Part shown: positions 1-64,000 of the stretch, piece after piece | Layout of the letters: each line of letters starts with the position of its first letter | Numbering within the stretch: position 1 is the first letter of the stretch | Origin: Sulfurovum sp. | Lineage (GTDB): Bacteria > Campylobacterota > Campylobacteria > Campylobacterales > Sulfurovaceae | Direction of reading: 5' to 3' | Length of the DNA: 64,000 bases | Assembly (NCBI GenBank): GCA_027062365.1 | Contig: JAMOTK010000055.1 | Span: 29,412 to 93,411, forward strand | The notes under the pieces: generated by a model | Seen by the model: the letters and a program-made list of their open reading frames with translations, nothing else | Databases searched by the model: none | What the model was told of the DNA's origin: nothing | Position numbers and translations under genes: made by a program

Positions 1-11
1 GCAGGAGTGGA

Positions 12-37
12 GTAGGTCGTGAGTCTCCGACTCCGAC
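12..37 (+). repeat. REP-like hairpin unit (GTAG head plus GTCG-t-GAGT / ACTC-CGAC stem)
   Basis: gtag gtcg t gagt ctccg actc cgac. Same head and stem pattern as the pair at 4679-4757. Confidence 0.6.
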
Positions 38-88
38 TTCCATTAACCCAATTCAGCTACACTACAAAAACCAAAAAAAGGAAAGTAA

Positions 89-397
89 ATGAAACAAAAT
101 CACTTACACTTCATCTTACTCTTTGCTTTGCTTTTTAATATTGCTCATGCCTCTATTATTGCCATAGAAGATGACTGTCATGTGAAGTCCTCAATACATA
201 CTTATGTCTTAGAACAAAGCCAAAGTGTAGAGTGTGGTGACCTTTGTGATATGTATCATCTTTTTCACTTTATGGCGATTGTCCAAGGGCTTGAAGATAG
301 TGAATATTTAACATTTACTGCTCTTATGCCAACACATCAAATAAGTATGTATAACTCTATCTTTAGAAAGACTTCTATCAAGCCACCTATCGTTTAA
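89..397 (+). CDS. small secreted/periplasmic protein of unknown function, upstream of the efflux operon
   Basis: N-terminal signal peptide-like segment (MKQNHLHFILLFALLFNIAHA); upstream aaaaggaaag; same strand as the RND genes. Confidence 0.6.
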   Translation: MKQNHLHFILLFALLFNIAHASIIAIEDDCHVKSSIHTYVLEQSQSVECGDLCDMYHLFHFMAIVQGLEDSEYLTFTALMPTHQISMYNSIFRKTSIKPPIV

Positions 398-465
398 ATC
401 GAGTTATCCCACCCTCGTTCTCTTTTGAACACTTTTCAACACAATATTATTACTAGGAAAACTTT

Positions 466-1593
466 ATGATAAAAATTCTACTACTCCTCTTCCCACTCTT
501 AGGCTTTGCCTCTGCTATTAAAGTAGAGCATTCAAGCCTCAAGCCTTTGGGGACGATGATACAAACCAATGCGAAGATTACCCAACTCTCTAACCAAAAG
601 CAAGAAATAGTATCGCGTCTTAGGGGGCATTTGGAACGCTATTATGTCAAAGCAGGTGAAGATGTCAAATCTGGTCAAAAAGTCGCCCTCATTGAGTCTA
701 TAGAACTCTCCAAGATGACAGCAGAATATCTTTCTCTTGTCCAACAATCGAAGGTGGCACAAAGCCAAAAAAATGCCAACAAAACCCTGAACAAAAAGGG
801 GCTAAGTTCACAAAATGATTTGAGAAATGCTATTATTGCCTTAGAAGAAATTCGCTCCAAGAAAAATGCTTTGGCTTCTCAATTGCAGTCTTTGGGACTT
901 GCTCCCTCCAAGCTTAAAAGTGCTACGGATAAATTTGTCATCTATGCCCATGCTGAGGGTGTGGTGGGTAAAATACTTGCTCCCTTACATTCGAATGTAA
1001 ATGCCCAAACTTTGCTGATGACTTTGGTCAATCAAAGTGGCTATTATGCTGTGGCGTATTTGGCTGTAGAAGAAGCGATGAAAGTGAATAGCGATACTAA
1101 AGGTTGGATACAAGTAGGGAAAAAGAGCTATCCTTGCCATTTTGTACAACTTTTGCCTACTATAGACCCTAAAACCCAAAGAGCCAAGGTGCTTTTTGAG
1201 ATAGAAGAGAGTCCTAAGAATTTGCTTTTGGGGGCGTTTGTGGAGATAGACATTTCTATAGCACCGACCCAAAAAGTAATTATGGTCAAAAAAACAGCCT
1301 TGACGCTGTACAAAGGAGATTGGGTCATCTTCACAGAAAAAGAGCATGAAGACGAAGCCCAGCACGAAAAAGAAGAGGCTTCACATGACGAGCATGATGA
1401 GCATGATGAGCATGACGAACACGAAGAGGAAGAAGAATCCCCTTATGAAGCTAATATCGTAGAAATCATTGCCTACGCAGGAGAATATATTGCTATCAAA
1501 GGCTTGAAAGAAAATGTGGAATATGTGAGTGAAGGGGTTTATTTTGTGAAGTCAATGCTTCTGAAATCTTCCCTTGGCGAACATGGTCATTAG
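466..1593 (+). CDS. efflux RND transporter periplasmic adaptor subunit (CusB/CzcB type) with His/Asp/Glu-rich insert
   Basis: Signal peptide, adaptor-like barrel-sandwich/coiled-coil sequence, immediately upstream of CusA/CzcA-like gene; HDEHDEHDEHDEHEEEEE stretch. Confidence 0.85.
   Translation: MIKILLLLFPLLGFASAIKVEHSSLKPLGTMIQTNAKITQLSNQKQEIVSRLRGHLERYYVKAGEDVKSGQKVALIESIELSKMTAEYLSLVQQSKVAQSQKNANKTLNKKGLSSQNDLRNAIIALEEIRSKKNALASQLQSLGLAPSKLKSATDKFVIYAHAEGVVGKILAPLHSNVNAQTLLMTLVNQSGYYAVAYLAVEEAMKVNSDTKGWIQVGKKSYPCHFVQLLPTIDPKTQRAKVLFEIEESPKNLLLGAFVEIDISIAPTQKVIMVKKTALTLYKGDWVIFTEKEHEDEAQHEKEEASHDEHDEHDEHDEHEEEEESPYEANIVEIIAYAGEYIAIKGLKENVEYVSEGVYFVKSMLLKSSLGEHGH
1384..1422 (+). repeat. 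imperfect 9-bp tandem repeat encoding (HDE)n
   Basis: catgacgag catgatgag catgatgag catgacgaa cacgaagag; in frame inside the adaptor gene. Confidence 0.7.
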
Positions 1594-1602
1594 GAGAATT
1601 TC

Positions 1603-4600
1603 ATGTACTTTTTTAAATTACTGATACAATATAAATTCCTTATTATCGCTCTTTTCTTGGCAATTTCTGGTTTTGGCTATAAAGCCTATCAAGAGATACC
1701 TGTAGATGCCTTTCCTGATATTACACCTAAGCAAGTGGTCATTTATACCGAGTCTGTGGGAAATTCTGCTGAAGATATAGAAAAGCTTATTACCTATCCT
1801 ATTGAGTCTGCTATGTCTGGGCTTCCTGCTGTGAAGATGATACTCTCTAACTCTATGTTTGGGCTTTCTTATGTCTCTATCTTTTTTGAAGATGACTATG
1901 ATACCTATTTTTTAAGACAACTCGTCACCGAAAGGCTAAATACCATAGATATTCCCAAAGGTTGGGGAACACCTGTGATGGGACCAAATACCACAGGCTT
2001 GGGACAAGTGCTTTGGTACGCACTCAAAGACGAGAACAAAGCCTATACTTTAACACAATTAAGACAAATGCACGAATATGCTGTCACGCCTTTTCTCAAA
2101 TCTGTTGATGGGGTAGAAGAAGTCATTTCTTGGGGTGGTTTCGAGAAGCAATATGAAGTTCTCATCGACCCCAAACGCTTACAACGCGTAGATGTAACTT
2201 ACAACGAAGTCCTAGAAGCCATAGAAAAATCTAACCAATCTGTAGGAGGGCAATACCTAGAGTTCAACAAAGAACAATACCTTATCCGTGGGGCAGGACT
2301 GTACCAAAGCCTAGATGATATTCGCAACACAGTCATACGCACCCAAGGGGCAAAAGTGGTCACTATCAAAGATGTTGCCACAGTCCAAGAAGGCAAAGCC
2401 CCTCGTTTTGGAGCAATTTCAGTTGATGGAGAAGAGAGAGTCTTTGGTATGGTACTTCAACGCTCTGGTACGAATGCAGCCAAGGTCGTGGAACTCATCA
2501 AAGCCAAAATGCCTTTAGTGAATGCTTCTTTGCCAAAGGGCGTGAGCCTAGATATTATCTATGACAGAACAGAGATTACGCACAAAGCTGTGAGTACGAT
2601 GACTTCTGCTTTGATTACTGGCTCTATATTGGTGGCGATTATTCTCTTTCTCTTTCTCTTTGAATTGCGTTCGGCGTTTATTGTTATTCTCTCTTTGCCT
2701 GTGTCTTTGCTTATTGCTTTTTTACTCATGCAAGAGTATGGTATTTCTGCTAATCTGATGAGCCTTTCTGGACTTGCTATTGCTATTGGTATGATAGTTG
2801 ATGGCACGATAGTAGTCGTAGAAAACTCCTTTAGGCTACTGCATGAAAGCCCTGAGCGTCCTCGTGCTGATATTATCGCCGAAGCCACGGCAGAAGTAGC
2901 GAAGCCTGTGTTATTTGCCTTGCTGATTATTGCTACTGTCTTTATTCCTTTGCTTAGCCTAGAGGGATTGGCAGGAAAGCTTTATACGCCTATGGCTCTT
3001 GATATTGTCTTTGTGATGTTGGGGTCTTTGGCTGTGGCACTCTTGCTTGTACCCGTGCTTTCGTATATGCTTCTCAAAAAGGGAAAACACGCCTCTAGCC
3101 CTTTGATGACAGCGATAAATTTTCTTTATACGCCTTTACTTAATCTTTCTCTTAGATTTTCTAAGACGCTGATTATAATTACTTTTATGATTTTCTTTTA
3201 TCTTGCTTCTTTGCTTAGTGAACAAGGCATGGAATTTATGCCAAAGCTCAATGAAGAAACCATTATGTACAGAGTGATTGCTATTCCAGGTACGGCACTG
3301 ACGCAAAATGTAGAAAATGCCCAAGCCATAGAAAACTTTATACTCAAAACCTACCCCAAAGAGGTGCTTTCTGTACTCTCTATGATAGGACGAAGCGAAA
3401 AGGGAGAAACGGCACAAGCGAACTATATGGAAGTCCTCCTCACCCTAGACCCAAACTTTACAGAGATAGCAAGATTGGACGCAGAAATGACAGCCAAACT
3501 CAAAGAAAAGTTTAACTTCTTACAGTTTATCTCTACGCAACCTATTGCCATGCGTATAGAAGAACTCTTAGAAGGGGTAAGTGCAGAACTTGCTGTCAAA
3601 ATCTACGGCGAAGACCAAAAGGTCATGTCGCAAATCGCCTCCGAAATTGCCACCACCCTACAAGAGGTCAAAGGGCTTTCTCATGCTGAGGTAGAAACCC
3701 AATTAGGACAAGCCCAAATCAACATCAAACCCAATTATCTAGCCCTCTCTCGCTATGGTCTAAGCGTTAAAGAAATTATGCAAGTCATTCGATATGGTGT
3801 AGGTGAAGAAGCCATTAGCCAAAAGATAGAAGGGGTTAAACGCTTTGGTATTGTAGCCAAGCTCAAAGATGCCAAAAAAGACATCAACGCACTCAAAAAG
3901 CTCATCTTGCGTGGGGCAAGTGGTACGATAGTCACACTTGAAGAAGTCTGTGATATTACAGTCGTCCAAGGCCCAGCCTTTATAAAACGCGCGAATTTGA
4001 GCCGTTATATGGTCTTGTCTATGGAAGTAGAAGAGAGAGATATTGCTACCTTTGTAGCCGAAGCCGATGCCAAAATCAAAGCCAAAGTAACTATTCCAGA
4101 TGGCTACTACATCACATGGGCAGGGGATTTCAAAAATATGCAAGAAGCCACACAAACTTTGGCGATGATTATCCCTATTACGCTACTTCTCATCATGCTT
4201 CTTCTCTACACGGCTTTCAACTCTTTCAAGAAAGCCTTTTTGATTTTGCTAGGTGTGCCTTTGGGACTGATGGGAGGGATTGTCGCTCTCTTAGTCGCCG
4301 ATATTTACCTATCGGTGTCTGCTATCGTGGGCTTTATCGCCATTTTTGCCATTGCCATACTCAACGGCATTGTCTTGGTATCTTTCATAGACGAATTACG
4401 CAAAAAACACCCAGATTTAGCCACGATTGAGCTGGTGAAAAATGCCACACTCCTTAGGCTAAGACCTGTACTCATGACAGCCTTTACCACACTCTTTGGT
4501 ATTTTACCTCTACTTTATGCCACAGGTGTAGGCTCGGAGATACAATATCCACTATCAGTAGTCGTTACTGGGGGAATACTTTCTTCTACCTTGCTTACGC

Positions 4601-4659
4601 TATTGGTTTTACCTGCTTTGTATTTGATGTTTTTTGGGGAGGAAAAAGGGGAGGGGTAG
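1603..4659 (+). CDS. CusA/CzcA family heavy-metal efflux RND transporter
   Basis: 1018 aa; DAFPDITPKQVVIYTES, GMIVDGTIVVVENSFR and RLRPVLMTAFTTLFGILPL motifs typical of HME-RND pumps. Confidence 0.95.
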   Translation: MYFFKLLIQYKFLIIALFLAISGFGYKAYQEIPVDAFPDITPKQVVIYTESVGNSAEDIEKLITYPIESAMSGLPAVKMILSNSMFGLSYVSIFFEDDYDTYFLRQLVTERLNTIDIPKGWGTPVMGPNTTGLGQVLWYALKDENKAYTLTQLRQMHEYAVTPFLKSVDGVEEVISWGGFEKQYEVLIDPKRLQRVDVTYNEVLEAIEKSNQSVGGQYLEFNKEQYLIRGAGLYQSLDDIRNTVIRTQGAKVVTIKDVATVQEGKAPRFGAISVDGEERVFGMVLQRSGTNAAKVVELIKAKMPLVNASLPKGVSLDIIYDRTEITHKAVSTMTSALITGSILVAIILFLFLFELRSAFIVILSLPVSLLIAFLLMQEYGISANLMSLSGLAIAIGMIVDGTIVVVENSFRLLHESPERPRADIIAEATAEVAKPVLFALLIIATVFIPLLSLEGLAGKLYTPMALDIVFVMLGSLAVALLLVPVLSYMLLKKGKHASSPLMTAINFLYTPLLNLSLRFSKTLIIITFMIFFYLASLLSEQGMEFMPKLNEETIMYRVIAIPGTALTQNVENAQAIENFILKTYPKEVLSVLSMIGRSEKGETAQANYMEVLLTLDPNFTEIARLDAEMTAKLKEKFNFLQFISTQPIAMRIEELLEGVSAELAVKIYGEDQKVMSQIASEIATTLQEVKGLSHAEVETQLGQAQINIKPNYLALSRYGLSVKEIMQVIRYGVGEEAISQKIEGVKRFGIVAKLKDAKKDINALKKLILRGASGTIVTLEEVCDITVVQGPAFIKRANLSRYMVLSMEVEERDIATFVAEADAKIKAKVTIPDGYYITWAGDFKNMQEATQTLAMIIPITLLLIMLLLYTAFNSFKKAFLILLGVPLGLMGGIVALLVADIYLSVSAIVGFIAIFAIAILNGIVLVSFIDELRKKHPDLATIELVKNATLLRLRPVLMTAFTTLFGILPLLYATGVGSEIQYPLSVVVTGGILSSTLLTLLVLPALYLMFFGEEKGEG

Positions 4660-4678
4660 AAAATCTTATCTATTCTTT

Positions 4679-4757
4679 GTAGGTCGGAGTGTTCTCACTC
4701 CGACAAATATTTATGATGAGATTAAATTTATGTCGGAGTCGAAGACTACCGACCTAC
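4679..4757. repeat. REPIN/BIME-like pair of inverted REP hairpins
   Basis: GTAG-GTCGGAGTG-ttct-CACTCCGAC (4679-4704, perfect 9-bp stem) and, inverted, GTCGGAGT-cgaag-ACT(a)CCGAC-CTAC (4732-4757). Confidence 0.8.
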
Positions 4758-4976
4758 GCATATATTAATTTTCAACACCCTTTTAAATACCATAGCTCCT
4801 ATCTCCTAGATAAAAACTTTTTCATAAATAGGTATTTTTTGGAAAGAGGAATAAAAAAAGCCTTCTACTTCTAAGCCAATAGAGCTATCTACCCTATCTA
4901 TATTTCTAGTCAGTGCTTTTATTTGTGCATTGATTATCCTTAAAATTGGCTATAATCAACAAAAAGGAAAACCTCA

Positions 4977-6257
4977 ATGAAAGAAATGCTTATTTTTGTG
5001 GATACGAAGAATAATAACAACAAGTTTTATAAATTAGAATTGCATGGGGATACGGTGCATATTGAATATGGTAGGGTCGGAGCGACGGCACAGAAGCTTT
5101 CTTGTCATGGGGGCGAGAGGGTGTTTAATCAGAAGATGCGACAGAAGTTACGCAAGGGCTATGTGAAATCGGCGATTGACCTTGCTTTGGATACAAGCAG
5201 TACGCATATTAATGAAAATATCTTGGAAATTGCCATGGAACAAATTTCTACCGATGATATTTCTAAGACGCTTATCCAAAAATTGGTGAAACAAAATATT
5301 CATAATATTACCACTCAAACGAAGATTGAATATGACATAGCCACAGGGTATTTCAAAACCCCTTTAGGCGTGATTACCCAAGAGGGAGTGAATCAAGCCA
5401 TAGAGTTACTGAACAAGATTGAAAGTATTGTTGCCAAAAGGACGGCGAAAAAAAGCAAAATGTTCCGAAAATATAACGAACGATACTTTAGGATTATTCC
5501 TACCAAGATTAGCAATTTACGCGAGTTTGAAAATCTCTTGCATAGCGAAGAAAAGCTTTCTACGCAGTTGGATATTTGTGTGAGTTTATTAGATGCCATT
5601 ACGATTGTAGAAGAAGAAAAAAAGAAAAAAGACCTCAAAGCAAAGCAAGAAAAAAGCCAAGAAAAAGTGCCTTTTGAAATCGTCTTTGAAGCTTCTATGT
5701 ATCAGCTAGAAGACAAGAAAGAATACCAACGCATTGAAGCCTATTTTGAAAAAAGCAAAAATAGGAAACATGGCAGATATGTCAATGGCTACAAAATCCA
5801 TAATATCTATAGCCTCTCTTTGGGGCAAGAAGCCAAGGAATATCGCCATGATTTGGACAATCAAATGGAGCTTTTTCATGGGACGAAGATTTCTAATCTC
5901 CTCTCTATCCTCAAAAGTGGGCTTCTCATGCCCAAGCAATCCCCAGGGAGTGTGACGGGCTATATGTTTGGTCAAGGGCTGTATTTCTCTGACCAAAGTA
6001 CGAAGAGTCTGAACTATTGTGATGGTATGTATTGGAACAATTCCCAAAAGCAAGAGAGTATTTATATGTTTATCGCCGATATTGCCATGGGAAACTACAA
6101 AGTCCCTGCCCATTCTGTGAGTGCAAATCCTACAAAGGGCTATGACAGCTACTGGGCAAAGCCCAAGCATTCAGGCGTACAAAATGATGAAATGATTGTC
6201 TTTGCAAACAATCAAATCAAGCTCAAATATATCTTAGAAATCCAAAGGAAACACTAA
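4977..6257 (+). CDS. poly(ADP-ribose) polymerase-like protein: WGR domain, PARP helical regulatory domain, ART catalytic domain
   Basis: IEYGRVGATAQ (WGR-like); KTPLGVITQEGVNQAIELLNKIE...ERYFRIIPTKI...LLDAITIV (PARP regulatory helical domain-like); ELFHGTKISNLLSILKSGL / VTGYMFGQGLYFSDQSTKSLNYC / NDEMIVFANNQIKLKYILEI (PARP catalytic motifs; H301, Y336, E405). Confidence 0.93.
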   Translation: MKEMLIFVDTKNNNNKFYKLELHGDTVHIEYGRVGATAQKLSCHGGERVFNQKMRQKLRKGYVKSAIDLALDTSSTHINENILEIAMEQISTDDISKTLIQKLVKQNIHNITTQTKIEYDIATGYFKTPLGVITQEGVNQAIELLNKIESIVAKRTAKKSKMFRKYNERYFRIIPTKISNLREFENLLHSEEKLSTQLDICVSLLDAITIVEEEKKKKDLKAKQEKSQEKVPFEIVFEASMYQLEDKKEYQRIEAYFEKSKNRKHGRYVNGYKIHNIYSLSLGQEAKEYRHDLDNQMELFHGTKISNLLSILKSGLLMPKQSPGSVTGYMFGQGLYFSDQSTKSLNYCDGMYWNNSQKQESIYMFIADIAMGNYKVPAHSVSANPTKGYDSYWAKPKHSGVQNDEMIVFANNQIKLKYILEIQRKH

Positions 6258-6340
6258 CTATGCAGTTTAAACCCTATGAAGAAGCCATACAAGAAAAAAA
6301 ATTTAATTAAGTGCTTCTGTTTATAGGGAGAATTATGATA

Positions 6341-6757
6341 TCAACAATATCCCATCAATAAAATAACCCCCAAATACCGTAGCCCCTTAGCTATAAATAC
6401 GATGAGTACAAAGTACCTAAAAGGATACGCAAATACACCTGCTATAAATGTGAGGGGGTCACCTATGATGGGTAGCCATGAGAGTAAAAGTGTCCATCCT
6501 CCGTACTTGGAAAATATTGTTTTGGCTTTGGTCATTTTGGCATGAGATAGATGCCCTTTGTTTTGTAGATAGGTTTCGCCTTTGTGTCCTATGATATAGT
6601 TTAGTATCGCTCCTAAGGTGTTGCCCACTGTAGCCACACTCCAAAGAAGTAGGAGAGAATATCCCTCAGATATATCATAAATGAGTAAGGCTTCACTGCC
6701 TAAGGGTAGCAATGTAGCAGAGAGGAATGCGATGATAAAGAGGCTAAGATAGACCAT
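6341..6757 (-). CDS. YqaA/VTT (DedA-related) family membrane protein
   Basis: MVYLSLFIIAFLSATLLPLGSEALL...GNTLGAILNYIIG...WLPIIGDPLTFIAG; start trimmed to the Met overlapping the upstream stop. Confidence 0.75.
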   Translation of the reverse strand: MVYLSLFIIAFLSATLLPLGSEALLIYDISEGYSLLLLWSVATVGNTLGAILNYIIGHKGETYLQNKGHLSHAKMTKAKTIFSKYGGWTLLLSWLPIIGDPLTFIAGVFAYPFRYFVLIVFIAKGLRYLGVILLMGYC

Positions 6758-7440
6758 TATAGTGTTTTGAATATCACTTGATTGTTTTTGATGATGGCTA
6801 CCATATTTTGACAAGCTTGTGAGGGTAGAGAGATATATTTTCCTACTTTTTTAGACTGATGAAAATGTCCTTCTATGACCATATCTACTTCTGTATAGTG
6901 TGCTAATATCTGTGCTACTCTTGTTTCAAATTGATGAAATTTATGACAAATATTTTTTTGAGATAGTTTTTGTATACGATAATCAATAATGGGTTTTTGC
7001 AAAGGTTTTAAGAGGCTAAGACTTAGTCGATGGCGTAAGAGTGTACAGTAGAGGTTATAAGCAAATCCTGTGGCGTATTTATCCCCATGAGAGAGTGCTA
7101 CGGTTTGCGTACCCAAACGACAGACTAGAGGTTGGGCGTTTCTGCTATAGACGTGTATATCAGGGAAAACCCTCTCTAAGCAAAAGTCATGATTGCCTTC
7201 GAGGTAGTGTATTTCTATCGTTTTGGAGAGTATTTGTAGTAAAGATATGGCTTCTTTGGCAAAGGTTTGGATATAGTCATTGTAGCCAAATAACAAATCA
7301 AAGTTATCTCCCATCAAAAATATTTGAGGCACATTTAACTCTTTTGCTTCTATCTTTTGAAGCAATATGAGCAAGGCATCGCCATGATGGGGATAGTGAG
7401 AATCTGCGATAAAAATGGCATTTTCTTCTATCTTTAGCAT
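6757..7440 (-). CDS. metallophosphoesterase, UDP-2,3-diacylglucosamine diphosphatase-like
   Basis: IADSHYPHHGD, MGDNFDLLFG, LEGNHDF, LSHGDK and EGHFHQ metallophosphatase motifs. Confidence 0.75.
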   Translation of the reverse strand: MLKIEENAIFIADSHYPHHGDALLILLQKIEAKELNVPQIFLMGDNFDLLFGYNDYIQTFAKEAISLLQILSKTIEIHYLEGNHDFCLERVFPDIHVYSRNAQPLVCRLGTQTVALSHGDKYATGFAYNLYCTLLRHRLSLSLLKPLQKPIIDYRIQKLSQKNICHKFHQFETRVAQILAHYTEVDMVIEGHFHQSKKVGKYISLPSQACQNMVAIIKNNQVIFKTL

Positions 7441-7455
7441 CTTAAATCCTTTAGA

Positions 7456-8463
7456 TTATGGCATATAAGGTACAACAGGTAAGCCCATATTTTCATCATA
7501 TCCACACATCAAATTGGCTGCTGCCAAGGCTTGTGAACTAGCCCCTCTTAGTAGATTATCAATCGCAGAGCTTACAAAGAGTGCATTGCCATTTGTGGTG
7601 GCAAATATGTCACAAAAGTGTGTTCCTGCTGTACTTTTTATATCTACAGGTGTCTCACGGATACGGATAAAAGGGTCATTTTCATACTGCTTTTTGAGTA
7701 TCTCTATGGGGTCTATATCTTCTTTGAGTACGGCATAGATAGAGACCAATTCTCCACGTGTCGCAGGAATAAGATGGGGTACAAAATTGACATTCATTTT
7801 GACACCGTGTATCTTTTCTATCTTTTGGGCTATCTCTGGAGAATGACGGTGTTTAAGGGGATTGTACGCAAAAATATTTTCATTGATATTTACAAAGCTA
7901 CTTATCTCAGAGAGTTTTTTTCCTGCACCACTTACCCCTGATTTGGCATCGATGAACAAAGGTGCTGATGTATCAATATAGGGAATAAAAGGCAAAATAC
8001 CCAAAAGCGTGGCTGTAGGATAACAGCCTGGCCCTGCTGCTAATTGGGTGGTTTTTAACTCTTCACGGTAATATTCTATGAGTGCATAGACAGCACTGTC
8101 TAAATGTTCTGTATCTTCATGCGTACAATAATGCTCTTCATACGTGTCCAAATCGAGCCGATAATCGGCTGAGAGGTCTACGACTTTAACACCCTTTTCT
8201 AAAAGCACTTTGGCAAAACCCATCGAAGCCTTATGAGGTAATGCTAAAAACACAAGTTCACAACGTGCTGCTACATCATGGGCATCTGCTTTTTCTACGC
8301 AGAGACTTATGACATCTTGAAGCGATGGATGAAGTGCTTCTATCATCGTATCGCCTTTGGTAGTGGCTAGATATTTGAGAGTAAATCCATGATGACCCAG
8401 CAACATTTTTACCAATTCTAGCCCTGTATATCCACTCGCCCCTACTATCCCTATATTTATCAT
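7456..8463 (-). CDS. argC: N-acetyl-gamma-glutamyl-phosphate reductase
   Basis: GIVGASGYTGLELVKML and AAGPGCYPTATLLGILPF motifs. Confidence 0.95.
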   Translation of the reverse strand: MINIGIVGASGYTGLELVKMLLGHHGFTLKYLATTKGDTMIEALHPSLQDVISLCVEKADAHDVAARCELVFLALPHKASMGFAKVLLEKGVKVVDLSADYRLDLDTYEEHYCTHEDTEHLDSAVYALIEYYREELKTTQLAAGPGCYPTATLLGILPFIPYIDTSAPLFIDAKSGVSGAGKKLSEISSFVNINENIFAYNPLKHRHSPEIAQKIEKIHGVKMNVNFVPHLIPATRGELVSIYAVLKEDIDPIEILKKQYENDPFIRIRETPVDIKSTAGTHFCDIFATTNGNALFVSSAIDNLLRGASSQALAAANLMCGYDENMGLPVVPYMP

Positions 8464-8473
8464 TTTTTCTCCT

Positions 8474-8959
8474 CTAAAGAACTATCTCTACATAAGATAC
8501 TTCTTCAATATCATACATTTTTTTGCCTGATGGGAGAATCAAAGAGACCTCATCGCCCTCTTCTTTACCCAATATCATTTTTGCCATAGGAGATTGGATA
8601 GAGATAAGCCCTTTGCTAGGATTGGACTCTTGCCCACCTACGATGGTATATATCAATTCTTCTCCTGTATCTTGCTCACACAATTCTACAGTAGACCCAA
8701 AGCTTATGCGTTTGTGTGCTAAAGTAGCAGGGTCTATCACTTGTGCGCGTCCTACGATATCGGTTAGTTCCGAGATACGTGCTTCCATCAGTCCTTGTTC
8801 ATCTTTGGCGGCGTGGTACTCAGCATTTTCTTTTAGGTCACCTTGCGCTCTAGCTTCATCTATCACAGCAGCTATTACACCTCTTTCTACAGACTTTAGA
8901 TTTTCTAATTCTTCACTCAATTTAGTGTATGTTACTCTTAACATCGGTGCTTTTTGCAT
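8474..8959 (-). CDS. greA: transcription elongation factor GreA
   Basis: GVIAAVIDEARAQGDLKENAEYHAAKDEQGLMEARI and SPMAKMILGKEEGDEV. Confidence 0.95.
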   Translation of the reverse strand: MQKAPMLRVTYTKLSEELENLKSVERGVIAAVIDEARAQGDLKENAEYHAAKDEQGLMEARISELTDIVGRAQVIDPATLAHKRISFGSTVELCEQDTGEELIYTIVGGQESNPSKGLISIQSPMAKMILGKEEGDEVSLILPSGKKMYDIEEVSYVEIVL

Positions 8960-9047
8960 AATTTATCCTTGATACTTTGGTATAATTTGTAAGTATTATA
9001 TCAAAAAGGTTATAATAGTGTTAAAATAATTTATAAAGTATTTCAAG

Positions 9048-9836
9048 ATGAGCAGTCAAAAACATATATTAGTCACAAATGATGATGGTTTTGAGTCCCA
9101 AGGACTCTTAGCTTTAGTAGAAGCCCTCAAACCTCTAGCCAAAGTGACCGTGGTAGCACCAACTACCGAAAAGTCTGCTTGTGGGCATTCGCTTACCCTC
9201 ACGAGACCTTTGCACTTTGTAGAAGTCAAAAAAGACTTTTATAAACTTGATGATGGCACACCTACGGATTGTGTGTTTCTCTCTTTAAATAAACTTTTTT
9301 CAGAAGAAAATAAACCTGACCTTGTCATCTCTGGTATCAATGTAGGGGCAAACATGGGCGAAGATATTACCTATTCTGGTACGGCTTCGGCTGCCATGGA
9401 GGCTGTGCTTCAAGGTATCCCTGCTGTGGCTATCTCACAAGTCTATCACAACGCAGGAGAAAGCATAAAAGCCTATGGCTATGACTTAGCCAAAAAAAGT
9501 ATTGCTACATTGGTAGCCAAGATATTTGCAGGAGAGTTCCCCCTACCTGAGCGTAAATTTCTTAATATCAATATCCCTCCTATCCCTAGTGAAATGTGCC
9601 AAGGCTTCAAAGTAACACGTGCTGGTCATAAAAAATATGGTTTTCATGCCGAAGTACACCATAACCCTCGTGGCAAAGAATATTATTGGATAGGGCTACC
9701 TAGATTAGAATGGATAGAAACCCATGGGCATCTTACTGATTTTGATGCAATTAGTGATAATTATGTCTCTATCACACCTATTCATTTGGATATGACATCC
9801 CATGATGACATCAAAGCACTACAAGCGTGGATATAG
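9048..9836 (+). CDS. surE: 5'/3'-nucleotidase SurE
   Basis: ILVTNDDGFESQGLLAL, SACGHSLTLTRPL, VISGINVGANMGEDITYSGTASAAMEA. Confidence 0.95.
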   Translation: MSSQKHILVTNDDGFESQGLLALVEALKPLAKVTVVAPTTEKSACGHSLTLTRPLHFVEVKKDFYKLDDGTPTDCVFLSLNKLFSEENKPDLVISGINVGANMGEDITYSGTASAAMEAVLQGIPAVAISQVYHNAGESIKAYGYDLAKKSIATLVAKIFAGEFPLPERKFLNINIPPIPSEMCQGFKVTRAGHKKYGFHAEVHHNPRGKEYYWIGLPRLEWIETHGHLTDFDAISDNYVSITPIHLDMTSHDDIKALQAWI

Positions 9837-9837
9837 T

Positions 9838-10473
9838 ATGAGATTTGAACGCTGTCGTATGCTCTTTGGGGAAGAAGATTTTGCCAAGTTACAAAATGCC
9901 AAAATACTAATATTGGGCATTGGAGGGGTGGGGTCTTATGCCTTAGATTGCCTGTATCGTTCGGGCGTATCAGATATTACGATATTGGATTATGATACCT
10001 ATGATGAGAGCAATCAAAACAGACAAATAGGCTCACATGCCATAGGAGAAAGTAAAGTCAAGACCTTAGCCTCTTTGTATCCCTCTATCAAGACCATAGA
10101 GACACGTATGGATATGGCATGGGTGGGTAGTTTTGACTTTTCTCCTTATGATATTATCATAGATGCAGCCGATACAACCAAAGTCAAAATAGAAGTAGCT
10201 AAAAAATGTTATACTAAACTTATCATGGCATTGGGTTCTGCCAAACGTTATGATGCCAAACAGATAGAAGTAGCATCTATCTGGAAAACACATGGCGATG
10301 CCCTAGCACGAAAGATACGAACCGAACTCAAACGTGCAAGGTTTAATAGAAACTTCACAGTAGTCTTCTCGCCTGAAGAAGACAAATGTAAAGGCAAAGG
10401 CTCATGTGTAGCCGTCACAGGAGCTGTAGGACTTACGGTCTGTTCTGAGGCGATAAAGAAAATATTAAAATAA
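9838..10473 (+). CDS. tcdA: ThiF/E1-like tRNA threonylcarbamoyladenosine dehydratase
   Basis: MRFERCRMLFGEEDFAKLQNAKILILGIGGVGSYALDCLYRSGV; start at 9838 just after the surE stop. Confidence 0.85.
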   Translation: MRFERCRMLFGEEDFAKLQNAKILILGIGGVGSYALDCLYRSGVSDITILDYDTYDESNQNRQIGSHAIGESKVKTLASLYPSIKTIETRMDMAWVGSFDFSPYDIIIDAADTTKVKIEVAKKCYTKLIMALGSAKRYDAKQIEVASIWKTHGDALARKIRTELKRARFNRNFTVVFSPEEDKCKGKGSCVAVTGAVGLTVCSEAIKKILK

Positions 10474-10484
10474 GGAGAAACATC

Positions 10485-11105
10485 ATGACTGATGGATTTA
10501 CGGTAGAAAAGAGTATCAACTGTCCTCAATGTGGCGATACCCTTCCTTTGTACTTCAAGCATGTCAAACTTGTACAGTGTCTCTCATGTAAATCTACCAT
10601 ATTTTTAGAAAATGAAGCCACACGTTTAGCAGGAGACAGCTCTGTCTTAGCCCCTGAAATCTCACTCATACACCTCAATGTTCCTTTTGGGTATGAACAT
10701 AAGTCTTACCTTCCTTTAGGCAAAATACGTTACTCTTATGGGCGTGGATTTTGGGAAGAGTGGTGGCTTAAAGACAGTGAGGGCAATGAATATTGGCTTA
10801 GTATCGATGAAGGAGATTTTGTCTTAGAACAAAAAGTAGACTCTCGCTATTCTAGGGAATTGTTTAATACCCTCAATGTTGGTCAAGTGACATTTGACAA
10901 TTTGATTGTGACAGAGACAGGCATGGCTACCTGTGAAGGCTTTGAAGGTGCTTTACCCAAAACCGTTACAAAAGGCGACACCTATCTCTATACGCACCTC
11001 TCGGGTAAAGATGCTTCCTTAACCACACTAGAGCTAGGCAAAGATGGGGTAGAAACCTACCTTGGCAAATGGATTAGTCCTTTTGATATCAAGAAGGTAG
11101 GCTAA
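10485..11105 (+). CDS. zinc-ribbon plus DUF4178-like domain protein
   Basis: CPQCGDTLPLYFKHVKLVQCLSCKS; YLPLGKIRYSYGRGFWEEWWLKDSEGNEYWLSIDEGDFVL. Confidence 0.7.
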   Translation: MTDGFTVEKSINCPQCGDTLPLYFKHVKLVQCLSCKSTIFLENEATRLAGDSSVLAPEISLIHLNVPFGYEHKSYLPLGKIRYSYGRGFWEEWWLKDSEGNEYWLSIDEGDFVLEQKVDSRYSRELFNTLNVGQVTFDNLIVTETGMATCEGFEGALPKTVTKGDTYLYTHLSGKDASLTTLELGKDGVETYLGKWISPFDIKKVG

Positions 11106-11106
11106 A

Positions 11107-12300
11107 ATGTCAGAACAAATCGTATCAGACAGCGTATCGGCTATCAAGTGTACAAACTGTGCTGCTCCTCTCAATATCTTGGGTGGAGGTAGGGTTAGTA
11201 CCGTCACTTGTGAGTATTGTCACTCGGTATTAGACCTAAACGATAACTACGCAGTCCTCTCTAAGTTTGAAAAAGTCAAACGCCCTCTAGGGCCATTCAA
11301 AATCGGAATGAGAGGCAATATCAAGGGGGTAGAGTGGACTATTATCGGGTGGGTCACCTACAAAACGATAGAATTTTCGGATGAAGAATGGAATGAATTT
11401 TTCCTCTACTCCCCTACCCATGGGTATGCATGGCTTGTCTATGAAGATGGTAAAATCTCACTCTCTATGAAAGTACGAGATTTTGATTTGTTCTCATGGA
11501 AAGTCAAGAAACCTAAAACACTCTTTTATAAAAAAGGTCACTATATTTTAGATGATGAATCGTATATGTTTTATATTGATTATGTAGAGGGTGAACTCAA
11601 TTGGGTAGCCAAATTTGGAGACAAATTTACTTGTTGGGATTATAATGGTGTAGGATACAGAAGTCTAAGTATCGAAAAAAACATCAATGAACTAGAAGTA
11701 TTTCATACCACAAAGCTCAATAAAAAAGATATTTATTCTGCTTTTAATTTAGAGTATAGTAGCAAAAGTAAGACAAGAAAAGATGAGACCTTTAGCGATG
11801 ATGATGAAAGCCCCTCCGTATTCAACATCAATAAAATATTTTTCATCATGCCCCTACTCTTACTTATATTGGCTTTTTCATCTTTATTTTATAGTAAAAC
11901 AGTCTATGATACTAGCTACCGTACCAATCAAAAAGAGAACTTCAGTATTGATTCTAGTGCTTTTTTGACTTCTATCAAAATATCTGTCTCTGGTGTAGGT
12001 ACAGCTAACAATAAATTATCACTCTACAAAGGGGATGAAAAAATATTTTATATTGACAAACAAAAAGTATTTTTTATAAAAAAAGACATAGGTAAAAGCT
12101 GGGTATCAAATGCCATTGCTGTTACTATTTATCTCAAACTAGATAAAGGAAGATACCACTTCATCGGAGAGAAAAATCCAAATCAAAGTATCACAACGGT
12201 CAAGATAGAACAACAAGTCATACGGACAAACTATCTTATCTATGCACTGATACTCTTTGTATTCCTACTATCGATACCCTATTTCAAGGAGAGAGAATGA
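11107..12300 (+). CDS. zinc-ribbon plus DUF4178-like domain membrane protein
   Basis: CTNCAAPLNILGGGRVSTVTCEYCHS; GPFKIGMRGNIKGVEWTIIGWVTYKTIEFSDEEWNEFFLYSPTHGYAWLV; two hydrophobic segments. Confidence 0.7.
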   Translation: MSEQIVSDSVSAIKCTNCAAPLNILGGGRVSTVTCEYCHSVLDLNDNYAVLSKFEKVKRPLGPFKIGMRGNIKGVEWTIIGWVTYKTIEFSDEEWNEFFLYSPTHGYAWLVYEDGKISLSMKVRDFDLFSWKVKKPKTLFYKKGHYILDDESYMFYIDYVEGELNWVAKFGDKFTCWDYNGVGYRSLSIEKNINELEVFHTTKLNKKDIYSAFNLEYSSKSKTRKDETFSDDDESPSVFNINKIFFIMPLLLLILAFSSLFYSKTVYDTSYRTNQKENFSIDSSAFLTSIKISVSGVGTANNKLSLYKGDEKIFYIDKQKVFFIKKDIGKSWVSNAIAVTIYLKLDKGRYHFIGEKNPNQSITTVKIEQQVIRTNYLIYALILFVFLLSIPYFKERE

Positions 12301-12467
12301 CGAAAATAATATTTATAGCATTTAGCCTACTCTCTATGGGAGCTATCTATGCTACCTATACAGGAGCAGGATTACAAGAAGTAAAATCAGAAGTAAAAAA
12401 ACAAAAGAGCCTTCGTTCAAGCCACTGGGGAAGCAGTAGTAGCAGTGGTTGGAGCAGTGGTAAATAA
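12297..12467 (+). CDS. small 56-aa secreted/lipobox-less protein with Ser/Gly/Trp-rich C-terminus (not in ORF track)
   Basis: Overlaps the upstream stop (gaATGA); translates as MTKIIFIAFSLLSMGAIYATYTGAGLQEVKSEVKKQKSLRSSHWGSSSSSGWSSGK. Confidence 0.6.
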   Translation: MTKIIFIAFSLLSMGAIYATYTGAGLQEVKSEVKKQKSLRSSHWGSSSSSGWSSGK

Positions 12468-12483
12468 AATTTAGGAGAGACAA

Positions 12484-12681
12484 ATGGAACAACTTATAGT
12501 AACACTCGTTTATACACTTTTAGGCTTAGTCGTCTTTATGATAGCACTTTTTGGGATGGAAATCATGACCAAATTTTCTATCAAAACAAAGATAGTACAA
12601 GAAGGAAACATAGCCTTAGCTATCGTCCTTGCATCAATTATTGCTTCACTTGGTATGATAATTTCATCGGCTATTCACTAA
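12484..12681 (+). CDS. DUF350-like small membrane protein
   Basis: 65 aa, two TM segments, gattaggagagacaaATG; VTLVYTLLGLVVFMIALFGMEIMTKFSIKTKIVQEGNIALAIVLASIIASLGMIISSAIH. Confidence 0.65.
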   Translation: MEQLIVTLVYTLLGLVVFMIALFGMEIMTKFSIKTKIVQEGNIALAIVLASIIASLGMIISSAIH

Positions 12682-12701
12682 TTTAATGCTAAAAAAAGAC
12701 C

Positions 12702-14753
12702 TCACTCACACTCAGGTTTATTGACCCATATATCTCGACTGATGATATTTCCTTTTGCATCTATGATACGTATGTTGTGTGCACCATATTTGAAAAATAG
12801 TTGGGCTTGGGCAGTTTCATAGGATTTGGGTTGGGCATCTATGTACCAGTAGTAGGGTTTTTCTCCATCTTTTATGCGTACCTCTACCATCGCATCACTA
12901 CAATCAGCACTCATAAAACGTGCATTTTTTTGAGGATAGACAAAGGTAAGTTTGGCTTCTTGTTTTTGTGCTTTTTTATCAAAATACTCTAAGCTTTTTG
13001 GGGCTGTATTGCCTAGATAATAAGGAGACCATTGCCAATGGGTTTGGGGGTAAAGAGCCTCTATCATAGACAATACTTCAAATGCCAAAGGGGCTGCTGT
13101 GTTGCGTCCTGTACGTTTGAGCTGTGGGCTGTTGTCTGGTTTACCTACCCATACGCTCACGCTGTACTCTTTGGTATATGCCACTGTCCATGCATCTCTA
13201 TAGCCATAGCTCGTACCTGTCTTGTAGGCGATGTGATGTTGTGCATTTCTAAAGCCACTAGGGGCTTGGCTCTTTCGTAAGATAGCCGTGGTCATTTTAC
13301 TTGAAGCTGGGTCAAAGAGTCTTTTTTGGCTTGTCTGATTTTCTTCACTACTTAGATAATGTAACTCTCTACTTTTTCCATCATGTGCTAGTGCCACATA
13401 AAGCTGTGTCAATTGCCACATAGAAAGTCCCAATCCTCCTAAAGCGATAGGTAAAGTCGCTCTTGTTTTGGGGATATGTACCTCTCCAATGACATGGCGT
13501 ATCTTTTGGACAAAATCATTGACACCTACTTTATATAAAACTTTTACAGCAGGGATATTGAGTGATTTTTGTAGGGCATCTTCTAGTGTAACCTCCCCCG
13601 TATACGTAGAAGAAAAATTATGAGGCATATACTCAGCAAAGCGAATTTCTTCATCGAGTATAATGGTATTTGGATGGACAATATGCTTTTCAAAACCATG
13701 GGCATAGATAAAAGGTTTGAGTGTAGACCCAGGAGAACGAATCGCTTGTATCATATCCACATAGCCAGAGACTTTGGGGCTAAACATATTGTGTGAGCCT
13801 AGATATGCTTGTATAGAAGCATCACTATTTCGCACGACCAATATAGCTAGAGTACTCCCTCTCGCTAAAGTACGCTCTTTGCTCAATGCCCAGTACTCTA
13901 TCTGTTTTTGTAGCTTCTCATTGAGTGTGGTGCTTGTACTTTGGGTCTGTGTATGCCGTGCTTTGGGTACTATCTTTTGAGCCAAATGCCCTGCATATCG
14001 AGGCATAGGGTATAGTCTTTTAGGCAAGGCTTTTTTGAGTGCTTCTTCATAGCTATATTTGGAGAGTAAGGCTTTTTTAAAAGCATAGTGCAATATCTTA
14101 TCTCGTGCTTTTTGGCTTCTTTTGGGATGTTTTTCTGGTCTAAAACGTTCTGGAGACTGTGGGAGGGCTACCAATAATGCCATTTGACTCGCCAAAAGTG
14201 CATACGGTTTTTTGTTGAAATAACGCATACTCGCAGCAACCACCCCTTCGATATTGCCCCCATACGGTGCTAAGGTAAGATAGGCTTGGAGTATTTCATC
14301 TTTGCTATAGTGCATTTCTAATTGTATGGCTCGTAGTATCTCTATGAGCTTTGCCAAAATGGTGCGTGGTCTAGGGTGTAGTAGTTTGGCTAGTTGCATG
14401 GTAATGGTCGAGCCTCCTGAGACTATCCTACCATGGCGTATCCATTGTCCTATGGCTCTTAGCATTGCTAAAGGGTCTATACCATAATGGCTATAAAATC
14501 GCTGGTCTTCATACGCTAGAAGGAGTGAAATAAACTGAGGGTCTATCTCTTTGAGTTTTACAGGCAAACGCCACTTTTGTTCTGTATTGGTAGAGAGGTA
14601 TGCCCATGAACCATTAGAAAAGGTAATGACCTGTGACGTGTCTTTGAGCATAGCGTCTTCGATAGGACAAATCCTATCAAAGAAGATAAACACGCTGACT
14701 ATGCTACCCACCCCTAAGAGTAAAAGAGAGAGCCATAGCCTTAGTTTTTTCAA
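12702..14753 (-). CDS. pbpC: penicillin-binding protein 1C
   Basis: Transglycosylase motifs EDQRFYSHYGIDPLA and GGSTITMQLAKLL; transpeptidase SPGSTLKPFIY, SLNIPAVK, KTGTSYGYRDAW; C-terminal BiPBP-like tail. Confidence 0.93.
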   Translation of the reverse strand: MKKLRLWLSLLLLGVGSIVSVFIFFDRICPIEDAMLKDTSQVITFSNGSWAYLSTNTEQKWRLPVKLKEIDPQFISLLLAYEDQRFYSHYGIDPLAMLRAIGQWIRHGRIVSGGSTITMQLAKLLHPRPRTILAKLIEILRAIQLEMHYSKDEILQAYLTLAPYGGNIEGVVAASMRYFNKKPYALLASQMALLVALPQSPERFRPEKHPKRSQKARDKILHYAFKKALLSKYSYEEALKKALPKRLYPMPRYAGHLAQKIVPKARHTQTQSTSTTLNEKLQKQIEYWALSKERTLARGSTLAILVVRNSDASIQAYLGSHNMFSPKVSGYVDMIQAIRSPGSTLKPFIYAHGFEKHIVHPNTIILDEEIRFAEYMPHNFSSTYTGEVTLEDALQKSLNIPAVKVLYKVGVNDFVQKIRHVIGEVHIPKTRATLPIALGGLGLSMWQLTQLYVALAHDGKSRELHYLSSEENQTSQKRLFDPASSKMTTAILRKSQAPSGFRNAQHHIAYKTGTSYGYRDAWTVAYTKEYSVSVWVGKPDNSPQLKRTGRNTAAPLAFEVLSMIEALYPQTHWQWSPYYLGNTAPKSLEYFDKKAQKQEAKLTFVYPQKNARFMSADCSDAMVEVRIKDGEKPYYWYIDAQPKSYETAQAQLFFKYGAHNIRIIDAKGNIISRDIWVNKPECE

Positions 14754-14754
14754 T

Positions 14755-17700
14755 CTATAGTGCTTTTTCTAGCTTCAACATCAAACGTATATTGGCTTTT
14801 TCCAAATCATTCATTTGTCTATCAAAAATCTCACTGACACTAATATCTTGGGGCGTATACCATGGCATAAAATCAAAAATAGTCTGTAATGATTTTTCTT
14901 TAAAGACAAGTCCATACCGTGCAAAAAGGCTATTTCGTAAGATATGTAAACTTTTTTTATCATATTTGGCTAATAGTTTTTCATCCATAGAGATATGATA
15001 AACACGATAAAAATCAGCCAATACCAAGCCCCCTCCTCGTCTTTTTTCTTCATCTAAAAGTGTGTGTACATTTGCTTTGGCTACAGGGGAGAGACCATGG
15101 TATATCTTAGAGGAATCTGTAGTCGTTCGATGATACCAAGTAAAAGGCATAAACTTTTTATGAAGCATAGGATTGCTTATCTCAAAGTCTAATCCTGCCT
15201 GAGCAAAGATAGCATTACGCAAGATATTAAGCTCTAAAATATCATAAGATGCCAGTGTTTTGATAGCCGTGTGATATACCGATAGATACGCTTTTTCAGA
15301 GAGTCCTACCACACGTGGACTTTGTTTAGACTCTTTTTTTATCTCTATGGCTTTAGAGACAAAAGAACTAAAGGCTCTATATCTAGGTTGGTACATATCT
15401 TCTATCTTTACAGGGGCTAAGATAAATTCTCCACGGCTTACAGCTCTTACGATATAGGCTACTTGAAAGGTGTTATTTGTATCAAAATTCATCTCTAACG
15501 CTGTATCAAATCTATCATTACGGTAGCTTTCATGTTTGCTAGGCGTTGTTTGACCTAACCACGCTAAGCTTTTTACGGCATTGATACCCGTAAGATGTGG
15601 ATTTTCCAATTCAAATCCAGAGGGTAGCCAATCGCTAATCAATGGATTTTCTATAGCATAATGCTCTATCTTCCCTCTAAGGACAACCACGAGTCTTTCA
15701 TTTTGTATGATATTTTGCATATCAATTTTTTTCCCTTTTAAAGTATAAATACTTTTAGAGATAGAAAAGCCATTATTGTTTTTAGCATCATAATGCATCG
15801 ATATAGGTGTGGCTTGAAAACTCAAATCATACCAACTCTGTGTGCCACTTACATTGGTCACGATAGGTAAATCCCCAAGGGCGTTACCTTGTCTAAAGTA
15901 TTTGCCATCTTCTAAAGGAAGCTCTTTACCCTTTGAGCGTAGTTTTAATGCTTTAGGATTGGTGTTTTCAAGCAAAGAAGATACACGAAGTAAAGCACTA
16001 AGTTCTTGGGTACTTAGATATTTTTCTTTTTTGACATTGAGTGTGAGGTCATAGTAGAGTTTTTGCCATTGCTCTGCTTTGGATTCTGCCATGAGAGAAA
16101 TGAGAGAAGCATGGTCACGCAATGCCCCTCCGTAGTTGTTGTAATACCGTTTTCCATAAGAAGCCCCTAGAGATTTTTGGGCTTTAGCAAAGACTTTTTG
16201 AGCCAAAGCCTTTTCTCCTACATACGCCAAAGAAGCACCCAAATGCCCCCATGCTTGGGCTGAGGCAATCTTACTTTTAGGATTGTTCACATGATACTGT
16301 ATCTCTGACATCAAGATACGGTTGGCTCGTGTCAATACATAGAGTCCATAGGCATCAGCTTCTTGTTTACGTGGAGTATCTTCCCATCTATTGAGATGAT
16401 TTTCTATCCAATCTAAACCTTTGTTGATATTGTAGTTTGCCACAGTATATCCAGCGTCTTTGGCTCGTGTTAAGAAGTCTAAAACATAGGCACTAAGCCA
16501 CATATCTACACCACTTCCTAGCCATAATCCAAAGCCACCCTCTATGTTTTGATACGTCATCAGTCGTGCTATGGTATTTTGTATCGTCTGATGATGCTCT
16601 TTTGAATCTGTAAACAACCATGGCATAGCACGGCTAGTCGTCTGTTCGGCACAACGTCCAGCATAGTCTATGAGTTCATTTTTAAACGACTCTGTAGGCA
16701 ACAGTGCTTGAGTCGATATTTTGAGTGAAAGACTATGCACAGCAGACCATTGAGAAAGGTCTATCGCTTGGCTTGGGTCTAGGGTTTGCCTATCTTGAAG
16801 GCTATCCATCTGACGGACATACGTTTGAGGATAAGGTGTTCTTATCCCCAATTCAAAGGACTTTTCTTTGACTACTTTGCCTTCTTTATATACCTCGATA
16901 CACACCGTAGCATCTTTTAGATATTTGGCTTCTAGCATTACACTTTGGCTTATCTTATGTACTTCATTGCCAATAGTAACATCAAAGTTTTCTTTTGCTA
17001 CAACGACACCCCCTTGGGTAGTTATCTGTATTTGATAGTTTCCTGCGTCAAGACTCTTGTCAAAATCGATACTCAACAGTGTCTCTACACTATCGCCTAC
17101 AGAAAGAAAAAGTGGCATATAATACTCTATAGAAATTTTATCTTTAACGATAAGCGTACTCTGCGTAACCCCTATAGCCTCTGCGTTCCATGCTAGGGCG
17201 ATGAGTTTTAATGCCCCTTGATAATCTGGAATATCCAAAGAGACCAAAGCCGTACCATTTGCATCAAAAGTAAGCTTTTTTGTAAAGAGTGCAACGACTT
17301 CACGTTTGTTCCTTACAGAACTCTCTTCGAGTCTAGGCATCATTAGCATAATATCACCTGCACCTACATTGAACTTAGCATGTGTCCCTCGTGCTTGGAT
17401 AATACTGTCATAAAGGTCACGTATCTCTATCCCTAAGGTTTGCTGACCAAAAAAGTATTCCAAAGGATTAGGCGTTTGATAGTTCGTAAGATTGAGTATC
17501 CCCTCATCCACTGCTGCTAAAGTAAACTCTGTAGGTAAAGCAGATGCTTTGGGTGCATCTATCTTTACCACTACGGTACTATTGGATGTGGTCTTGCTAG
17601 GATGGACTAAAGAGAGTTTCATCTCATGTTCTGGATGTTTGATATGTATTGGCACGATACCAATGGCACGATTTGCCCCTAGTTTTTTACTTTGGACTCT

Positions 17701-20046
17701 AAAAGATGAAGCCAATACATACACAGCACTGCCCCATGCTTGGCGTACTTCAAAAGAGACTTTGACATCTTCTCCTGCTATACCCTCTACCCTTTGGTGT
17801 TCGATAAGGTCATTTTGTGCGATATACACTTCGATAGGTCCTGTAAATTTGGGCTTGATATTCATCGTCATCATATCGCCTACCTTATAGCTTTGCTTGT
17901 CTACAGACACAGGAAGCCTATCAGGAGAAGATTTACTATTACTCTCTTCATATCCACTACTAAAACGATAGGTAGTCAAGGTCTTATTATCATCATACAC
18001 TTTGAGTCTATAGCTTCCCCAATCCAATGTATCAAGCACCAAAGAGACAGCATCTGATGCTAAAGTTTCTATCTCTCCCTTACGTATCACACCATTGTCA
18101 CTATAGCTTTTATAATACTCCCAACTATCAACGGTAGAACTCCAATACCAATGTGTCTTTTCTTCAATCAATTCATAGTGTAAGCGTCCATGAGAGCGTT
18201 GATTCTCTTTAAGATACATAAGGTCAAATTTGGCTTTGCTATCCCTATCTACAGCATGATTATCAAAAAGAGGCTTTATCCCAATATAGTAGGCTTTATT
18301 TGCAAAACCTTGTTCTATCACATGGTGTAGAGGACGACCTCCTAGCTCACTCACAGCTATATCAATATGCGCAGAAAGAGGAAAAGAAGTGGCATAAGAC
18401 TTTTCTATCTTAAAAGGCAAGGACAATACACCATTTTCATCGGTTTCATAGCGAAGAGGAGTTAAATTTTTACTTCCAAAACGTTCTTTGATATTGCCAA
18501 AAAGATACTCTTTATATGCTTTTTCTAAGTATTTACTTTTGTGTATAATCGTGCTAACTTCTACTTGTGCATGAGGGAAAACTTCACCATTAAGATACTT
18601 AGCAACTAAGCCTATAGTACCCTCTTCTTTGGGTTTGAGCTGTTTTTCTATCTTTTGGACTTCTAGCTTTATCTTAGGAGGTACAAAGTCTTCTACTAAA
18701 AAGTGGTACGTCCCTATAGGGGTCTTTGCTCCTGCGTATACAGCCACTCTCCATTTACCTGTACTGGCTGATTCTGCTATCTCTAAGGTGTCACTTAAAT
18801 GTCCTAAAGTATCTGTACTTAACTGCTTTGAATAGACTTCTACCCCTCTAGCATCAAATACCTTCACCGATAGATTTAGTCCTGATTTTGCTTTGCCCAA
18901 TTGGTCTCTAAGCAAAGCATGAAAAGTAATAGACTCAGAGGGTCTAAATATATCTCTATTGCTATAGATAAATGCCCCATACTCTCCTAAGTTTTCTCTA
19001 CCTGAGACACCTCTATCACTTAGGTCATGAGCTGGTTTAGAGAGGTCTAGTACAGAAAAGTCATCATTTGCCCCATAGGCATAAATTGCCTTGGCTTTGA
19101 GTCCTTTCTCTCCACGCAACACAGAAGCAGGAAAAAAGGCATGTCCATCTTTGCTTGTTACCGTATCTAGTATCTCATTATTTTTCGAGATAAGCTCTAG
19201 GCGTACATCATTATAAGGCTTGGCTGTAGAGAGTGCTTTGGTCAAGACATCCAAACCTTTGCTAGATTTAAGCGTATAGAGTCCAATATCAGAAACCATA
19301 AACCACTGTGTAGGACTATCATAATCATAAATCTCTTTGCCCTTTTCATCAAGCATCTGAGCAAATAAAATATACACCCCTGCTTTACGATTTTGTAAAA
19401 AATCCCCTACAGGAATAGCTGTAAGTTTACTAATATTGGGTGTTTTTTCTCCAAGATTAAGCGTTTTTTCCCACAAGAGATAGCCATTTTTATTTTCTAT
19501 ATCCTCCAAAGAGTAGCTACTAATCGTACGAAACAAGCCATATTTATTGATACTTTTGATAAGATTACGACTATTAATCCTATACAAAGAGACCGATAAC
19601 TGCCCAAGATTTGTAGTCTCCACAGGGATAGTAATCTCACCTTTTGTAGGCAAGATATACCCCTCTTCAGGAAAGCTTACACTCGGTGCATAGTTTGTAG
19701 TCTTACTCTCAAAGCGATAATCTTTATCAAGCGTATTTGCTCCTAAAGGCATATCTTTATACAAGTTAATCGTATAAGAAGTATTGGGCTTAAGACCATC
19801 AATACAAAGCCTACGGTATGACCATGACGTAGTAAACGAATGATTTGGAACTATCTTTACATACGTCTTCATCACACTTTTGTTGCTACTATTATTATAA
19901 GAATAATCCTTCATCGTAGCACAAATACTTACAGAATTTTGTGTATTATTAGGTAAAATACTCGTCACAAATGTAGTCTTCGCCAATAGTAACATAGGAA
20001 ATAAAGAAAACAGCAACAACCATCGCCATATAGAATTTTTTTGCAT
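14755..20046 (-). CDS. bacterial alpha-2-macroglobulin family protein with C-terminal YARHG-like repeats
   Basis: 1763 aa; MG-domain sequence, YSNRDIFRPSESITFHALLRDQ, thioester motif RCAEQTTSRAMPW (CAEQ encoded at 16642-16653); C-term LHILRNSLFARYGLVFKEKSLQTIFDFMPWY; adjacent to pbpC. Confidence 0.9.
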   Translation of the reverse strand: MQKNSIWRWLLLFSLFPMLLLAKTTFVTSILPNNTQNSVSICATMKDYSYNNSSNKSVMKTYVKIVPNHSFTTSWSYRRLCIDGLKPNTSYTINLYKDMPLGANTLDKDYRFESKTTNYAPSVSFPEEGYILPTKGEITIPVETTNLGQLSVSLYRINSRNLIKSINKYGLFRTISSYSLEDIENKNGYLLWEKTLNLGEKTPNISKLTAIPVGDFLQNRKAGVYILFAQMLDEKGKEIYDYDSPTQWFMVSDIGLYTLKSSKGLDVLTKALSTAKPYNDVRLELISKNNEILDTVTSKDGHAFFPASVLRGEKGLKAKAIYAYGANDDFSVLDLSKPAHDLSDRGVSGRENLGEYGAFIYSNRDIFRPSESITFHALLRDQLGKAKSGLNLSVKVFDARGVEVYSKQLSTDTLGHLSDTLEIAESASTGKWRVAVYAGAKTPIGTYHFLVEDFVPPKIKLEVQKIEKQLKPKEEGTIGLVAKYLNGEVFPHAQVEVSTIIHKSKYLEKAYKEYLFGNIKERFGSKNLTPLRYETDENGVLSLPFKIEKSYATSFPLSAHIDIAVSELGGRPLHHVIEQGFANKAYYIGIKPLFDNHAVDRDSKAKFDLMYLKENQRSHGRLHYELIEEKTHWYWSSTVDSWEYYKSYSDNGVIRKGEIETLASDAVSLVLDTLDWGSYRLKVYDDNKTLTTYRFSSGYEESNSKSSPDRLPVSVDKQSYKVGDMMTMNIKPKFTGPIEVYIAQNDLIEHQRVEGIAGEDVKVSFEVRQAWGSAVYVLASSFRVQSKKLGANRAIGIVPIHIKHPEHEMKLSLVHPSKTTSNSTVVVKIDAPKASALPTEFTLAAVDEGILNLTNYQTPNPLEYFFGQQTLGIEIRDLYDSIIQARGTHAKFNVGAGDIMLMMPRLEESSVRNKREVVALFTKKLTFDANGTALVSLDIPDYQGALKLIALAWNAEAIGVTQSTLIVKDKISIEYYMPLFLSVGDSVETLLSIDFDKSLDAGNYQIQITTQGGVVVAKENFDVTIGNEVHKISQSVMLEAKYLKDATVCIEVYKEGKVVKEKSFELGIRTPYPQTYVRQMDSLQDRQTLDPSQAIDLSQWSAVHSLSLKISTQALLPTESFKNELIDYAGRCAEQTTSRAMPWLFTDSKEHHQTIQNTIARLMTYQNIEGGFGLWLGSGVDMWLSAYVLDFLTRAKDAGYTVANYNINKGLDWIENHLNRWEDTPRKQEADAYGLYVLTRANRILMSEIQYHVNNPKSKIASAQAWGHLGASLAYVGEKALAQKVFAKAQKSLGASYGKRYYNNYGGALRDHASLISLMAESKAEQWQKLYYDLTLNVKKEKYLSTQELSALLRVSSLLENTNPKALKLRSKGKELPLEDGKYFRQGNALGDLPIVTNVSGTQSWYDLSFQATPISMHYDAKNNNGFSISKSIYTLKGKKIDMQNIIQNERLVVVLRGKIEHYAIENPLISDWLPSGFELENPHLTGINAVKSLAWLGQTTPSKHESYRNDRFDTALEMNFDTNNTFQVAYIVRAVSRGEFILAPVKIEDMYQPRYRAFSSFVSKAIEIKKESKQSPRVVGLSEKAYLSVYHTAIKTLASYDILELNILRNAIFAQAGLDFEISNPMLHKKFMPFTWYHRTTTDSSKIYHGLSPVAKANVHTLLDEEKRRGGGLVLADFYRVYHISMDEKLLAKYDKKSLHILRNSLFARYGLVFKEKSLQTIFDFMPWYTPQDISVSEIFDRQMNDLEKANIRLMLKLEKAL

Positions 20047-20143
20047 AATGAACTCCTTGGAGTATAGGGATACTATATTATAGATAAAAAATTCTTTTAT
20101 AAAGATATAATTGAATGGCAGATGTGACTCATAGGTGAAAAGG

Positions 20144-21262
20144 TTACGTGATTCTATCTAGCTCCTCCTCATACTTCTCAATCACCAACTTCTCATCAAA
20201 GACTTTCATCACTTTTTCTCGTCCTTTTCTTCCCATTTCTTCTCTTTGGGCATGACTTAAATCATACATCTTTTCCATAGAGACAAAAAGAGAATAGCTA
20301 TTTTTCACTTCGCAGAGATAACCATTTATTCCATCATCTACCACCTCTTTACACCCTGCTACATTTGTCGTAATAAGTGGCTTTGCCATAGAAGCAGATT
20401 CTAGCAAGACACGAGAGAGTCCTTCACGATAAGAAGGCAAGACCACACAATCAGTCTTGCTAATAAGTAAAGCCACCTCATCACTCACACCCAAATATTC
20501 TACATAGCCCTCTTTTTCCCATGTTTGCATCATATTTTCATCAATAGCTGTAGGATTATTAGGATAATATGCCCCTAATATTTGACACTTCACACTATAT
20601 TTTTCTTGCATCATTTTTGAGGCTTCAACATATTCTACTAATCCTTTATCCCTAAGCAATCTTGCAATAAACAAAAAAGTCATTCTCTTATTCACAGGAC
20701 TTTCTATAGGGCTAAACTTCTGCGTATCTATCCCAGACCCTGCCAATACATCCGTTTTAGACACATCTACTAAATCTAATCTAGTAAATAATGCCCTATC
20801 ATCAGCATTTTGAAAAAAGACTTTATCTACGCGTTTTAATGCCACCTTATAAAGCCATCGTGCTACCTTGGACGAAAAAGCATCATCTAAAAAGACTGTA
20901 CCCAAACCAGAGATATTAGAAATCATAGGGATATTCAACCAACGCCCTGCAATAGAACCATAAATATTAGGCTTAATCGTATAATGCAAAACAACATCAG
21001 GCTTCAACTTCTTATAAAGCCAATAAAAATCCCATAAAAGCCTTAACTCTTCTAAGGGATTTGTACCTTTATTATTCATCTTAATCTCATGATATTCAAA
21101 GCCCAAAGCTTCTAATTTACTTGAATAGGCATCTCTTGGAGCAATGACTATGATTTTGTAGCCTTCTTTTTCTAAGGCTTTTAATAAACCTATACGGAAA
21201 TTGTAGATATTCCATGAAGTGTTTAGGGTGATGGCTAGGGGTTTAGGCTGTTTTTTAATCAA
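20144..21262 (-). CDS. glycosyltransferase family 4/1
   Basis: KLKPDVVLHYTIKPNIYGS...FIARLLRDKGLVEYVEA...PSYREGLSRVLLESASMAKPLITTNVAGCKEVVDDGINGYL; likely TTG start near 21262. Confidence 0.85.
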   Translation of the reverse strand: MIKKQPKPLAITLNTSWNIYNFRIGLLKALEKEGYKIIVIAPRDAYSSKLEALGFEYHEIKMNNKGTNPLEELRLLWDFYWLYKKLKPDVVLHYTIKPNIYGSIAGRWLNIPMISNISGLGTVFLDDAFSSKVARWLYKVALKRVDKVFFQNADDRALFTRLDLVDVSKTDVLAGSGIDTQKFSPIESPVNKRMTFLFIARLLRDKGLVEYVEASKMMQEKYSVKCQILGAYYPNNPTAIDENMMQTWEKEGYVEYLGVSDEVALLISKTDCVVLPSYREGLSRVLLESASMAKPLITTNVAGCKEVVDDGINGYLCEVKNSYSLFVSMEKMYDLSHAQREEMGRKGREKVMKVFDEKLVIEKYEEELDRIT

Positions 21263-23159
21263 ACCATCTCTCCTTCCACATCTCATACGACAAAATAAAC
21301 CACACTTTATTCACCTCTCTCACATCACCCAAAAAGAGTGCTTTTTTGATGCGTTCTATCTCTTTTATATCAAATATTTCATCATCTATTTTACGCACAT
21401 CTAAGTATTTTTCAACAAGATATTTTAAATCATTTGTGAGCCACTCTTGCAAAGGCACTTGAAATCCTGCTTTGGGTTTGTCTATGAGAGAGGGGGGAAT
21501 GTGTTTGTATAGGATTTGCCTTGATAAATATTTACCTTCTTTGTTTTTGTATTTTAGTGCTGTAGGGACTCTTGCCATATATTCTAATAGTCGGTGGTCA
21601 AGTAGAGGTTCTCGCCCTTCTATACTCGCAGACATCGTCGCTCTATCTACTTTAGTGAGAACATCATCACTCATAAAGGTTTGATAGTCTATTCTCATCA
21701 TATTATTTAAAAGATGTTCTTGGTCTTTGTGCTTAAATTTCTCAAAATATTTTCTATCAAACGCACTATGAAGCAATTTTTTGACCTCTTTAGCACTTAC
21801 GGGTGAAGAAGCTTCTACAAACATTTGAGAAATATTCTCAGCATTAAATGCCCTTTGAAATTTATGATATTTGTCTTCGATATTACTTTGTTGATATTTT
21901 TTGGGTAGAAGTGTGTTTACTTGTGCAATGTGTTTAGAAGAGATACTATTTAGGGTATTTTGTAAAAGTATTTTTTTGTATTTTGAGCGAAATATGCTAG
22001 AAAACTTTTCTAAAAAGAAATACTTAGAATAACCACAAAAAACCTCATCTCCTCCATCTGAAGAAAGTGCTACTTTGACGCGTTTACTTGCCATTTGTGA
22101 GAGGCACATCGTGGGTAAAGCAGAACTGTCTCCAAAAGGTTCATCATAATAAAAAGGCAACAACGCTACTTGGGATAAAAGCTCTTTTGAGGAAAGATAA
22201 TACTCTTCGTGTTTTGTACCTAGATAAGAAGCTATTTCTTTGGCGTGTTTGGCTTCGTTGTAACGCTTGTCTTTAAAGCCTATAGTAAAAGTATGTAAAT
22301 CTTTGTGCTTTTTACTCAAAAGTGCTGTAACCAAAGAAGAATCATATCCTCCAGACAAAAATACCCCTACAGGCACATCGGAGACCATACGCAAAGAGAT
22401 AGCATCTTCAAGAAGATTTTCTAAATCATTAAGTACCTCACTCTCACTCTTATCAAACTTCTCTTTTTTATACGCATTATCTACTGACCAATAGCAAGTA
22501 TTATTATAAGTATGTTTTTCTAAATCATAAGAAAGATAATGCCCTGCTTCTACTTTATAGAGGTTTTTGAAAATACTATGAGGAGCAGGAATATATCCCA
22601 TCTGAAAATAATACGGCAAGACTTCTTTATGTAAGATTTTTTTAAAGTCCTGATGCTCATGAAAAGATTTAATCTCCGAAGAGAAAATAAAAGTATCTTC
22701 ATAAGTATAATAATACAAAGGCTTCACCCCTGCTCTATCACGGACTAAATAGAGTGTATTCTTTTTTTTGTCCAATAAACTCAAAGCAAACATACCGATA
22801 AACTTCTCCAAACACGCTATACCCCAGGCTTTATAAGCATAGAGAATGACTTCGGTATCGCTGTTTGAAATAAACTGATGTCCTAAGGTTTCTAAGTCTT
22901 TGCGAATGCTTTTAAAGTTATAAACTTCCCCATTAAATACGATGCTATAGTCTCCACAAGTAGAAATAAAAGGTTGATGTCCATCATTACTAGTATCTTG
23001 AATAGAGAGACGATTATGTCCTAAATGTACATAAGTATTCGCAAGTTTTTGTATAGAAATACCTCTATCATCTCTTCCTCTATGGGCTTGGATTTCTAAC
23101 ATGGCTTCAAGTGTCTGTTCTTGCTTATTTTGTCCCAAAAACCCTACAATACCACACAT
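21255..23159 (-). CDS. asnB: asparagine synthase (glutamine-hydrolysing) family protein
   Basis: MCGIVGFLGQNKQEQ (class II amidotransferase), LSGGYDSSLVTALLSKKH, LSSDGGDEVFCGYSKY. Confidence 0.93.
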   Translation of the reverse strand: MCGIVGFLGQNKQEQTLEAMLEIQAHRGRDDRGISIQKLANTYVHLGHNRLSIQDTSNDGHQPFISTCGDYSIVFNGEVYNFKSIRKDLETLGHQFISNSDTEVILYAYKAWGIACLEKFIGMFALSLLDKKKNTLYLVRDRAGVKPLYYYTYEDTFIFSSEIKSFHEHQDFKKILHKEVLPYYFQMGYIPAPHSIFKNLYKVEAGHYLSYDLEKHTYNNTCYWSVDNAYKKEKFDKSESEVLNDLENLLEDAISLRMVSDVPVGVFLSGGYDSSLVTALLSKKHKDLHTFTIGFKDKRYNEAKHAKEIASYLGTKHEEYYLSSKELLSQVALLPFYYDEPFGDSSALPTMCLSQMASKRVKVALSSDGGDEVFCGYSKYFFLEKFSSIFRSKYKKILLQNTLNSISSKHIAQVNTLLPKKYQQSNIEDKYHKFQRAFNAENISQMFVEASSPVSAKEVKKLLHSAFDRKYFEKFKHKDQEHLLNNMMRIDYQTFMSDDVLTKVDRATMSASIEGREPLLDHRLLEYMARVPTALKYKNKEGKYLSRQILYKHIPPSLIDKPKAGFQVPLQEWLTNDLKYLVEKYLDVRKIDDEIFDIKEIERIKKALFLGDVREVNKVWFILSYEMWKERWFD

Positions 23160-24212
23160 CTAAAACAAGTCCAAAAAGAACATATGATGATAAGGCACCC
23201 AATATCTAGCATTGACAGCAAAATTGAGCCAAACAAGTAAAATAAACGCATAAAATACGACGATAAGCGTACTCGTCACTTTGGGAGAAAGGGTATTTTT
23301 CGCCAAGAAAGGCAATCTTGCATAGACGACTATCTGAATAGGAATAAAATATAAAGCCATTCTATCGACTGCCGTTGAAGCGAAATTTACAGCAATAAGA
23401 CTAGCCAAAGAAGCCCAAGCTACCATAAACCAAAGCGTATAATCATTAAAATATCGTTTCCATTGTTTACGGTAAAGCAAGAGTAATATCGCAGGAATAG
23501 CATTAAGTACAACCCGTATCAATGCCCCTTGAGATTGCATTTCTGCTTCGACATAGTTTTTCCATAAAGCAGAAGAATCTGTTTCTACAAAAGAAAGCCA
23601 TATTCCTATCCCTGCGACAAGTACAGCAAGAAACTTCAAGAGTTTGCCTTTGCCATGAGAAAATATCCCAAAAGCTATCATCAAAATCGCAGATTTATGA
23701 AAAGAAACAGCCAAAAGGATGAAAAATAAAAATTGGAGAAATTTTCTCCTATTCAAAGAAGCCAAAGCCCACATCACAAGCCCAACAGCCACCCCTTGAC
23801 GCGTATATCCCATAGACACAACGATAATAAGATAAGGAATAGCTACTGTAAGCCCCAACCAAGGATTGAGTTCTCTACGCAAAAAGACAATAAGCCCTGT
23901 CACAAAAAGTATGGCTGAAAGAAAATTCACAGCATATATTTCAAAACCCCAAGCATTCATCCAATAGACCAAAAACTGATAGCCTACATCTGATTGTTCC
24001 ATGGTTTGGCTAAAAGAAAAATCACTAATAGCATTAAAGCGTCTAAGATAATTATTCCAATCTCCTCCTACATGATGTCGCCAACCAATGATTATAGTCA
24101 AAAATATACCCGTCACAGTCCATACAATCGTACTAGAACGAATCGTTTGTCGTCCTGAAATAGAAATGGCTGAAAAGGAGGCGATAAGATACATGAATAT
24201 ATAAATAAACAT
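23160..24212 (-). CDS. EpsG-like polysaccharide polymerase (Wzy candidate)
   Basis: Polytopic, GWRHHVGGDWNNYLRRFN and GYTRQGVAVGLVMWALASL typical of EpsG-type polymerases. Confidence 0.8.
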   Translation of the reverse strand: MFIYIFMYLIASFSAISISGRQTIRSSTIVWTVTGIFLTIIIGWRHHVGGDWNNYLRRFNAISDFSFSQTMEQSDVGYQFLVYWMNAWGFEIYAVNFLSAILFVTGLIVFLRRELNPWLGLTVAIPYLIIVVSMGYTRQGVAVGLVMWALASLNRRKFLQFLFFILLAVSFHKSAILMIAFGIFSHGKGKLLKFLAVLVAGIGIWLSFVETDSSALWKNYVEAEMQSQGALIRVVLNAIPAILLLLYRKQWKRYFNDYTLWFMVAWASLASLIAVNFASTAVDRMALYFIPIQIVVYARLPFLAKNTLSPKVTSTLIVVFYAFILLVWLNFAVNARYWVPYHHMFFLDLF

Positions 24213-25283
24213 CTATATTCCTTTTAAAATTTGACTATAATATTTTGCATGAATAGCATGATTATAAGATTTTTCTATTTTAGCGAAGTTATTCTTCGCC
24301 ATTCTTTCTCTTAGACTTTTATCTTTATAGAGTTTTTCCAAGGCTTCAAACCAAGCTTCATCAGAAGAAACAGTATAGCCATTAATCCCCTCCTCTACCA
24401 AGGAACAATTCATACCCACATTCGATGCAATCACTGGCTTTTTGGCAGACATATATTGTATAAGTTTAAAGGCACACTTTCCCCTAGCCCAAGCATCATC
24501 TCTTAAAGGCATAATACCTATATCAAAATTTAAAATTTCTTCTATTTCTGTATTTTGATTCCAAGGAATTACTTTTATCTTAGGCGTTTTATTTTTTAAT
24601 AAAAGCACATCAAACCCAACAAGATGCAAGACAACATCATCATATTTTTTCATAAATAATTCTAAAATAAAAAGTATTTCAAGTATATAAGGGCTAGTCG
24701 TCCTAGAACCTATCCAACCAATGACAAAAGAATGATGCTTTAAATATTTTTTTTCTTGGATTGCTTCTTTATATTTATCTAAAAGTACTACCGTAGGAAT
24801 CATAAAAATATTTTGATTATGCTTTCTAGCATACTCTTCTAAATAAGCATTACAAACAATTACCTTATCAGCATATCGCATGACTTTAGCTATTTTATTT
24901 TTAAGTAAAATATGCTTATCATACTTATGAAAAATAGCATCATCATAATCTACACTATAGTTTATCCCTCGCTTAGACAAAAGAAATTCAAACCATGCAG
25001 GGACATAGGGAAATAACTCATATTCTATTAAAAGCACATCATATTTTTTAGGTTTTATTAAAATATTTACTATTAGAAAAAACCTCTTTAGATATGCCAA
25101 ACATATAATAAGTATTTTGTTATACTTATTGGTGCTTTCTAAATACTTTTGAGTTAATAAAGGAGAAATAGTCATAGTTATTCCCTCTTTTTTGAAATAC
25201 TTTTGATAATTATAGAAACGATAACGGCTAGATGCTCCTGCTTTTGAGTATTTTGTGAGGGCGAGGAGGGTCATCGTGTCCAT
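24213..25283 (-). CDS. glycosyltransferase family 4
   Basis: VIGWIGSRTTSPYILEIL...GIMPLRDDAWARGKCAFKLIQYMSAKKPVIASNVGMN. Confidence 0.8.
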   Translation of the reverse strand: MDTMTLLALTKYSKAGASSRYRFYNYQKYFKKEGITMTISPLLTQKYLESTNKYNKILIICLAYLKRFFLIVNILIKPKKYDVLLIEYELFPYVPAWFEFLLSKRGINYSVDYDDAIFHKYDKHILLKNKIAKVMRYADKVIVCNAYLEEYARKHNQNIFMIPTVVLLDKYKEAIQEKKYLKHHSFVIGWIGSRTTSPYILEILFILELFMKKYDDVVLHLVGFDVLLLKNKTPKIKVIPWNQNTEIEEILNFDIGIMPLRDDAWARGKCAFKLIQYMSAKKPVIASNVGMNCSLVEEGINGYTVSSDEAWFEALEKLYKDKSLRERMAKNNFAKIEKSYNHAIHAKYYSQILKGI

Positions 25284-26227
25284 CCCAAAGCTCTCATTTT
25301 AATTTCACTTATTGAATCTCCATAAAATGTAAATCTATTATAAGTATGACTATCATAATTAGCATATTCTTCATTCACTAATAAGATATGTTTTATATGA
25401 TTTTGTCTTAAAAAGTCTAGTTGGTAGGCTTCATAACTGCCATTAGGAAAAGCATAAATATCTAATGGTAAGAGTAGTATATTTTGAAAATATTTTTGAC
25501 ACTTTAAAAAATCATTTTCAAAATATACTTGGGATTCTATACCCATAGATTCATGAGAATAAGAGTGTACACCTATTTCATGGATTTTAAATATTTCAAT
25601 AATATCTTTTTTACTTAATATTTTTGTTATAACAACATTATATTCTTGAATTAAATCTTCAAATATTTTCCATATTTTTTGACGCTCTTTTTGAGGTTTA
25701 GATTTCAAATAGGCAATCAATGCTAAAGCATAACTACTTTGATTCTCTAAAGTAAGTTTCATACTAAAACCTAAAAACTTTAAATGATTAATAACAATCA
25801 TAGGTACTTGATTTAATACATCTCCCAACATTACATCCCATATAGGTTGTTGCGTTTCTAAGCATAAAGGAATAATATTTAAATTTGCTTGTATATGGTA
25901 TTTCTTCATCAAAGGCATTGCATACTCTAAAAAATCATAAAATCCATCATCAAAAGAGAGAATAAGATTGGGTTTATCACTATTCTTATAAGCTTCAATT
26001 TCACCAAAAGTAATCACATTAAAATGTTGGCTAATAAATTTTAAAAGTTCTTCAAAAAGTGTAGGATGTAAAGAGGGATAAAAAGGATTACTATCCTCAG
26101 AAACCCTATGTAAATTTAAAACTATTAAATTATTATTTTGCTTAATATTCTTTAGATATTGCTTCTTTGTATTTAGTATCTCTAAGAGTGTAAAAAATAA
26201 CTTTTTATAGATTTTTTTGTTTAACAT
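25271..26227 (-). CDS. polysaccharide deacetylase family protein
   Basis: LILSFDDGFYDFLEYAMPLMKKYHIQANLNI and GVHSYSHESMG motifs (NodB homology). Confidence 0.8.
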   Translation of the reverse strand: MLNKKIYKKLFFTLLEILNTKKQYLKNIKQNNNLIVLNLHRVSEDSNPFYPSLHPTLFEELLKFISQHFNVITFGEIEAYKNSDKPNLILSFDDGFYDFLEYAMPLMKKYHIQANLNIIPLCLETQQPIWDVMLGDVLNQVPMIVINHLKFLGFSMKLTLENQSSYALALIAYLKSKPQKERQKIWKIFEDLIQEYNVVITKILSKKDIIEIFKIHEIGVHSYSHESMGIESQVYFENDFLKCQKYFQNILLLPLDIYAFPNGSYEAYQLDFLRQNHIKHILLVNEEYANYDSHTYNRFTFYGDSISEIKMRALGWTR

Positions 26228-26235
26228 GACTTAGT

Positions 26236-27066
26236 CTATCCCTCTTTACAGATAAACGGAAATAATTGTATACTATCTTTTAATACAAAAGTTTGTATAC
26301 CTTTTTGATAGAAAAATATATAATTATAATAGGCTCGAATTACTTTTGAAATAGTCCATTCTTTAGTATAAAATACTTGTCCATGCTCGGTAATCCTATC
26401 TTGTGGAATAGCCTTTAACTCCCTTTGTTCTAGGACATAACAAAGTATCACTTTAAGATACAACTCAAATCCATGTTCCATCACTTTATGATGTAATGCA
26501 AACAAAGTTTCATTCCCCTGTAGCGTGGTCTGTTCTGTTGCGATAATATTTCCAGAGTCAATCCCTTCATCAAGACGCATCACGGTATTTCCAATTAAAT
26601 AATTGTTAGTTGCTAAACACCAATTCGTACAATTAGGTCCACCTTTAACATATGGGGAGATACCCGTATGAAGATTCAAGATTAAGCAATCTATTTTTTT
26701 TGCCTCATCAATAATCTCTTTTTGAATAAGCGTTGTAGCAGAAACAATAATCAAGGAAGGTTTAGAATTTTTTATATACTCTAAAATTACTCTATCATTG
26801 ATATTACTGACCATAGTAACTGTTATTTTATTTTTAGCCTTAGTATATTCTTGTAAATAGGTTTTTTTGAGTTCATTCCAAGCCATACGAAAAGAAAGTT
26901 CAAAAGGAAATCGTATTAGCCTTTTACTAAAATATAATAAAGTTCTCTTTTTATCTTTAATAATATTTTTAGCACAAAACACTTTATCAAGTATTAATTT
27001 TTGCCTTATTCTATTAACTAATGCCAATTGTATAGGGCAATTATTTATAAAAGCTGTAATTATCAT
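26236..27066 (-). CDS. formyltransferase family protein
   Basis: LILNLHTGISPYVKGGPNCTNWCLATNNYLIGNTVMRLDEGIDSGNIIATEQT. Confidence 0.75.
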   Translation of the reverse strand: MIITAFINNCPIQLALVNRIRQKLILDKVFCAKNIIKDKKRTLLYFSKRLIRFPFELSFRMAWNELKKTYLQEYTKAKNKITVTMVSNINDRVILEYIKNSKPSLIIVSATTLIQKEIIDEAKKIDCLILNLHTGISPYVKGGPNCTNWCLATNNYLIGNTVMRLDEGIDSGNIIATEQTTLQGNETLFALHHKVMEHGFELYLKVILCYVLEQRELKAIPQDRITEHGQVFYTKEWTISKVIRAYYNYIFFYQKGIQTFVLKDSIQLFPFICKEG

Positions 27067-27082
27067 TAATTTTCCTCATCAT

Positions 27083-27904
27083 CTATTTAAATACTCTAAA
27101 TACATCCAGTAATCCCAAAAAGTATTTATTCTTAATATGCCATAATACTAACATCTTTGCAATCTTTATTCTCATGATAATGGTATCTCTGTAATAAATA
27201 GAATCTATAGATTTTATATGATACAATAAATCTAAATATCCTTGTCTCCAGCCTTGCATATTACTCATAGCTGAAGTCTCAGATACTCTATAATAATACA
27301 TAGGCAAAGCAATAGAGTGAAAAACCATCTTTTGGGAAGATAAGCGTAATAAAAATACTATATCTTCTGCATGTGTCATGCCTTCTTGAAACTCCACTCT
27401 ACCAAGACTCTTTTTTCGTATCATATAATTTGGATTAAAAAACATATTTTTATCTAAATGCAATGTGTTCTTAAATACATTATCCATCGCAAAAGGCTCA
27501 TAACTTCTAAGTTCATCTGTTAAATGTCTATCTCTAATACTCACCTTACCATGAACTATATCTACGTCAATATTCCTTTCTAAGTAGGTGACTCTCTTTT
27601 CCAATGCATAAGAAGGAAGTGCATCATCAGCATCCAAAAAAGTAATATACTCTCCTTTTGCTAATGCTAAACCCCTATTACGAGCAACACTTACCCCTTT
27701 ATTCTCTTGGGTGAGTATAGTTATTCTTTCATCTTCAAAAATCGCTAATATTTTTGCTGTATCATCTGTACTACCATCGTTAATAATCAAAAGTTCCCAT
27801 GATTCAAAGGTTTGATTTAAGACAGATTCTATGGCTTCGGCTATATATTTCTCTGTATTATACACAGGAATAATAATAGATACGATAGGATTATAGTTTT
27901 TCAT
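27083..27904 (-). CDS. glycosyltransferase family 2
   Basis: VSIIIPVYNTEKYIAEAIESVLNQTFESWELLIINDGSTDDT...FLDADD. Confidence 0.92.
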   Translation of the reverse strand: MKNYNPIVSIIIPVYNTEKYIAEAIESVLNQTFESWELLIINDGSTDDTAKILAIFEDERITILTQENKGVSVARNRGLALAKGEYITFLDADDALPSYALEKRVTYLERNIDVDIVHGKVSIRDRHLTDELRSYEPFAMDNVFKNTLHLDKNMFFNPNYMIRKKSLGRVEFQEGMTHAEDIVFLLRLSSQKMVFHSIALPMYYYRVSETSAMSNMQGWRQGYLDLLYHIKSIDSIYYRDTIIMRIKIAKMLVLWHIKNKYFLGLLDVFRVFK

Positions 27905-28899
27905 TTAGAAATTACTTCTTCTTTAATTAACTGCCTAATCTCTTCTATAGATAAAAAGTCTTCATTGTCTTTAGAGTTATATTCTAGCCCTTTTTCTACC
28001 ATTATAGCATTTGTTTGAGTGATATATTCCTCTTTATCCCATACTCCATGACTAGGACAAAGCACATAAACACCCTCTCTTTCTACCGTATGATAAGATT
28101 CCAAAGCAGAATACATCAGCTCATCCAGTTTCTCTGCTTGGCGTGTACCAATCATCTCATACTTAGCTTTAGGTGCGATGGCTTTAGCAATATCCATAAT
28201 ATTATAAGAAGGGGCTTTAGGCATAATAATTTCTCCTCCCCAACCTTTAGAAAGAGCAAACAATAGCAAATCAATGCTCTCTTGCATGGTGATAGAAAAT
28301 CTTGTCATATTCTCATCGGTAATAGATAAGATTCCTTTAGCTTTTTGCTTCATAAAAAAAGGAATTACCGAACCTTTACTCCCAAATATATTGCCATAAC
28401 GCAGTACAGAAAACTGTATCTCTTGCCCTCTTTTTTTAGTATCAGCTTCAATAAAGAGTTTTTCCAAGATAAGTTTAGATGCACCATAGACATTAATAGG
28501 ATTGGCTGACTTATCCGTAGAGAGGGCAATTACTTGCTTCACTTCTCTCTCAAAAGCTACATCTATAAGATTTTGGCTTCCTAAGATATTGGTCTTTACG
28601 CACTCCATAGGATTTTGTTCAGACGCTCCGACATGCTTCATCGCTGCTGAATGAATGACTATATCTATATGTTTCATTGCTCTATAAAGTTGGACTTTAT
28701 CTCGTACATCTCCTAAAATATACTCTATAGGATAGTAACTAGGAGAAAATGCTTTTGCCATTTCAAATTGTTTTTGCTCATCTCTTGAAAAAATGACAAT
28801 GCGTTTTACTTCTTTATAGTGTTTTAAGATATAAGCCACAAAAGCATGACCAAAAGACCCTGTGCCTCCTGTGATGAGGATTTGTTTAGTGTTTAGCAT
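27901..28899 (-). CDS. pseB: UDP-N-acetylglucosamine 4,6-dehydratase (inverting) like SDR
   Basis: ILITGGTGSFGHAFVAYILK, IVIFSRDEQKQFEMAK, HSAAMKHVGASEQNPMECVKTNILGSQNLI, STDKSANPINVYGASK. Confidence 0.8.
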   Translation of the reverse strand: MLNTKQILITGGTGSFGHAFVAYILKHYKEVKRIVIFSRDEQKQFEMAKAFSPSYYPIEYILGDVRDKVQLYRAMKHIDIVIHSAAMKHVGASEQNPMECVKTNILGSQNLIDVAFEREVKQVIALSTDKSANPINVYGASKLILEKLFIEADTKKRGQEIQFSVLRYGNIFGSKGSVIPFFMKQKAKGILSITDENMTRFSITMQESIDLLLFALSKGWGGEIIMPKAPSYNIMDIAKAIAPKAKYEMIGTRQAEKLDELMYSALESYHTVEREGVYVLCPSHGVWDKEEYITQTNAIMVEKGLEYNSKDNEDFLSIEEIRQLIKEEVISK

Positions 28900-29875
28900 T
28901 TTTTTCCATTTTTTTTAAATAAAAACATGCACTATCACCATCATGTAAATTATTCAACTCTTTAGATTTTTTATCTAAAATTTTTAATTCTTTCGAAGTA
29001 AAAATTTTACTATATTCTCCCATAGATAAATTTTGAAGATAACATTCACTGCCTGTAAATTGAAAACTCGTAGAATCATAAACAATATCATCTATTCTAA
29101 AATGATGCCTTTTAGCTAAAAGGTGCATACTTTTTATTGTATGTAAAAAAATATGTCTAGGTGCATCTAACTGTACCCAATATTCTTGATATTTTCTAAA
29201 AGCATAAGAGTCACATAAAGGTATCCGAATAAGCAATGTACCTCCATCTTTTAATTTATTATACAGTAAATTTAATTCTTGATGAGGGTTAATGATATGT
29301 TCAAAAGAGTGATGATACATAATAAGGTCATATTGATTTTTATCTAAAATAGTTATATCTTTTTTTAAAATATGTAAATTTTTTTCATAGATTTCTTCTT
29401 TTGCATAGAGATCAATACCAATTAAATGCTTAAACCCATACTTCTGCATATCTTTTAGTAAAAAACCATTACCACATCCTACATCTAAAATATGAGACTC
29501 TACATCTATCATATCATTTTTTAGCCATATATAAGCAGTTTGTTTGAGTTTACTCACCAGTGTATCTACTATATTACCACAGCCTAAGCGTCCTCGCATA
29601 GCTGAACATCGTAACAAATATTTTAATGGCTCTAAAGTACTATTTTTAGGAATACTACCATTATATGAATAATAATGTTTTGGATAATATTGAGCCATAT
29701 CCTGAGGCACTTCTAATAACGAAAGTGTATGACATTTTTCACATTTTAAATATTGAAATACCTCTTCTGTCTTTAACATCATTTCTCTAACCATTAGATA
29801 GTTATTATTGCTTGTATAATTACAAATTTTACATTCCATGAGTTGATACCTTGTACATTTTATTTCTTTATCCAA
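28886..29875 (-). CDS. class I SAM methyltransferase with N-terminal zinc-binding-like Cys pairs
   Basis: CKICNY...CEKCHTL; ILDVGCGNGFLLKDMQKYG; MYHHSFEHI. Confidence 0.8.
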   Translation of the reverse strand: MDKEIKCTRYQLMECKICNYTSNNNYLMVREMMLKTEEVFQYLKCEKCHTLSLLEVPQDMAQYYPKHYYSYNGSIPKNSTLEPLKYLLRCSAMRGRLGCGNIVDTLVSKLKQTAYIWLKNDMIDVESHILDVGCGNGFLLKDMQKYGFKHLIGIDLYAKEEIYEKNLHILKKDITILDKNQYDLIMYHHSFEHIINPHQELNLLYNKLKDGGTLLIRIPLCDSYAFRKYQEYWVQLDAPRHIFLHTIKSMHLLAKRHHFRIDDIVYDSTSFQFTGSECYLQNLSMGEYSKIFTSKELKILDKKSKELNNLHDGDSACFYLKKMEKNAKH

Positions 29876-30747
29876 TATATTTTAACTGTATCCCCTTTAT
29901 TAAAAAAGGTAAGTCCCCAATTAATAAAACGTTTAATCATAGCAAAGAAGTAATTTTCTCCCGTTAAATTTCGTATATTTTCATTACTCTTCTTCATTAT
30001 AACCTTACTATTACTTGAAACTTGTTTCTTTTTAGGAAACACACTTAACAATCGTTCTATATCAATACCTGTACTTAATACCTTTAAAACTTTAAATCCA
30101 TACATATTACCCAAATAAACCAAAGATTTTTTTGTATAAAATGAAATATGCTCAGGATAACCAATCATCTTAAATTGAGATTTTTCAAAAAATCGTAATA
30201 AAGCATTAAAATTAGGGGTTGTACAATAAAACAAGCCCTCTTTTCGTAACTTTGTATCGACAATCAACATCAATTTATGAGGTGTATTAATATGTTCAAT
30301 CACTTCAAAAGAGGTGATGACATCAAAAGAAATATTTTTAAAAATTGTATCATTTAATTCTCCTTGATACATCATAATTCCTCGAGATTCACAAAGACTT
30401 ACAGCAGATTGAGAAAATTCCGTACCATATACATTCCAACCTCTTTTTTGTGCTTCAACCAAAAAATCCCCTTGTCCACACCCTATATCTAAAATATTTC
30501 CATATCTTCGATAGATTTCAAATTCATCTAATAAATGATGATAACTTTTACGAGTTTGAAGAGAAAGAGGTTTTAAAGATGTATAGGCATATATTTTATA
30601 ATGTTCATAAAGTTCTCTCTCCGTAGGAATACGTTTATCAAAAATAAGACCACAAGTGTTACATTTACATAAATAAACTGATTCAAAACCTTTTAAATCA
30701 TTTATATATACTGAATTACATACAAAACAAGAAGTTATATATTCCAT
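29860..30747 (-). CDS. class I SAM methyltransferase with N-terminal Cys pairs
   Basis: CFVCNS...CKCNTCGLIFD; ILDIGCGQGDFLVEAQKRGW; SFEVIEHINTP. Confidence 0.8.
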   Translation of the reverse strand: MEYITSCFVCNSVYINDLKGFESVYLCKCNTCGLIFDKRIPTERELYEHYKIYAYTSLKPLSLQTRKSYHHLLDEFEIYRRYGNILDIGCGQGDFLVEAQKRGWNVYGTEFSQSAVSLCESRGIMMYQGELNDTIFKNISFDVITSFEVIEHINTPHKLMLIVDTKLRKEGLFYCTTPNFNALLRFFEKSQFKMIGYPEHISFYTKKSLVYLGNMYGFKVLKVLSTGIDIERLLSVFPKKKQVSSNSKVIMKKSNENIRNLTGENYFFAMIKRFINWGLTFFNKGDTVKIYWIKK

Positions 30748-30766
30748 CTAATCATCCTCCATTACT

Positions 30767-31441
30767 TTACTTTTCTGCTTCAATATATAATGATTCAATC
30801 TTTCTTGATTCAGTATCAATTAATAATGTGTTACATTTTCCCTGCATATAAGATTCTTGCTTAATATTAACAAAACCAACTTTTTTTAATAACATTGTCA
30901 AAGTCATTGAATCATAAAGGAATAAATGCCCATAATCCCTAAAAATTTTATTGACTGCCATCATAGGAGTAAAGTTTTTATCATTAGAAATATAAGGAAA
31001 CTTGACATCTTCCCCTCTTTTACTGCGTTCATATAAATCTAAATATAATTCTGCATCAGGCACAATAATACGAACAATTGCTTTTGGTGTTAAAACACGA
31101 TAAAACTCTTCTAATACTTTCTCACATTCAGTAAAAGTAATATGTTCTAAACAATGTTCAGTATAAATCCCCTCAAAAGTATTATCTTCAAAAGGAATAC
31201 CTCTTGTAATATCCCAACAGATATCTACCTTTAATCTCCATAGATAATCAAGGTTAATAAAATTATCCTTAGGGTTAGGACCACATCCTACATTTAAAAA
31301 TTTCTTTTTTAACTTTAAACTTTTATTAATTTGATACTTTTTATTGCGAATAATTATACTGTATAATTTTTGAATTTTTAAATAACTTCCTAAAGGTCGT
31401 TGCCAAGAAAAGTTTGTTTCACTAAAATCAAATATACTCAT
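30767..31441 (-). CDS. class I SAM methyltransferase
   Basis: KFLNVGCGPNPKDNFINLD; EGIYTEHCLEHITFTECEKVLEEFYRVLTPKAIVRIIVPD. Confidence 0.8.
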   Translation of the reverse strand: MSIFDFSETNFSWQRPLGSYLKIQKLYSIIIRNKKYQINKSLKLKKKFLNVGCGPNPKDNFINLDYLWRLKVDICWDITRGIPFEDNTFEGIYTEHCLEHITFTECEKVLEEFYRVLTPKAIVRIIVPDAELYLDLYERSKRGEDVKFPYISNDKNFTPMMAVNKIFRDYGHLFLYDSMTLTMLLKKVGFVNIKQESYMQGKCNTLLIDTESRKIESLYIEAEK

Positions 31442-31508
31442 TTTTATTTCTCCTTTTCTTAATAGTTAAGCTCACTATTACCTAATAACACATATGAATA
31501 AGATAATA

Positions 31509-32321
31509 TTACTTCCAAATTTTATATTTATTTTGACAATATGCTGCTGCTTTAGCATTTAATTCTTGTCTTTTCTTTCCTTCAACTTCTAAAGTTAAAA
31601 GAGACTCTACATTCGCCGATTCACTTGAATGTGGACAAGATAAACGCCAAGGAGAATAAATAGGAATATTCTTTTTAGCAAGATATGCAGATAACCAAAT
31701 ATCATCTACAGCCCAAGCCTCATTAGGAATATCAAATGCCTCACTATCAAAAAATATCGGCTTTACTACCACTCCACACACACCAAAAAAAACATCTACA
31801 TATCCAGATACTATCATAGGTTTTTTAAGTGGTATATATCCAAATAACTTTTCTAAAACTCTACCTAATCTATATTGTATATCATGTTGAATTTTTATTT
31901 GTTTGGCATATCTACCATGAAAAGACACTACTTCATTAGAAATATAATCTCCAATAGGTCGTCCCCATACAGCAACAGCTTCAATTGATCTATTCTCTTG
32001 AATATCAAATAATTTTTTTGCCCAACCTTTTGGAAAAACAGCATCATCATCACAAAATAATATTTGAACATTTTCTCCTCTAAAATCTTTACATGCAGGA
32101 AGTATTTTTGTTGCGGGTCCAAAGTCTTCATCAACAATACACAAGGTCACCCCTTTAGGAACATCAGGTAATACCCCATCATATAAGGGAAACCGTCGAT
32201 ATTTTTTTGGAATATATAAGCGAACTTCGTCAACAGATTCTTGAGATAAAAGTGTTTCTAATGATTTCTTTAAAAATGGAAATCGAGGTGGAATTGATGT
32301 TAAAGAAATAATGCGTTTCAT
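31509..32321 (-). CDS. glycosyltransferase family 2-like protein
   Basis: ISLTSIPPRFPFLKKSLETLLSQ...VQILFCDDDAVFPKGWAKKL. Confidence 0.7.
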   Translation of the reverse strand: MKRIISLTSIPPRFPFLKKSLETLLSQESVDEVRLYIPKKYRRFPLYDGVLPDVPKGVTLCIVDEDFGPATKILPACKDFRGENVQILFCDDDAVFPKGWAKKLFDIQENRSIEAVAVWGRPIGDYISNEVVSFHGRYAKQIKIQHDIQYRLGRVLEKLFGYIPLKKPMIVSGYVDVFFGVCGVVVKPIFFDSEAFDIPNEAWAVDDIWLSAYLAKKNIPIYSPWRLSCPHSSESANVESLLTLEVEGKKRQELNAKAAAYCQNKYKIWK

Positions 32322-33166
32322 AAGATATTCTCCTTTACTTTTGAAATAAAAGTATTGTTAAAGTTTTGTAATAAATTAGGCTTTATATACCAATCATCAA
32401 ATTGAGAGATACTAGATAAAACGCGTATAAATCCTTTTGATTCCAGTAATACCTTTAATTGTTCTCGTTTATCTGTATAATTATGTTCTACAGTAATCAC
32501 TGCAATATTCCATTTATTAAAATTAAAATCTACTAAAATATCATATTCACTTCCTTCTGTATCAATACTCAAATAGTCTATTGTATGAGGTGCTGAATAT
32601 AATGCTAATAAATCATTTAATGAAATGGTTTCTACTGTATACTGTTTACCATTTTTTCTTAATTTCGCATGATTGTCACTAAATGAATAGGAATCAATAG
32701 TTGAATAGCCTCCTTCTTTCGTCTCATTAAATACAATACTTTTTCCTGATTCTTTCCATACACATTTTTTAGATATATGACATAACCTATTTTTTAATAA
32801 AGTCCTATGCCATACTCTAGCTGGTTCAGCAACAATCCCTTTCCATCCAAAATTTTTTTCTAATATCCAACTATTATTCATATAAACGCCATTCGTTCCT
32901 CCAAAATCTACAAAATAACCATTCTTCTTAAAATTATGTATTAATAATACAAATAAATCTTGCTGAATTTGAGATTTTAATGATTCTATCACAGTTAATG
33001 ATTCTTTTAATTTATCTTCTTTAATATATTTTAAGAAAGATAGATTTGAAGATAATTGATTATACTCTTTTGATGTATGTACAAGCCTTTTAATCGTTAA
33101 GCATTTACTAATATGTAATCCCATATGACACAATAAATCTCTTATTCTGTTAAAAATTTTATGCAT
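32318..33166 (-). CDS. FkbM family methyltransferase
   Basis: YFVDFGGTNGVYMNNSWILEKNFGWKGIVAEP; IDYLSIDTEGSEYDILVDFNF. Confidence 0.85.
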   Translation of the reverse strand: MHKIFNRIRDLLCHMGLHISKCLTIKRLVHTSKEYNQLSSNLSFLKYIKEDKLKESLTVIESLKSQIQQDLFVLLIHNFKKNGYFVDFGGTNGVYMNNSWILEKNFGWKGIVAEPARVWHRTLLKNRLCHISKKCVWKESGKSIVFNETKEGGYSTIDSYSFSDNHAKLRKNGKQYTVETISLNDLLALYSAPHTIDYLSIDTEGSEYDILVDFNFNKWNIAVITVEHNYTDKREQLKVLLESKGFIRVLSSISQFDDWYIKPNLLQNFNNTFISKVKENIL

Positions 33167-33168
33167 TA

Positions 33169-34416
33169 TTATTCCTTGAAGTTTTTAAGATTGGTTAAAC
33201 TATCAAGTGCTATCTTAAACTTCACATTCAAAACCTCAAAACCTCTATACGCTAGACCTACTTCTCTACAATACTCTCGCAATGCTTTTTTATCGCGTTC
33301 TAAATATGCTTTGATTTCTTGCCAAGCCTTTTTAATATCTTCTTTCACAAAATCATCTACCACTACTCCTACATCTTTTTCAGTCGCGTAAATATAATCT
33401 TCTGATACCCCTTTGGTAATCAAAAATGGCAATCCTGCACAAAGATATTCTCCTACTTTAATATTAGAAATAAACTTTTTTGACTCTCCTGATGGTACAG
33501 AAATAATCGCAAAATCTGAGGCGAAATGATATTTATGTATCTCCTCATAAGAACTATGGACGATAGTATAGTCTTTAGATAACACACTAGCAGATTCAAA
33601 AATATCTCTAACCTCATCATCGCTATGAGGGGTTACTATGAGCAAATGAAGCCGTAGTTCTTCTTCTTTGAGCCATTTATACATCCATGCAAACGCTTCT
33701 TTATAATATAAATCTCCAAACTTCCCTGGGTAATAGAGTAGCCATGTATCATCGTCTAGTCCTAAGTCTTTTCTTGTTTTATCTCTTAGGGCTTGATTAA
33801 ACAGAAACTTTTTATCATTAGCCACCGTAGGTATGCGTATAAAGTCTGCTTTTGACTTCCAAATATTTTTTATTCTCTCTTCCATAAATACTGTTCCAGA
33901 AGCAATAGTCCTCGCATATAAGGCTGATTTCTTTTCTAAATAATGAGAGATTTTATACTGCGTACTCTCTTTATACCACATACCATTATCTACAGCATAC
34001 TCACTATGAGGCTCAAACTGATACAAAAAGAGTTTTAAACGTAACACAACGGCATACATATAGGCATAAGTTCCTGCTACAGAACCCAGTGTCATAATAT
34101 GATTAAAGCCTTGAAAACGAAGCCTAGTGACTAGCCTAAATCCATTAAAAAGGTCAATAAACTTCTCTTTAAGCCCTGAGCCTTGATGCCATCTTAGGCT
34201 TGTCCACTCTAAGCCTTGGATCTTCCATTTTTCTACTAAAGCTTTTTCTTCTTGACTCAAAGGAAATTTCGGATTTTCATAAGTAACAAGATGAAAGGTA
34301 TAAGCTGTCTCTTCATTGTCTAAAAAGTCTTGAATATAAAGCCAAAAATTTGATTGAATAAGTGGGTCAAAGAGTCGGTTGTAGAGGAAAATGATAATTT
34401 TAGGTTTTTGTTGCAT
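33169..34416 (-). CDS. glycosyltransferase (GT-B type)
   Basis: LGLDDDTWLLYYPGKFGDLYYKEAFAWMYKWLKEEELRLHLLIV...KVGEYLCAGLPFLI. Confidence 0.75.
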   Translation of the reverse strand: MQQKPKIIIFLYNRLFDPLIQSNFWLYIQDFLDNEETAYTFHLVTYENPKFPLSQEEKALVEKWKIQGLEWTSLRWHQGSGLKEKFIDLFNGFRLVTRLRFQGFNHIMTLGSVAGTYAYMYAVVLRLKLFLYQFEPHSEYAVDNGMWYKESTQYKISHYLEKKSALYARTIASGTVFMEERIKNIWKSKADFIRIPTVANDKKFLFNQALRDKTRKDLGLDDDTWLLYYPGKFGDLYYKEAFAWMYKWLKEEELRLHLLIVTPHSDDEVRDIFESASVLSKDYTIVHSSYEEIHKYHFASDFAIISVPSGESKKFISNIKVGEYLCAGLPFLITKGVSEDYIYATEKDVGVVVDDFVKEDIKKAWQEIKAYLERDKKALREYCREVGLAYRGFEVLNVKFKIALDSLTNLKNFKE

Positions 34417-34428
34417 ATCGTCTCTTTT

Positions 34429-35541
34429 TTAAAGTCTTATATTATAGCATTTTAAATATTTAAATATCTTTTCTAATTGCTTTTCATAACTATGTTCTTT
34501 TGCAAAAGCTCTACGTTTGGCTTGTTTCTCTTTTGAATTATAAAATGCTAAGTTTTCTATGACTTCTTGAAACTTCTCTAAATATTCATCTGAGCTATCA
34601 ACCATTTCTAATAAATGTCGCTTGTCTTTGTATTCATCGGTGTACGTGGCTACTGTGACTTTAGTACTATAGAGATATTCTAGTATCTTATGTGGACTTG
34701 CTAACTGCTCTTTATATTCTTCTGCCCTATACAGAAGTAAAGTAATATCTATATATTCTAAAATATTTATAATTAAGCTACTCTCTACCTTTCCCCACCA
34801 AATAATATTTTTTAATCCTCCACATAGTATATAGAGGTTAGCATTTTTACTATAAGCACCTATAAAATGAAAAGTACTATTTGGATAATTTAAAACTAAT
34901 TCATGTAATAATTCTTCATGAATATATTTCATATCAAGATTACCAATATAAGCAATATTCTTAGATGTCATTAAAAATCTCTTTTTTTGATTATCTGTTA
35001 AAGACATTTTATCTATACTCATATTAATACCATGTGAGATTTTAAATGTTTTTTGATTATTTAGACATAATTCCTTATGAATATACTCTGTTGTACAAAA
35101 ATTAATATCAGCAGAGCTACTTGCTACTTTTTGATGAAAAATTTGATTAGAATCTACTTGATGATATATTTTAAGCCTTGTACCTGCAAAGCCCATATCA
35201 TAAAACCGAGAATTTTCAAAAAGCCATATTGTATTAAACTTTTGACCTATTCTTTTTTCTAATTTTTCAAGCCATTTTTGTTCTCTATAGATTCGTAAAA
35301 CTTTAGGATAAAATCTTAATCCTTTTGCTACGTTAGGTGAAGTGATACTCTTAAGGTTTTTATATTTTGTATCGCTTATATCTATATCACTTACACGATT
35401 ATCTGGAGGATTTAAGAAAAATACTTTAATCCCTTGTTTGGCTAAAGTGATGGCATAGTGATGCTTAGATACAAAGTGTTCGTTCCATGGTTCGGGTGAT
35501 ATAATTAATATTTGTGCTTCTTTCATGTTGATATAAACCAT
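34429..35541 (-). CDS. glycosyltransferase (GT-B type)
   Basis: ILIISPEPWNEHFVSKHHYAITLAKQGIKVFFLNPP; HKILEYLYSTKVTVAT. Confidence 0.75.
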   Translation of the reverse strand: MVYINMKEAQILIISPEPWNEHFVSKHHYAITLAKQGIKVFFLNPPDNRVSDIDISDTKYKNLKSITSPNVAKGLRFYPKVLRIYREQKWLEKLEKRIGQKFNTIWLFENSRFYDMGFAGTRLKIYHQVDSNQIFHQKVASSSADINFCTTEYIHKELCLNNQKTFKISHGINMSIDKMSLTDNQKKRFLMTSKNIAYIGNLDMKYIHEELLHELVLNYPNSTFHFIGAYSKNANLYILCGGLKNIIWWGKVESSLIINILEYIDITLLLYRAEEYKEQLASPHKILEYLYSTKVTVATYTDEYKDKRHLLEMVDSSDEYLEKFQEVIENLAFYNSKEKQAKRRAFAKEHSYEKQLEKIFKYLKCYNIRL

Positions 35542-36662
35542 GTTTCTATAGTTTTTTGATAAAGTGTGTTAATATGTTCATTATCCAAATAACTATTGGC
35601 TTCTAATGCAATTTTTTCATGGTTATAAAGATATTGATTATCTATAAAATATAATAGCTTTATCATCCATTCATTTGCACTATTAGTTTCTAAAAAAAGA
35701 TAAGAACTACTATCTGCATATTCTTCTATAGCTAAAAGCTTTGTACCAATTAGAGGAACACCACAGCAGAGTGCTTGGGCAGAAACTACAGAAAAGGTCT
35801 CATAACTAGAAGGAATTAAATATCCATCACTTATACTCAAGATAGAAGCTATTTCTTTTTTATCCATCTTTCCTATAAATTGTACTTTATCTATCATACC
35901 TTGATCTAAGAGAAAGGTTTTCATCTCATTTACAAGTTCTCCATATCCACCCAAAATAAGTTTAAAAGAGATACCTTTATTATGTAGTAAAACAAAACCT
36001 TCAAGCATGGGAAATGGATTTTTTATCTCTCTCCAATGATTGACTGCAAAAAAAGTCATTGTATCATTTATATTTTTTTTATTATAAAAAAAAGTATCTT
36101 TATCAATGACATTAGGGATAATCATCCACGAGGATATTGTTATTCCTGCAAAATATTCTATATCATGAAGTAATGCTTTAGAAACAGTAATCAAAGGAAT
36201 GTCTTGTCTAAAAATATTTTTAATTCTCTCTAATTTTCGTGTTGTCCATGGCATATAAAAGTTAAAATGATACGCAGACAAATGTTCAGAAATAAGTATA
36301 GGTTTTTTAAATATTTTTTTCCACCAAGAGTAATAACTAAGTAAAGGATATGCTATATGAAAATGTATTATATCATAGTTTTTATATTTTGATTTCAACA
36401 AAACCCATAGAAGCAAAAATGTCGTCAATAACTCTATTATTTTCGTTGATTTTATTTTGCTTAATATATAATACCCTTCTTCTATAGTTGAGTACTTTAT
36501 ATATTTATATCTAAAAAAGACTCCACTATCTCGTACTGCGATATGAAGTAAATGAGTATCAGTTAGCTTGGAAAATAGCCTATATTGTTCTCTTACAAAA
36601 GTAGCTTCTACATCATTCCATTTATTAGGATACCAATTTGTTATATGTAAAGTTGTTTTCAT
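35523..36662 (-). CDS. glycosyltransferase family 4
   Basis: HITNWYPNKWNDVEATFVREQ; VQFIGKMDKKEIASILSISDGYLIPSSYETFSVVSAQALCCGVPLIGTK. Confidence 0.85.
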   Translation of the reverse strand: MKTTLHITNWYPNKWNDVEATFVREQYRLFSKLTDTHLLHIAVRDSGVFFRYKYIKYSTIEEGYYILSKIKSTKIIELLTTFLLLWVLLKSKYKNYDIIHFHIAYPLLSYYSWWKKIFKKPILISEHLSAYHFNFYMPWTTRKLERIKNIFRQDIPLITVSKALLHDIEYFAGITISSWMIIPNVIDKDTFFYNKKNINDTMTFFAVNHWREIKNPFPMLEGFVLLHNKGISFKLILGGYGELVNEMKTFLLDQGMIDKVQFIGKMDKKEIASILSISDGYLIPSSYETFSVVSAQALCCGVPLIGTKLLAIEEYADSSSYLFLETNSANEWMIKLLYFIDNQYLYNHEKIALEANSYLDNEHINTLYQKTIETWFIST

Positions 36663-36723
36663 TTACGTAAATATCTATAATATTGTATATTAAACAATCT
36701 ATATATTATATATTTAATTATCA

Positions 36724-37671
36724 TTAAAATCTCTTAAGGTGTTGTAAAAATATTTTTATTATAGGTATAATATTCTTAGATTCAAAACATATAATTCGTA
36801 ATTGATATAATTTTATAAAAAGCCTTATATCAAATAGCCATTCTTCTAAAATATAATGTTCTGCCTTCCAGTAAAAATATTTATAAAACATACTACTAGG
36901 CTTAGAAGCAAAAATATATTCATGCATCTTCAACCATTTTGCAAACTGAATACGAGACTCTATCTTCACTAATCCATCTGTAATATCTGATGAAATATTT
37001 TCTCCACTCATTCTAAAATATAAATGTGCATTATTTAAAGGATATATCGTTCCATTTTGTGAAGTAGATAAAATTGTTGCATGATCACTACCCCATGCTT
37101 TTGGAAAATCAATAATTTTTCCAGATTGTAATAAACTATCTTTATGAAATATATTATCTCCTATAGTAGCCATAACCTTACTTCTCACAATTTTTTCATA
37201 AAAACTAATATTTGTTTCTATTTGAAATGTTTCAAATTTAAAATTATGCGTTACTTTACCTTCTTTATTAATAATACTTAATGGAAATCTAAATATCTTT
37301 ACATTATAGATTTCGAAGATACTCAATCCCTTATAAAATTCTTCCACAACATTATCAGAGGGGACATCATCATCAGGTAAAATCCAAACCCACTCTTCTC
37401 TATTTACCATTTCTAAACACCTGTGCCATTGTGCCACAAGATTTTTTAAACCTAAATTTTCTTCAAATCGTATATACTTAATATTTAAGACATTCCTATA
37501 TCTCTCAATAAGTTTACAAGGAGAAAAATTAGAAGCGTCATCTCCTATATAAATATTAAAGTTAGAATTACTTTGCCTCACTAATGCATTCAAAGTTTCT
37601 TCAAAAAACGAAATTTTATAAAAAGGAATGACTATAGCTAAAGAAATATCTGAACTTACTTTTTTTTTCAT
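36724..37671 (-). CDS. glycosyltransferase family 2
   Basis: LAIVIPFYKISFFEETLNALVRQSNSNFNIYIGDDAS...WVWILPDDDV. Confidence 0.85.
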   Translation of the reverse strand: MKKKVSSDISLAIVIPFYKISFFEETLNALVRQSNSNFNIYIGDDASNFSPCKLIERYRNVLNIKYIRFEENLGLKNLVAQWHRCLEMVNREEWVWILPDDDVPSDNVVEEFYKGLSIFEIYNVKIFRFPLSIINKEGKVTHNFKFETFQIETNISFYEKIVRSKVMATIGDNIFHKDSLLQSGKIIDFPKAWGSDHATILSTSQNGTIYPLNNAHLYFRMSGENISSDITDGLVKIESRIQFAKWLKMHEYIFASKPSSMFYKYFYWKAEHYILEEWLFDIRLFIKLYQLRIICFESKNIIPIIKIFLQHLKRF

Positions 37672-37776
37672 ATGTATACTTTTTTAGTTAAAATTATAGC
37701 AGAGTTATGTAAGTAATGCTTCAAGCTCACACTTTTAAAAAGTTAAAACTATCAGACTATACTCACTTAAAAGACA

Positions 37777-38136
37777 TTACAATCTTACAAGATTACCAGA
37801 ATAGATAAATACTTTAGTATAATAAATATTACTACCTGACAATCTATAATATAGTTTTACTTCATTAGCACCAATACCATGTGTAGTATAAGTAAATTGA
37901 ATACTCTCTCTATTCCTTTGACATGCGTCAATTCCTCCAATAGAATTAGCGACAGTAAGTCCTTTAGTTGCATATTCACTTATTATATCACTTATACAGG
38001 TTTTTACATTGGCCAAAATTTGTACATCTTTGGCATCATCTCTTGTTGCCGATAATTTAGGTATTGCTACCGATGCTAAAATTCCTATAATTACAATTAC
38101 AAAAATTAACTCAATCATTGTAAATCCATTTCTCAT
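37777..38136 (-). CDS. type II secretion pseudopilin / type IV pilin-like protein
   Basis: Class III prepilin signal RNG|FTMIELIFVIVIIGILASVAIPKL; 119 aa. Confidence 0.85.
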   Translation of the reverse strand: MRNGFTMIELIFVIVIIGILASVAIPKLSATRDDAKDVQILANVKTCISDIISEYATKGLTVANSIGGIDACQRNRESIQFTYTTHGIGANEVKLYYRLSGSNIYYTKVFIYSGNLVRL

Positions 38137-38246
38137 TTTTAACTCCTCATTTGAATTTAGTTCAATAACTAATCCATTTGAATAATATCATATTACTACT
38201 TAGAAACGAGTATAAGTTTAAATAATGTAACTATTTATTTTAGTAT

Positions 38247-39788
38247 CTATCTAAAATAAGGATATCTTCTCATCATCGTATACCTTTCTTTTTTATCTAA
38301 TAAAATAAAACTCATCAACATCAACATCAACATTTCCAATACTATCATTATTAAAAATATCACAAATATATTTTCTATAAAATATATTTTAATCACTTTT
38401 ATTATCATGTATACTAAAAAGAATATTCCTATTCCTATACTATATACCCTAAATAATTTATACCACATAAGAGAAAGTATATCACTGACATAATATAGTA
38501 TAAATAAAGAAAAAATAATCTCTATAATAAGTTTTGTACTTACTATTCCCCATAAATTTATATTTGTATAAGTACATAATATATAAATGGATATTACATT
38601 AAATATTCCTAATGTTACAGCTACTATTGCAGGAAATTTAACTTTATTATATGCCATAGTAATAGTAAAAAGTGGTATGACAGGGATAGCTACAATAAAA
38701 AATAATAAAGAAAATGAAATGATAGAAGATAGATGAATATAAGTATCACCTAACCATAACAATATAATTTTAGAAGAAAATGAGATGATAAAGCTTAAGG
38801 GAACGATAAAAATGATAACCATAATTTTTGAAGATAAAATAATAAATTCCTTTAATTTTTCAACTTCTCCATTTGCATAATATATCATCCCTACAGGTGT
38901 TAATACCCCAGATAAGAGTGTCAAAAAAGTCTTAAAAATCATCGTAAACTGTAAAACAATCGCATACTCACCTGTCTCCTTCGCACCTAAAAGCGTATTT
39001 ACCAAATACAAATCAATATTACCCAAAAGTAAAACCCCTACTTGATTAATAAGTATCCACAAAGACATACTAGAAAGCTCTTTGACTTTCTCTTTAGAAA
39101 AAAATCGTATTTTAACTTTTAATAGTGGGGTATATTGCTTAAAATAAAACCATGTAGGCACAGTTGCCACCAACGATGCCAATAAATTAGCCATACCTAT
39201 ATATTTTAACGAGGGGCTATCATAAATAAAAAGAACAATAATACTCCCAACACGTACTAAATTTTGAAAAATATCAATGATTCTTAATATATCTAAACGA
39301 TTATAAGCAAATAAAGAAGTTGCAAATACTGCACGAAACAAAGAGATAGAAAAGCCTATAAAAGTCAGTCCAAAAAGCCAAGTAGCATCAATAATAAGCG
39401 CTTTAGGAATCGTAAAAAAATAAGTAATATCCCATAAAATCATCGCCATAAAAAGTGCTTGTAAGACAATAAAGAATCCGATAATGACCAAAGAAGTATT
39501 AAATATTTTATTGGCTTCTATCATTTCATCTTTTTGTAAAGCTATTAACAAAAATCGTCCTATAGACATATTAATAGAATTGACAATAATACTCACATAC
39601 TGAGATAAAAACATAGCCAAAGGAATCAGACCATACGCCACAATCCCTAAGTTTTTGAGTAAATAAGGGGTTAACCAAAGTCCTATGACAGCCGTTGCTA
39701 GAAAAGAAAATATGTTAATGACTAAATTTTTAGGCACTTGTTTAGAAAAACTTTCTGTTTTCACTTTATTAGACTCTTCACATACCAA
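38247..39788 (-). CDS. polysaccharide flippase (Wzx/MATE-like)
   Basis: 513 aa with about 12-14 TM segments; [46 protein letters not shown]. Confidence 0.85.
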
Positions 39789-40792
39789 CCCACAGCCTCA
39801 GATATCCCCTCTTCTATACTATGCGTTGGGTAATATCCCATCATTCTTTTTGCCTTAGAAATATCAGCATTAGAATGGCGAATATCTCCTGCTCTAAAGT
39901 CTCTGTAAATCGCGTCTTTTATCGTGTGATTTTTATCATATTTTTGTAATTCACTATTAATAAAGCTATAGAGTTCATTGAGCGTATTACGTCCTCCTAC
40001 AGCCACATTAAAGGCTTCTCCAAACACTTCTGTATTCTCGGTAAGTCCTGCCAAGATATTCATCTGCACGACATTGTCTATATAGGTAAAGTCACGGCTC
40101 GTTTCCCCATCTCCATTTATAAATATCTCTTCGTTATTGAGTAAAGCAGACACCCATTTAGGAATGACTGCTGCGTACGCACCATTGGGGTCTTGTCTAC
40201 GTCCAAAGACATTGAAATATCTTAAACCTATGGTTTCCATACCATAGGTCTTGGCAAAAACACCTCCGTAGAGTTCGGCTGTAAGCTTCGTGACGGCATA
40301 AGGAGAGAGGAGTTTACCTATGCATTCTTCTACTTTGGGTAATTCTTTGGAATCCCCATATACAGAGCTAGAACTAGCATACACAAAACGTTTGATACCA
40401 GAGTCTTTTGATGCAGTAAGAATATTGAGAAACCCTGTAATATTAGAATTGTTAGAGCGTATAGGATTTTCTATAGAACGAGGTACAGAACCCAATGCTG
40501 CTTGATGAAGGACAATATCCACGCCTTTACAAGCATCCAAACAAGTCTTATAATCCGAAATATCTCCTTCTATAAAGCTAAAATTCTTAAATTTTTTCTC
40601 ACCCACAGACACTTTGACTTCATGGAGATTATGCCTATGTCCTGTAGAAAAGTTATCTAAGCCTACTACTTTTTGATTGTGATGGAGTAAAAATTCCAAA
40701 AGATTAGAGCCTATAAACCCTGCACAGCCAGTTACTAACCATATTTTTTGTTCATTTTCTAATTTTATTTTTATCTCATTAAAGCGTTGCAT
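39761..40792 (-). CDS. UDP-N-acetylglucosamine 4-epimerase, WbpP-like SDR
   Basis: [80 protein letters not shown]; start trimmed to MQRFNEI. Confidence 0.88.
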
Positions 40793-40887
40793 ACTCTTCC
40801 TTACTATAGATAGATAAACATTATAGCCCAAAGAGATAAAAAAGTGTATAATACCATCAAATAAAACTATGAAAAGAGTATCCTAGC

Positions 40888-41964
40888 ATGAATCAAGATT
40901 TACAAGCAGAGAGACCAAATATTATTACCACAGAGATTGAAGCAATACGCTTTTACCGTAAAATGGACACAGAAGCCACAGTAAACGACATGATTGCAGG
41001 AAAATATGTCATTGTCGAAGAGTTTTACAGCAATGGATTACAAGTTCTCAATGAATTAAGAAAAAATCTATTACTTAAACACAAAGACAAAAGCTTTCAA
41101 GGTCAAAGAGACTATCGTTCGGCATTTAAAAAAGCCTCACATAGACTACTACTCAAAGTAAAAGACAATAAACTCACCGTCAAAAAATCTCCTGATAGTG
41201 GTTGGTTAACATTGTTATATCCTGATGTCTCAGAATTTTATGTCTCTTTTCCTGAAATGCAAGGGATGAACAGCTCATGGCAATGGTATCAAAAAGGGCT
41301 TGAAATCAAGACCTTAAATTTGACACTTAGACCCTATTATGGTACATATTTTCCTACACGATTTGACCACTTAAAATTATTTGATAAATGGCTCAAAAAA
41401 TATGATGGAGCAAAAACCAATGCCATCGACATGGGTGTAGGCTCTGGTATCTTGTCTTTTCAGCTAATCCAAAATGGCTTTGAAAATATCTTTTCAACAG
41501 ACAGTAATAAAAATGCAGTCATCGGTGTGGCACAAGAAAGTAAACGCTTAGGTTACGAAGACAAAATTACAGTCAACCATGGTGATTTATTTGAAAATTG
41601 TGACATCAAAGCAGATGTAATTGTCTTCAATCCTCCATGGTTACTAGCCAAACACACCCTAGAAGAAGGTATTGATAAAGCGATGTATTATGAAGAAGAG
41701 TTGTTCCCAAGGTTTTTTGAACAAGCCCAAAATCACCTTGCACCTGATGGAAAAATCGTTCTCATATTTTCAAATCTAGCCCAAGTAGTCGATGAAAACA
41801 GCACCCACCCCATCATAGAAGAACTACAAAAAAACAATCGTTTCAGAAAAGATTTACACCTAAAAAGAGATGTAAGAGCCTCATCACGAAGAACAAAACG
41901 AAGAGACTCAAGAGACACTGAAAAAGTAGAATTATGGGTGTTAAGTGCTAAGGTAAAGAAGTAA
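40888..41964 (+). CDS. class I SAM methyltransferase with NPPW motif
   Basis: AIDMGVGSGILSFQLIQNGF; ADVIVFNPPWLLAKHT. Confidence 0.75.
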   Translation: MNQDLQAERPNIITTEIEAIRFYRKMDTEATVNDMIAGKYVIVEEFYSNGLQVLNELRKNLLLKHKDKSFQGQRDYRSAFKKASHRLLLKVKDNKLTVKKSPDSGWLTLLYPDVSEFYVSFPEMQGMNSSWQWYQKGLEIKTLNLTLRPYYGTYFPTRFDHLKLFDKWLKKYDGAKTNAIDMGVGSGILSFQLIQNGFENIFSTDSNKNAVIGVAQESKRLGYEDKITVNHGDLFENCDIKADVIVFNPPWLLAKHTLEEGIDKAMYYEEELFPRFFEQAQNHLAPDGKIVLIFSNLAQVVDENSTHPIIEELQKNNRFRKDLHLKRDVRASSRRTKRRDSRDTEKVELWVLSAKVKK

Positions 41965-41999
41965 AATTATAGGTGTAAGCGAGAGGAAAATGGGATTTT

Positions 42000-43016
42000 T
42001 TAAATCCTCCACGTTCCATCTTCAAAAACTACCCTATCATCTATCTCTAAAGTGTCTGTGTCTATCATGACATCTATATGAAATTTGCCACTGTTTCTTT
42101 TGTGTCCTTCTTTGGCATAGATGCCGTGTTTTGCTCCTAGTGAGAGGTGGATACCACACATTCGCTCAAATGTTCCCATATCTGAGACGACATTTTGGGG
42201 GCTTAATGCTCGGTTGAGTCCTAGTCCTAGTTCTCGAACCAATACACTATCTTCTTCGGATTTGATAAGAGCCAATACGGCTTCAAATTCAGGGGTACTG
42301 TTTTGGGTTTGTGTAAGAATCCCATTTTCTATGGTAATAGTAATGGGATGAGGAGGGATATTGACTTTGTAGTTTGTATCTCCAAATGCCATGATATTGG
42401 TTTTTCCGTTGAGATTTTTGAGTGATTTGGCTTCGGTAAATACTTCTCCTATGGGGAATTGTCCTCCTGTATTTTTGAGTGTACGATAGTCTCCAATGTT
42501 GATTTTGGGTGTTTCAAATCCTTCTGTATAAAAAAGCTTTTCTCTACCACTATTAACCACAGCCGTAGAGGCAGAAGCCAATATCTCTTTGAGCGTGTGT
42601 CCTGTGTGATGGTAATATGCTTTATCATACGCTAAAGCATTGATATAAGTATTGACCTCTTTATCACTTGGCATTCTCCCTAGATGGGGATGCTCTGCTA
42701 CTTTTATTTGTTTCTTGAAGAGTTCAATTCTGATACGAAATGCTGAGAGTCGAAAGCTAGTAGATTGCACCAATGCCACAAAATCATTCGCCTGAAGCAT
42801 TTCAATTTGAGCCAATATCTCTGTGCTTTTGTTGTCATTAAAATTGATAAATGTCCCATGGGGAAGAGCAATACGATAGGCTTGTGTAAGTATACGTGAG
42901 AGAGGAGAATCTAAGTCGTAAATAACCAAAGCACTATGGCTGTCATCGTGCAAAAACACATCACGCAAGGTATCTGTGATATTTTGTGTAGCAGTAGGGA
43001 GTAAATTGAGGGGCAT
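42000..43016 (-). CDS. aminopeptidase (M29/thermophilic leucyl aminopeptidase-like)
   Basis: YTEGFETPKINIGDYRTLKNTGGQFPIGEVFTEAKSLKNLNGK; FERMCGIHLSLGAKHGIYAKEGHKRNSGKFHIDVMI. Confidence 0.6.
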   Translation of the reverse strand: MPLNLLPTATQNITDTLRDVFLHDDSHSALVIYDLDSPLSRILTQAYRIALPHGTFINFNDNKSTEILAQIEMLQANDFVALVQSTSFRLSAFRIRIELFKKQIKVAEHPHLGRMPSDKEVNTYINALAYDKAYYHHTGHTLKEILASASTAVVNSGREKLFYTEGFETPKINIGDYRTLKNTGGQFPIGEVFTEAKSLKNLNGKTNIMAFGDTNYKVNIPPHPITITIENGILTQTQNSTPEFEAVLALIKSEEDSVLVRELGLGLNRALSPQNVVSDMGTFERMCGIHLSLGAKHGIYAKEGHKRNSGKFHIDVMIDTDTLEIDDRVVFEDGTWRI

Positions 43017-43133
43017 AAAGACTCTTTGTATTGAAATATTCCCTTTATTTTACAAAGTTATGCTTTAGATTAACATCTATGACAATACACCGATGTTATG
43101 ATATACTCTTCAAAATAAAAAAGTGAGTATATC

Positions 43134-44000
43134 ATGGAAATATTAACCCCTATTTTAGCCCTTAAACTATGTATCTATTATGGCTCATGGTTGGTGTTTC
43201 CTTTGCTTTACTGGTTTATCAAAAAACGATGGATACTACTTTTAATTTTATCTTTGTTGTTTATCTATGCACGATTTATCGAACCCAAGATACTCCTTGT
43301 CAACCATACTCAGATAAACACAGGCTTTAAGGCTCGGTATGCTCTCATATCAGATATACATTTGGGGATTTATAATGATGCATCTATCCTCGAACGTACC
43401 TTAGCAAAAGTCAAAGAAGCCAAGGTTGATGCCTTGCTTATCGCAGGGGATTTTACCTATGAGCCACAGTTTGATGATATGCGAAAGCTTTTTGCTTCTT
43501 TTGCCAAGATGAAGATACCTATGTATGCCGTACTAGGTAACCATGACTGCCAAAGACCTGGTCCTTCGATACGTAAGGAGCTAGAAGAAATTTTGACAGA
43601 GTTTGGGGTACATCTTATTAGCAATAAAGCTGTAAAACTCAACGGTATTACTCTTTTGGGATTAGGTAGCCATTGGGCAAGAGATGATGATGTGAGTTTA
43701 TTGGATTATTATAGCAAAGAAGATAACCTCATCGTCCTCACCCACAATCCAGATACTACGCTAGATTACATGCCCTACCATTATCCAGACCTTACTTTAG
43801 CAGGGCATACCCATGGAGGACAAGTGCGTATTCCTTATTTGTATCCCAAAATGATACCTGTACGAGGGGATATTCTTTGGGATCAAGGTTTATATCACAT
43901 AGAGGATGAAAAAGTATTTGTCAGTAGTGGCATAGGAGAGATAGGCTTACCTTTACGGTTCTTAATCCCTCCTAGCATTGATATTTTAGAACTTTATTAA
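43134..44000 (+). CDS. metallophosphoesterase (YaeI-like)
   Basis: ISDIHLGI, AGDFTY, VLGNHD, LTHNPD and LAGHTHGGQVRIP motifs with N-terminal TM region. Confidence 0.9.
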   Translation: MEILTPILALKLCIYYGSWLVFPLLYWFIKKRWILLLILSLLFIYARFIEPKILLVNHTQINTGFKARYALISDIHLGIYNDASILERTLAKVKEAKVDALLIAGDFTYEPQFDDMRKLFASFAKMKIPMYAVLGNHDCQRPGPSIRKELEEILTEFGVHLISNKAVKLNGITLLGLGSHWARDDDVSLLDYYSKEDNLIVLTHNPDTTLDYMPYHYPDLTLAGHTHGGQVRIPYLYPKMIPVRGDILWDQGLYHIEDEKVFVSSGIGEIGLPLRFLIPPSIDILELY

Positions 44001-44009
44001 AGGATTACG

Positions 44010-44939
44010 ATGACAACTACCCTTATCACCATTCTTTTTGTTTATCTTTTTATCCTTTTGGGGTATCTAGCAAAACGTATCTTCAAACAAGAGATTCATA
44101 CCAAAACACTTACCCTTATATCGGTCTACTTCTTACAACCTTTTGTTGCGATTTGGGGCTTCTCTACGGCGAAGCTTCATATAGAGCATGGTAGTGTGGT
44201 TTTTATCTATCTGCTTATCATTATTGCATTGCTTATCCCTACCCTCATTTTGGGTAGATTCCTTTTCAAAGATGCTAAAGAACGTGCTATCTTTTCTATC
44301 GCAGGATTTGTAGGCAATACGGGCAATATTGGCATCCCTTTAGGTATTGCTCTCTTTGGAGAACAAAGTGTCATCTATACCACACTTATCAATATTAGCA
44401 ATGTCTTTGTGGTCTATATCATCGGTGTGTATATCTATTCTCGTGGTTCATTTAGTATCAAAGAATCCCTACTCAACATCATCAAAATTCCTATCATCCC
44501 TGCCTCTATCATCGCTATACTACTCAATATTTATGAGATACCCCTACACATACAAGTTTACGAATTTTTAAAGATGGGCGCCTACGCAGGGATAGTCATG
44601 CAACTCTTTTTACTGGGTACTTTTTTGCATGGCATAGTCCTCAAAAAAATAAACCCCAAGCTACTCATCGGTACACTCAGCCAAAAATTTATAGTCATTC
44701 CCATAGCCACAGCCATACTACTAAGTTTTACAAATCTCTCACTCATCATAAAGAGCATTATCCTCATGGAAATGCTCGTCCCCCTAGCCGTAGCCAATAT
44801 CAACCTAGCCTCCTTATATCATTGCAAACCCAAAGAAGTAACCTCTCTTATCCTCATAAGCACCATCTTATTTCTACCCATCTTAGCCCTCATAAGTTTG
44901 GCAATACATTCTTCTTTATTTCAATTTATGGTAGGTTAA
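44010..44939 (+). CDS. AEC (auxin efflux carrier) family transporter
   Basis: 309 aa polytopic; AIFSIAGFVGNTGNIGIPLGIALFGEQSV. Confidence 0.85.
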   Translation: MTTTLITILFVYLFILLGYLAKRIFKQEIHTKTLTLISVYFLQPFVAIWGFSTAKLHIEHGSVVFIYLLIIIALLIPTLILGRFLFKDAKERAIFSIAGFVGNTGNIGIPLGIALFGEQSVIYTTLINISNVFVVYIIGVYIYSRGSFSIKESLLNIIKIPIIPASIIAILLNIYEIPLHIQVYEFLKMGAYAGIVMQLFLLGTFLHGIVLKKINPKLLIGTLSQKFIVIPIATAILLSFTNLSLIIKSIILMEMLVPLAVANINLASLYHCKPKEVTSLILISTILFLPILALISLAIHSSLFQFMVG

Positions 44940-44979
44940 GGTGTGATTATGATAAAATGATTAAAAAAGAAGGAAAAAG

Positions 44980-46200
44980 ATGTCTAAAAAAACCCTAATT
45001 ATTGGTGCTGGTGGAGTTGGTAATGTGGTGGCTTTTAAATGTGCTATGAATGTGGAAGTATTTGGAGAGATTACTTTGGCTAGTCGTACACTGCGTAAAT
45101 GTGATGCTATTGCTCAAAATATTGAAGCCAAAATAGCTGTGAAGATAGCTACAGCTAGTGTAGATGCCGACATCGTTCCTGAACTTATTGCATTGATAGA
45201 GCGTATAGATGTCGATATTGTTATCAATGTGGCATTGCCTTATCAAGACCTTAGTATCATGGATGCGTGTACGCATTGTGGGGTGGACTATGTAGATACT
45301 GCCAATTATGAACATCCTGATACAGCAAAGTTTGAGTACAAAGAACAGTGGGAGAGAAATGAAGCCTTTGAAAAAGCAAAGATTATGGGGCTTTTGGGGT
45401 CTGGATTTGACCCAGGGGTGACCAATGTTTTTTGTGCCTATGCTCAAAAACATTACTTTGATGAGATACATAGCATTGATATACTCGACTGTAACGCAGG
45501 AGAGCACGGCTACGCTTTTGCAACCAATTTTAACCCTGAGATTAACCTACGAGAAGTTTCTGCAAAAGGTAGATATTGGGAAAATGGGGAGTGGATAGAG
45601 ACGGAACCTATGGCGATTAAACAAGTGTGGGATTACCCTGAGATAGGGGCTAAAGACTCTTATCTGCTCTACCATGAAGAGATGGAGTCACTGGTAAAGC
45701 ATATCAAAGGGCTTCAACGCATACGCTTTTTTATGACCTTTGGAGAGAGCTACCTTACACACATGAAATGTTTGGAAAATGTAGGAATGTTAGGTATCAA
45801 AGAGGTAGAACACAAAGGTATGAAGATTGTACCTATGGAATTTTTGGCTACTTTACTCCCTGACCCTGCTAGTCTAGGTGAACGTACCACTGGTAAAACC
45901 AATATAGGTATATTTGCCAAAGGCATCAAAGATGGCAAAGAAAAAACCATCTATATCTATCAAGTGACCCAACATGAAAAATGCTACGAAGAAGTCTTAA
46001 GCCAAGGGGTTAGCTATACTACGGGTGTACCTGCCATGATAGGAGCAAAGCTCATACTAGAACAAAAATGGCAAGGCAAAGGAGTCTTCAATATGGAAGA
46101 GCTTGACCCTGACCCTTTTATGGATGAGCTAATGAAACAAGGGCTTCCATGGCAAGTCATGGAGCTTGAAGCCCATGCACATAGACGTATAGATATATAA
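44980..46200 (+). CDS. saccharopine dehydrogenase family; carboxynorspermidine dehydrogenase-like
   Basis: TLIIGAGGVGNVVAFKCAMN; LASRTLRKCDAIA; LLGSGFDPGVTNVFCAYAQKHYFDEIHSIDILDCNAGEHGYAFATNFNPEINLREVSAKG. Confidence 0.85.
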   Translation: MSKKTLIIGAGGVGNVVAFKCAMNVEVFGEITLASRTLRKCDAIAQNIEAKIAVKIATASVDADIVPELIALIERIDVDIVINVALPYQDLSIMDACTHCGVDYVDTANYEHPDTAKFEYKEQWERNEAFEKAKIMGLLGSGFDPGVTNVFCAYAQKHYFDEIHSIDILDCNAGEHGYAFATNFNPEINLREVSAKGRYWENGEWIETEPMAIKQVWDYPEIGAKDSYLLYHEEMESLVKHIKGLQRIRFFMTFGESYLTHMKCLENVGMLGIKEVEHKGMKIVPMEFLATLLPDPASLGERTTGKTNIGIFAKGIKDGKEKTIYIYQVTQHEKCYEEVLSQGVSYTTGVPAMIGAKLILEQKWQGKGVFNMEELDPDPFMDELMKQGLPWQVMELEAHAHRRIDI

Positions 46201-46956
46201 ATGGATATTTTACTAAAAAAGATGATTACTTTTGTTATGATGCCTTTTTCTTTGGGCATGATTTTGATTATTATTGGTCTGATATTACTGCATAAAAACC
46301 AATTTGTACGTGCTAAAATTATCTTGTCTCTCTCTTTTGTATGGATTTTTCTTATCTCTTATGACCCACTAGTCAATAGTATGCTTTATGACTATGAAAA
46401 TATCTATCCTGCCCTACAAACACCTCCTAAGAAGATAGAATATATCTATGTCTTAGGCAATGGTCACCATACAGATAACACACATCCTATCACGTCTCAA
46501 CTTAACACAACAGCTGTAGTAAGACTCACAGAGGGCATACGTCTCTATAGAGAACTCGATGCCCTTCCTCTTATCATCGTCTCTGGATACAGTGGCGTCT
46601 ATGACCCTACCCCTCATGCTGTAATGCAAAAGATATTAGCCCTTTCATTGGGGGTCAAAGCAGAGAATCTACATCTAGCTTCTAGCCCTCGAGATACCCA
46701 AGAAGAAGCCCTATTTGCTAAAAATCTTTTAGGTAATGCCCCTTTTATATTGGTCACTTCTGCCTCTCACATGCAACGTGCATTACAATTTTTTAGACAA
46801 GAAGGGCTTCATCCTATCCCTGCCCCTACCAATCATCTAGCCTCTATCAACCATCCTAACTATTTAGGATTTTTTAATGTAGAAGCCTTACGAAAAAGCC
46901 ATATCTTATGGCACGAGATTTTAGGTCTACTTTGGCAAAAAGTCAAAGGGAGTTGA
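46201..46956 (+). CDS. ElyC/SanA/YdcF family (DUF218) protein
   Basis: IYVLGNGHHTDNTHPITSQLNTTAVVRLTEGIRLYRELDALPLIIVSG...SSPRDTQEEALFAKNLLG...LVTSASHMQRALQFF. Confidence 0.88.
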   Translation: MDILLKKMITFVMMPFSLGMILIIIGLILLHKNQFVRAKIILSLSFVWIFLISYDPLVNSMLYDYENIYPALQTPPKKIEYIYVLGNGHHTDNTHPITSQLNTTAVVRLTEGIRLYRELDALPLIIVSGYSGVYDPTPHAVMQKILALSLGVKAENLHLASSPRDTQEEALFAKNLLGNAPFILVTSASHMQRALQFFRQEGLHPIPAPTNHLASINHPNYLGFFNVEALRKSHILWHEILGLLWQKVKGS

Positions 46957-47072
46957 CTCTTTGTGCAAATTTCACTAAAAATCTCAATAGTATCATCATC
47001 AATACACAAAAAATACATAGACTTTGATGTACTATTAGATACTATAGTATAAAACATCCAAAGGATACACTT

Positions 47073-48437
47073 ATGACACAAAATAAACTATTGAGGCTGA
47101 CTTTATCATTTTTAATTTTCAGTACTTTTATATGGGCAAGTGATGCAAGTATGCAAAGTACTTTGGGTATCGTATTTGGTGCATTTATATCAGGGGTACT
47201 TTTGACTTTTACGCCGTGTGTGCTTCCTATGATTCCTATTGTCTCTAGTATCATCGCAGGACAAGGCAAAGATGTAACGCAGACAAAAGCAGTTATTTTG
47301 GCTCTCTCTTATGTCTTGGGTACAGCTGTGACTTATGCTATCATGGGGGCTTTAGCAGGAGCTACAGGAGAGCAGTTACAAGCTTATTTCCAAAATGTAT
47401 GGGCGATAGGAGCGATGACTATTGTCTTCATCTTTATGGCACTTTCTATGTTCGGGCTTTTTATCATTCAACTTCCTTCATTTATCCAATCACGGCTCAA
47501 CGCAGAGTCTCAGGGGATGAAAGGGGGTAATATCGGTATGGTCTTTGCTCTAGGCATGATTTCAGCACTGATATTGGGTGCATGTGTATCACCTGTACTT
47601 ATCTCATTTTTGTCCGTGGCTATTGCTACGAGTGATGCCGTCTTAGGTGCTGTAACCATGTTCTCTTTGGCTTTGGGTATGGGTGTACCTCTTGTTTTAT
47701 TAGGATTTGGTGCAGGGGTACTTATCCCTAAAGCTGGTATGTGGATGGACAAAATCAAGTACTTCTTTGGTGTCTTACTTTTGGGTGTTGCTATAGAGAT
47801 ATTTTCTACCTTAGAGCTGATTAATACACTCTTCCTTTGGGGGGTGTATGCTGTAGGGATTGCTGTCTATCTAGGTGCGACACAAGGGCTAAACACAGAA
47901 AGTTCAGGATGGCAAAAACTTCAAAAAGCTTTTGCTACAGTCTTACTAATATGGGGTACAATACTCATCATTGGTGCAGGATACGGACAAAGTAACATCT
48001 ATCATCCTCTACCTAAGACCACAATCAATGTCTTAGGATCAGAAAATACAAACACCCTCTCAGACGACTTACCCTTTACAGAGGTAGGCAATATCATAGC
48101 CTATGAAATCAAAAAAGAAGAAGCCATAGCCAAAGGCAAACCTATGGTCATCCTTTTTCATACTGATACCTGTCCTGTGTGTAAACATTTACGAGAGACC
48201 ACATTCCAAGATGCACGTGTACGAGCCAAACTCAAAAGTGACTACATCGCAATTAGTGTCAATATCAGCCATTCATCAGACGAAAAAATAGCCGAACTCA
48301 AAAAGAAATTCAAAGTCTTCGGACCTCCTTCATTTGTCTTTATTGATTCCGATGGCGAAGAACTAGAAGAAAATAAATTTTATGGCTACCAAGAAGCCGA
48401 TGCCTTTTATGATACCTTAGATTTGATAGCAGATTGA
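47073..48437 (+). CDS. dsbD: thiol:disulfide interchange protein DsbD (CcdA-like TM domain plus thioredoxin domain, no N-terminal alpha domain)
   Basis: LTFTPCVLPMIPIVSSIIAGQG; GACVSPVLISFLSVAIA; C-terminal HTDTCPVCKHLRETTF. Confidence 0.85.
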   Translation: MTQNKLLRLTLSFLIFSTFIWASDASMQSTLGIVFGAFISGVLLTFTPCVLPMIPIVSSIIAGQGKDVTQTKAVILALSYVLGTAVTYAIMGALAGATGEQLQAYFQNVWAIGAMTIVFIFMALSMFGLFIIQLPSFIQSRLNAESQGMKGGNIGMVFALGMISALILGACVSPVLISFLSVAIATSDAVLGAVTMFSLALGMGVPLVLLGFGAGVLIPKAGMWMDKIKYFFGVLLLGVAIEIFSTLELINTLFLWGVYAVGIAVYLGATQGLNTESSGWQKLQKAFATVLLIWGTILIIGAGYGQSNIYHPLPKTTINVLGSENTNTLSDDLPFTEVGNIIAYEIKKEEAIAKGKPMVILFHTDTCPVCKHLRETTFQDARVRAKLKSDYIAISVNISHSSDEKIAELKKKFKVFGPPSFVFIDSDGEELEENKFYGYQEADAFYDTLDLIAD

Positions 48438-48530
48438 GATTTTAAGTAAATAGAGCAGGTAAAAGCACCTATCTATAGAGGCAAATGAATCTAACTTTTA
48501 GGATTTACATAGTTATATTTACGCTCTTTC

Positions 48531-49331
48531 TTATAAAGCTTTTCCATATTTGAGTACTTCAACTGCCTTCGTTATATCATTTTGACGCATGAAGTGTTCT
48601 CCTACCAAAAAAGCATCTGCCCCAATATTGTGGAGTTCAATGAGGGTTTCATGGTCATTAATGCCTGACTCTGCTACGATAATTTTACCATTAGGTATAA
48701 GTGGGATAAGTTTTGAAGTTAAAGACATATCCATCTCAAAACTCTCTAGGTTACGGTGATTGATACCGATAATATCTGCCCCTGCAAAAATAGCCTTCAC
48801 GAGGTCTGTTTTATTATGCACTTCTACTAAAACATCTAATCCCAAATGTAAAGCATAATTATGTAATTCTTTTAACTCTTTACGGCTCAATGCCATAGCA
48901 ATAAGTAAAATATAATCAGCACCAAAGGCAAGGGCTTCTAAGATTTGATATTTATCTACAATAAAATCTTTCCTAAGCAGAGGAAGACTTACATAACGAC
49001 GTACCATACCTAGATACTCTTTATCTCCTTGAAAAAAATGTGGTTCAGTCAAGATAGAAAGTGAGTCTGCTCCACCCTTTTCGTAGTCTTGTGCAATACT
49101 CATCGGATCAAAATCTTCACGAATGATACCTTTGGAAGGACTGGCTTTTTTGATTTCTGCGATGATACGGTAGGGATTTTCTTCTGTTGAACGTAATGAA
49201 GATTTGACATCCTTAGGGACAAAGGGATTAAATGCTAAAGAACGCCCTAACCATTCCATGGGGAAATCTACTTTTCGTTTTTCTAAATCTGCTTTTGTTT
49301 TTTTGATAATTTCATCTAAAATTTGTGCCAT
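48531..49331 (-). CDS. trpC: indole-3-glycerol phosphate synthase
   Basis: [82 protein letters not shown]. Confidence 0.96.
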
Positions 49332-49374
49332 TATTTATTCCATATTTTTATAATTTTTGATATTATATCAAAAG

Positions 49375-50625
49375 TTATTGACACTTTCTAATCGCATCCC
49401 AATGTCTGATAATTTCTATCTCTTCTAATCCCTCTTCTTCTACCACACGTTTCATAAGTGTATAGGCCTCGGAACACTCTCCTGATTTATAATGTCCCCA
49501 TGCTAGAGAATCAAGATAATAGGTATTGTCTGGTTGTTGCATGAGTGCATTTTTAATAAACTTCATCCCTTTTTTTATATCTACCTCTTTTTCTATCAAA
49601 GTATATCCATAATAATTAAGATAAAGACTATCATCTTTACCTAAGACAATAGCCTTTTCAAGATAATATAGTACATTTTTTATCATTTTTTTATCGTCTT
49701 TATCTTCTGCATTTTCAAAAAGAAGTATCCCTTTTTCAGCCAACCATTTGGCATCATTGTCTTTTTTATACAATATATCCAGCAGATCAATGGCTTTTGT
49801 GAAATCTTGTTTTATTTTATAGAGTTCATACAAAATTTTTGGCTTACGCTTCTCTTTTTCCAAAAATACAATAGCAGATGAAAAGTCACGTTTATAGCTA
49901 TAGGCATCAATAATATTATTGAGATATTCTTCTTTATTGTCTAGTGCATACATGTCTTTGTATGTTTCTAAGATACCATCTATATCTTTTTCTTTTTGAT
50001 ACAGTCTTAAAAGTCGTATATATATTTCTTCACTCACAATATTAATACGTCGGTGGGTTTCTAATAATTGTATTGCTTTTTTACGCTCTCCTGTGAGTTC
50101 ATCCATAATCTCTACCATACGGATAAGGATGCTTTCTCGTGGTACAGTTTCATAAATTTTACTCAATAGTACTAAGGCACGTTCAAACTCTCCTCCATAT
50201 AAAAAAGTATTAGAAGCTAAATCCAAATCCAAAGCATTATTTGATGATTCTAGTAAAAATTCTGCTTCTATTTTGGCATTTTCGACTTGTCTAGCTGTAA
50301 GATACAAAGGGATAAGCAAACGTCTTACCTCTAGTGTATTTGGGTATTTATCATCCCACATTTTGAGACGCTTGATACTATCTAAAATATGGATATCGCC
50401 TAAAAGTGATGCTGTAGCTTCTTTGAAGAGATATACCTCTGCTTGGGTTGTGTCAAAAAGTTCTTTATATACTTCATAACTATTTTCATAAGATTTATAC
50501 TCATTATATAAGATACCTCTCATGATAAGCTCATCTTCACTGATAGATATTTTTTGGGCGTAAAGTATACTTGTAGATACATTTATGCTTAGTAATAGGG
50601 TTAATATTATACGATTCCAGGACAC
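49375..50625 (-). CDS. TPR-repeat protein with signal peptide
   Basis: Signal peptide; repeated helical units; YYLDSLAWGHYKSGECSEAYTLMKRVVEE. Confidence 0.75.
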   Translation of the reverse strand: MSWNRIILTLLLSINVSTSILYAQKISISEDELIMRGILYNEYKSYENSYEVYKELFDTTQAEVYLFKEATASLLGDIHILDSIKRLKMWDDKYPNTLEVRRLLIPLYLTARQVENAKIEAEFLLESSNNALDLDLASNTFLYGGEFERALVLLSKIYETVPRESILIRMVEIMDELTGERKKAIQLLETHRRINIVSEEIYIRLLRLYQKEKDIDGILETYKDMYALDNKEEYLNNIIDAYSYKRDFSSAIVFLEKEKRKPKILYELYKIKQDFTKAIDLLDILYKKDNDAKWLAEKGILLFENAEDKDDKKMIKNVLYYLEKAIVLGKDDSLYLNYYGYTLIEKEVDIKKGMKFIKNALMQQPDNTYYLDSLAWGHYKSGECSEAYTLMKRVVEEEGLEEIEIIRHWDAIRKCQ

Positions 50626-50981
50626 TCTTTTCGTACCTCTTCTTCATCATTTTTAAACTGTTCCCAAAAGGGAAATGTACGACATTGCAAAGGTCGTACA
50701 GGGTAAATACTACAGCGTTTTATCGTCTCATCAAAGAAAATACATGCAAAATTATTAGGTGCTAACTGTTTTTCTATAAGAGAATAGCGATGTTTAACTT
50801 TTCTAAGATATATTGTAGCAAATTCTTCTATCGAAAGGTTAACAAAGTCTGCCATTTTTTCTATCTCATCATATTTTGCCCAAATATAGCCACTCTCACC
50901 CGTACAACAATGTCCACCACAAGCATCACATGCTGAAGGGTCAAAGCTAAAGTCATAGTGTTCTTTCGTTATTAATTCCAT
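50607..50981 (-). CDS. YkgJ family cysteine cluster protein
   Basis: CDACGGHCCTGESGYIW...CIFFDETIKRCSIYPVRPLQCRTFPFW. Confidence 0.88.
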   Translation of the reverse strand: MELITKEHYDFSFDPSACDACGGHCCTGESGYIWAKYDEIEKMADFVNLSIEEFATIYLRKVKHRYSLIEKQLAPNNFACIFFDETIKRCSIYPVRPLQCRTFPFWEQFKNDEEEVRKECPGIV

Positions 50982-51680
50982 CTAAAAATCACCTTTTATA
51001 CTTTTTGTTTGGGCTTTATCAAAAGCCTTTTGTGCCAGAGTAGTATACTTTTCATTTTCATCCAATACTATCAAGGGAGGCAGTATATGGCTCATAGACT
51101 TTGAGTTATTACGTGCTGAAATTATGACAAGTTTGGATGATTTGTCTATTTTGGAATGTACAAATTGTATCTTTTCAGGGTTGATAGCATTATGTTTTAA
51201 GTGATATAAAAGGACATCAATCTGTTTGGCATCATAACAAAATATAAACCACCCTTTAGGCTTTAAAAATGTTTTGACCCTCTTGATAAAAGCTTCTATG
51301 GGTAAATGCTCTGCGTAACGAGCAATATTGAGATGGGTATGCGTACTTTGCTGTACCCCATCAGCATAAAAAGGAGGATTTGAAATGATATAATCATAGC
51401 GTTCATCTGTCTGAAATAATAGAAAATCACCCAAATAACTTTTTGCTTTTAATCCATTTATTTTGTAATTATGTTTGGCATACATTAACATACTTTCTTG
51501 TGTGTCTATGATACTAGTCTCCAAAGCAAAGTCACGGCTCAAAAGCAAAGAGAGTATCCCTACCCCACACCCCACATCAAGCAATTTTCCCTTAGGATTA
51601 AAGCTAGAAATAAAATTATACAAAAAGATAGAATCACTGTTATAGCAGTATCCAGAAGTAGGTTGATAGAGAAACACCAA
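50982..51680 (-). CDS. methyltransferase, TrmN6/YfiC-like (tRNA1(Val) A37)
   Basis: LLDVGCGVGILSLLLSRDF; DYIISNPPFYADG; FVHSKIDKSSKLVIISARNNSKS. Confidence 0.75.
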   Translation of the reverse strand: MVFLYQPTSGYCYNSDSIFLYNFISSFNPKGKLLDVGCGVGILSLLLSRDFALETSIIDTQESMLMYAKHNYKINGLKAKSYLGDFLLFQTDERYDYIISNPPFYADGVQQSTHTHLNIARYAEHLPIEAFIKRVKTFLKPKGWFIFCYDAKQIDVLLYHLKHNAINPEKIQFVHSKIDKSSKLVIISARNNSKSMSHILPPLIVLDENEKYTTLAQKAFDKAQTKSIKGDF

Positions 51681-51770
51681 AAAGCCTTTATTGTTTTTGG
51701 TATTTTACTGTAAATTGGGTATTATTTGGGTTATCTTGACTATGTAACTGATTTATGGTATCATTTATCT

Positions 51771-52025
51771 ATGAGTAAAAAAGAAAAATTATTAAAGAAG
51801 TTTTTAGAGATACCACCAAAAAAAGATTTGACCTTTGAAGCATTAGAAACGCTTTTATTCTCTTGTGGATATATCAAATTGGAAGGTAAAGGTTCAGCTG
51901 TTAAGTTTTATCACAAGGAAAAAGACAACTTAATAAACCTACATAAACCCCATCCTAACAATATACTAAAAACCTATCTCATCAAACAAATACAAATAAA
52001 ATTAAAGGAAGTATGTTATGGCTAA
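51771..52025 (+). CDS. hicA: HicA-like toxin (type II TA)
   Basis: 84 aa; LTFEALETLLFSCGYIKLEGKGSAVKFYHKEKDNLINLHKPHPNNILKTYLIKQI; overlaps hicB start. Confidence 0.8.
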   Translation: MSKKEKLLKKFLEIPPKKDLTFEALETLLFSCGYIKLEGKGSAVKFYHKEKDNLINLHKPHPNNILKTYLIKQIQIKLKEVCYG

Positions 52026-52356
52026 CACGATTGAATACAAAGGCTACATAGGAAGTATAGAATACTCTTCTGAAGATAAATGTTTTTTTGGAAAACTAGA
52101 AATGATAGATGATTTGGTCACTTTTGAAGCCACAACAGCCATAGAACTTGAAGATAATTTTCATGCTGTTGTAGAAGATTACCTAGAAACTTGTCACATT
52201 TTAGGTCGTACACCTCAAAAAACCTATAAAGGTATTTTTAATGTACGCATAGAACCAGAGCTACATAAAAAAGCCTACCAAGAAGCCCTCAAAGCAGGGG
52301 TTTCTCTTAATAGTTTTGTGCGTCAAGCCTTAGCCTATAAAGTAAGTATGTCTTAA
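52018..52356 (+). CDS. hicB: HicB-like antitoxin
   Basis: YKGYIGSIEYSSEDKCFFGKLEMIDDLVTFEATTAIELEDNFHAVVEDYLETC; C-term ribbon-helix-helix like VRIEPELHKKAYQEALKAGVSLNSFVRQAL. Confidence 0.9.
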   Translation: MANTIEYKGYIGSIEYSSEDKCFFGKLEMIDDLVTFEATTAIELEDNFHAVVEDYLETCHILGRTPQKTYKGIFNVRIEPELHKKAYQEALKAGVSLNSFVRQALAYKVSMS

Positions 52357-52366
52357 AGGCATACAG

Positions 52367-53521
52367 ATGACACAGCCATCCTCTACCCTAAGCCTTCTTC
52401 TGCTTTGTGCAAAAGTCCATCACTCCAAAGATGCATTACAACAACTCAAAAATCTACTCAATACACAAAACATACAGCCAAAAGAACTTATTACCCTAGC
52501 CTATCAACATGCTGTCTTGCCTTTGGTCTATCAAACCCTTAAATCACACTTTCCCAAGCACCCTCTTTGTCATAGCTTACGCCCCTACTTTTTGCAAACG
52601 GCACAAACAAACCTCTCTATGTCTGCCCATTTAGTAACACTATTAGCACTCTTCAAAACACATTCTATTGATGCTTTGGCGTTTAAAGGGGTGGCATTAG
52701 CAGAGATGGTCTATCATGATACGAGTCTAAGGCAGTTTGGAGATTTGGATATTCTCATCAAGCCTAAAGACAAAGAAAAAGCCATTTATCTTATGCAAAA
52801 TAATGGCTATATTCCAGAAATACACTTCAAAGAAAGCACCCAAAAAACTTTTTTACATGCTGTAAATGTTTTGGGGTTTCATCATCCTTCTAGCCATATC
52901 TATATCGAAATTCATTGGGAACTACTCTCTAAAAACTATGCGATTACTTGGGATGAAGCCCTCTTATGGGATAAAATACATCCTCTTACCCTACACCAAA
53001 AGACTATCCATTCTCTAGCCTTTGAGCCACATTTTCTCTACCTCTGTGTACACAGTAGCAAACACCTTTTTGAACGCCTTTTATGGGTTTGTGATATTGA
53101 CCGTTGTGTACGTAACGAAAAGCATATCGCATGGCAACACCTCTTAGATATAGCTCAAACAATAGGCATTCATCGCATGGTACTACTCAGCCTCTCTCTA
53201 GCCCATACCCTCCTAGACCTCCCCATTCCCCAAGAGATACAAGATAAAATAAACCAAGATAAAATGATAAAAATACTCCAAAACCATATTATCAAGCAAC
53301 AATTTACAAATCCACACCCAAAGAGTAAAGGCTACAATACATTCAAACTATTATGGCAGATGAGAGAAACACCCAAAGACAAACTGCTCTTTTTATACTT
53401 AGCACTTTTTGCTACCAAATTTGATGATTTTAAGTTTATACAACTTCCTTCATATTTGGCTTTTTTGTATCCTATGGTGCGTATTTTTCGCTTGGGAGTG
53501 AAGTATTTTAGGTTGGGGTAA
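52367..53521 (+). CDS. nucleotidyltransferase family protein
   Basis: LAFKGVALAEMVYHDTSLRQFGDLDILIKPKDKEKAIYLMQNNGY; YIEIHWEL. Confidence 0.75.
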   Translation: MTQPSSTLSLLLLCAKVHHSKDALQQLKNLLNTQNIQPKELITLAYQHAVLPLVYQTLKSHFPKHPLCHSLRPYFLQTAQTNLSMSAHLVTLLALFKTHSIDALAFKGVALAEMVYHDTSLRQFGDLDILIKPKDKEKAIYLMQNNGYIPEIHFKESTQKTFLHAVNVLGFHHPSSHIYIEIHWELLSKNYAITWDEALLWDKIHPLTLHQKTIHSLAFEPHFLYLCVHSSKHLFERLLWVCDIDRCVRNEKHIAWQHLLDIAQTIGIHRMVLLSLSLAHTLLDLPIPQEIQDKINQDKMIKILQNHIIKQQFTNPHPKSKGYNTFKLLWQMRETPKDKLLFLYLALFATKFDDFKFIQLPSYLAFLYPMVRIFRLGVKYFRLG

Positions 53522-53574
53522 TATAAAGTATCTTTGGTTATGATAAATAAAATTTAATTAAAAAGGCATATTTT

Positions 53575-53934
53575 ATGGCATATAACACACTCAACGAAGA
53601 AGAAAAATACGTGATACTCAACAAAGGAACAGAGCGTTCTTTTACAGGAAAGTTTTGGGATCATCATGAAGATGGGATGTATGTATGTCGTCAATGTAAC
53701 AGCCCTCTTTTCCCCTCAGATACCAAATTTGATTCAGGGACAGGATGGCCTAGCTTTGATGATGCTGTAGAGGGTGCAATTACAGAAATAGCAGATGCAG
53801 ACGGTAGGCGTATAGAAATAGTCTGTACTTCTTGTGCTGGGCATTTGGGGCATGTGTTCAAAGGAGAAAGCATGACAGCAAAGAGTACACGACACTGTGT
53901 CAATTCAATCTCACTGGATTTTGTAGCAAAATAG
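53575..53934 (+). CDS. msrB: peptide-methionine (R)-S-oxide reductase
   Basis: YVCRQCNSPLFPSDTKFDSGTGWPSFDDAV; VCTSCAGHLGHVFKGE; RHCVNSISLDF. Confidence 0.96.
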   Translation: MAYNTLNEEEKYVILNKGTERSFTGKFWDHHEDGMYVCRQCNSPLFPSDTKFDSGTGWPSFDDAVEGAITEIADADGRRIEIVCTSCAGHLGHVFKGESMTAKSTRHCVNSISLDFVAK

Positions 53935-53945
53935 TAACAATACAA

Positions 53946-53973
53946 GCTATTTAATAAGAAATAGCCTTTTATT
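53946..53973 (+). terminator. candidate rho-independent terminator after msrB
   Basis: GCTATTT-aataag-AAATAGC stem (7 bp) followed by CTTTTATT. Confidence 0.5.
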
Positions 53974-54010
53974 ATCATACAACACAATTATAATAGATAT
54001 AATTCTCACC

Positions 54011-55540
54011 ATGAATGAAAGTATAAAAATATTTGCAGGGGATTTAAAAAACTCTTTTAAAGACCTCCTCCCTATCATAATTGTTGTGGCACTCTTTCAG
54101 GGTCTTATCCTCAAATCTGTACCTGAAAATGTAGGTTCTATCGTCATTGGATTAACCATTGTCGCTATCGGACTGGCTCTGTTTATCCGTGGTCTTGAAC
54201 TTGGTATCTTTCCTATTGGGGAAGGACTTGCGATTGATTTTGCTAAAAAAGGCTCAGTCTTTTGGCTCTTGACCTTTGCCTTTACCATAGGGTTCGCTAC
54301 CACTGTTGCCGAACCTGCCCTCATCGCGATAGCCGATAAAGCTGCTGTGATTTCGCATGGTTTGATTGATGCCTTTTGGCTTCGTATGACGGTTGCTCTC
54401 TCTGTGGGATTTGCTATCGCTCTAGGGACACTTCGTATTTTATTGGGTCATCCTATTGCGTATTATATTATCTCTGGGTATATCTTTGTGGTTATCATCA
54501 CATTTTTTGCTCCACCTGAGATTATTGGTCTGGCGTATGACTCTGGAGGGGTGACTACTTCTACTGTAACCGTACCTTTAGTAGCAGCGTTAGGGATAGG
54601 CTTGGCTTCTAGTATCAAAGGGCGTAACCCTGCCATAGATGGCTTTGGGCTTATCGCTTTTGCATCACTTACACCTATGATATTTGTACAAGTTTATGGT
54701 ATCATCGTTTACAATTTTATGGATGCACCTACGGTCGTAGAGACGGCAATAGCTGTAGTAACAGAAGGTTCTAAATCTGTGGCTAGTGCCTATACTTTTT
54801 CTCTTTATGATACCTTTATGGCTCTTATTGATACCATTAAAGATGTGACTCCTATCTTGGTTGTTATCTTTTTTTTCCAATACATCATCATCAAAAAACC
54901 TGTGGCTCATTTACACAAAATTATCACAGGTATCATTATGGTTGTTTTGGGACTTTATGCCTTTATCATCGGCTTAGAAATGGGGCTTTTCCCTATCGGA
55001 GAGAGCATCGCCTATCAGCTTACCAATATGGGCAATAATCTACTCATCTATCTCTTTGCTTTTCTTATAGGATTTTCTACGACCATGGCAGAACCTGCAC
55101 TCCTTGCCATCGCTATCAAAGCAGATGAGATTAGTGAAGGAAATATCAAACAAAACGTGCTAAGGATGGTAGTCGCTATGGGTGTGGCTGTAGGTATTGC
55201 GTTAGGCTCATACAGACTGGTCTCTGGCGACCCTATCCACTACTACATCATAGGTGGGTATATGCTAGTCATTGTCTTTACCTATTTTGCACCCAAATAT
55301 ATCGTACCTATTGCCTACGACTCAGGAGGCGTTACTACCTCTACCGTTACGGTGCCACTTGTCGCAGCTTTAGGGCTAGGATTAGCAGAAAATATCGAAG
55401 GTAGAAACCCTCTCATAGATGGATTTGGGCTTATCGCCTTTGCCTCACTTTTTCCTATGCTTACGGTCATGGGATATGGTATCTATGCTGAATATTATAA
55501 AAATAAAGCACTCAAAAATTCTAAAGAAAAAGGAGAATAA
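54011..55540 (+). CDS. tandem DUF1538-like polytopic membrane protein (putative transporter)
   Basis: Internal duplication: each half carries YDSGGVTTSTVTVPLVAALG and LGLELG-FPIGE / EPAL-AIA-KA motifs. Confidence 0.8.
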   Translation: MNESIKIFAGDLKNSFKDLLPIIIVVALFQGLILKSVPENVGSIVIGLTIVAIGLALFIRGLELGIFPIGEGLAIDFAKKGSVFWLLTFAFTIGFATTVAEPALIAIADKAAVISHGLIDAFWLRMTVALSVGFAIALGTLRILLGHPIAYYIISGYIFVVIITFFAPPEIIGLAYDSGGVTTSTVTVPLVAALGIGLASSIKGRNPAIDGFGLIAFASLTPMIFVQVYGIIVYNFMDAPTVVETAIAVVTEGSKSVASAYTFSLYDTFMALIDTIKDVTPILVVIFFFQYIIIKKPVAHLHKIITGIIMVVLGLYAFIIGLEMGLFPIGESIAYQLTNMGNNLLIYLFAFLIGFSTTMAEPALLAIAIKADEISEGNIKQNVLRMVVAMGVAVGIALGSYRLVSGDPIHYYIIGGYMLVIVFTYFAPKYIVPIAYDSGGVTTSTVTVPLVAALGLGLAENIEGRNPLIDGFGLIAFASLFPMLTVMGYGIYAEYYKNKALKNSKEKGE

Positions 55541-55542
55541 AT

Positions 55543-55893
55543 ATGAAATTTACTGCACTAATTGCCATCATTCCAGATAAACATGAAGAAGCAGCCATAG
55601 AAGTAGCCAAAGAAGCAGGTGCTGGAGGTGTTACTATTATACATGGGAAAAATATAGGATTAGAAGAGAAAAAAGTATTTTTTGGACTGACTTTAGAAGA
55701 AAATGTCTCGGTACTACTCTTTGTCTTACCTAGAAAAATTTCGATGCATGTGATGAAAGTATTACGTAAAGAGTTTGACCTTGATAACCCTGAAAATAGT
55801 GGATTAGCCTTTACCCTACCACTTAGCCATGTAGCAGGTCTTGACATCAAAGAGCTTCATAAATTTGAAAACAATATAAAAACTATGATATAA
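55543..55893 (+). CDS. PII-like regulatory protein
   Basis: 116 aa; FTALIAIIPDKHEEAAIEVAKEAGAGGVTIIHGKNIG...; 2 nt after the DUF1538 gene. Confidence 0.7.
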   Translation: MKFTALIAIIPDKHEEAAIEVAKEAGAGGVTIIHGKNIGLEEKKVFFGLTLEENVSVLLFVLPRKISMHVMKVLRKEFDLDNPENSGLAFTLPLSHVAGLDIKELHKFENNIKTMI

Positions 55894-55904
55894 AAGGAAT
55901 AAAA

Positions 55905-56297
55905 ATGCTAGTAGAAGAATTAATGACACCTAAAGAAAAATTGGTAATTATCTCAGATATGTCCACCGTTCGTGACTCTATCAAACTCATGAGAGAACAT
56001 AAAGTACGTTCTGTTATCGTAGATAAGCGTATAGAATCAAGTGCCTATGGACTTGTGACTTTTAAAAATATTTTACAAAGTATCGTAGCCGAAGATGGCG
56101 ATATAGATTTACTCAATGTCTATGACATAGCATCCACCCCTGCCTTCTCTGTATCAGCAAAACTTGATGTAAAGTATGCCGCAAGAATGATGGTAAACAA
56201 CAGTATCAAACGCCTACTAGTCATAGATAACAACGAACTCAGAGGTATCTTAACCATGACAGATATTATCGGTATTCTTATGGATAGTGTTGAGTAA
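55905..56297 (+). CDS. CBS-domain pair protein
   Basis: VEELMTPKEKLVIISDMSTVRDSIKLMREHKVRSVIV...YAARMMVNNSIKRLLVIDNNELRGILTMTDIIGIL. Confidence 0.88.
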   Translation: MLVEELMTPKEKLVIISDMSTVRDSIKLMREHKVRSVIVDKRIESSAYGLVTFKNILQSIVAEDGDIDLLNVYDIASTPAFSVSAKLDVKYAARMMVNNSIKRLLVIDNNELRGILTMTDIIGILMDSVE

Positions 56298-56317
56298 TTA
56301 CATATAAAGTAGGTACT

Positions 56318-57115
56318 ATGATTATAAAAGAAACTGATAAAAAAATACTTAACGATAAATATAAGAAGAGTGGTTTTGAAGCAGAAAAACAAATGAGTTT
56401 TTATCTCAAACGAGCTTTTGCTGATGATGATTCTGTCTATGTACTCAATGATTTACGTATACATGTCGAGGATGAATATGCACAAATAGACCATTTGATT
56501 GTGCATACAGCTGGATTTATAATCATAGAATCAAAAAGTGTCACAGATACAATATGTATCAATCGCTATGAAGAATGGACACGTATTTATAATAATAAAG
56601 AGACAGGCATACCCTCTCCTATCAAACAAGCAAAAAGACAAATAGAAATTTTAAAAAAGTTTTTACTGTCACAAGATAAGAGTAAACTATTTAGAGAAAC
56701 TTTAGTCAATAAAATATCCCCTCCTTCAATTGAAAAACTTTATTATGATGTATTGGTTGCTATATCAGATAGTGGTATTATCAAGAGAGATAATATTGAA
56801 CTTAGCGAAATATGTAAAGCAGATAGTATTAATGAGCATATTGAAAATTTATATACACACCATAAAAAAGAATTTTATAAAATACTGAATATTAATGCTG
56901 TTCGTTTACATAAGGATAGCATAGCAAAGATAGCAAAGCTTCTCTTATTATCTCACTCTCCAATACAAAAAGAGCCCAATCCAAAAGAACCAATTGTAAA
57001 AAAACCCATTGTAACGACTAAAATAATCCCTAAAAAATCAACAAAAATCAACAAAAATCAACAAATATCAACAAATATCAACAAATATCATAGAAGATAC
57101 TCCAACTATTTATAA
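56318..57115 (+). CDS. NERD (nuclease-related) domain protein; 5' part of a likely frameshift-interrupted NERD-zinc-ribbon gene
   Basis: FEAEKQMSFYLKRAF...YVLNDLRIHVEDEYAQIDHLIVHTAGFIIIESKSVTDTICI; ORF leaves frame just after a 10-bp tandem repeat. Confidence 0.8.
   Translation: MIIKETDKKILNDKYKKSGFEAEKQMSFYLKRAFADDDSVYVLNDLRIHVEDEYAQIDHLIVHTAGFIIIESKSVTDTICINRYEEWTRIYNNKETGIPSPIKQAKRQIEILKKFLLSQDKSKLFRETLVNKISPPSIEKLYYDVLVAISDSGIIKRDNIELSEICKADSINEHIENLYTHHKKEFYKILNINAVRLHKDSIAKIAKLLLLSHSPIQKEPNPKEPIVKKPIVTTKIIPKKSTKINKNQQISTNINKYHRRYSNYL
57041..57090 (+). repeat. 5 x 10-bp tandem repeat ACAAAWATCA
   Basis: acaaaaatca acaaaaatca acaaatatca acaaatatca acaaatatca; unit length not divisible by 3; lies at the junction of the two ORFs. 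Confidence 0.95.
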
Positions 57116-57284
57116 ATCTAGAGAATATGCTAAAAATGAAATATACTCTTGTCAATATTGTAAAAGTCCAAATTTAGAAATAAAAAATGGTCAATACGGT
57201 TATTATTTTAAATGTCTTTTTTGCAATAAAAATACAAAACTAAAATTAGTTTGCTCAACTCATAGTAAAGAATGTACTCCTATA

Positions 57285-57641
57285 TTGGAAAAAAGAGGAT
57301 TAGAATTTTATCGAAAATGTAAAGGGTGTGGTGTAGAAAAGCTATTTTTTACAAATATCAAAAAAGAAGTAGTTAAAAGAAAAAAAAGTGTAGTCAAAAA
57401 AGAAAATATTTCTATTCAATCACAGCAATGTACGAAGTGTAACAGTGTAGATATTCAAATTGCTTATGGAAAATTTGGGTATTACTATAAGTGTCAATCT
57501 TGTAATGGGAATAGTAAAATTATTTTAAAATGTAATCAAACTTCTTGTAAGCCAAAATTGAAAAAAGAAAAAGAAAAATTTTATAAGGTTTGTAATGATT
57601 GTAATATTAAAGATTTATTTTTTACAAATAATAAAAGTTAA
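57285..57641 (+). CDS. zinc-ribbon (topoisomerase-type zinc finger-like) 3' part of the same gene; the frame is open back through the repeat at 57041-57090
   Basis: CKGCGVEKLFFTN; CTKCNSVDIQIAYGKFGYYYKCQSCNGNSKIILKC. Upstream of the listed start the same frame reads IIEDTPTIYKSREYAKNEIYSCQYCKSPNLEIKNGQYGYYFKCLFCNKNTKLKLVCSTHSKECTPILEKRG with no stop. Confidence 0.75.
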   Translation: MEKRGLEFYRKCKGCGVEKLFFTNIKKEVVKRKKSVVKKENISIQSQQCTKCNSVDIQIAYGKFGYYYKCQSCNGNSKIILKCNQTSCKPKLKKEKEKFYKVCNDCNIKDLFFTNNKS

Positions 57642-58580
57642 TTCTAGCTCACAAACCACCTGAGCGTGGTCACTTGTTAGTAATGAACCATTTTTATTTT
57701 CTTGGAGATGGGTATCTAAGATAGTATAGTCTATCACTTTTAAATGCTTTGAGATAAAGATGTAGTCTAAGACATTTCCTTTGCCCAAGAAGTAACTTGT
57801 CGCTTTTCTTTTGGGTTCTTTTTGTTCTGGGTGAGGATTTGTTATGATGGGTTTATGTTGGTAATAGGCATCTTGTAAAAGTAAATCTTCTCTACTTGTA
57901 TCATCGTGGTACTTGGGATTGGATAAAGCATCAATAGTAAGGGAAAATTCTTTATCATTTAAATCACAGAGTAATACGGTGGGAGTATCTTTGGATGCTT
58001 CTATGTCAGCAAAAAGTGCTGATGCTTCGTATAGTCTTTGTCTTAGGGCTGTAGTGTCTTTGCCTTCTAAAGCGTTAGATACCAATGCTTTTTTATGTTC
58101 AAGGCTATCTTTTTTATGAAATACGTATTCAAATTCATTGAGTCTATTGGACTTCAAATGACAGACATAAACTAAAAGTGCTTGGTTATGGGGCAGATTT
58201 ATCGTGGCTTTGATAGGATTTCTTGAAAAATGAAAAAAATCTTTCTCTTCTGATACTTCTTCGATGTTTGCTATAGGATATTTGGAGGCTAAAGCCACGG
58301 TGGTAGTCACATATTTATAGGGGTTATTGAGACTCAATTTGGCTATATCCACCGTTATAAAATAGTCAAAATGTAGCTCTTTTACAAGACTTTCTAAAGC
58401 ATCTTTAGAGAACACTTCTTGAAAGCCAATAATATCACAATCCATTTTTTGTATTTGATTTTTTATCCATGTTGTCTTTTCAGACCATTGTCGTGTATTA
58501 AATTTTTCTTTTTTGGTATACCACGAGTAAGGAGGTTCTACAAATTGAAAGAGATTAAATGTACCTAGTTTTATTTTCAT
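57615..58580 (-). CDS. endonuclease/exonuclease/phosphatase family protein
   Basis: KLGTFNLFQFVEPP; DIIGFQEVFS; VCHLKSNRL; LLCDLNDKE; SDHAQVVCEL. Confidence 0.88.
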   Translation of the reverse strand: MKIKLGTFNLFQFVEPPYSWYTKKEKFNTRQWSEKTTWIKNQIQKMDCDIIGFQEVFSKDALESLVKELHFDYFITVDIAKLSLNNPYKYVTTTVALASKYPIANIEEVSEEKDFFHFSRNPIKATINLPHNQALLVYVCHLKSNRLNEFEYVFHKKDSLEHKKALVSNALEGKDTTALRQRLYEASALFADIEASKDTPTVLLCDLNDKEFSLTIDALSNPKYHDDTSREDLLLQDAYYQHKPIITNPHPEQKEPKRKATSYFLGKGNVLDYIFISKHLKVIDYTILDTHLQENKNGSLLTSDHAQVVCELELTFIICKK

Positions 58581-58593
58581 ACTGTTAGTATAT

Positions 58594-59814
58594 CTAAACC
58601 TTTATAGTAGGAAAGGTAAGTCTAAAGAGACTTCCTTCTCCTTTTGTAGATTCTAGGTCTAGTTTAATCTTGTATTTTTTACAAATAGAGAGTACGATAT
58701 TAAGTCCTATACCAAAACCTCCACGTTCATCATTTGCACGGTAGTAGCGTCTAAAAATATCGGCTTGTATCTCATCTTCAATCCCTATGCCTGTATCTTT
58801 GACTTCTAAAATATTATTGTGAAGTGAAATATAAATACTATCGCCTACATCAGAGTATTTGATAGCATTAGAGATAAGATTGTCTATGAGTCTATCAAGA
58901 GAGTCTTTAGGCATCTTTACATTGCTCTCTTCTAATGCTAGGTGTGTCTCTAGCCTTTTTGACTCTATCAATTCTTTAGAAAAGTTTACCCTTTCTTTTA
59001 TGATACGTGATAAAGAGAGTGTATCTATCGGTGCTACCCCTCCTTCTAGTCTATAGGTCAATGAGCCATACATCATGCTAAGGCGTTTGGCTGAAATTTC
59101 TAAACGTTTTAGTTTTTTGGACTCTATATTTTTAAGTGATTGAATCGTCATCAAGATAGCTGAAATAGGCGTATTGAGTTCATGGGTGGTATCAGAGATA
59201 AATTTATCCAAAGATTCTATCTGCTCTCGTACAGGCTGTAAAAACAATCTACCCAAAAAGTATCCTACAATGCCCATCAATATAAAAGAAAATACTAAAT
59301 AACCTATAATTTTAATACGTAAATCTTTTAATGATTCTACCAAATCATTCTCTTTTAGCACGATATATTTTACACCTAAATGCTGACTTAAATCTTCTGT
59401 AACAGTATAGCATTTTTTATTTTTAATAAAAAAGTTTTTATCAAAGTGCCTTATCTTTTCGATTTCTGTATAGATAGCTTGGTGATGTACATCATAGTAC
59501 CCTACTTCAAAACGACAATGTTTGATATTTTTTAAAAATTTAGTTTTATTGAATGTTTGTAAAGATTTTTTGTCTGTTTTCATTGCTTTCATTACTATCT
59601 TAGACGCAATATCACGTGCTTGGTACATCATTTCAAACTTTGTAGCACTCTTCATCGAAGCACGGTTATTTTCAAAAAAGAGATACCCAATAATAGAAAG
59701 TAATACAAAAACGGAGATAAGATATAAAGATAAAAATCTAAAAAGAGATATCCTCTCATAGGATGTTAAAACGATACCCTTCTCCTTTAATATTTTCAAA
59801 ATATTCTTTGTCAA
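58594..59814 (-). CDS. sensor histidine kinase
   Basis: FISDTTHELNTPISAILMTIQSL; LIDNLISNAIKYS; LEVKDTGIGIEDEIQADIFRRYYRANDERGGFGIGLNIV. Confidence 0.95.
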   Translation of the reverse strand: MTKNILKILKEKGIVLTSYERISLFRFLSLYLISVFVLLSIIGYLFFENNRASMKSATKFEMMYQARDIASKIVMKAMKTDKKSLQTFNKTKFLKNIKHCRFEVGYYDVHHQAIYTEIEKIRHFDKNFFIKNKKCYTVTEDLSQHLGVKYIVLKENDLVESLKDLRIKIIGYLVFSFILMGIVGYFLGRLFLQPVREQIESLDKFISDTTHELNTPISAILMTIQSLKNIESKKLKRLEISAKRLSMMYGSLTYRLEGGVAPIDTLSLSRIIKERVNFSKELIESKRLETHLALEESNVKMPKDSLDRLIDNLISNAIKYSDVGDSIYISLHNNILEVKDTGIGIEDEIQADIFRRYYRANDERGGFGIGLNIVLSICKKYKIKLDLESTKGEGSLFRLTFPTIKV

Positions 59815-60409
59815 ACATCTTTCTCAAATTTTTAATATAAGTACGTATGGTTGCGTGTGTAGGCACACTTTCATCGTCCCATACATTTTCGATAATTTCA
59901 TCACAGGAGATAATTTTGCCTTTATTTCGGATAAAGTATTCTAAGACTTTTGCTTCTTTTTGTCTCATTTCAATCACTTTATCCCCTACCATAATTTGAT
60001 GGGATTTAGGGACAAATGTCATTCCATCAAACTCTATCTCTTCGTGAAGTGTGTAGCGTTTGATAATATATTTGATACGTGCATTGAGTTCTTCTAAATC
60101 AAAAGGTTTACGCAGATAATCATCGGCTCCAAGCTCAAAGCCTTTGGTTAAATAATCTATACTAGAAAGAGAGGTAATATAGATAGTCGGTGTAGTATTG
60201 CCTATCTCTCTTAGATAAGCTAAGATTTCAAAACCACTAATATGAGGCACATTGACATCAAGTAGTAGCATATCATAGGTATTGCACCCTATCGCATCTA
60301 AGGCTTTTTCTCCATCAAAGTAGCTTGTCACTTCATAGCCATTTTCACTAAGAAACTCTTCTATAATATCTTGTAAAACAATATCATCTTCTAGTAATAA
60401 TATTTTCAT
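59756..60409 (-). CDS. OmpR-family response regulator
   Basis: MKILLLEDDIVLQDIIEEFL; DMLLLDVNVPHISGFEIL; DDYLRKPFDLEELNARI; C-terminal winged-helix THATIRTYIKNLRKMF. Confidence 0.95.
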   Translation of the reverse strand: MKILLLEDDIVLQDIIEEFLSENGYEVTSYFDGEKALDAIGCNTYDMLLLDVNVPHISGFEILAYLREIGNTTPTIYITSLSSIDYLTKGFELGADDYLRKPFDLEELNARIKYIIKRYTLHEEIEFDGMTFVPKSHQIMVGDKVIEMRQKEAKVLEYFIRNKGKIISCDEIIENVWDDESVPTHATIRTYIKNLRKMFDKEYFENIKGEGYRFNIL

Positions 60410-60441
60410 CCTATACCTTTTATCAATCAATCATTAAATTA

Positions 60442-60741
60442 CTAATAACGTTGTGCATTTTTAAATTCAGATATTTCATTTTCTACCATTTCATCTATCA
60501 TACGAACATACAAGTCATTGATAAGGTTCGGGGAGAGGTCTAGTGAGATAGCTTGACTTCGTACTTTAGAGATGACATCATTTATTCTATCTTCTGCTTT
60601 GACTTCTTCTACACTGGTTTTAAAATGGGCAATTTGCTTGATATACTCATTACGCTTTGCGATGAGTATCACAATCTCTTTATCTACAGCATCAATCTCT
60701 ACTCTGGCTTCTTCTAGTGTTTCACATTTTTTGATAGTCAT
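60442..60741 (-). CDS. chorismate mutase (AroQ-type)
   Basis: ARVEIDAVDKEIVILIAKRNEYIKQIAHFK...EDRINDVISKVR. Confidence 0.85.
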   Translation of the reverse strand: MTIKKCETLEEARVEIDAVDKEIVILIAKRNEYIKQIAHFKTSVEEVKAEDRINDVISKVRSQAISLDLSPNLINDLYVRMIDEMVENEISEFKNAQRY

Positions 60742-60806
60742 TATTTAATCCTATATTTTATGCTCTATTATACCAAAATCTATAAAATTTTAGTTATAAT
60801 TATTTT

Positions 60807-62105
60807 ATGAAAACTATTAAACAGATACCCTTATCATTATTGACTATTACATTACTTGCTACAAGCACACTTCATGCTACAGAAAATACCGAGGATACGT
60901 TCATAGAAACTAAGGATTGGGTGATATTACCTTATGCCTTTGCTGCTGAAAGTACAGGTACAGTAGGAGGAATTGGAGTGATTAAACAAGGTTTGTTTCA
61001 ACCCCAAACCACTTTTGTAGCTACCTTATTTGGTGGGTTAAGTGAAGATATTATCGTACAAGGTCAAGAAGAGGAAGCCAATTTTTCTGGTGGATTTTTC
61101 TCTTTTTCTAATTATAAACTCCCTTTTACCAATAGATTATATTTTTCTGCGATGGGAGCCAAACGTTTTTATCCTAAAGCAAAATATTATTTTGATGGTT
61201 CCAATGATTCTAGTGATGAAAAAATATTTGTTACTTCAGGCGATGCCGATTTCTTAAGTGCTACACTAAAATACGTACTTCCTATTGGAGAAGGATTAGA
61301 AAATCCTGATAATCTTTATACCCTAAGAGAAGGATTTCCCGTAGGCAGAGAAGACAAAGGCAATGGTACACCCTTTGTGACAGGTACAACTTATGTAGGT
61401 ATCAAAGGATTTTACCAACACAATAGTTTTGATAATTCACCTCTACCCAATATTCAAGAGTGGAATACCAATGGATTACGATTCTTTTTGACCCATGACA
61501 ATACAGATTTTGACCTTAACCCTTCACGTGGGTATCATTTTGAAGTACAATATTCTGAAGATTATGGAGATGGAGAAAGTTCTCAAAGTTGGGATTTTTT
61601 AGAATTTAAATACAATAAATATATTTCACTTGACACATTTTCATTTAGCAAACAAAATGTCTTAGCAATGAGTTTTTGGACAGGGTATTCTGATTCATGG
61701 GACAATAACAATAAGGTTTATCCAGGTATTGATGCCCACCGTACTGCTATTGGAGAGGGTGCTACCCTTGGTGGTATGTTTAAGATGAGAGGATATGACA
61801 GTAACCGTTTCTCTGATAAAGCAGCAATTTATGCTACGGCTGAATACCGTACGGTTCTCAACTATAATCCTATCCGAAACAATTCACTCTTACCTGTAGC
61901 CGTCGATTGGTTTCAGGTTGTAGCCTTTGCTGAAGTAGGACGTGTACATGACCACTATGATTTTGATTTGCTTACCGATGTTAAATATGATGTAGGTCTA
62001 AGCCTCAGAGCCTTAGTGGCTCAACTTCCTGTACGATTTGATGTTGCCTACAGTGAAGAGGGTACAAATCTATGGCTTATGATAAATCAACCCTTTGACT
62101 TTTAA
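60807..62105 (+). CDS. Omp85/BamA-type outer-membrane barrel (surface antigen) without POTRA domains
   Basis: Signal peptide; alternating amphipathic strands; GATLGGMFKMRGYDSNRFSDKAAIYATAEYR (Omp85 xRGY-type motif); terminal aromatic FDF. Confidence 0.8.
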   Translation: MKTIKQIPLSLLTITLLATSTLHATENTEDTFIETKDWVILPYAFAAESTGTVGGIGVIKQGLFQPQTTFVATLFGGLSEDIIVQGQEEEANFSGGFFSFSNYKLPFTNRLYFSAMGAKRFYPKAKYYFDGSNDSSDEKIFVTSGDADFLSATLKYVLPIGEGLENPDNLYTLREGFPVGREDKGNGTPFVTGTTYVGIKGFYQHNSFDNSPLPNIQEWNTNGLRFFLTHDNTDFDLNPSRGYHFEVQYSEDYGDGESSQSWDFLEFKYNKYISLDTFSFSKQNVLAMSFWTGYSDSWDNNNKVYPGIDAHRTAIGEGATLGGMFKMRGYDSNRFSDKAAIYATAEYRTVLNYNPIRNNSLLPVAVDWFQVVAFAEVGRVHDHYDFDLLTDVKYDVGLSLRALVAQLPVRFDVAYSEEGTNLWLMINQPFDF

Positions 62106-62106
62106 T

Positions 62107-63222
62107 CTATTTGGACAAAAAGTTTCGTATATCTTTACCTAGAGATTGCCCTTTTTGTTCGATAAATTTGTACGTAAAACCAGAGATAAATATCACCCCT
62201 GCTACGATACTGAGTACCAGTATATTGTTATACAAAGGTAACCCCAAGTCCACATAAGGCATATTATCTATTATAGGTATCAACTTTGTATCAAATAACT
62301 TATCTATCATAATAAATACCCAAAGAATATTAAAAACAATAATCACATGTATCATATAAATAGAGTATGAAAGTTTACCAAAATATAAAAATGGCTTTTG
62401 TTTAAGTAAAGAAGAGACCCATCCTTTTTCAAAAGCAAAAATCAATACTTGTAAAGAAAACAATAGACTCATTACCAATGCTTTATATTCTACATTTGAG
62501 CTAATCATATAGCCTACTAAGATTAACAACATTACTTCTAAGATTATAAAAAAGTATCTAGGTATTTTTTCTAGGCTAGATTCGATATTTTTATAGACAA
62601 GATAAGTTAATGCCCCTGCAAAAAAGCTAGATAATCCACGCAAGACAAATTCTGCTATCTCACTTCCTGTTAACATCAAAATAAAAAAAGTTAGCGAAAT
62701 AACAAACCATATCACATATTTGAGTTTTTGCCTAAACAAAAGTGTCACAAAGAAAATCATATACATATAATATTCTATACTAATACTCCACGCAGGAGCA
62801 TTAAAACTAATAGAACTAGCACTAGGTATCCATGCGTGAAGCAAAAAAGCATTAGGGAGTATTTCAGACAAGGCATTGTTACCTGAAAATGGTAATACTG
62901 TTAAATGTACACCACTCTTATAGAGAATATATTTAAGCACTTCTAAAAAAATAAAAGCAAATAAAACAAACATATGCAAAGGTAGTATTCTAAAAGTCCT
63001 AGCGATAAAATAGTCTCTAAATGGAAGATTTTTTTTCCAAGCATACCCATGAGCCAAAACAAAACCACTCAAAATAAAAAAGAATTCCACAAACCAAAAA
63101 CTATGCTTAAAAAAATCAAGCTCCGTAATACTCCCTACATAATGCATGTGATGCACCACAACAAAAATCGCAGCTAACCCTCTAAAACTATCCAAAGTCT
63201 CAAATCTCTTCCCCATATACAA
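62107..63222 (-). CDS. acyltransferase family 3 membrane protein
   Basis: RFETLDSFRGLAAIFVVVHHMHYVG; FFFILSGFVLAHGYAWK; APAWSISIEYYMYMIFF. Confidence 0.92.
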   Translation of the reverse strand: MYMGKRFETLDSFRGLAAIFVVVHHMHYVGSITELDFFKHSFWFVEFFFILSGFVLAHGYAWKKNLPFRDYFIARTFRILPLHMFVLFAFIFLEVLKYILYKSGVHLTVLPFSGNNALSEILPNAFLLHAWIPSASSISFNAPAWSISIEYYMYMIFFVTLLFRQKLKYVIWFVISLTFFILMLTGSEIAEFVLRGLSSFFAGALTYLVYKNIESSLEKIPRYFFIILEVMLLILVGYMISSNVEYKALVMSLLFSLQVLIFAFEKGWVSSLLKQKPFLYFGKLSYSIYMIHVIIVFNILWVFIMIDKLFDTKLIPIIDNMPYVDLGLPLYNNILVLSIVAGVIFISGFTYKFIEQKGQSLGKDIRNFLSK

Positions 63223-63323
63223 GCCTAATTTTAAAATAAATCATAGTCAAATATTATAGCTTGTGTTTTAGAAATATGGCTTAAGGGTATTTACGATAAG
63301 ATTGGGTTGAATAAAAAGTTGGG

Positions 63324-63578
63324 TTGAATCCCCATGCTACGTTATATGAGGAGATTTTAGGTAAAGAGTGTAATGCAACTGGAAATTATTTGTCCAATTA
63401 TTCAGCAGATGACTTTTTTATACATGACAATTATAAACGTGCAGAATGGATAAGAAAAGTAGAAGAAGGTTCCAATATAATAACTCAAAAAATCACATTT
63501 ACATTTGATTTAGATTGGAATAATAATAAAATTATTTGTAAAAATATTATAGATATAACAAATCATAGTAGCCAATAA
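63324..63578 (+). CDS. hypothetical protein, possibly a gene remnant
   Basis: 84-aa ORF, only a TTG start, next to a short direct repeat (ttgggttgaat). Confidence 0.3.
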   Translation: MNPHATLYEEILGKECNATGNYLSNYSADDFFIHDNYKRAEWIRKVEEGSNIITQKITFTFDLDWNNNKIICKNIIDITNHSSQ

Positions 63579-63648
63579 ATTTACTCGTTTGTATAATCAA
63601 ATAATTTTTTGCTATAATTAAGTTAAACACTCTTAAAAAGGATAAATC

Positions 63649-63849
63649 ATGCAACTTCAGCCAAACTATATAGTTGATAATCACAATCATAAAATAGCAG
63701 TTCAATTAGACATAAAAACTTATGAAAAGATTACAGATATACTAGAAGATTATGCACTTTTTAAATTTATGGATGAAAATAAAGATGATGAAAAATTATC
63801 TTTAAAAGATGCAAGAGCATTATACGCTTCACTAAAAAAAGACTCTTAA
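63649..63849 (+). CDS. RelB/Phd-like antitoxin
   Basis: MQLQPNYIVDNHNHKIAVQLDIKTYEKITDILEDYALFKFMDENKDDEKLSLKDARALYASLKKDS; typical short antitoxin preceding a RelE start. Confidence 0.65.
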   Translation: MQLQPNYIVDNHNHKIAVQLDIKTYEKITDILEDYALFKFMDENKDDEKLSLKDARALYASLKKDS

Positions 63850-63854
63850 GAAGT

Positions 63855-63896
63855 ATGAAAGTTGAATATAGAAAAAAGTGTAACCATTCAGCATAA
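63855..63896 (+). pseudogene. truncated RelE/ParE-like toxin start (MKVEYRKKCNHSA*)
   Basis: ATG 6 nt after the antitoxin stop; N-terminus MKVEYRKK matches RelE-type starts, then a stop after 13 codons. Confidence 0.5.
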
Positions 63897-64000
63897 AAGA
63901 AAAAAGCAAAGGAGAGTAGTTTAAAAGTAATTTTTTGATATAGTAAGGGATATATAGTAAGAGGAGTTTTTTATGCATAATCAAGATGAGATGTTAAGAG
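63878..64000 (+). mobile_element. possible left end of an insertion sequence
   Basis: Abrupt change inside the toxin ORF at gtgtaaccattcag..., then a new RBS (gaggag) and ORF start; the window ends before it can be confirmed. Confidence 0.3.
63973..64000 (+). CDS. partial ORF start (MHNQDEMLR...), possibly a transposase
   Basis: gaggagttttttATG; continues beyond the window. Confidence 0.35.

What the first reader, a model, noticed from the sequence alone, without database searches (positions are those of the whole stretch)
4977..6257. Bacterial PARP with eukaryotic PARP2/3-like WGR-HD-ART layout and intact H-Y-E triad
Seen directly: an N-terminal WGR-like segment (IEYGRVGATAQ). A middle region reads like the autoinhibitory helical domain of DNA-dependent PARPs (KTPLGVITQEGVNQAIELLNKIE / ERYFRIIPTKI / LLDAITIV). 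The C-terminal ART domain carries ELFHGTK (H301), VTGYMFGQGLYFSD (Y336) and NDEMIVF (E405), ending in a PARP1-like IKLKYILEI. Established: the H-Y-E triad is the PARP polymerase signature, WGR senses DNA breaks, and PARPs are sparsely distributed in bacteria. Inference: a DNA damage-activated poly(ADP-ribosyl)ating enzyme in a Campylobacterota-like genome. No PARG or macrodomain eraser was seen in this window. The gene stands alone near a REPIN, which fits horizontal acquisition.
Basis: partly seen in the sequence, partly recalled or inferred. Interest (0 to 1): 0.85.

Follow-up and report, generated by a model that had tools for sequence, protein, structure and literature searches.

The report
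Phage-related PARP in a Campylobacterota-like chromosome
The gene encodes a complete, apparently working bacterial version of the DNA-break-sensing enzyme PARP2; its closest relatives are carried by viruses of bacteria, and this genome shows no enzyme to undo its marks, so it is a real but not unprecedented find whose job in the cell is unknown.

Summary
ORF 4977-6257 (+, 426 aa) encodes WGR, PARP regulatory (helical, HD) and PARP catalytic (ART) domains in that order, all above Pfam cut-offs, with H301/Y336/E405 invariant in 59 of 59 homologues. AlphaFold gives pLDDT 90.9, and the best solved-structure matches are DNA-bound human PARP2 and PARP1. Residues by which PARP2 reads 5'-phosphorylated breaks are nearly all conserved, as is the histidine that PARP1 needs for chain elongation. 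A DNA-end-activated poly(ADP-ribose) polymerase is therefore the best reading (inferred; no assay).

It sits at a lineage-specific breakpoint beside a true REPIN. Its strongly supported clade otherwise holds one Thioploca MAG contig and six phages or viral contigs. No macrodomain, ADP-ribosylglycohydrolase or PARG match was found in the 99.8%-complete genome, while macrodomains occur in many PARP-bearing phage records. Bacterial WGR-HD-ART PARPs, phage PARPs and PARP-bearing bacteria without known erasers are already described, so this is a new member of a known kind. Its physiological role (break response, phage conflict or host takeover) is open.

The parts
4977..6257 (+). Full PARP gene, 426 aa, WGR-HD-ART
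   Evidence: tree; model
4977..5168 (+). WGR DNA-end-binding domain (residues 1-64; YGR motif at residues 31-33, 5067-5075)
   Evidence: Pfam PF05406 E=1.2e-9; PARP2 contact residues N127, N129, K130, R153, K183 correspond to N13, N15, K16, R33, K57
5274..5630 (+). PARP regulatory / helical autoinhibitory domain (residues 100-218)
   Evidence: Pfam PF02877 E=1.2e-9; helices 94-113, 135-153, 161-173, 191-226 in the model
5715..6248 (+). ADP-ribosyltransferase (PARP catalytic) domain (residues 247-424)
   Evidence: Pfam PF00644 E=1.7e-30; profile to PARP1/2
5769..5771 (+). H265, aligned with PARP1 His826 / PARP2 His381 (acceptor site, chain elongation)
   Evidence: alignment, numbering, invariant 59/59, function PMC8602370
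5877..5879 (+). H301, catalytic triad His
   Evidence: invariant 59/59
5982..5984 (+). Y336, catalytic triad Tyr
   Evidence: invariant 59/59
6189..6191 (+). E405, catalytic triad Glu
   Evidence: invariant 59/59
4676..4757 (.). REPIN-like dispersed hairpin in the upstream intergenic region
   Evidence: 18 genome-wide matches; DNA hairpin -22.6 kcal/mol, z=-7.7

Best explanation
The gene encodes a DNA-strand-break-activated poly(ADP-ribose) polymerase of the PARP1/PARP2 (Clade 1) type, of a lineage circulating among large phages and megaplasmids and now resident in the chromosome of one Campylobacterota-like species. Proposed mechanism: the WGR domain binds a 5'-phosphorylated DNA end or nick. 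This signal passes through N13/N15/R33 to the helical domain, which unfolds off the NAD+ pocket. The ART domain (H301, Y336, E405; acceptor residues H265, M330, K343, Y347) then transfers ADP-ribose from NAD+ to itself and/or nearby proteins or DNA ends and extends it into chains. Domain content, residue conservation, fold, purifying selection and phage kinship are shown here; DNA dependence, polymerisation and the cellular role are inferred.
For: All three domains above Pfam cut-offs. Family profile matches human PARP2 over its WGR-HD-ART length at E=3e-72, then PARP1, PARP3 and PARP4. AlphaFold pLDDT 90.9, pTM 0.86; top Foldseek hits are DNA-bound PARP2 7aeo (E=1.5e-25) and PARP1. Triad 59/59; WGR contact residues N15, K16, R33, K57 58/59 each and N13 51/59; elongation His 59/59, roles from PMC8190142 and PMC8602370. 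Purifying selection: differences from the Thioploca homologue by codon position 105/54/242, dN 0.20 with dS saturated. The same architecture in Herpetosiphon HaPARP and C. difficile CdPARP is DNA-dependent and makes PAR in vitro (PMC5966428). Phage kinship: clade of 8 with 100/99 support; PHROG 23333 E=2e-50 over the whole protein.
Against: No biochemistry. About 30 residues that PARP2 has on the acceptor side before the catalytic Glu are missing. WGR Trp is Tyr, and the PARP2 Tyr201 position has no clear counterpart. No eraser was detected in the genome, which is odd for a routine reversible repair signal. The physiological substrate is unknown.
Confidence: 0.78

Rival explanations
1. It is a break-activated NAD+-consuming effector in phage conflict: cut DNA during infection (by phage nucleases or host defences) hyperactivates an eraser-less PARP, which depletes NAD+ and stops the phage (parthanatos-like abortive infection).
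For: No macrodomain, ARH or PARG match in the whole genome. Singleton accessory distribution at a variable site. NAD+ depletion is an established antiphage strategy (PMC7272460, PMC12774641, listed).
Against: No PADLOC match, no neighbouring defence gene was recognised, and the nearest kin are carried by phages themselves, which argues for use by rather than against phages. Absence of erasers has been reported in other PARP-bearing bacteria without any such role being shown (PMC4245714).
Confidence: 0.2
2. It is a phage host-takeover enzyme (ADP-ribosylating or PARylating host proteins or DNA ends, as T4 Alt/ModA do for RNA polymerase) that was captured by the chromosome and is now domesticated or a passenger.
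For: Nested among phage sequences with strong support; whole-protein PHROG match; one sister contig carries a T4-type RIIA gene close to it; published suggestion for jumbo-phage PARPs (PMC7824862).
Against: Host-like codon usage and GC3, unlike the AT-rich sister phage, and no recognised phage genes beside it, so it is not a fresh prophage relic. Intact ORF with conserved catalytic residues. The direction of phage-host transfer is not proven by the tree.
Confidence: 0.3
3. It acts mainly as a mono-ADP-ribosyltransferase on DNA or RNA ends, PARP3-like, rather than as a chain polymerase.
For: Shortened acceptor-side region; most of the family has R instead of PARP1-like Y just before M330; PARP2 is described as also modifying DNA ends (PMC8190142).
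Against: H265, the counterpart of the elongation histidine, lies on a loop that PARP3 has truncated (PMC8602370) and is invariant here; the window protein itself keeps Y329-M330; the profile score is lower for PARP3 than for PARP2 and PARP1.
Confidence: 0.15

Closest known systems
Bacterial WGR-PARP_reg-PARP_cat enzymes (HaPARP of Herpetosiphon aurantiacus, CdPARP of C. difficile CD160)
   Same: Same three domains in the same order, H-Y-E triad, Y/W-GR motif; those two are active, DNA-dependent and make PAR in vitro (PMC5966428)
   Different: Those genomes also carry a PARG; this one has no match to any eraser family tested. No direct sequence comparison with HaPARP or CdPARP was made here.
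Phage PARPs (Xanthomonas phage XacN1 BBA65562.1; Klebsiella Stephanstirmvirinae phages; Cellulophaga phages phi4:1 and phi17:2; PHROG 23333)
   Same: Same architecture and triad; the window protein groups with the Klebsiella phage copies (40-41% identical) and three IMG/VR contigs (61-64%) with full support
   Different: The window copy is chromosomal with host-like codon usage; the Klebsiella phages carry a macrodomain gene 5-8 genes away
Human PARP2 / PARP1 (Clade 1, DNA-dependent)
   Same: Full-length profile match, WGR contact residues, triad, elongation histidine
   Different: About 20% identity in the structural alignment; W to Y in the WGR motif; no Tyr201 counterpart seen; about 30-residue shorter acceptor side; no zinc fingers or BRCT

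Membership tests
DNA-dependent (Clade 1) PARP | PARP catalytic (ART) domain with H-Y-E triad | tested here: met
   PF00644 106.5 bits; H301/Y336/E405 invariant 59/59
DNA-dependent (Clade 1) PARP | Helical autoinhibitory (PARP_reg) domain | tested here: met
   PF02877 38.8 bits, above cut-off; helical bundle in the model
DNA-dependent (Clade 1) PARP | WGR domain with 5'-phosphate and relay residues | tested here: met
   PF05406 38.6 bits; N13, N15, K16, R33, K57 conserved against PARP2 contacts in PMC8190142; W151 is Y31, Tyr201 equivalent not seen
DNA-dependent (Clade 1) PARP | Overall fold of DNA-bound PARP1/2 | tested here: met
   Foldseek 7aeo E=1.5e-25, 4dqy TM 0.66
DNA-dependent (Clade 1) PARP | Activation by DNA strand breaks | not testable with these tools
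   needs an NAD+ assay with and without nicked DNA
Poly- (not mono-) ADP-ribose polymerase | Acceptor-site residues for chain elongation | tested here: inconclusive
   H265, K343, Y347 invariant and M330 in 49/59, but the acceptor side is about 30 residues shorter than PARP2
Complete reversible PAR system | PARG, macrodomain or ARH eraser in the genome | tested here: not met
   PF01661, PF03747, PF05028, PF10021 without match; controls strong for the first two only; the PARG models found at most weak hits in the controls
Phage PARP lineage (PHROG 23333) | Full-length family match and nesting among phage sequences | tested here: met
   E=2.3e-50; clade of 8 at 100/99
Known anti-phage defence system | Match to PADLOC models | tested here: not met
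   no match for the PARP or two nearby genes

The most novel reading that the evidence does not exclude
A phage-lineage, eraser-less, DNA-break-activated PARP used by a bacterium as a one-way NAD+-burning switch: breaks made during infection or severe damage trigger irreversible PARylation and NAD+ loss, a bacterial counterpart of parthanatos. Alternatively the same lineage serves phages as a break-triggered takeover tool, with a recurrent HTH/AbrB-like protein as partner in other phage branches.
Probability: 0.2. Interest if true: 0.7.

Novelty: new member of a known kind. Interest (0 to 1): 0.45.

Why it matters
The in vivo role of bacterial PARPs is unresolved. This copy is compact (426 aa), has a strong structural model, and lies in a genome with no detected eraser, which makes break-activated PARylation and its cost to the cell unusually easy to test. 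Its placement among phage genes adds evidence that large phages and megaplasmids spread PARP2-type enzymes between bacterial phyla, which bears on how PARPs moved across the tree of life.

Tried and rejected
Rejected: prophage relic (no recognised phage genes adjacent, host-like codon usage); chance motif matches (all domains above cut-off); contaminant contig (gene lies inside a 93-kb contig between czcBA and a dedA-lpxH-argC-greA-surE block conserved in the genus); recent transfer from the sampled AT-rich phages (GC3 0.44 against 0.14); decayed gene (purifying selection). Led nowhere: the 16-codon ORF directly downstream (6260-6310, MQFKPYEEAIQEKKFN) has no convincing relative in the fetched loci; upstream and downstream intergenic DNA matches nothing convincing; no Rfam family; NCBIfam and PADLOC have no model for the protein; no paper linking PARPs to Campylobacterota was found in the held library. 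A clean empty site could not be shown: in congeners dedA is mostly followed by a DUF3817-like gene, metF and serB, and those genes are absent from this contig, so the site is a rearrangement breakpoint rather than a simple insertion. The phage-to-host direction cannot be proven from the midpoint-rooted tree.

Full report
Observation. ORF 4977-6257 on the + strand encodes 426 aa. Pfam gives WGR (1-64), PARP_reg (100-218) and PARP catalytic (247-398), each above its curated cut-off. The family profile built from 59 homologues matches human PARP2 over the whole WGR-HD-ART length at E=3e-72, then PARP1, with PARP3 and PARP4 lower. The triad H301/Y336/E405 is invariant in 59 of 59 sequences.

Structure. 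An AlphaFold model from an alignment of the window protein and 58 locus-derived homologues has mean pLDDT 90.9 and pTM 0.86. The best matches to solved structures are DNA-bound human PARP2 (7aeo, E=1.5e-25) and DNA-bound PARP1; moderate TM scores (about 0.5-0.66) with rmsd of about 7-10 A may reflect different domain arrangements.

Mechanistic residues. According to PMC8190142, PARP2 reads the 5'-phosphorylated end with Trp151, Lys130, Lys183 and Tyr201 and relays the signal through Asn127, Asn129 and Arg153. Counting through the alignment, these correspond to Y31, K16, K57, no clear counterpart, N13, N15 and R33. K16, K57, N15 and R33 are each in 58 of 59 homologues and N13 in 51 of 59. PMC8602370 reports that PARP1 His826 (PARP2 His381) belongs to the acceptor site, that its mutation shortens polymers, and that PARP3 has this loop truncated; the counterpart here, H265, is invariant in 59 of 59. 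Against a full PARP1/2-like acceptor side, about 30 residues that PARP2 has before the catalytic Glu are missing. Hence DNA-end activation and chain synthesis are well supported by sequence but remain inferred.

Origin. A search of the named collections gave Klebsiella Stephanstirmvirinae phages (40-41% identity), giant phages such as XacN1 and RAS14, and 0.3-1.2 Mb plasmids of Pseudomonas, Vibrio, Variovorax and others. Scans of genome and viral contigs added a Thioploca MAG contig (72%) and three viral contigs (61-64%). In a maximum-likelihood tree of 71 sequences, the window and Thioploca copies are sisters (100/99), next to the three viral contigs (100/99 for the five), with the Klebsiella phages outside (100/99 for the eight). 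One sister contig carries a T4-type RIIA gene close by. The gene is therefore of a phage-circulating lineage, though the direction of transfer is not proven. Codon usage and GC3 fit the host (0.44 against 0.37) and not the sister phage (0.14), so the transfer is not recent from such phages. Substitutions fall mostly at third positions (105/54/242 against Thioploca, dN 0.20, dS saturated), which means purifying selection.

Distribution. The protein was found in only this genome among 175 of its family and among 60 relatives; PARP_reg and PARP catalytic models each ring only in this genome among 397 of the phylum sample. In congeners dedA-lpxH-argC-greA-surE is a conserved block; beyond dedA most sampled congeners have a DUF3817-like gene, metF and serB, whereas here the PARP gene and a czcBA efflux operon lie there. 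The upstream gap holds a true REPIN (18 genomic matches; hairpin z=-7.7).

Erasers. No match to Macro (PF01661), ADP-ribosylglycohydrolase (PF03747) or PARG (PF05028, PF10021) was found in the genome, which is 99.8% complete; controls show the first two searches are sensitive, while the PARG models are weakly controlled. Among 37 PARP-bearing phage and plasmid records, 21 have a macrodomain match at E<=0.01 and 14 above cut-off, but none of the three sister contigs (possibly fragments) does. Perina et al. already noted three PARP-bearing bacteria with no eraser (PMC4245714), so this is uncommon but not new.

What is known. Bacterial WGR-HD-ART PARPs are documented; 72 bacterial PARP sequences in six phyla and twelve orders were listed in 2018, and HaPARP and CdPARP are DNA-dependent and make PAR (PMC5966428). 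Phage PARPs are documented too, including XacN1 BBA65562.1 in a jumbo-phage survey (PMC7824862) and phage phi4:1 (PMC4245714); PMC9503650 discusses viral PARP-like ARTs. I found no report of a PARP in Campylobacterota in the held library. The finding is thus a new member of a known kind, with a distinctive combination: chromosomal singleton, phage lineage, no eraser detected.

Function. Most likely a break-activated PAR polymerase; whether it serves the cell's own break response, phage conflict, or is a domesticated phage takeover enzyme cannot be decided from sequence. The lack of erasers mildly favours a one-way role. Identity as a PARP is close to certain; the DNA-end-activated polymerase mechanism I put at about 0.78; no single physiological role exceeds about 0.3-0.4.

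Noticed in passing
L029, L030, L034, L041, L043, L045-L048, L050, L052, L055, L057, L060, L062, L066, L068-L070 (downstream of the PARP gene): A fast-evolving protein, mostly 190-300 aa, lies on the same strand downstream of the PARP gene in 19 phage and Armatimonadota loci, within +1 to +3 genes in 16 of 19 (random placement mean 2.6, never reached in 20000 trials; loci not independent). Model: three-helix N-terminal domain 'FTAxDVTxxxR..H..VR' plus two AbrB-like hairpin units (pLDDT 84.9, pTM 0.50); a candidate partner or regulator. It is not seen at the window locus or its own clade.
   Followed up: partly
L003, L004, L013 (Klebsiella phages); L029: Macrodomain genes lie 5-8 genes upstream of the PARP gene in the Klebsiella phages (the L004/L013 copies score below the Pfam cut-off) and directly downstream in Armatimonadota L029, suggesting writer-eraser pairs in those replicons.
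   Followed up: partly
L005:7391-7984: A predicted RNA 2'-phosphotransferase (KptA family, itself ART-related) sits directly downstream of the PARP gene on the Pseudomonas sp. FeN3W megaplasmid.
   Followed up: no
window 89-397 and contig C55:24579-24887: Two similar 102-aa proteins flank a stretch holding a 391-aa gene (possible outer-membrane partner of czcBA), a 280-aa gene resembling PD-(D/E)XK-family transposases and a 626-aa gene, upstream of czcBA; looks like duplication around an insertion.
   Followed up: no
window 6260-6310: A 16-codon ORF (MQFKPYEEAIQEKKFN) starts 2 bases after the PARP stop; it may be the remnant of a lost downstream gene. No convincing relative in the fetched loci.
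   Followed up: partly
L032/L037 (Aneurinibacillus megaplasmid), L033/L035 (Bacillus sp. M6-12): Two divergent PARP genes on the same replicon or contig.
   Followed up: no
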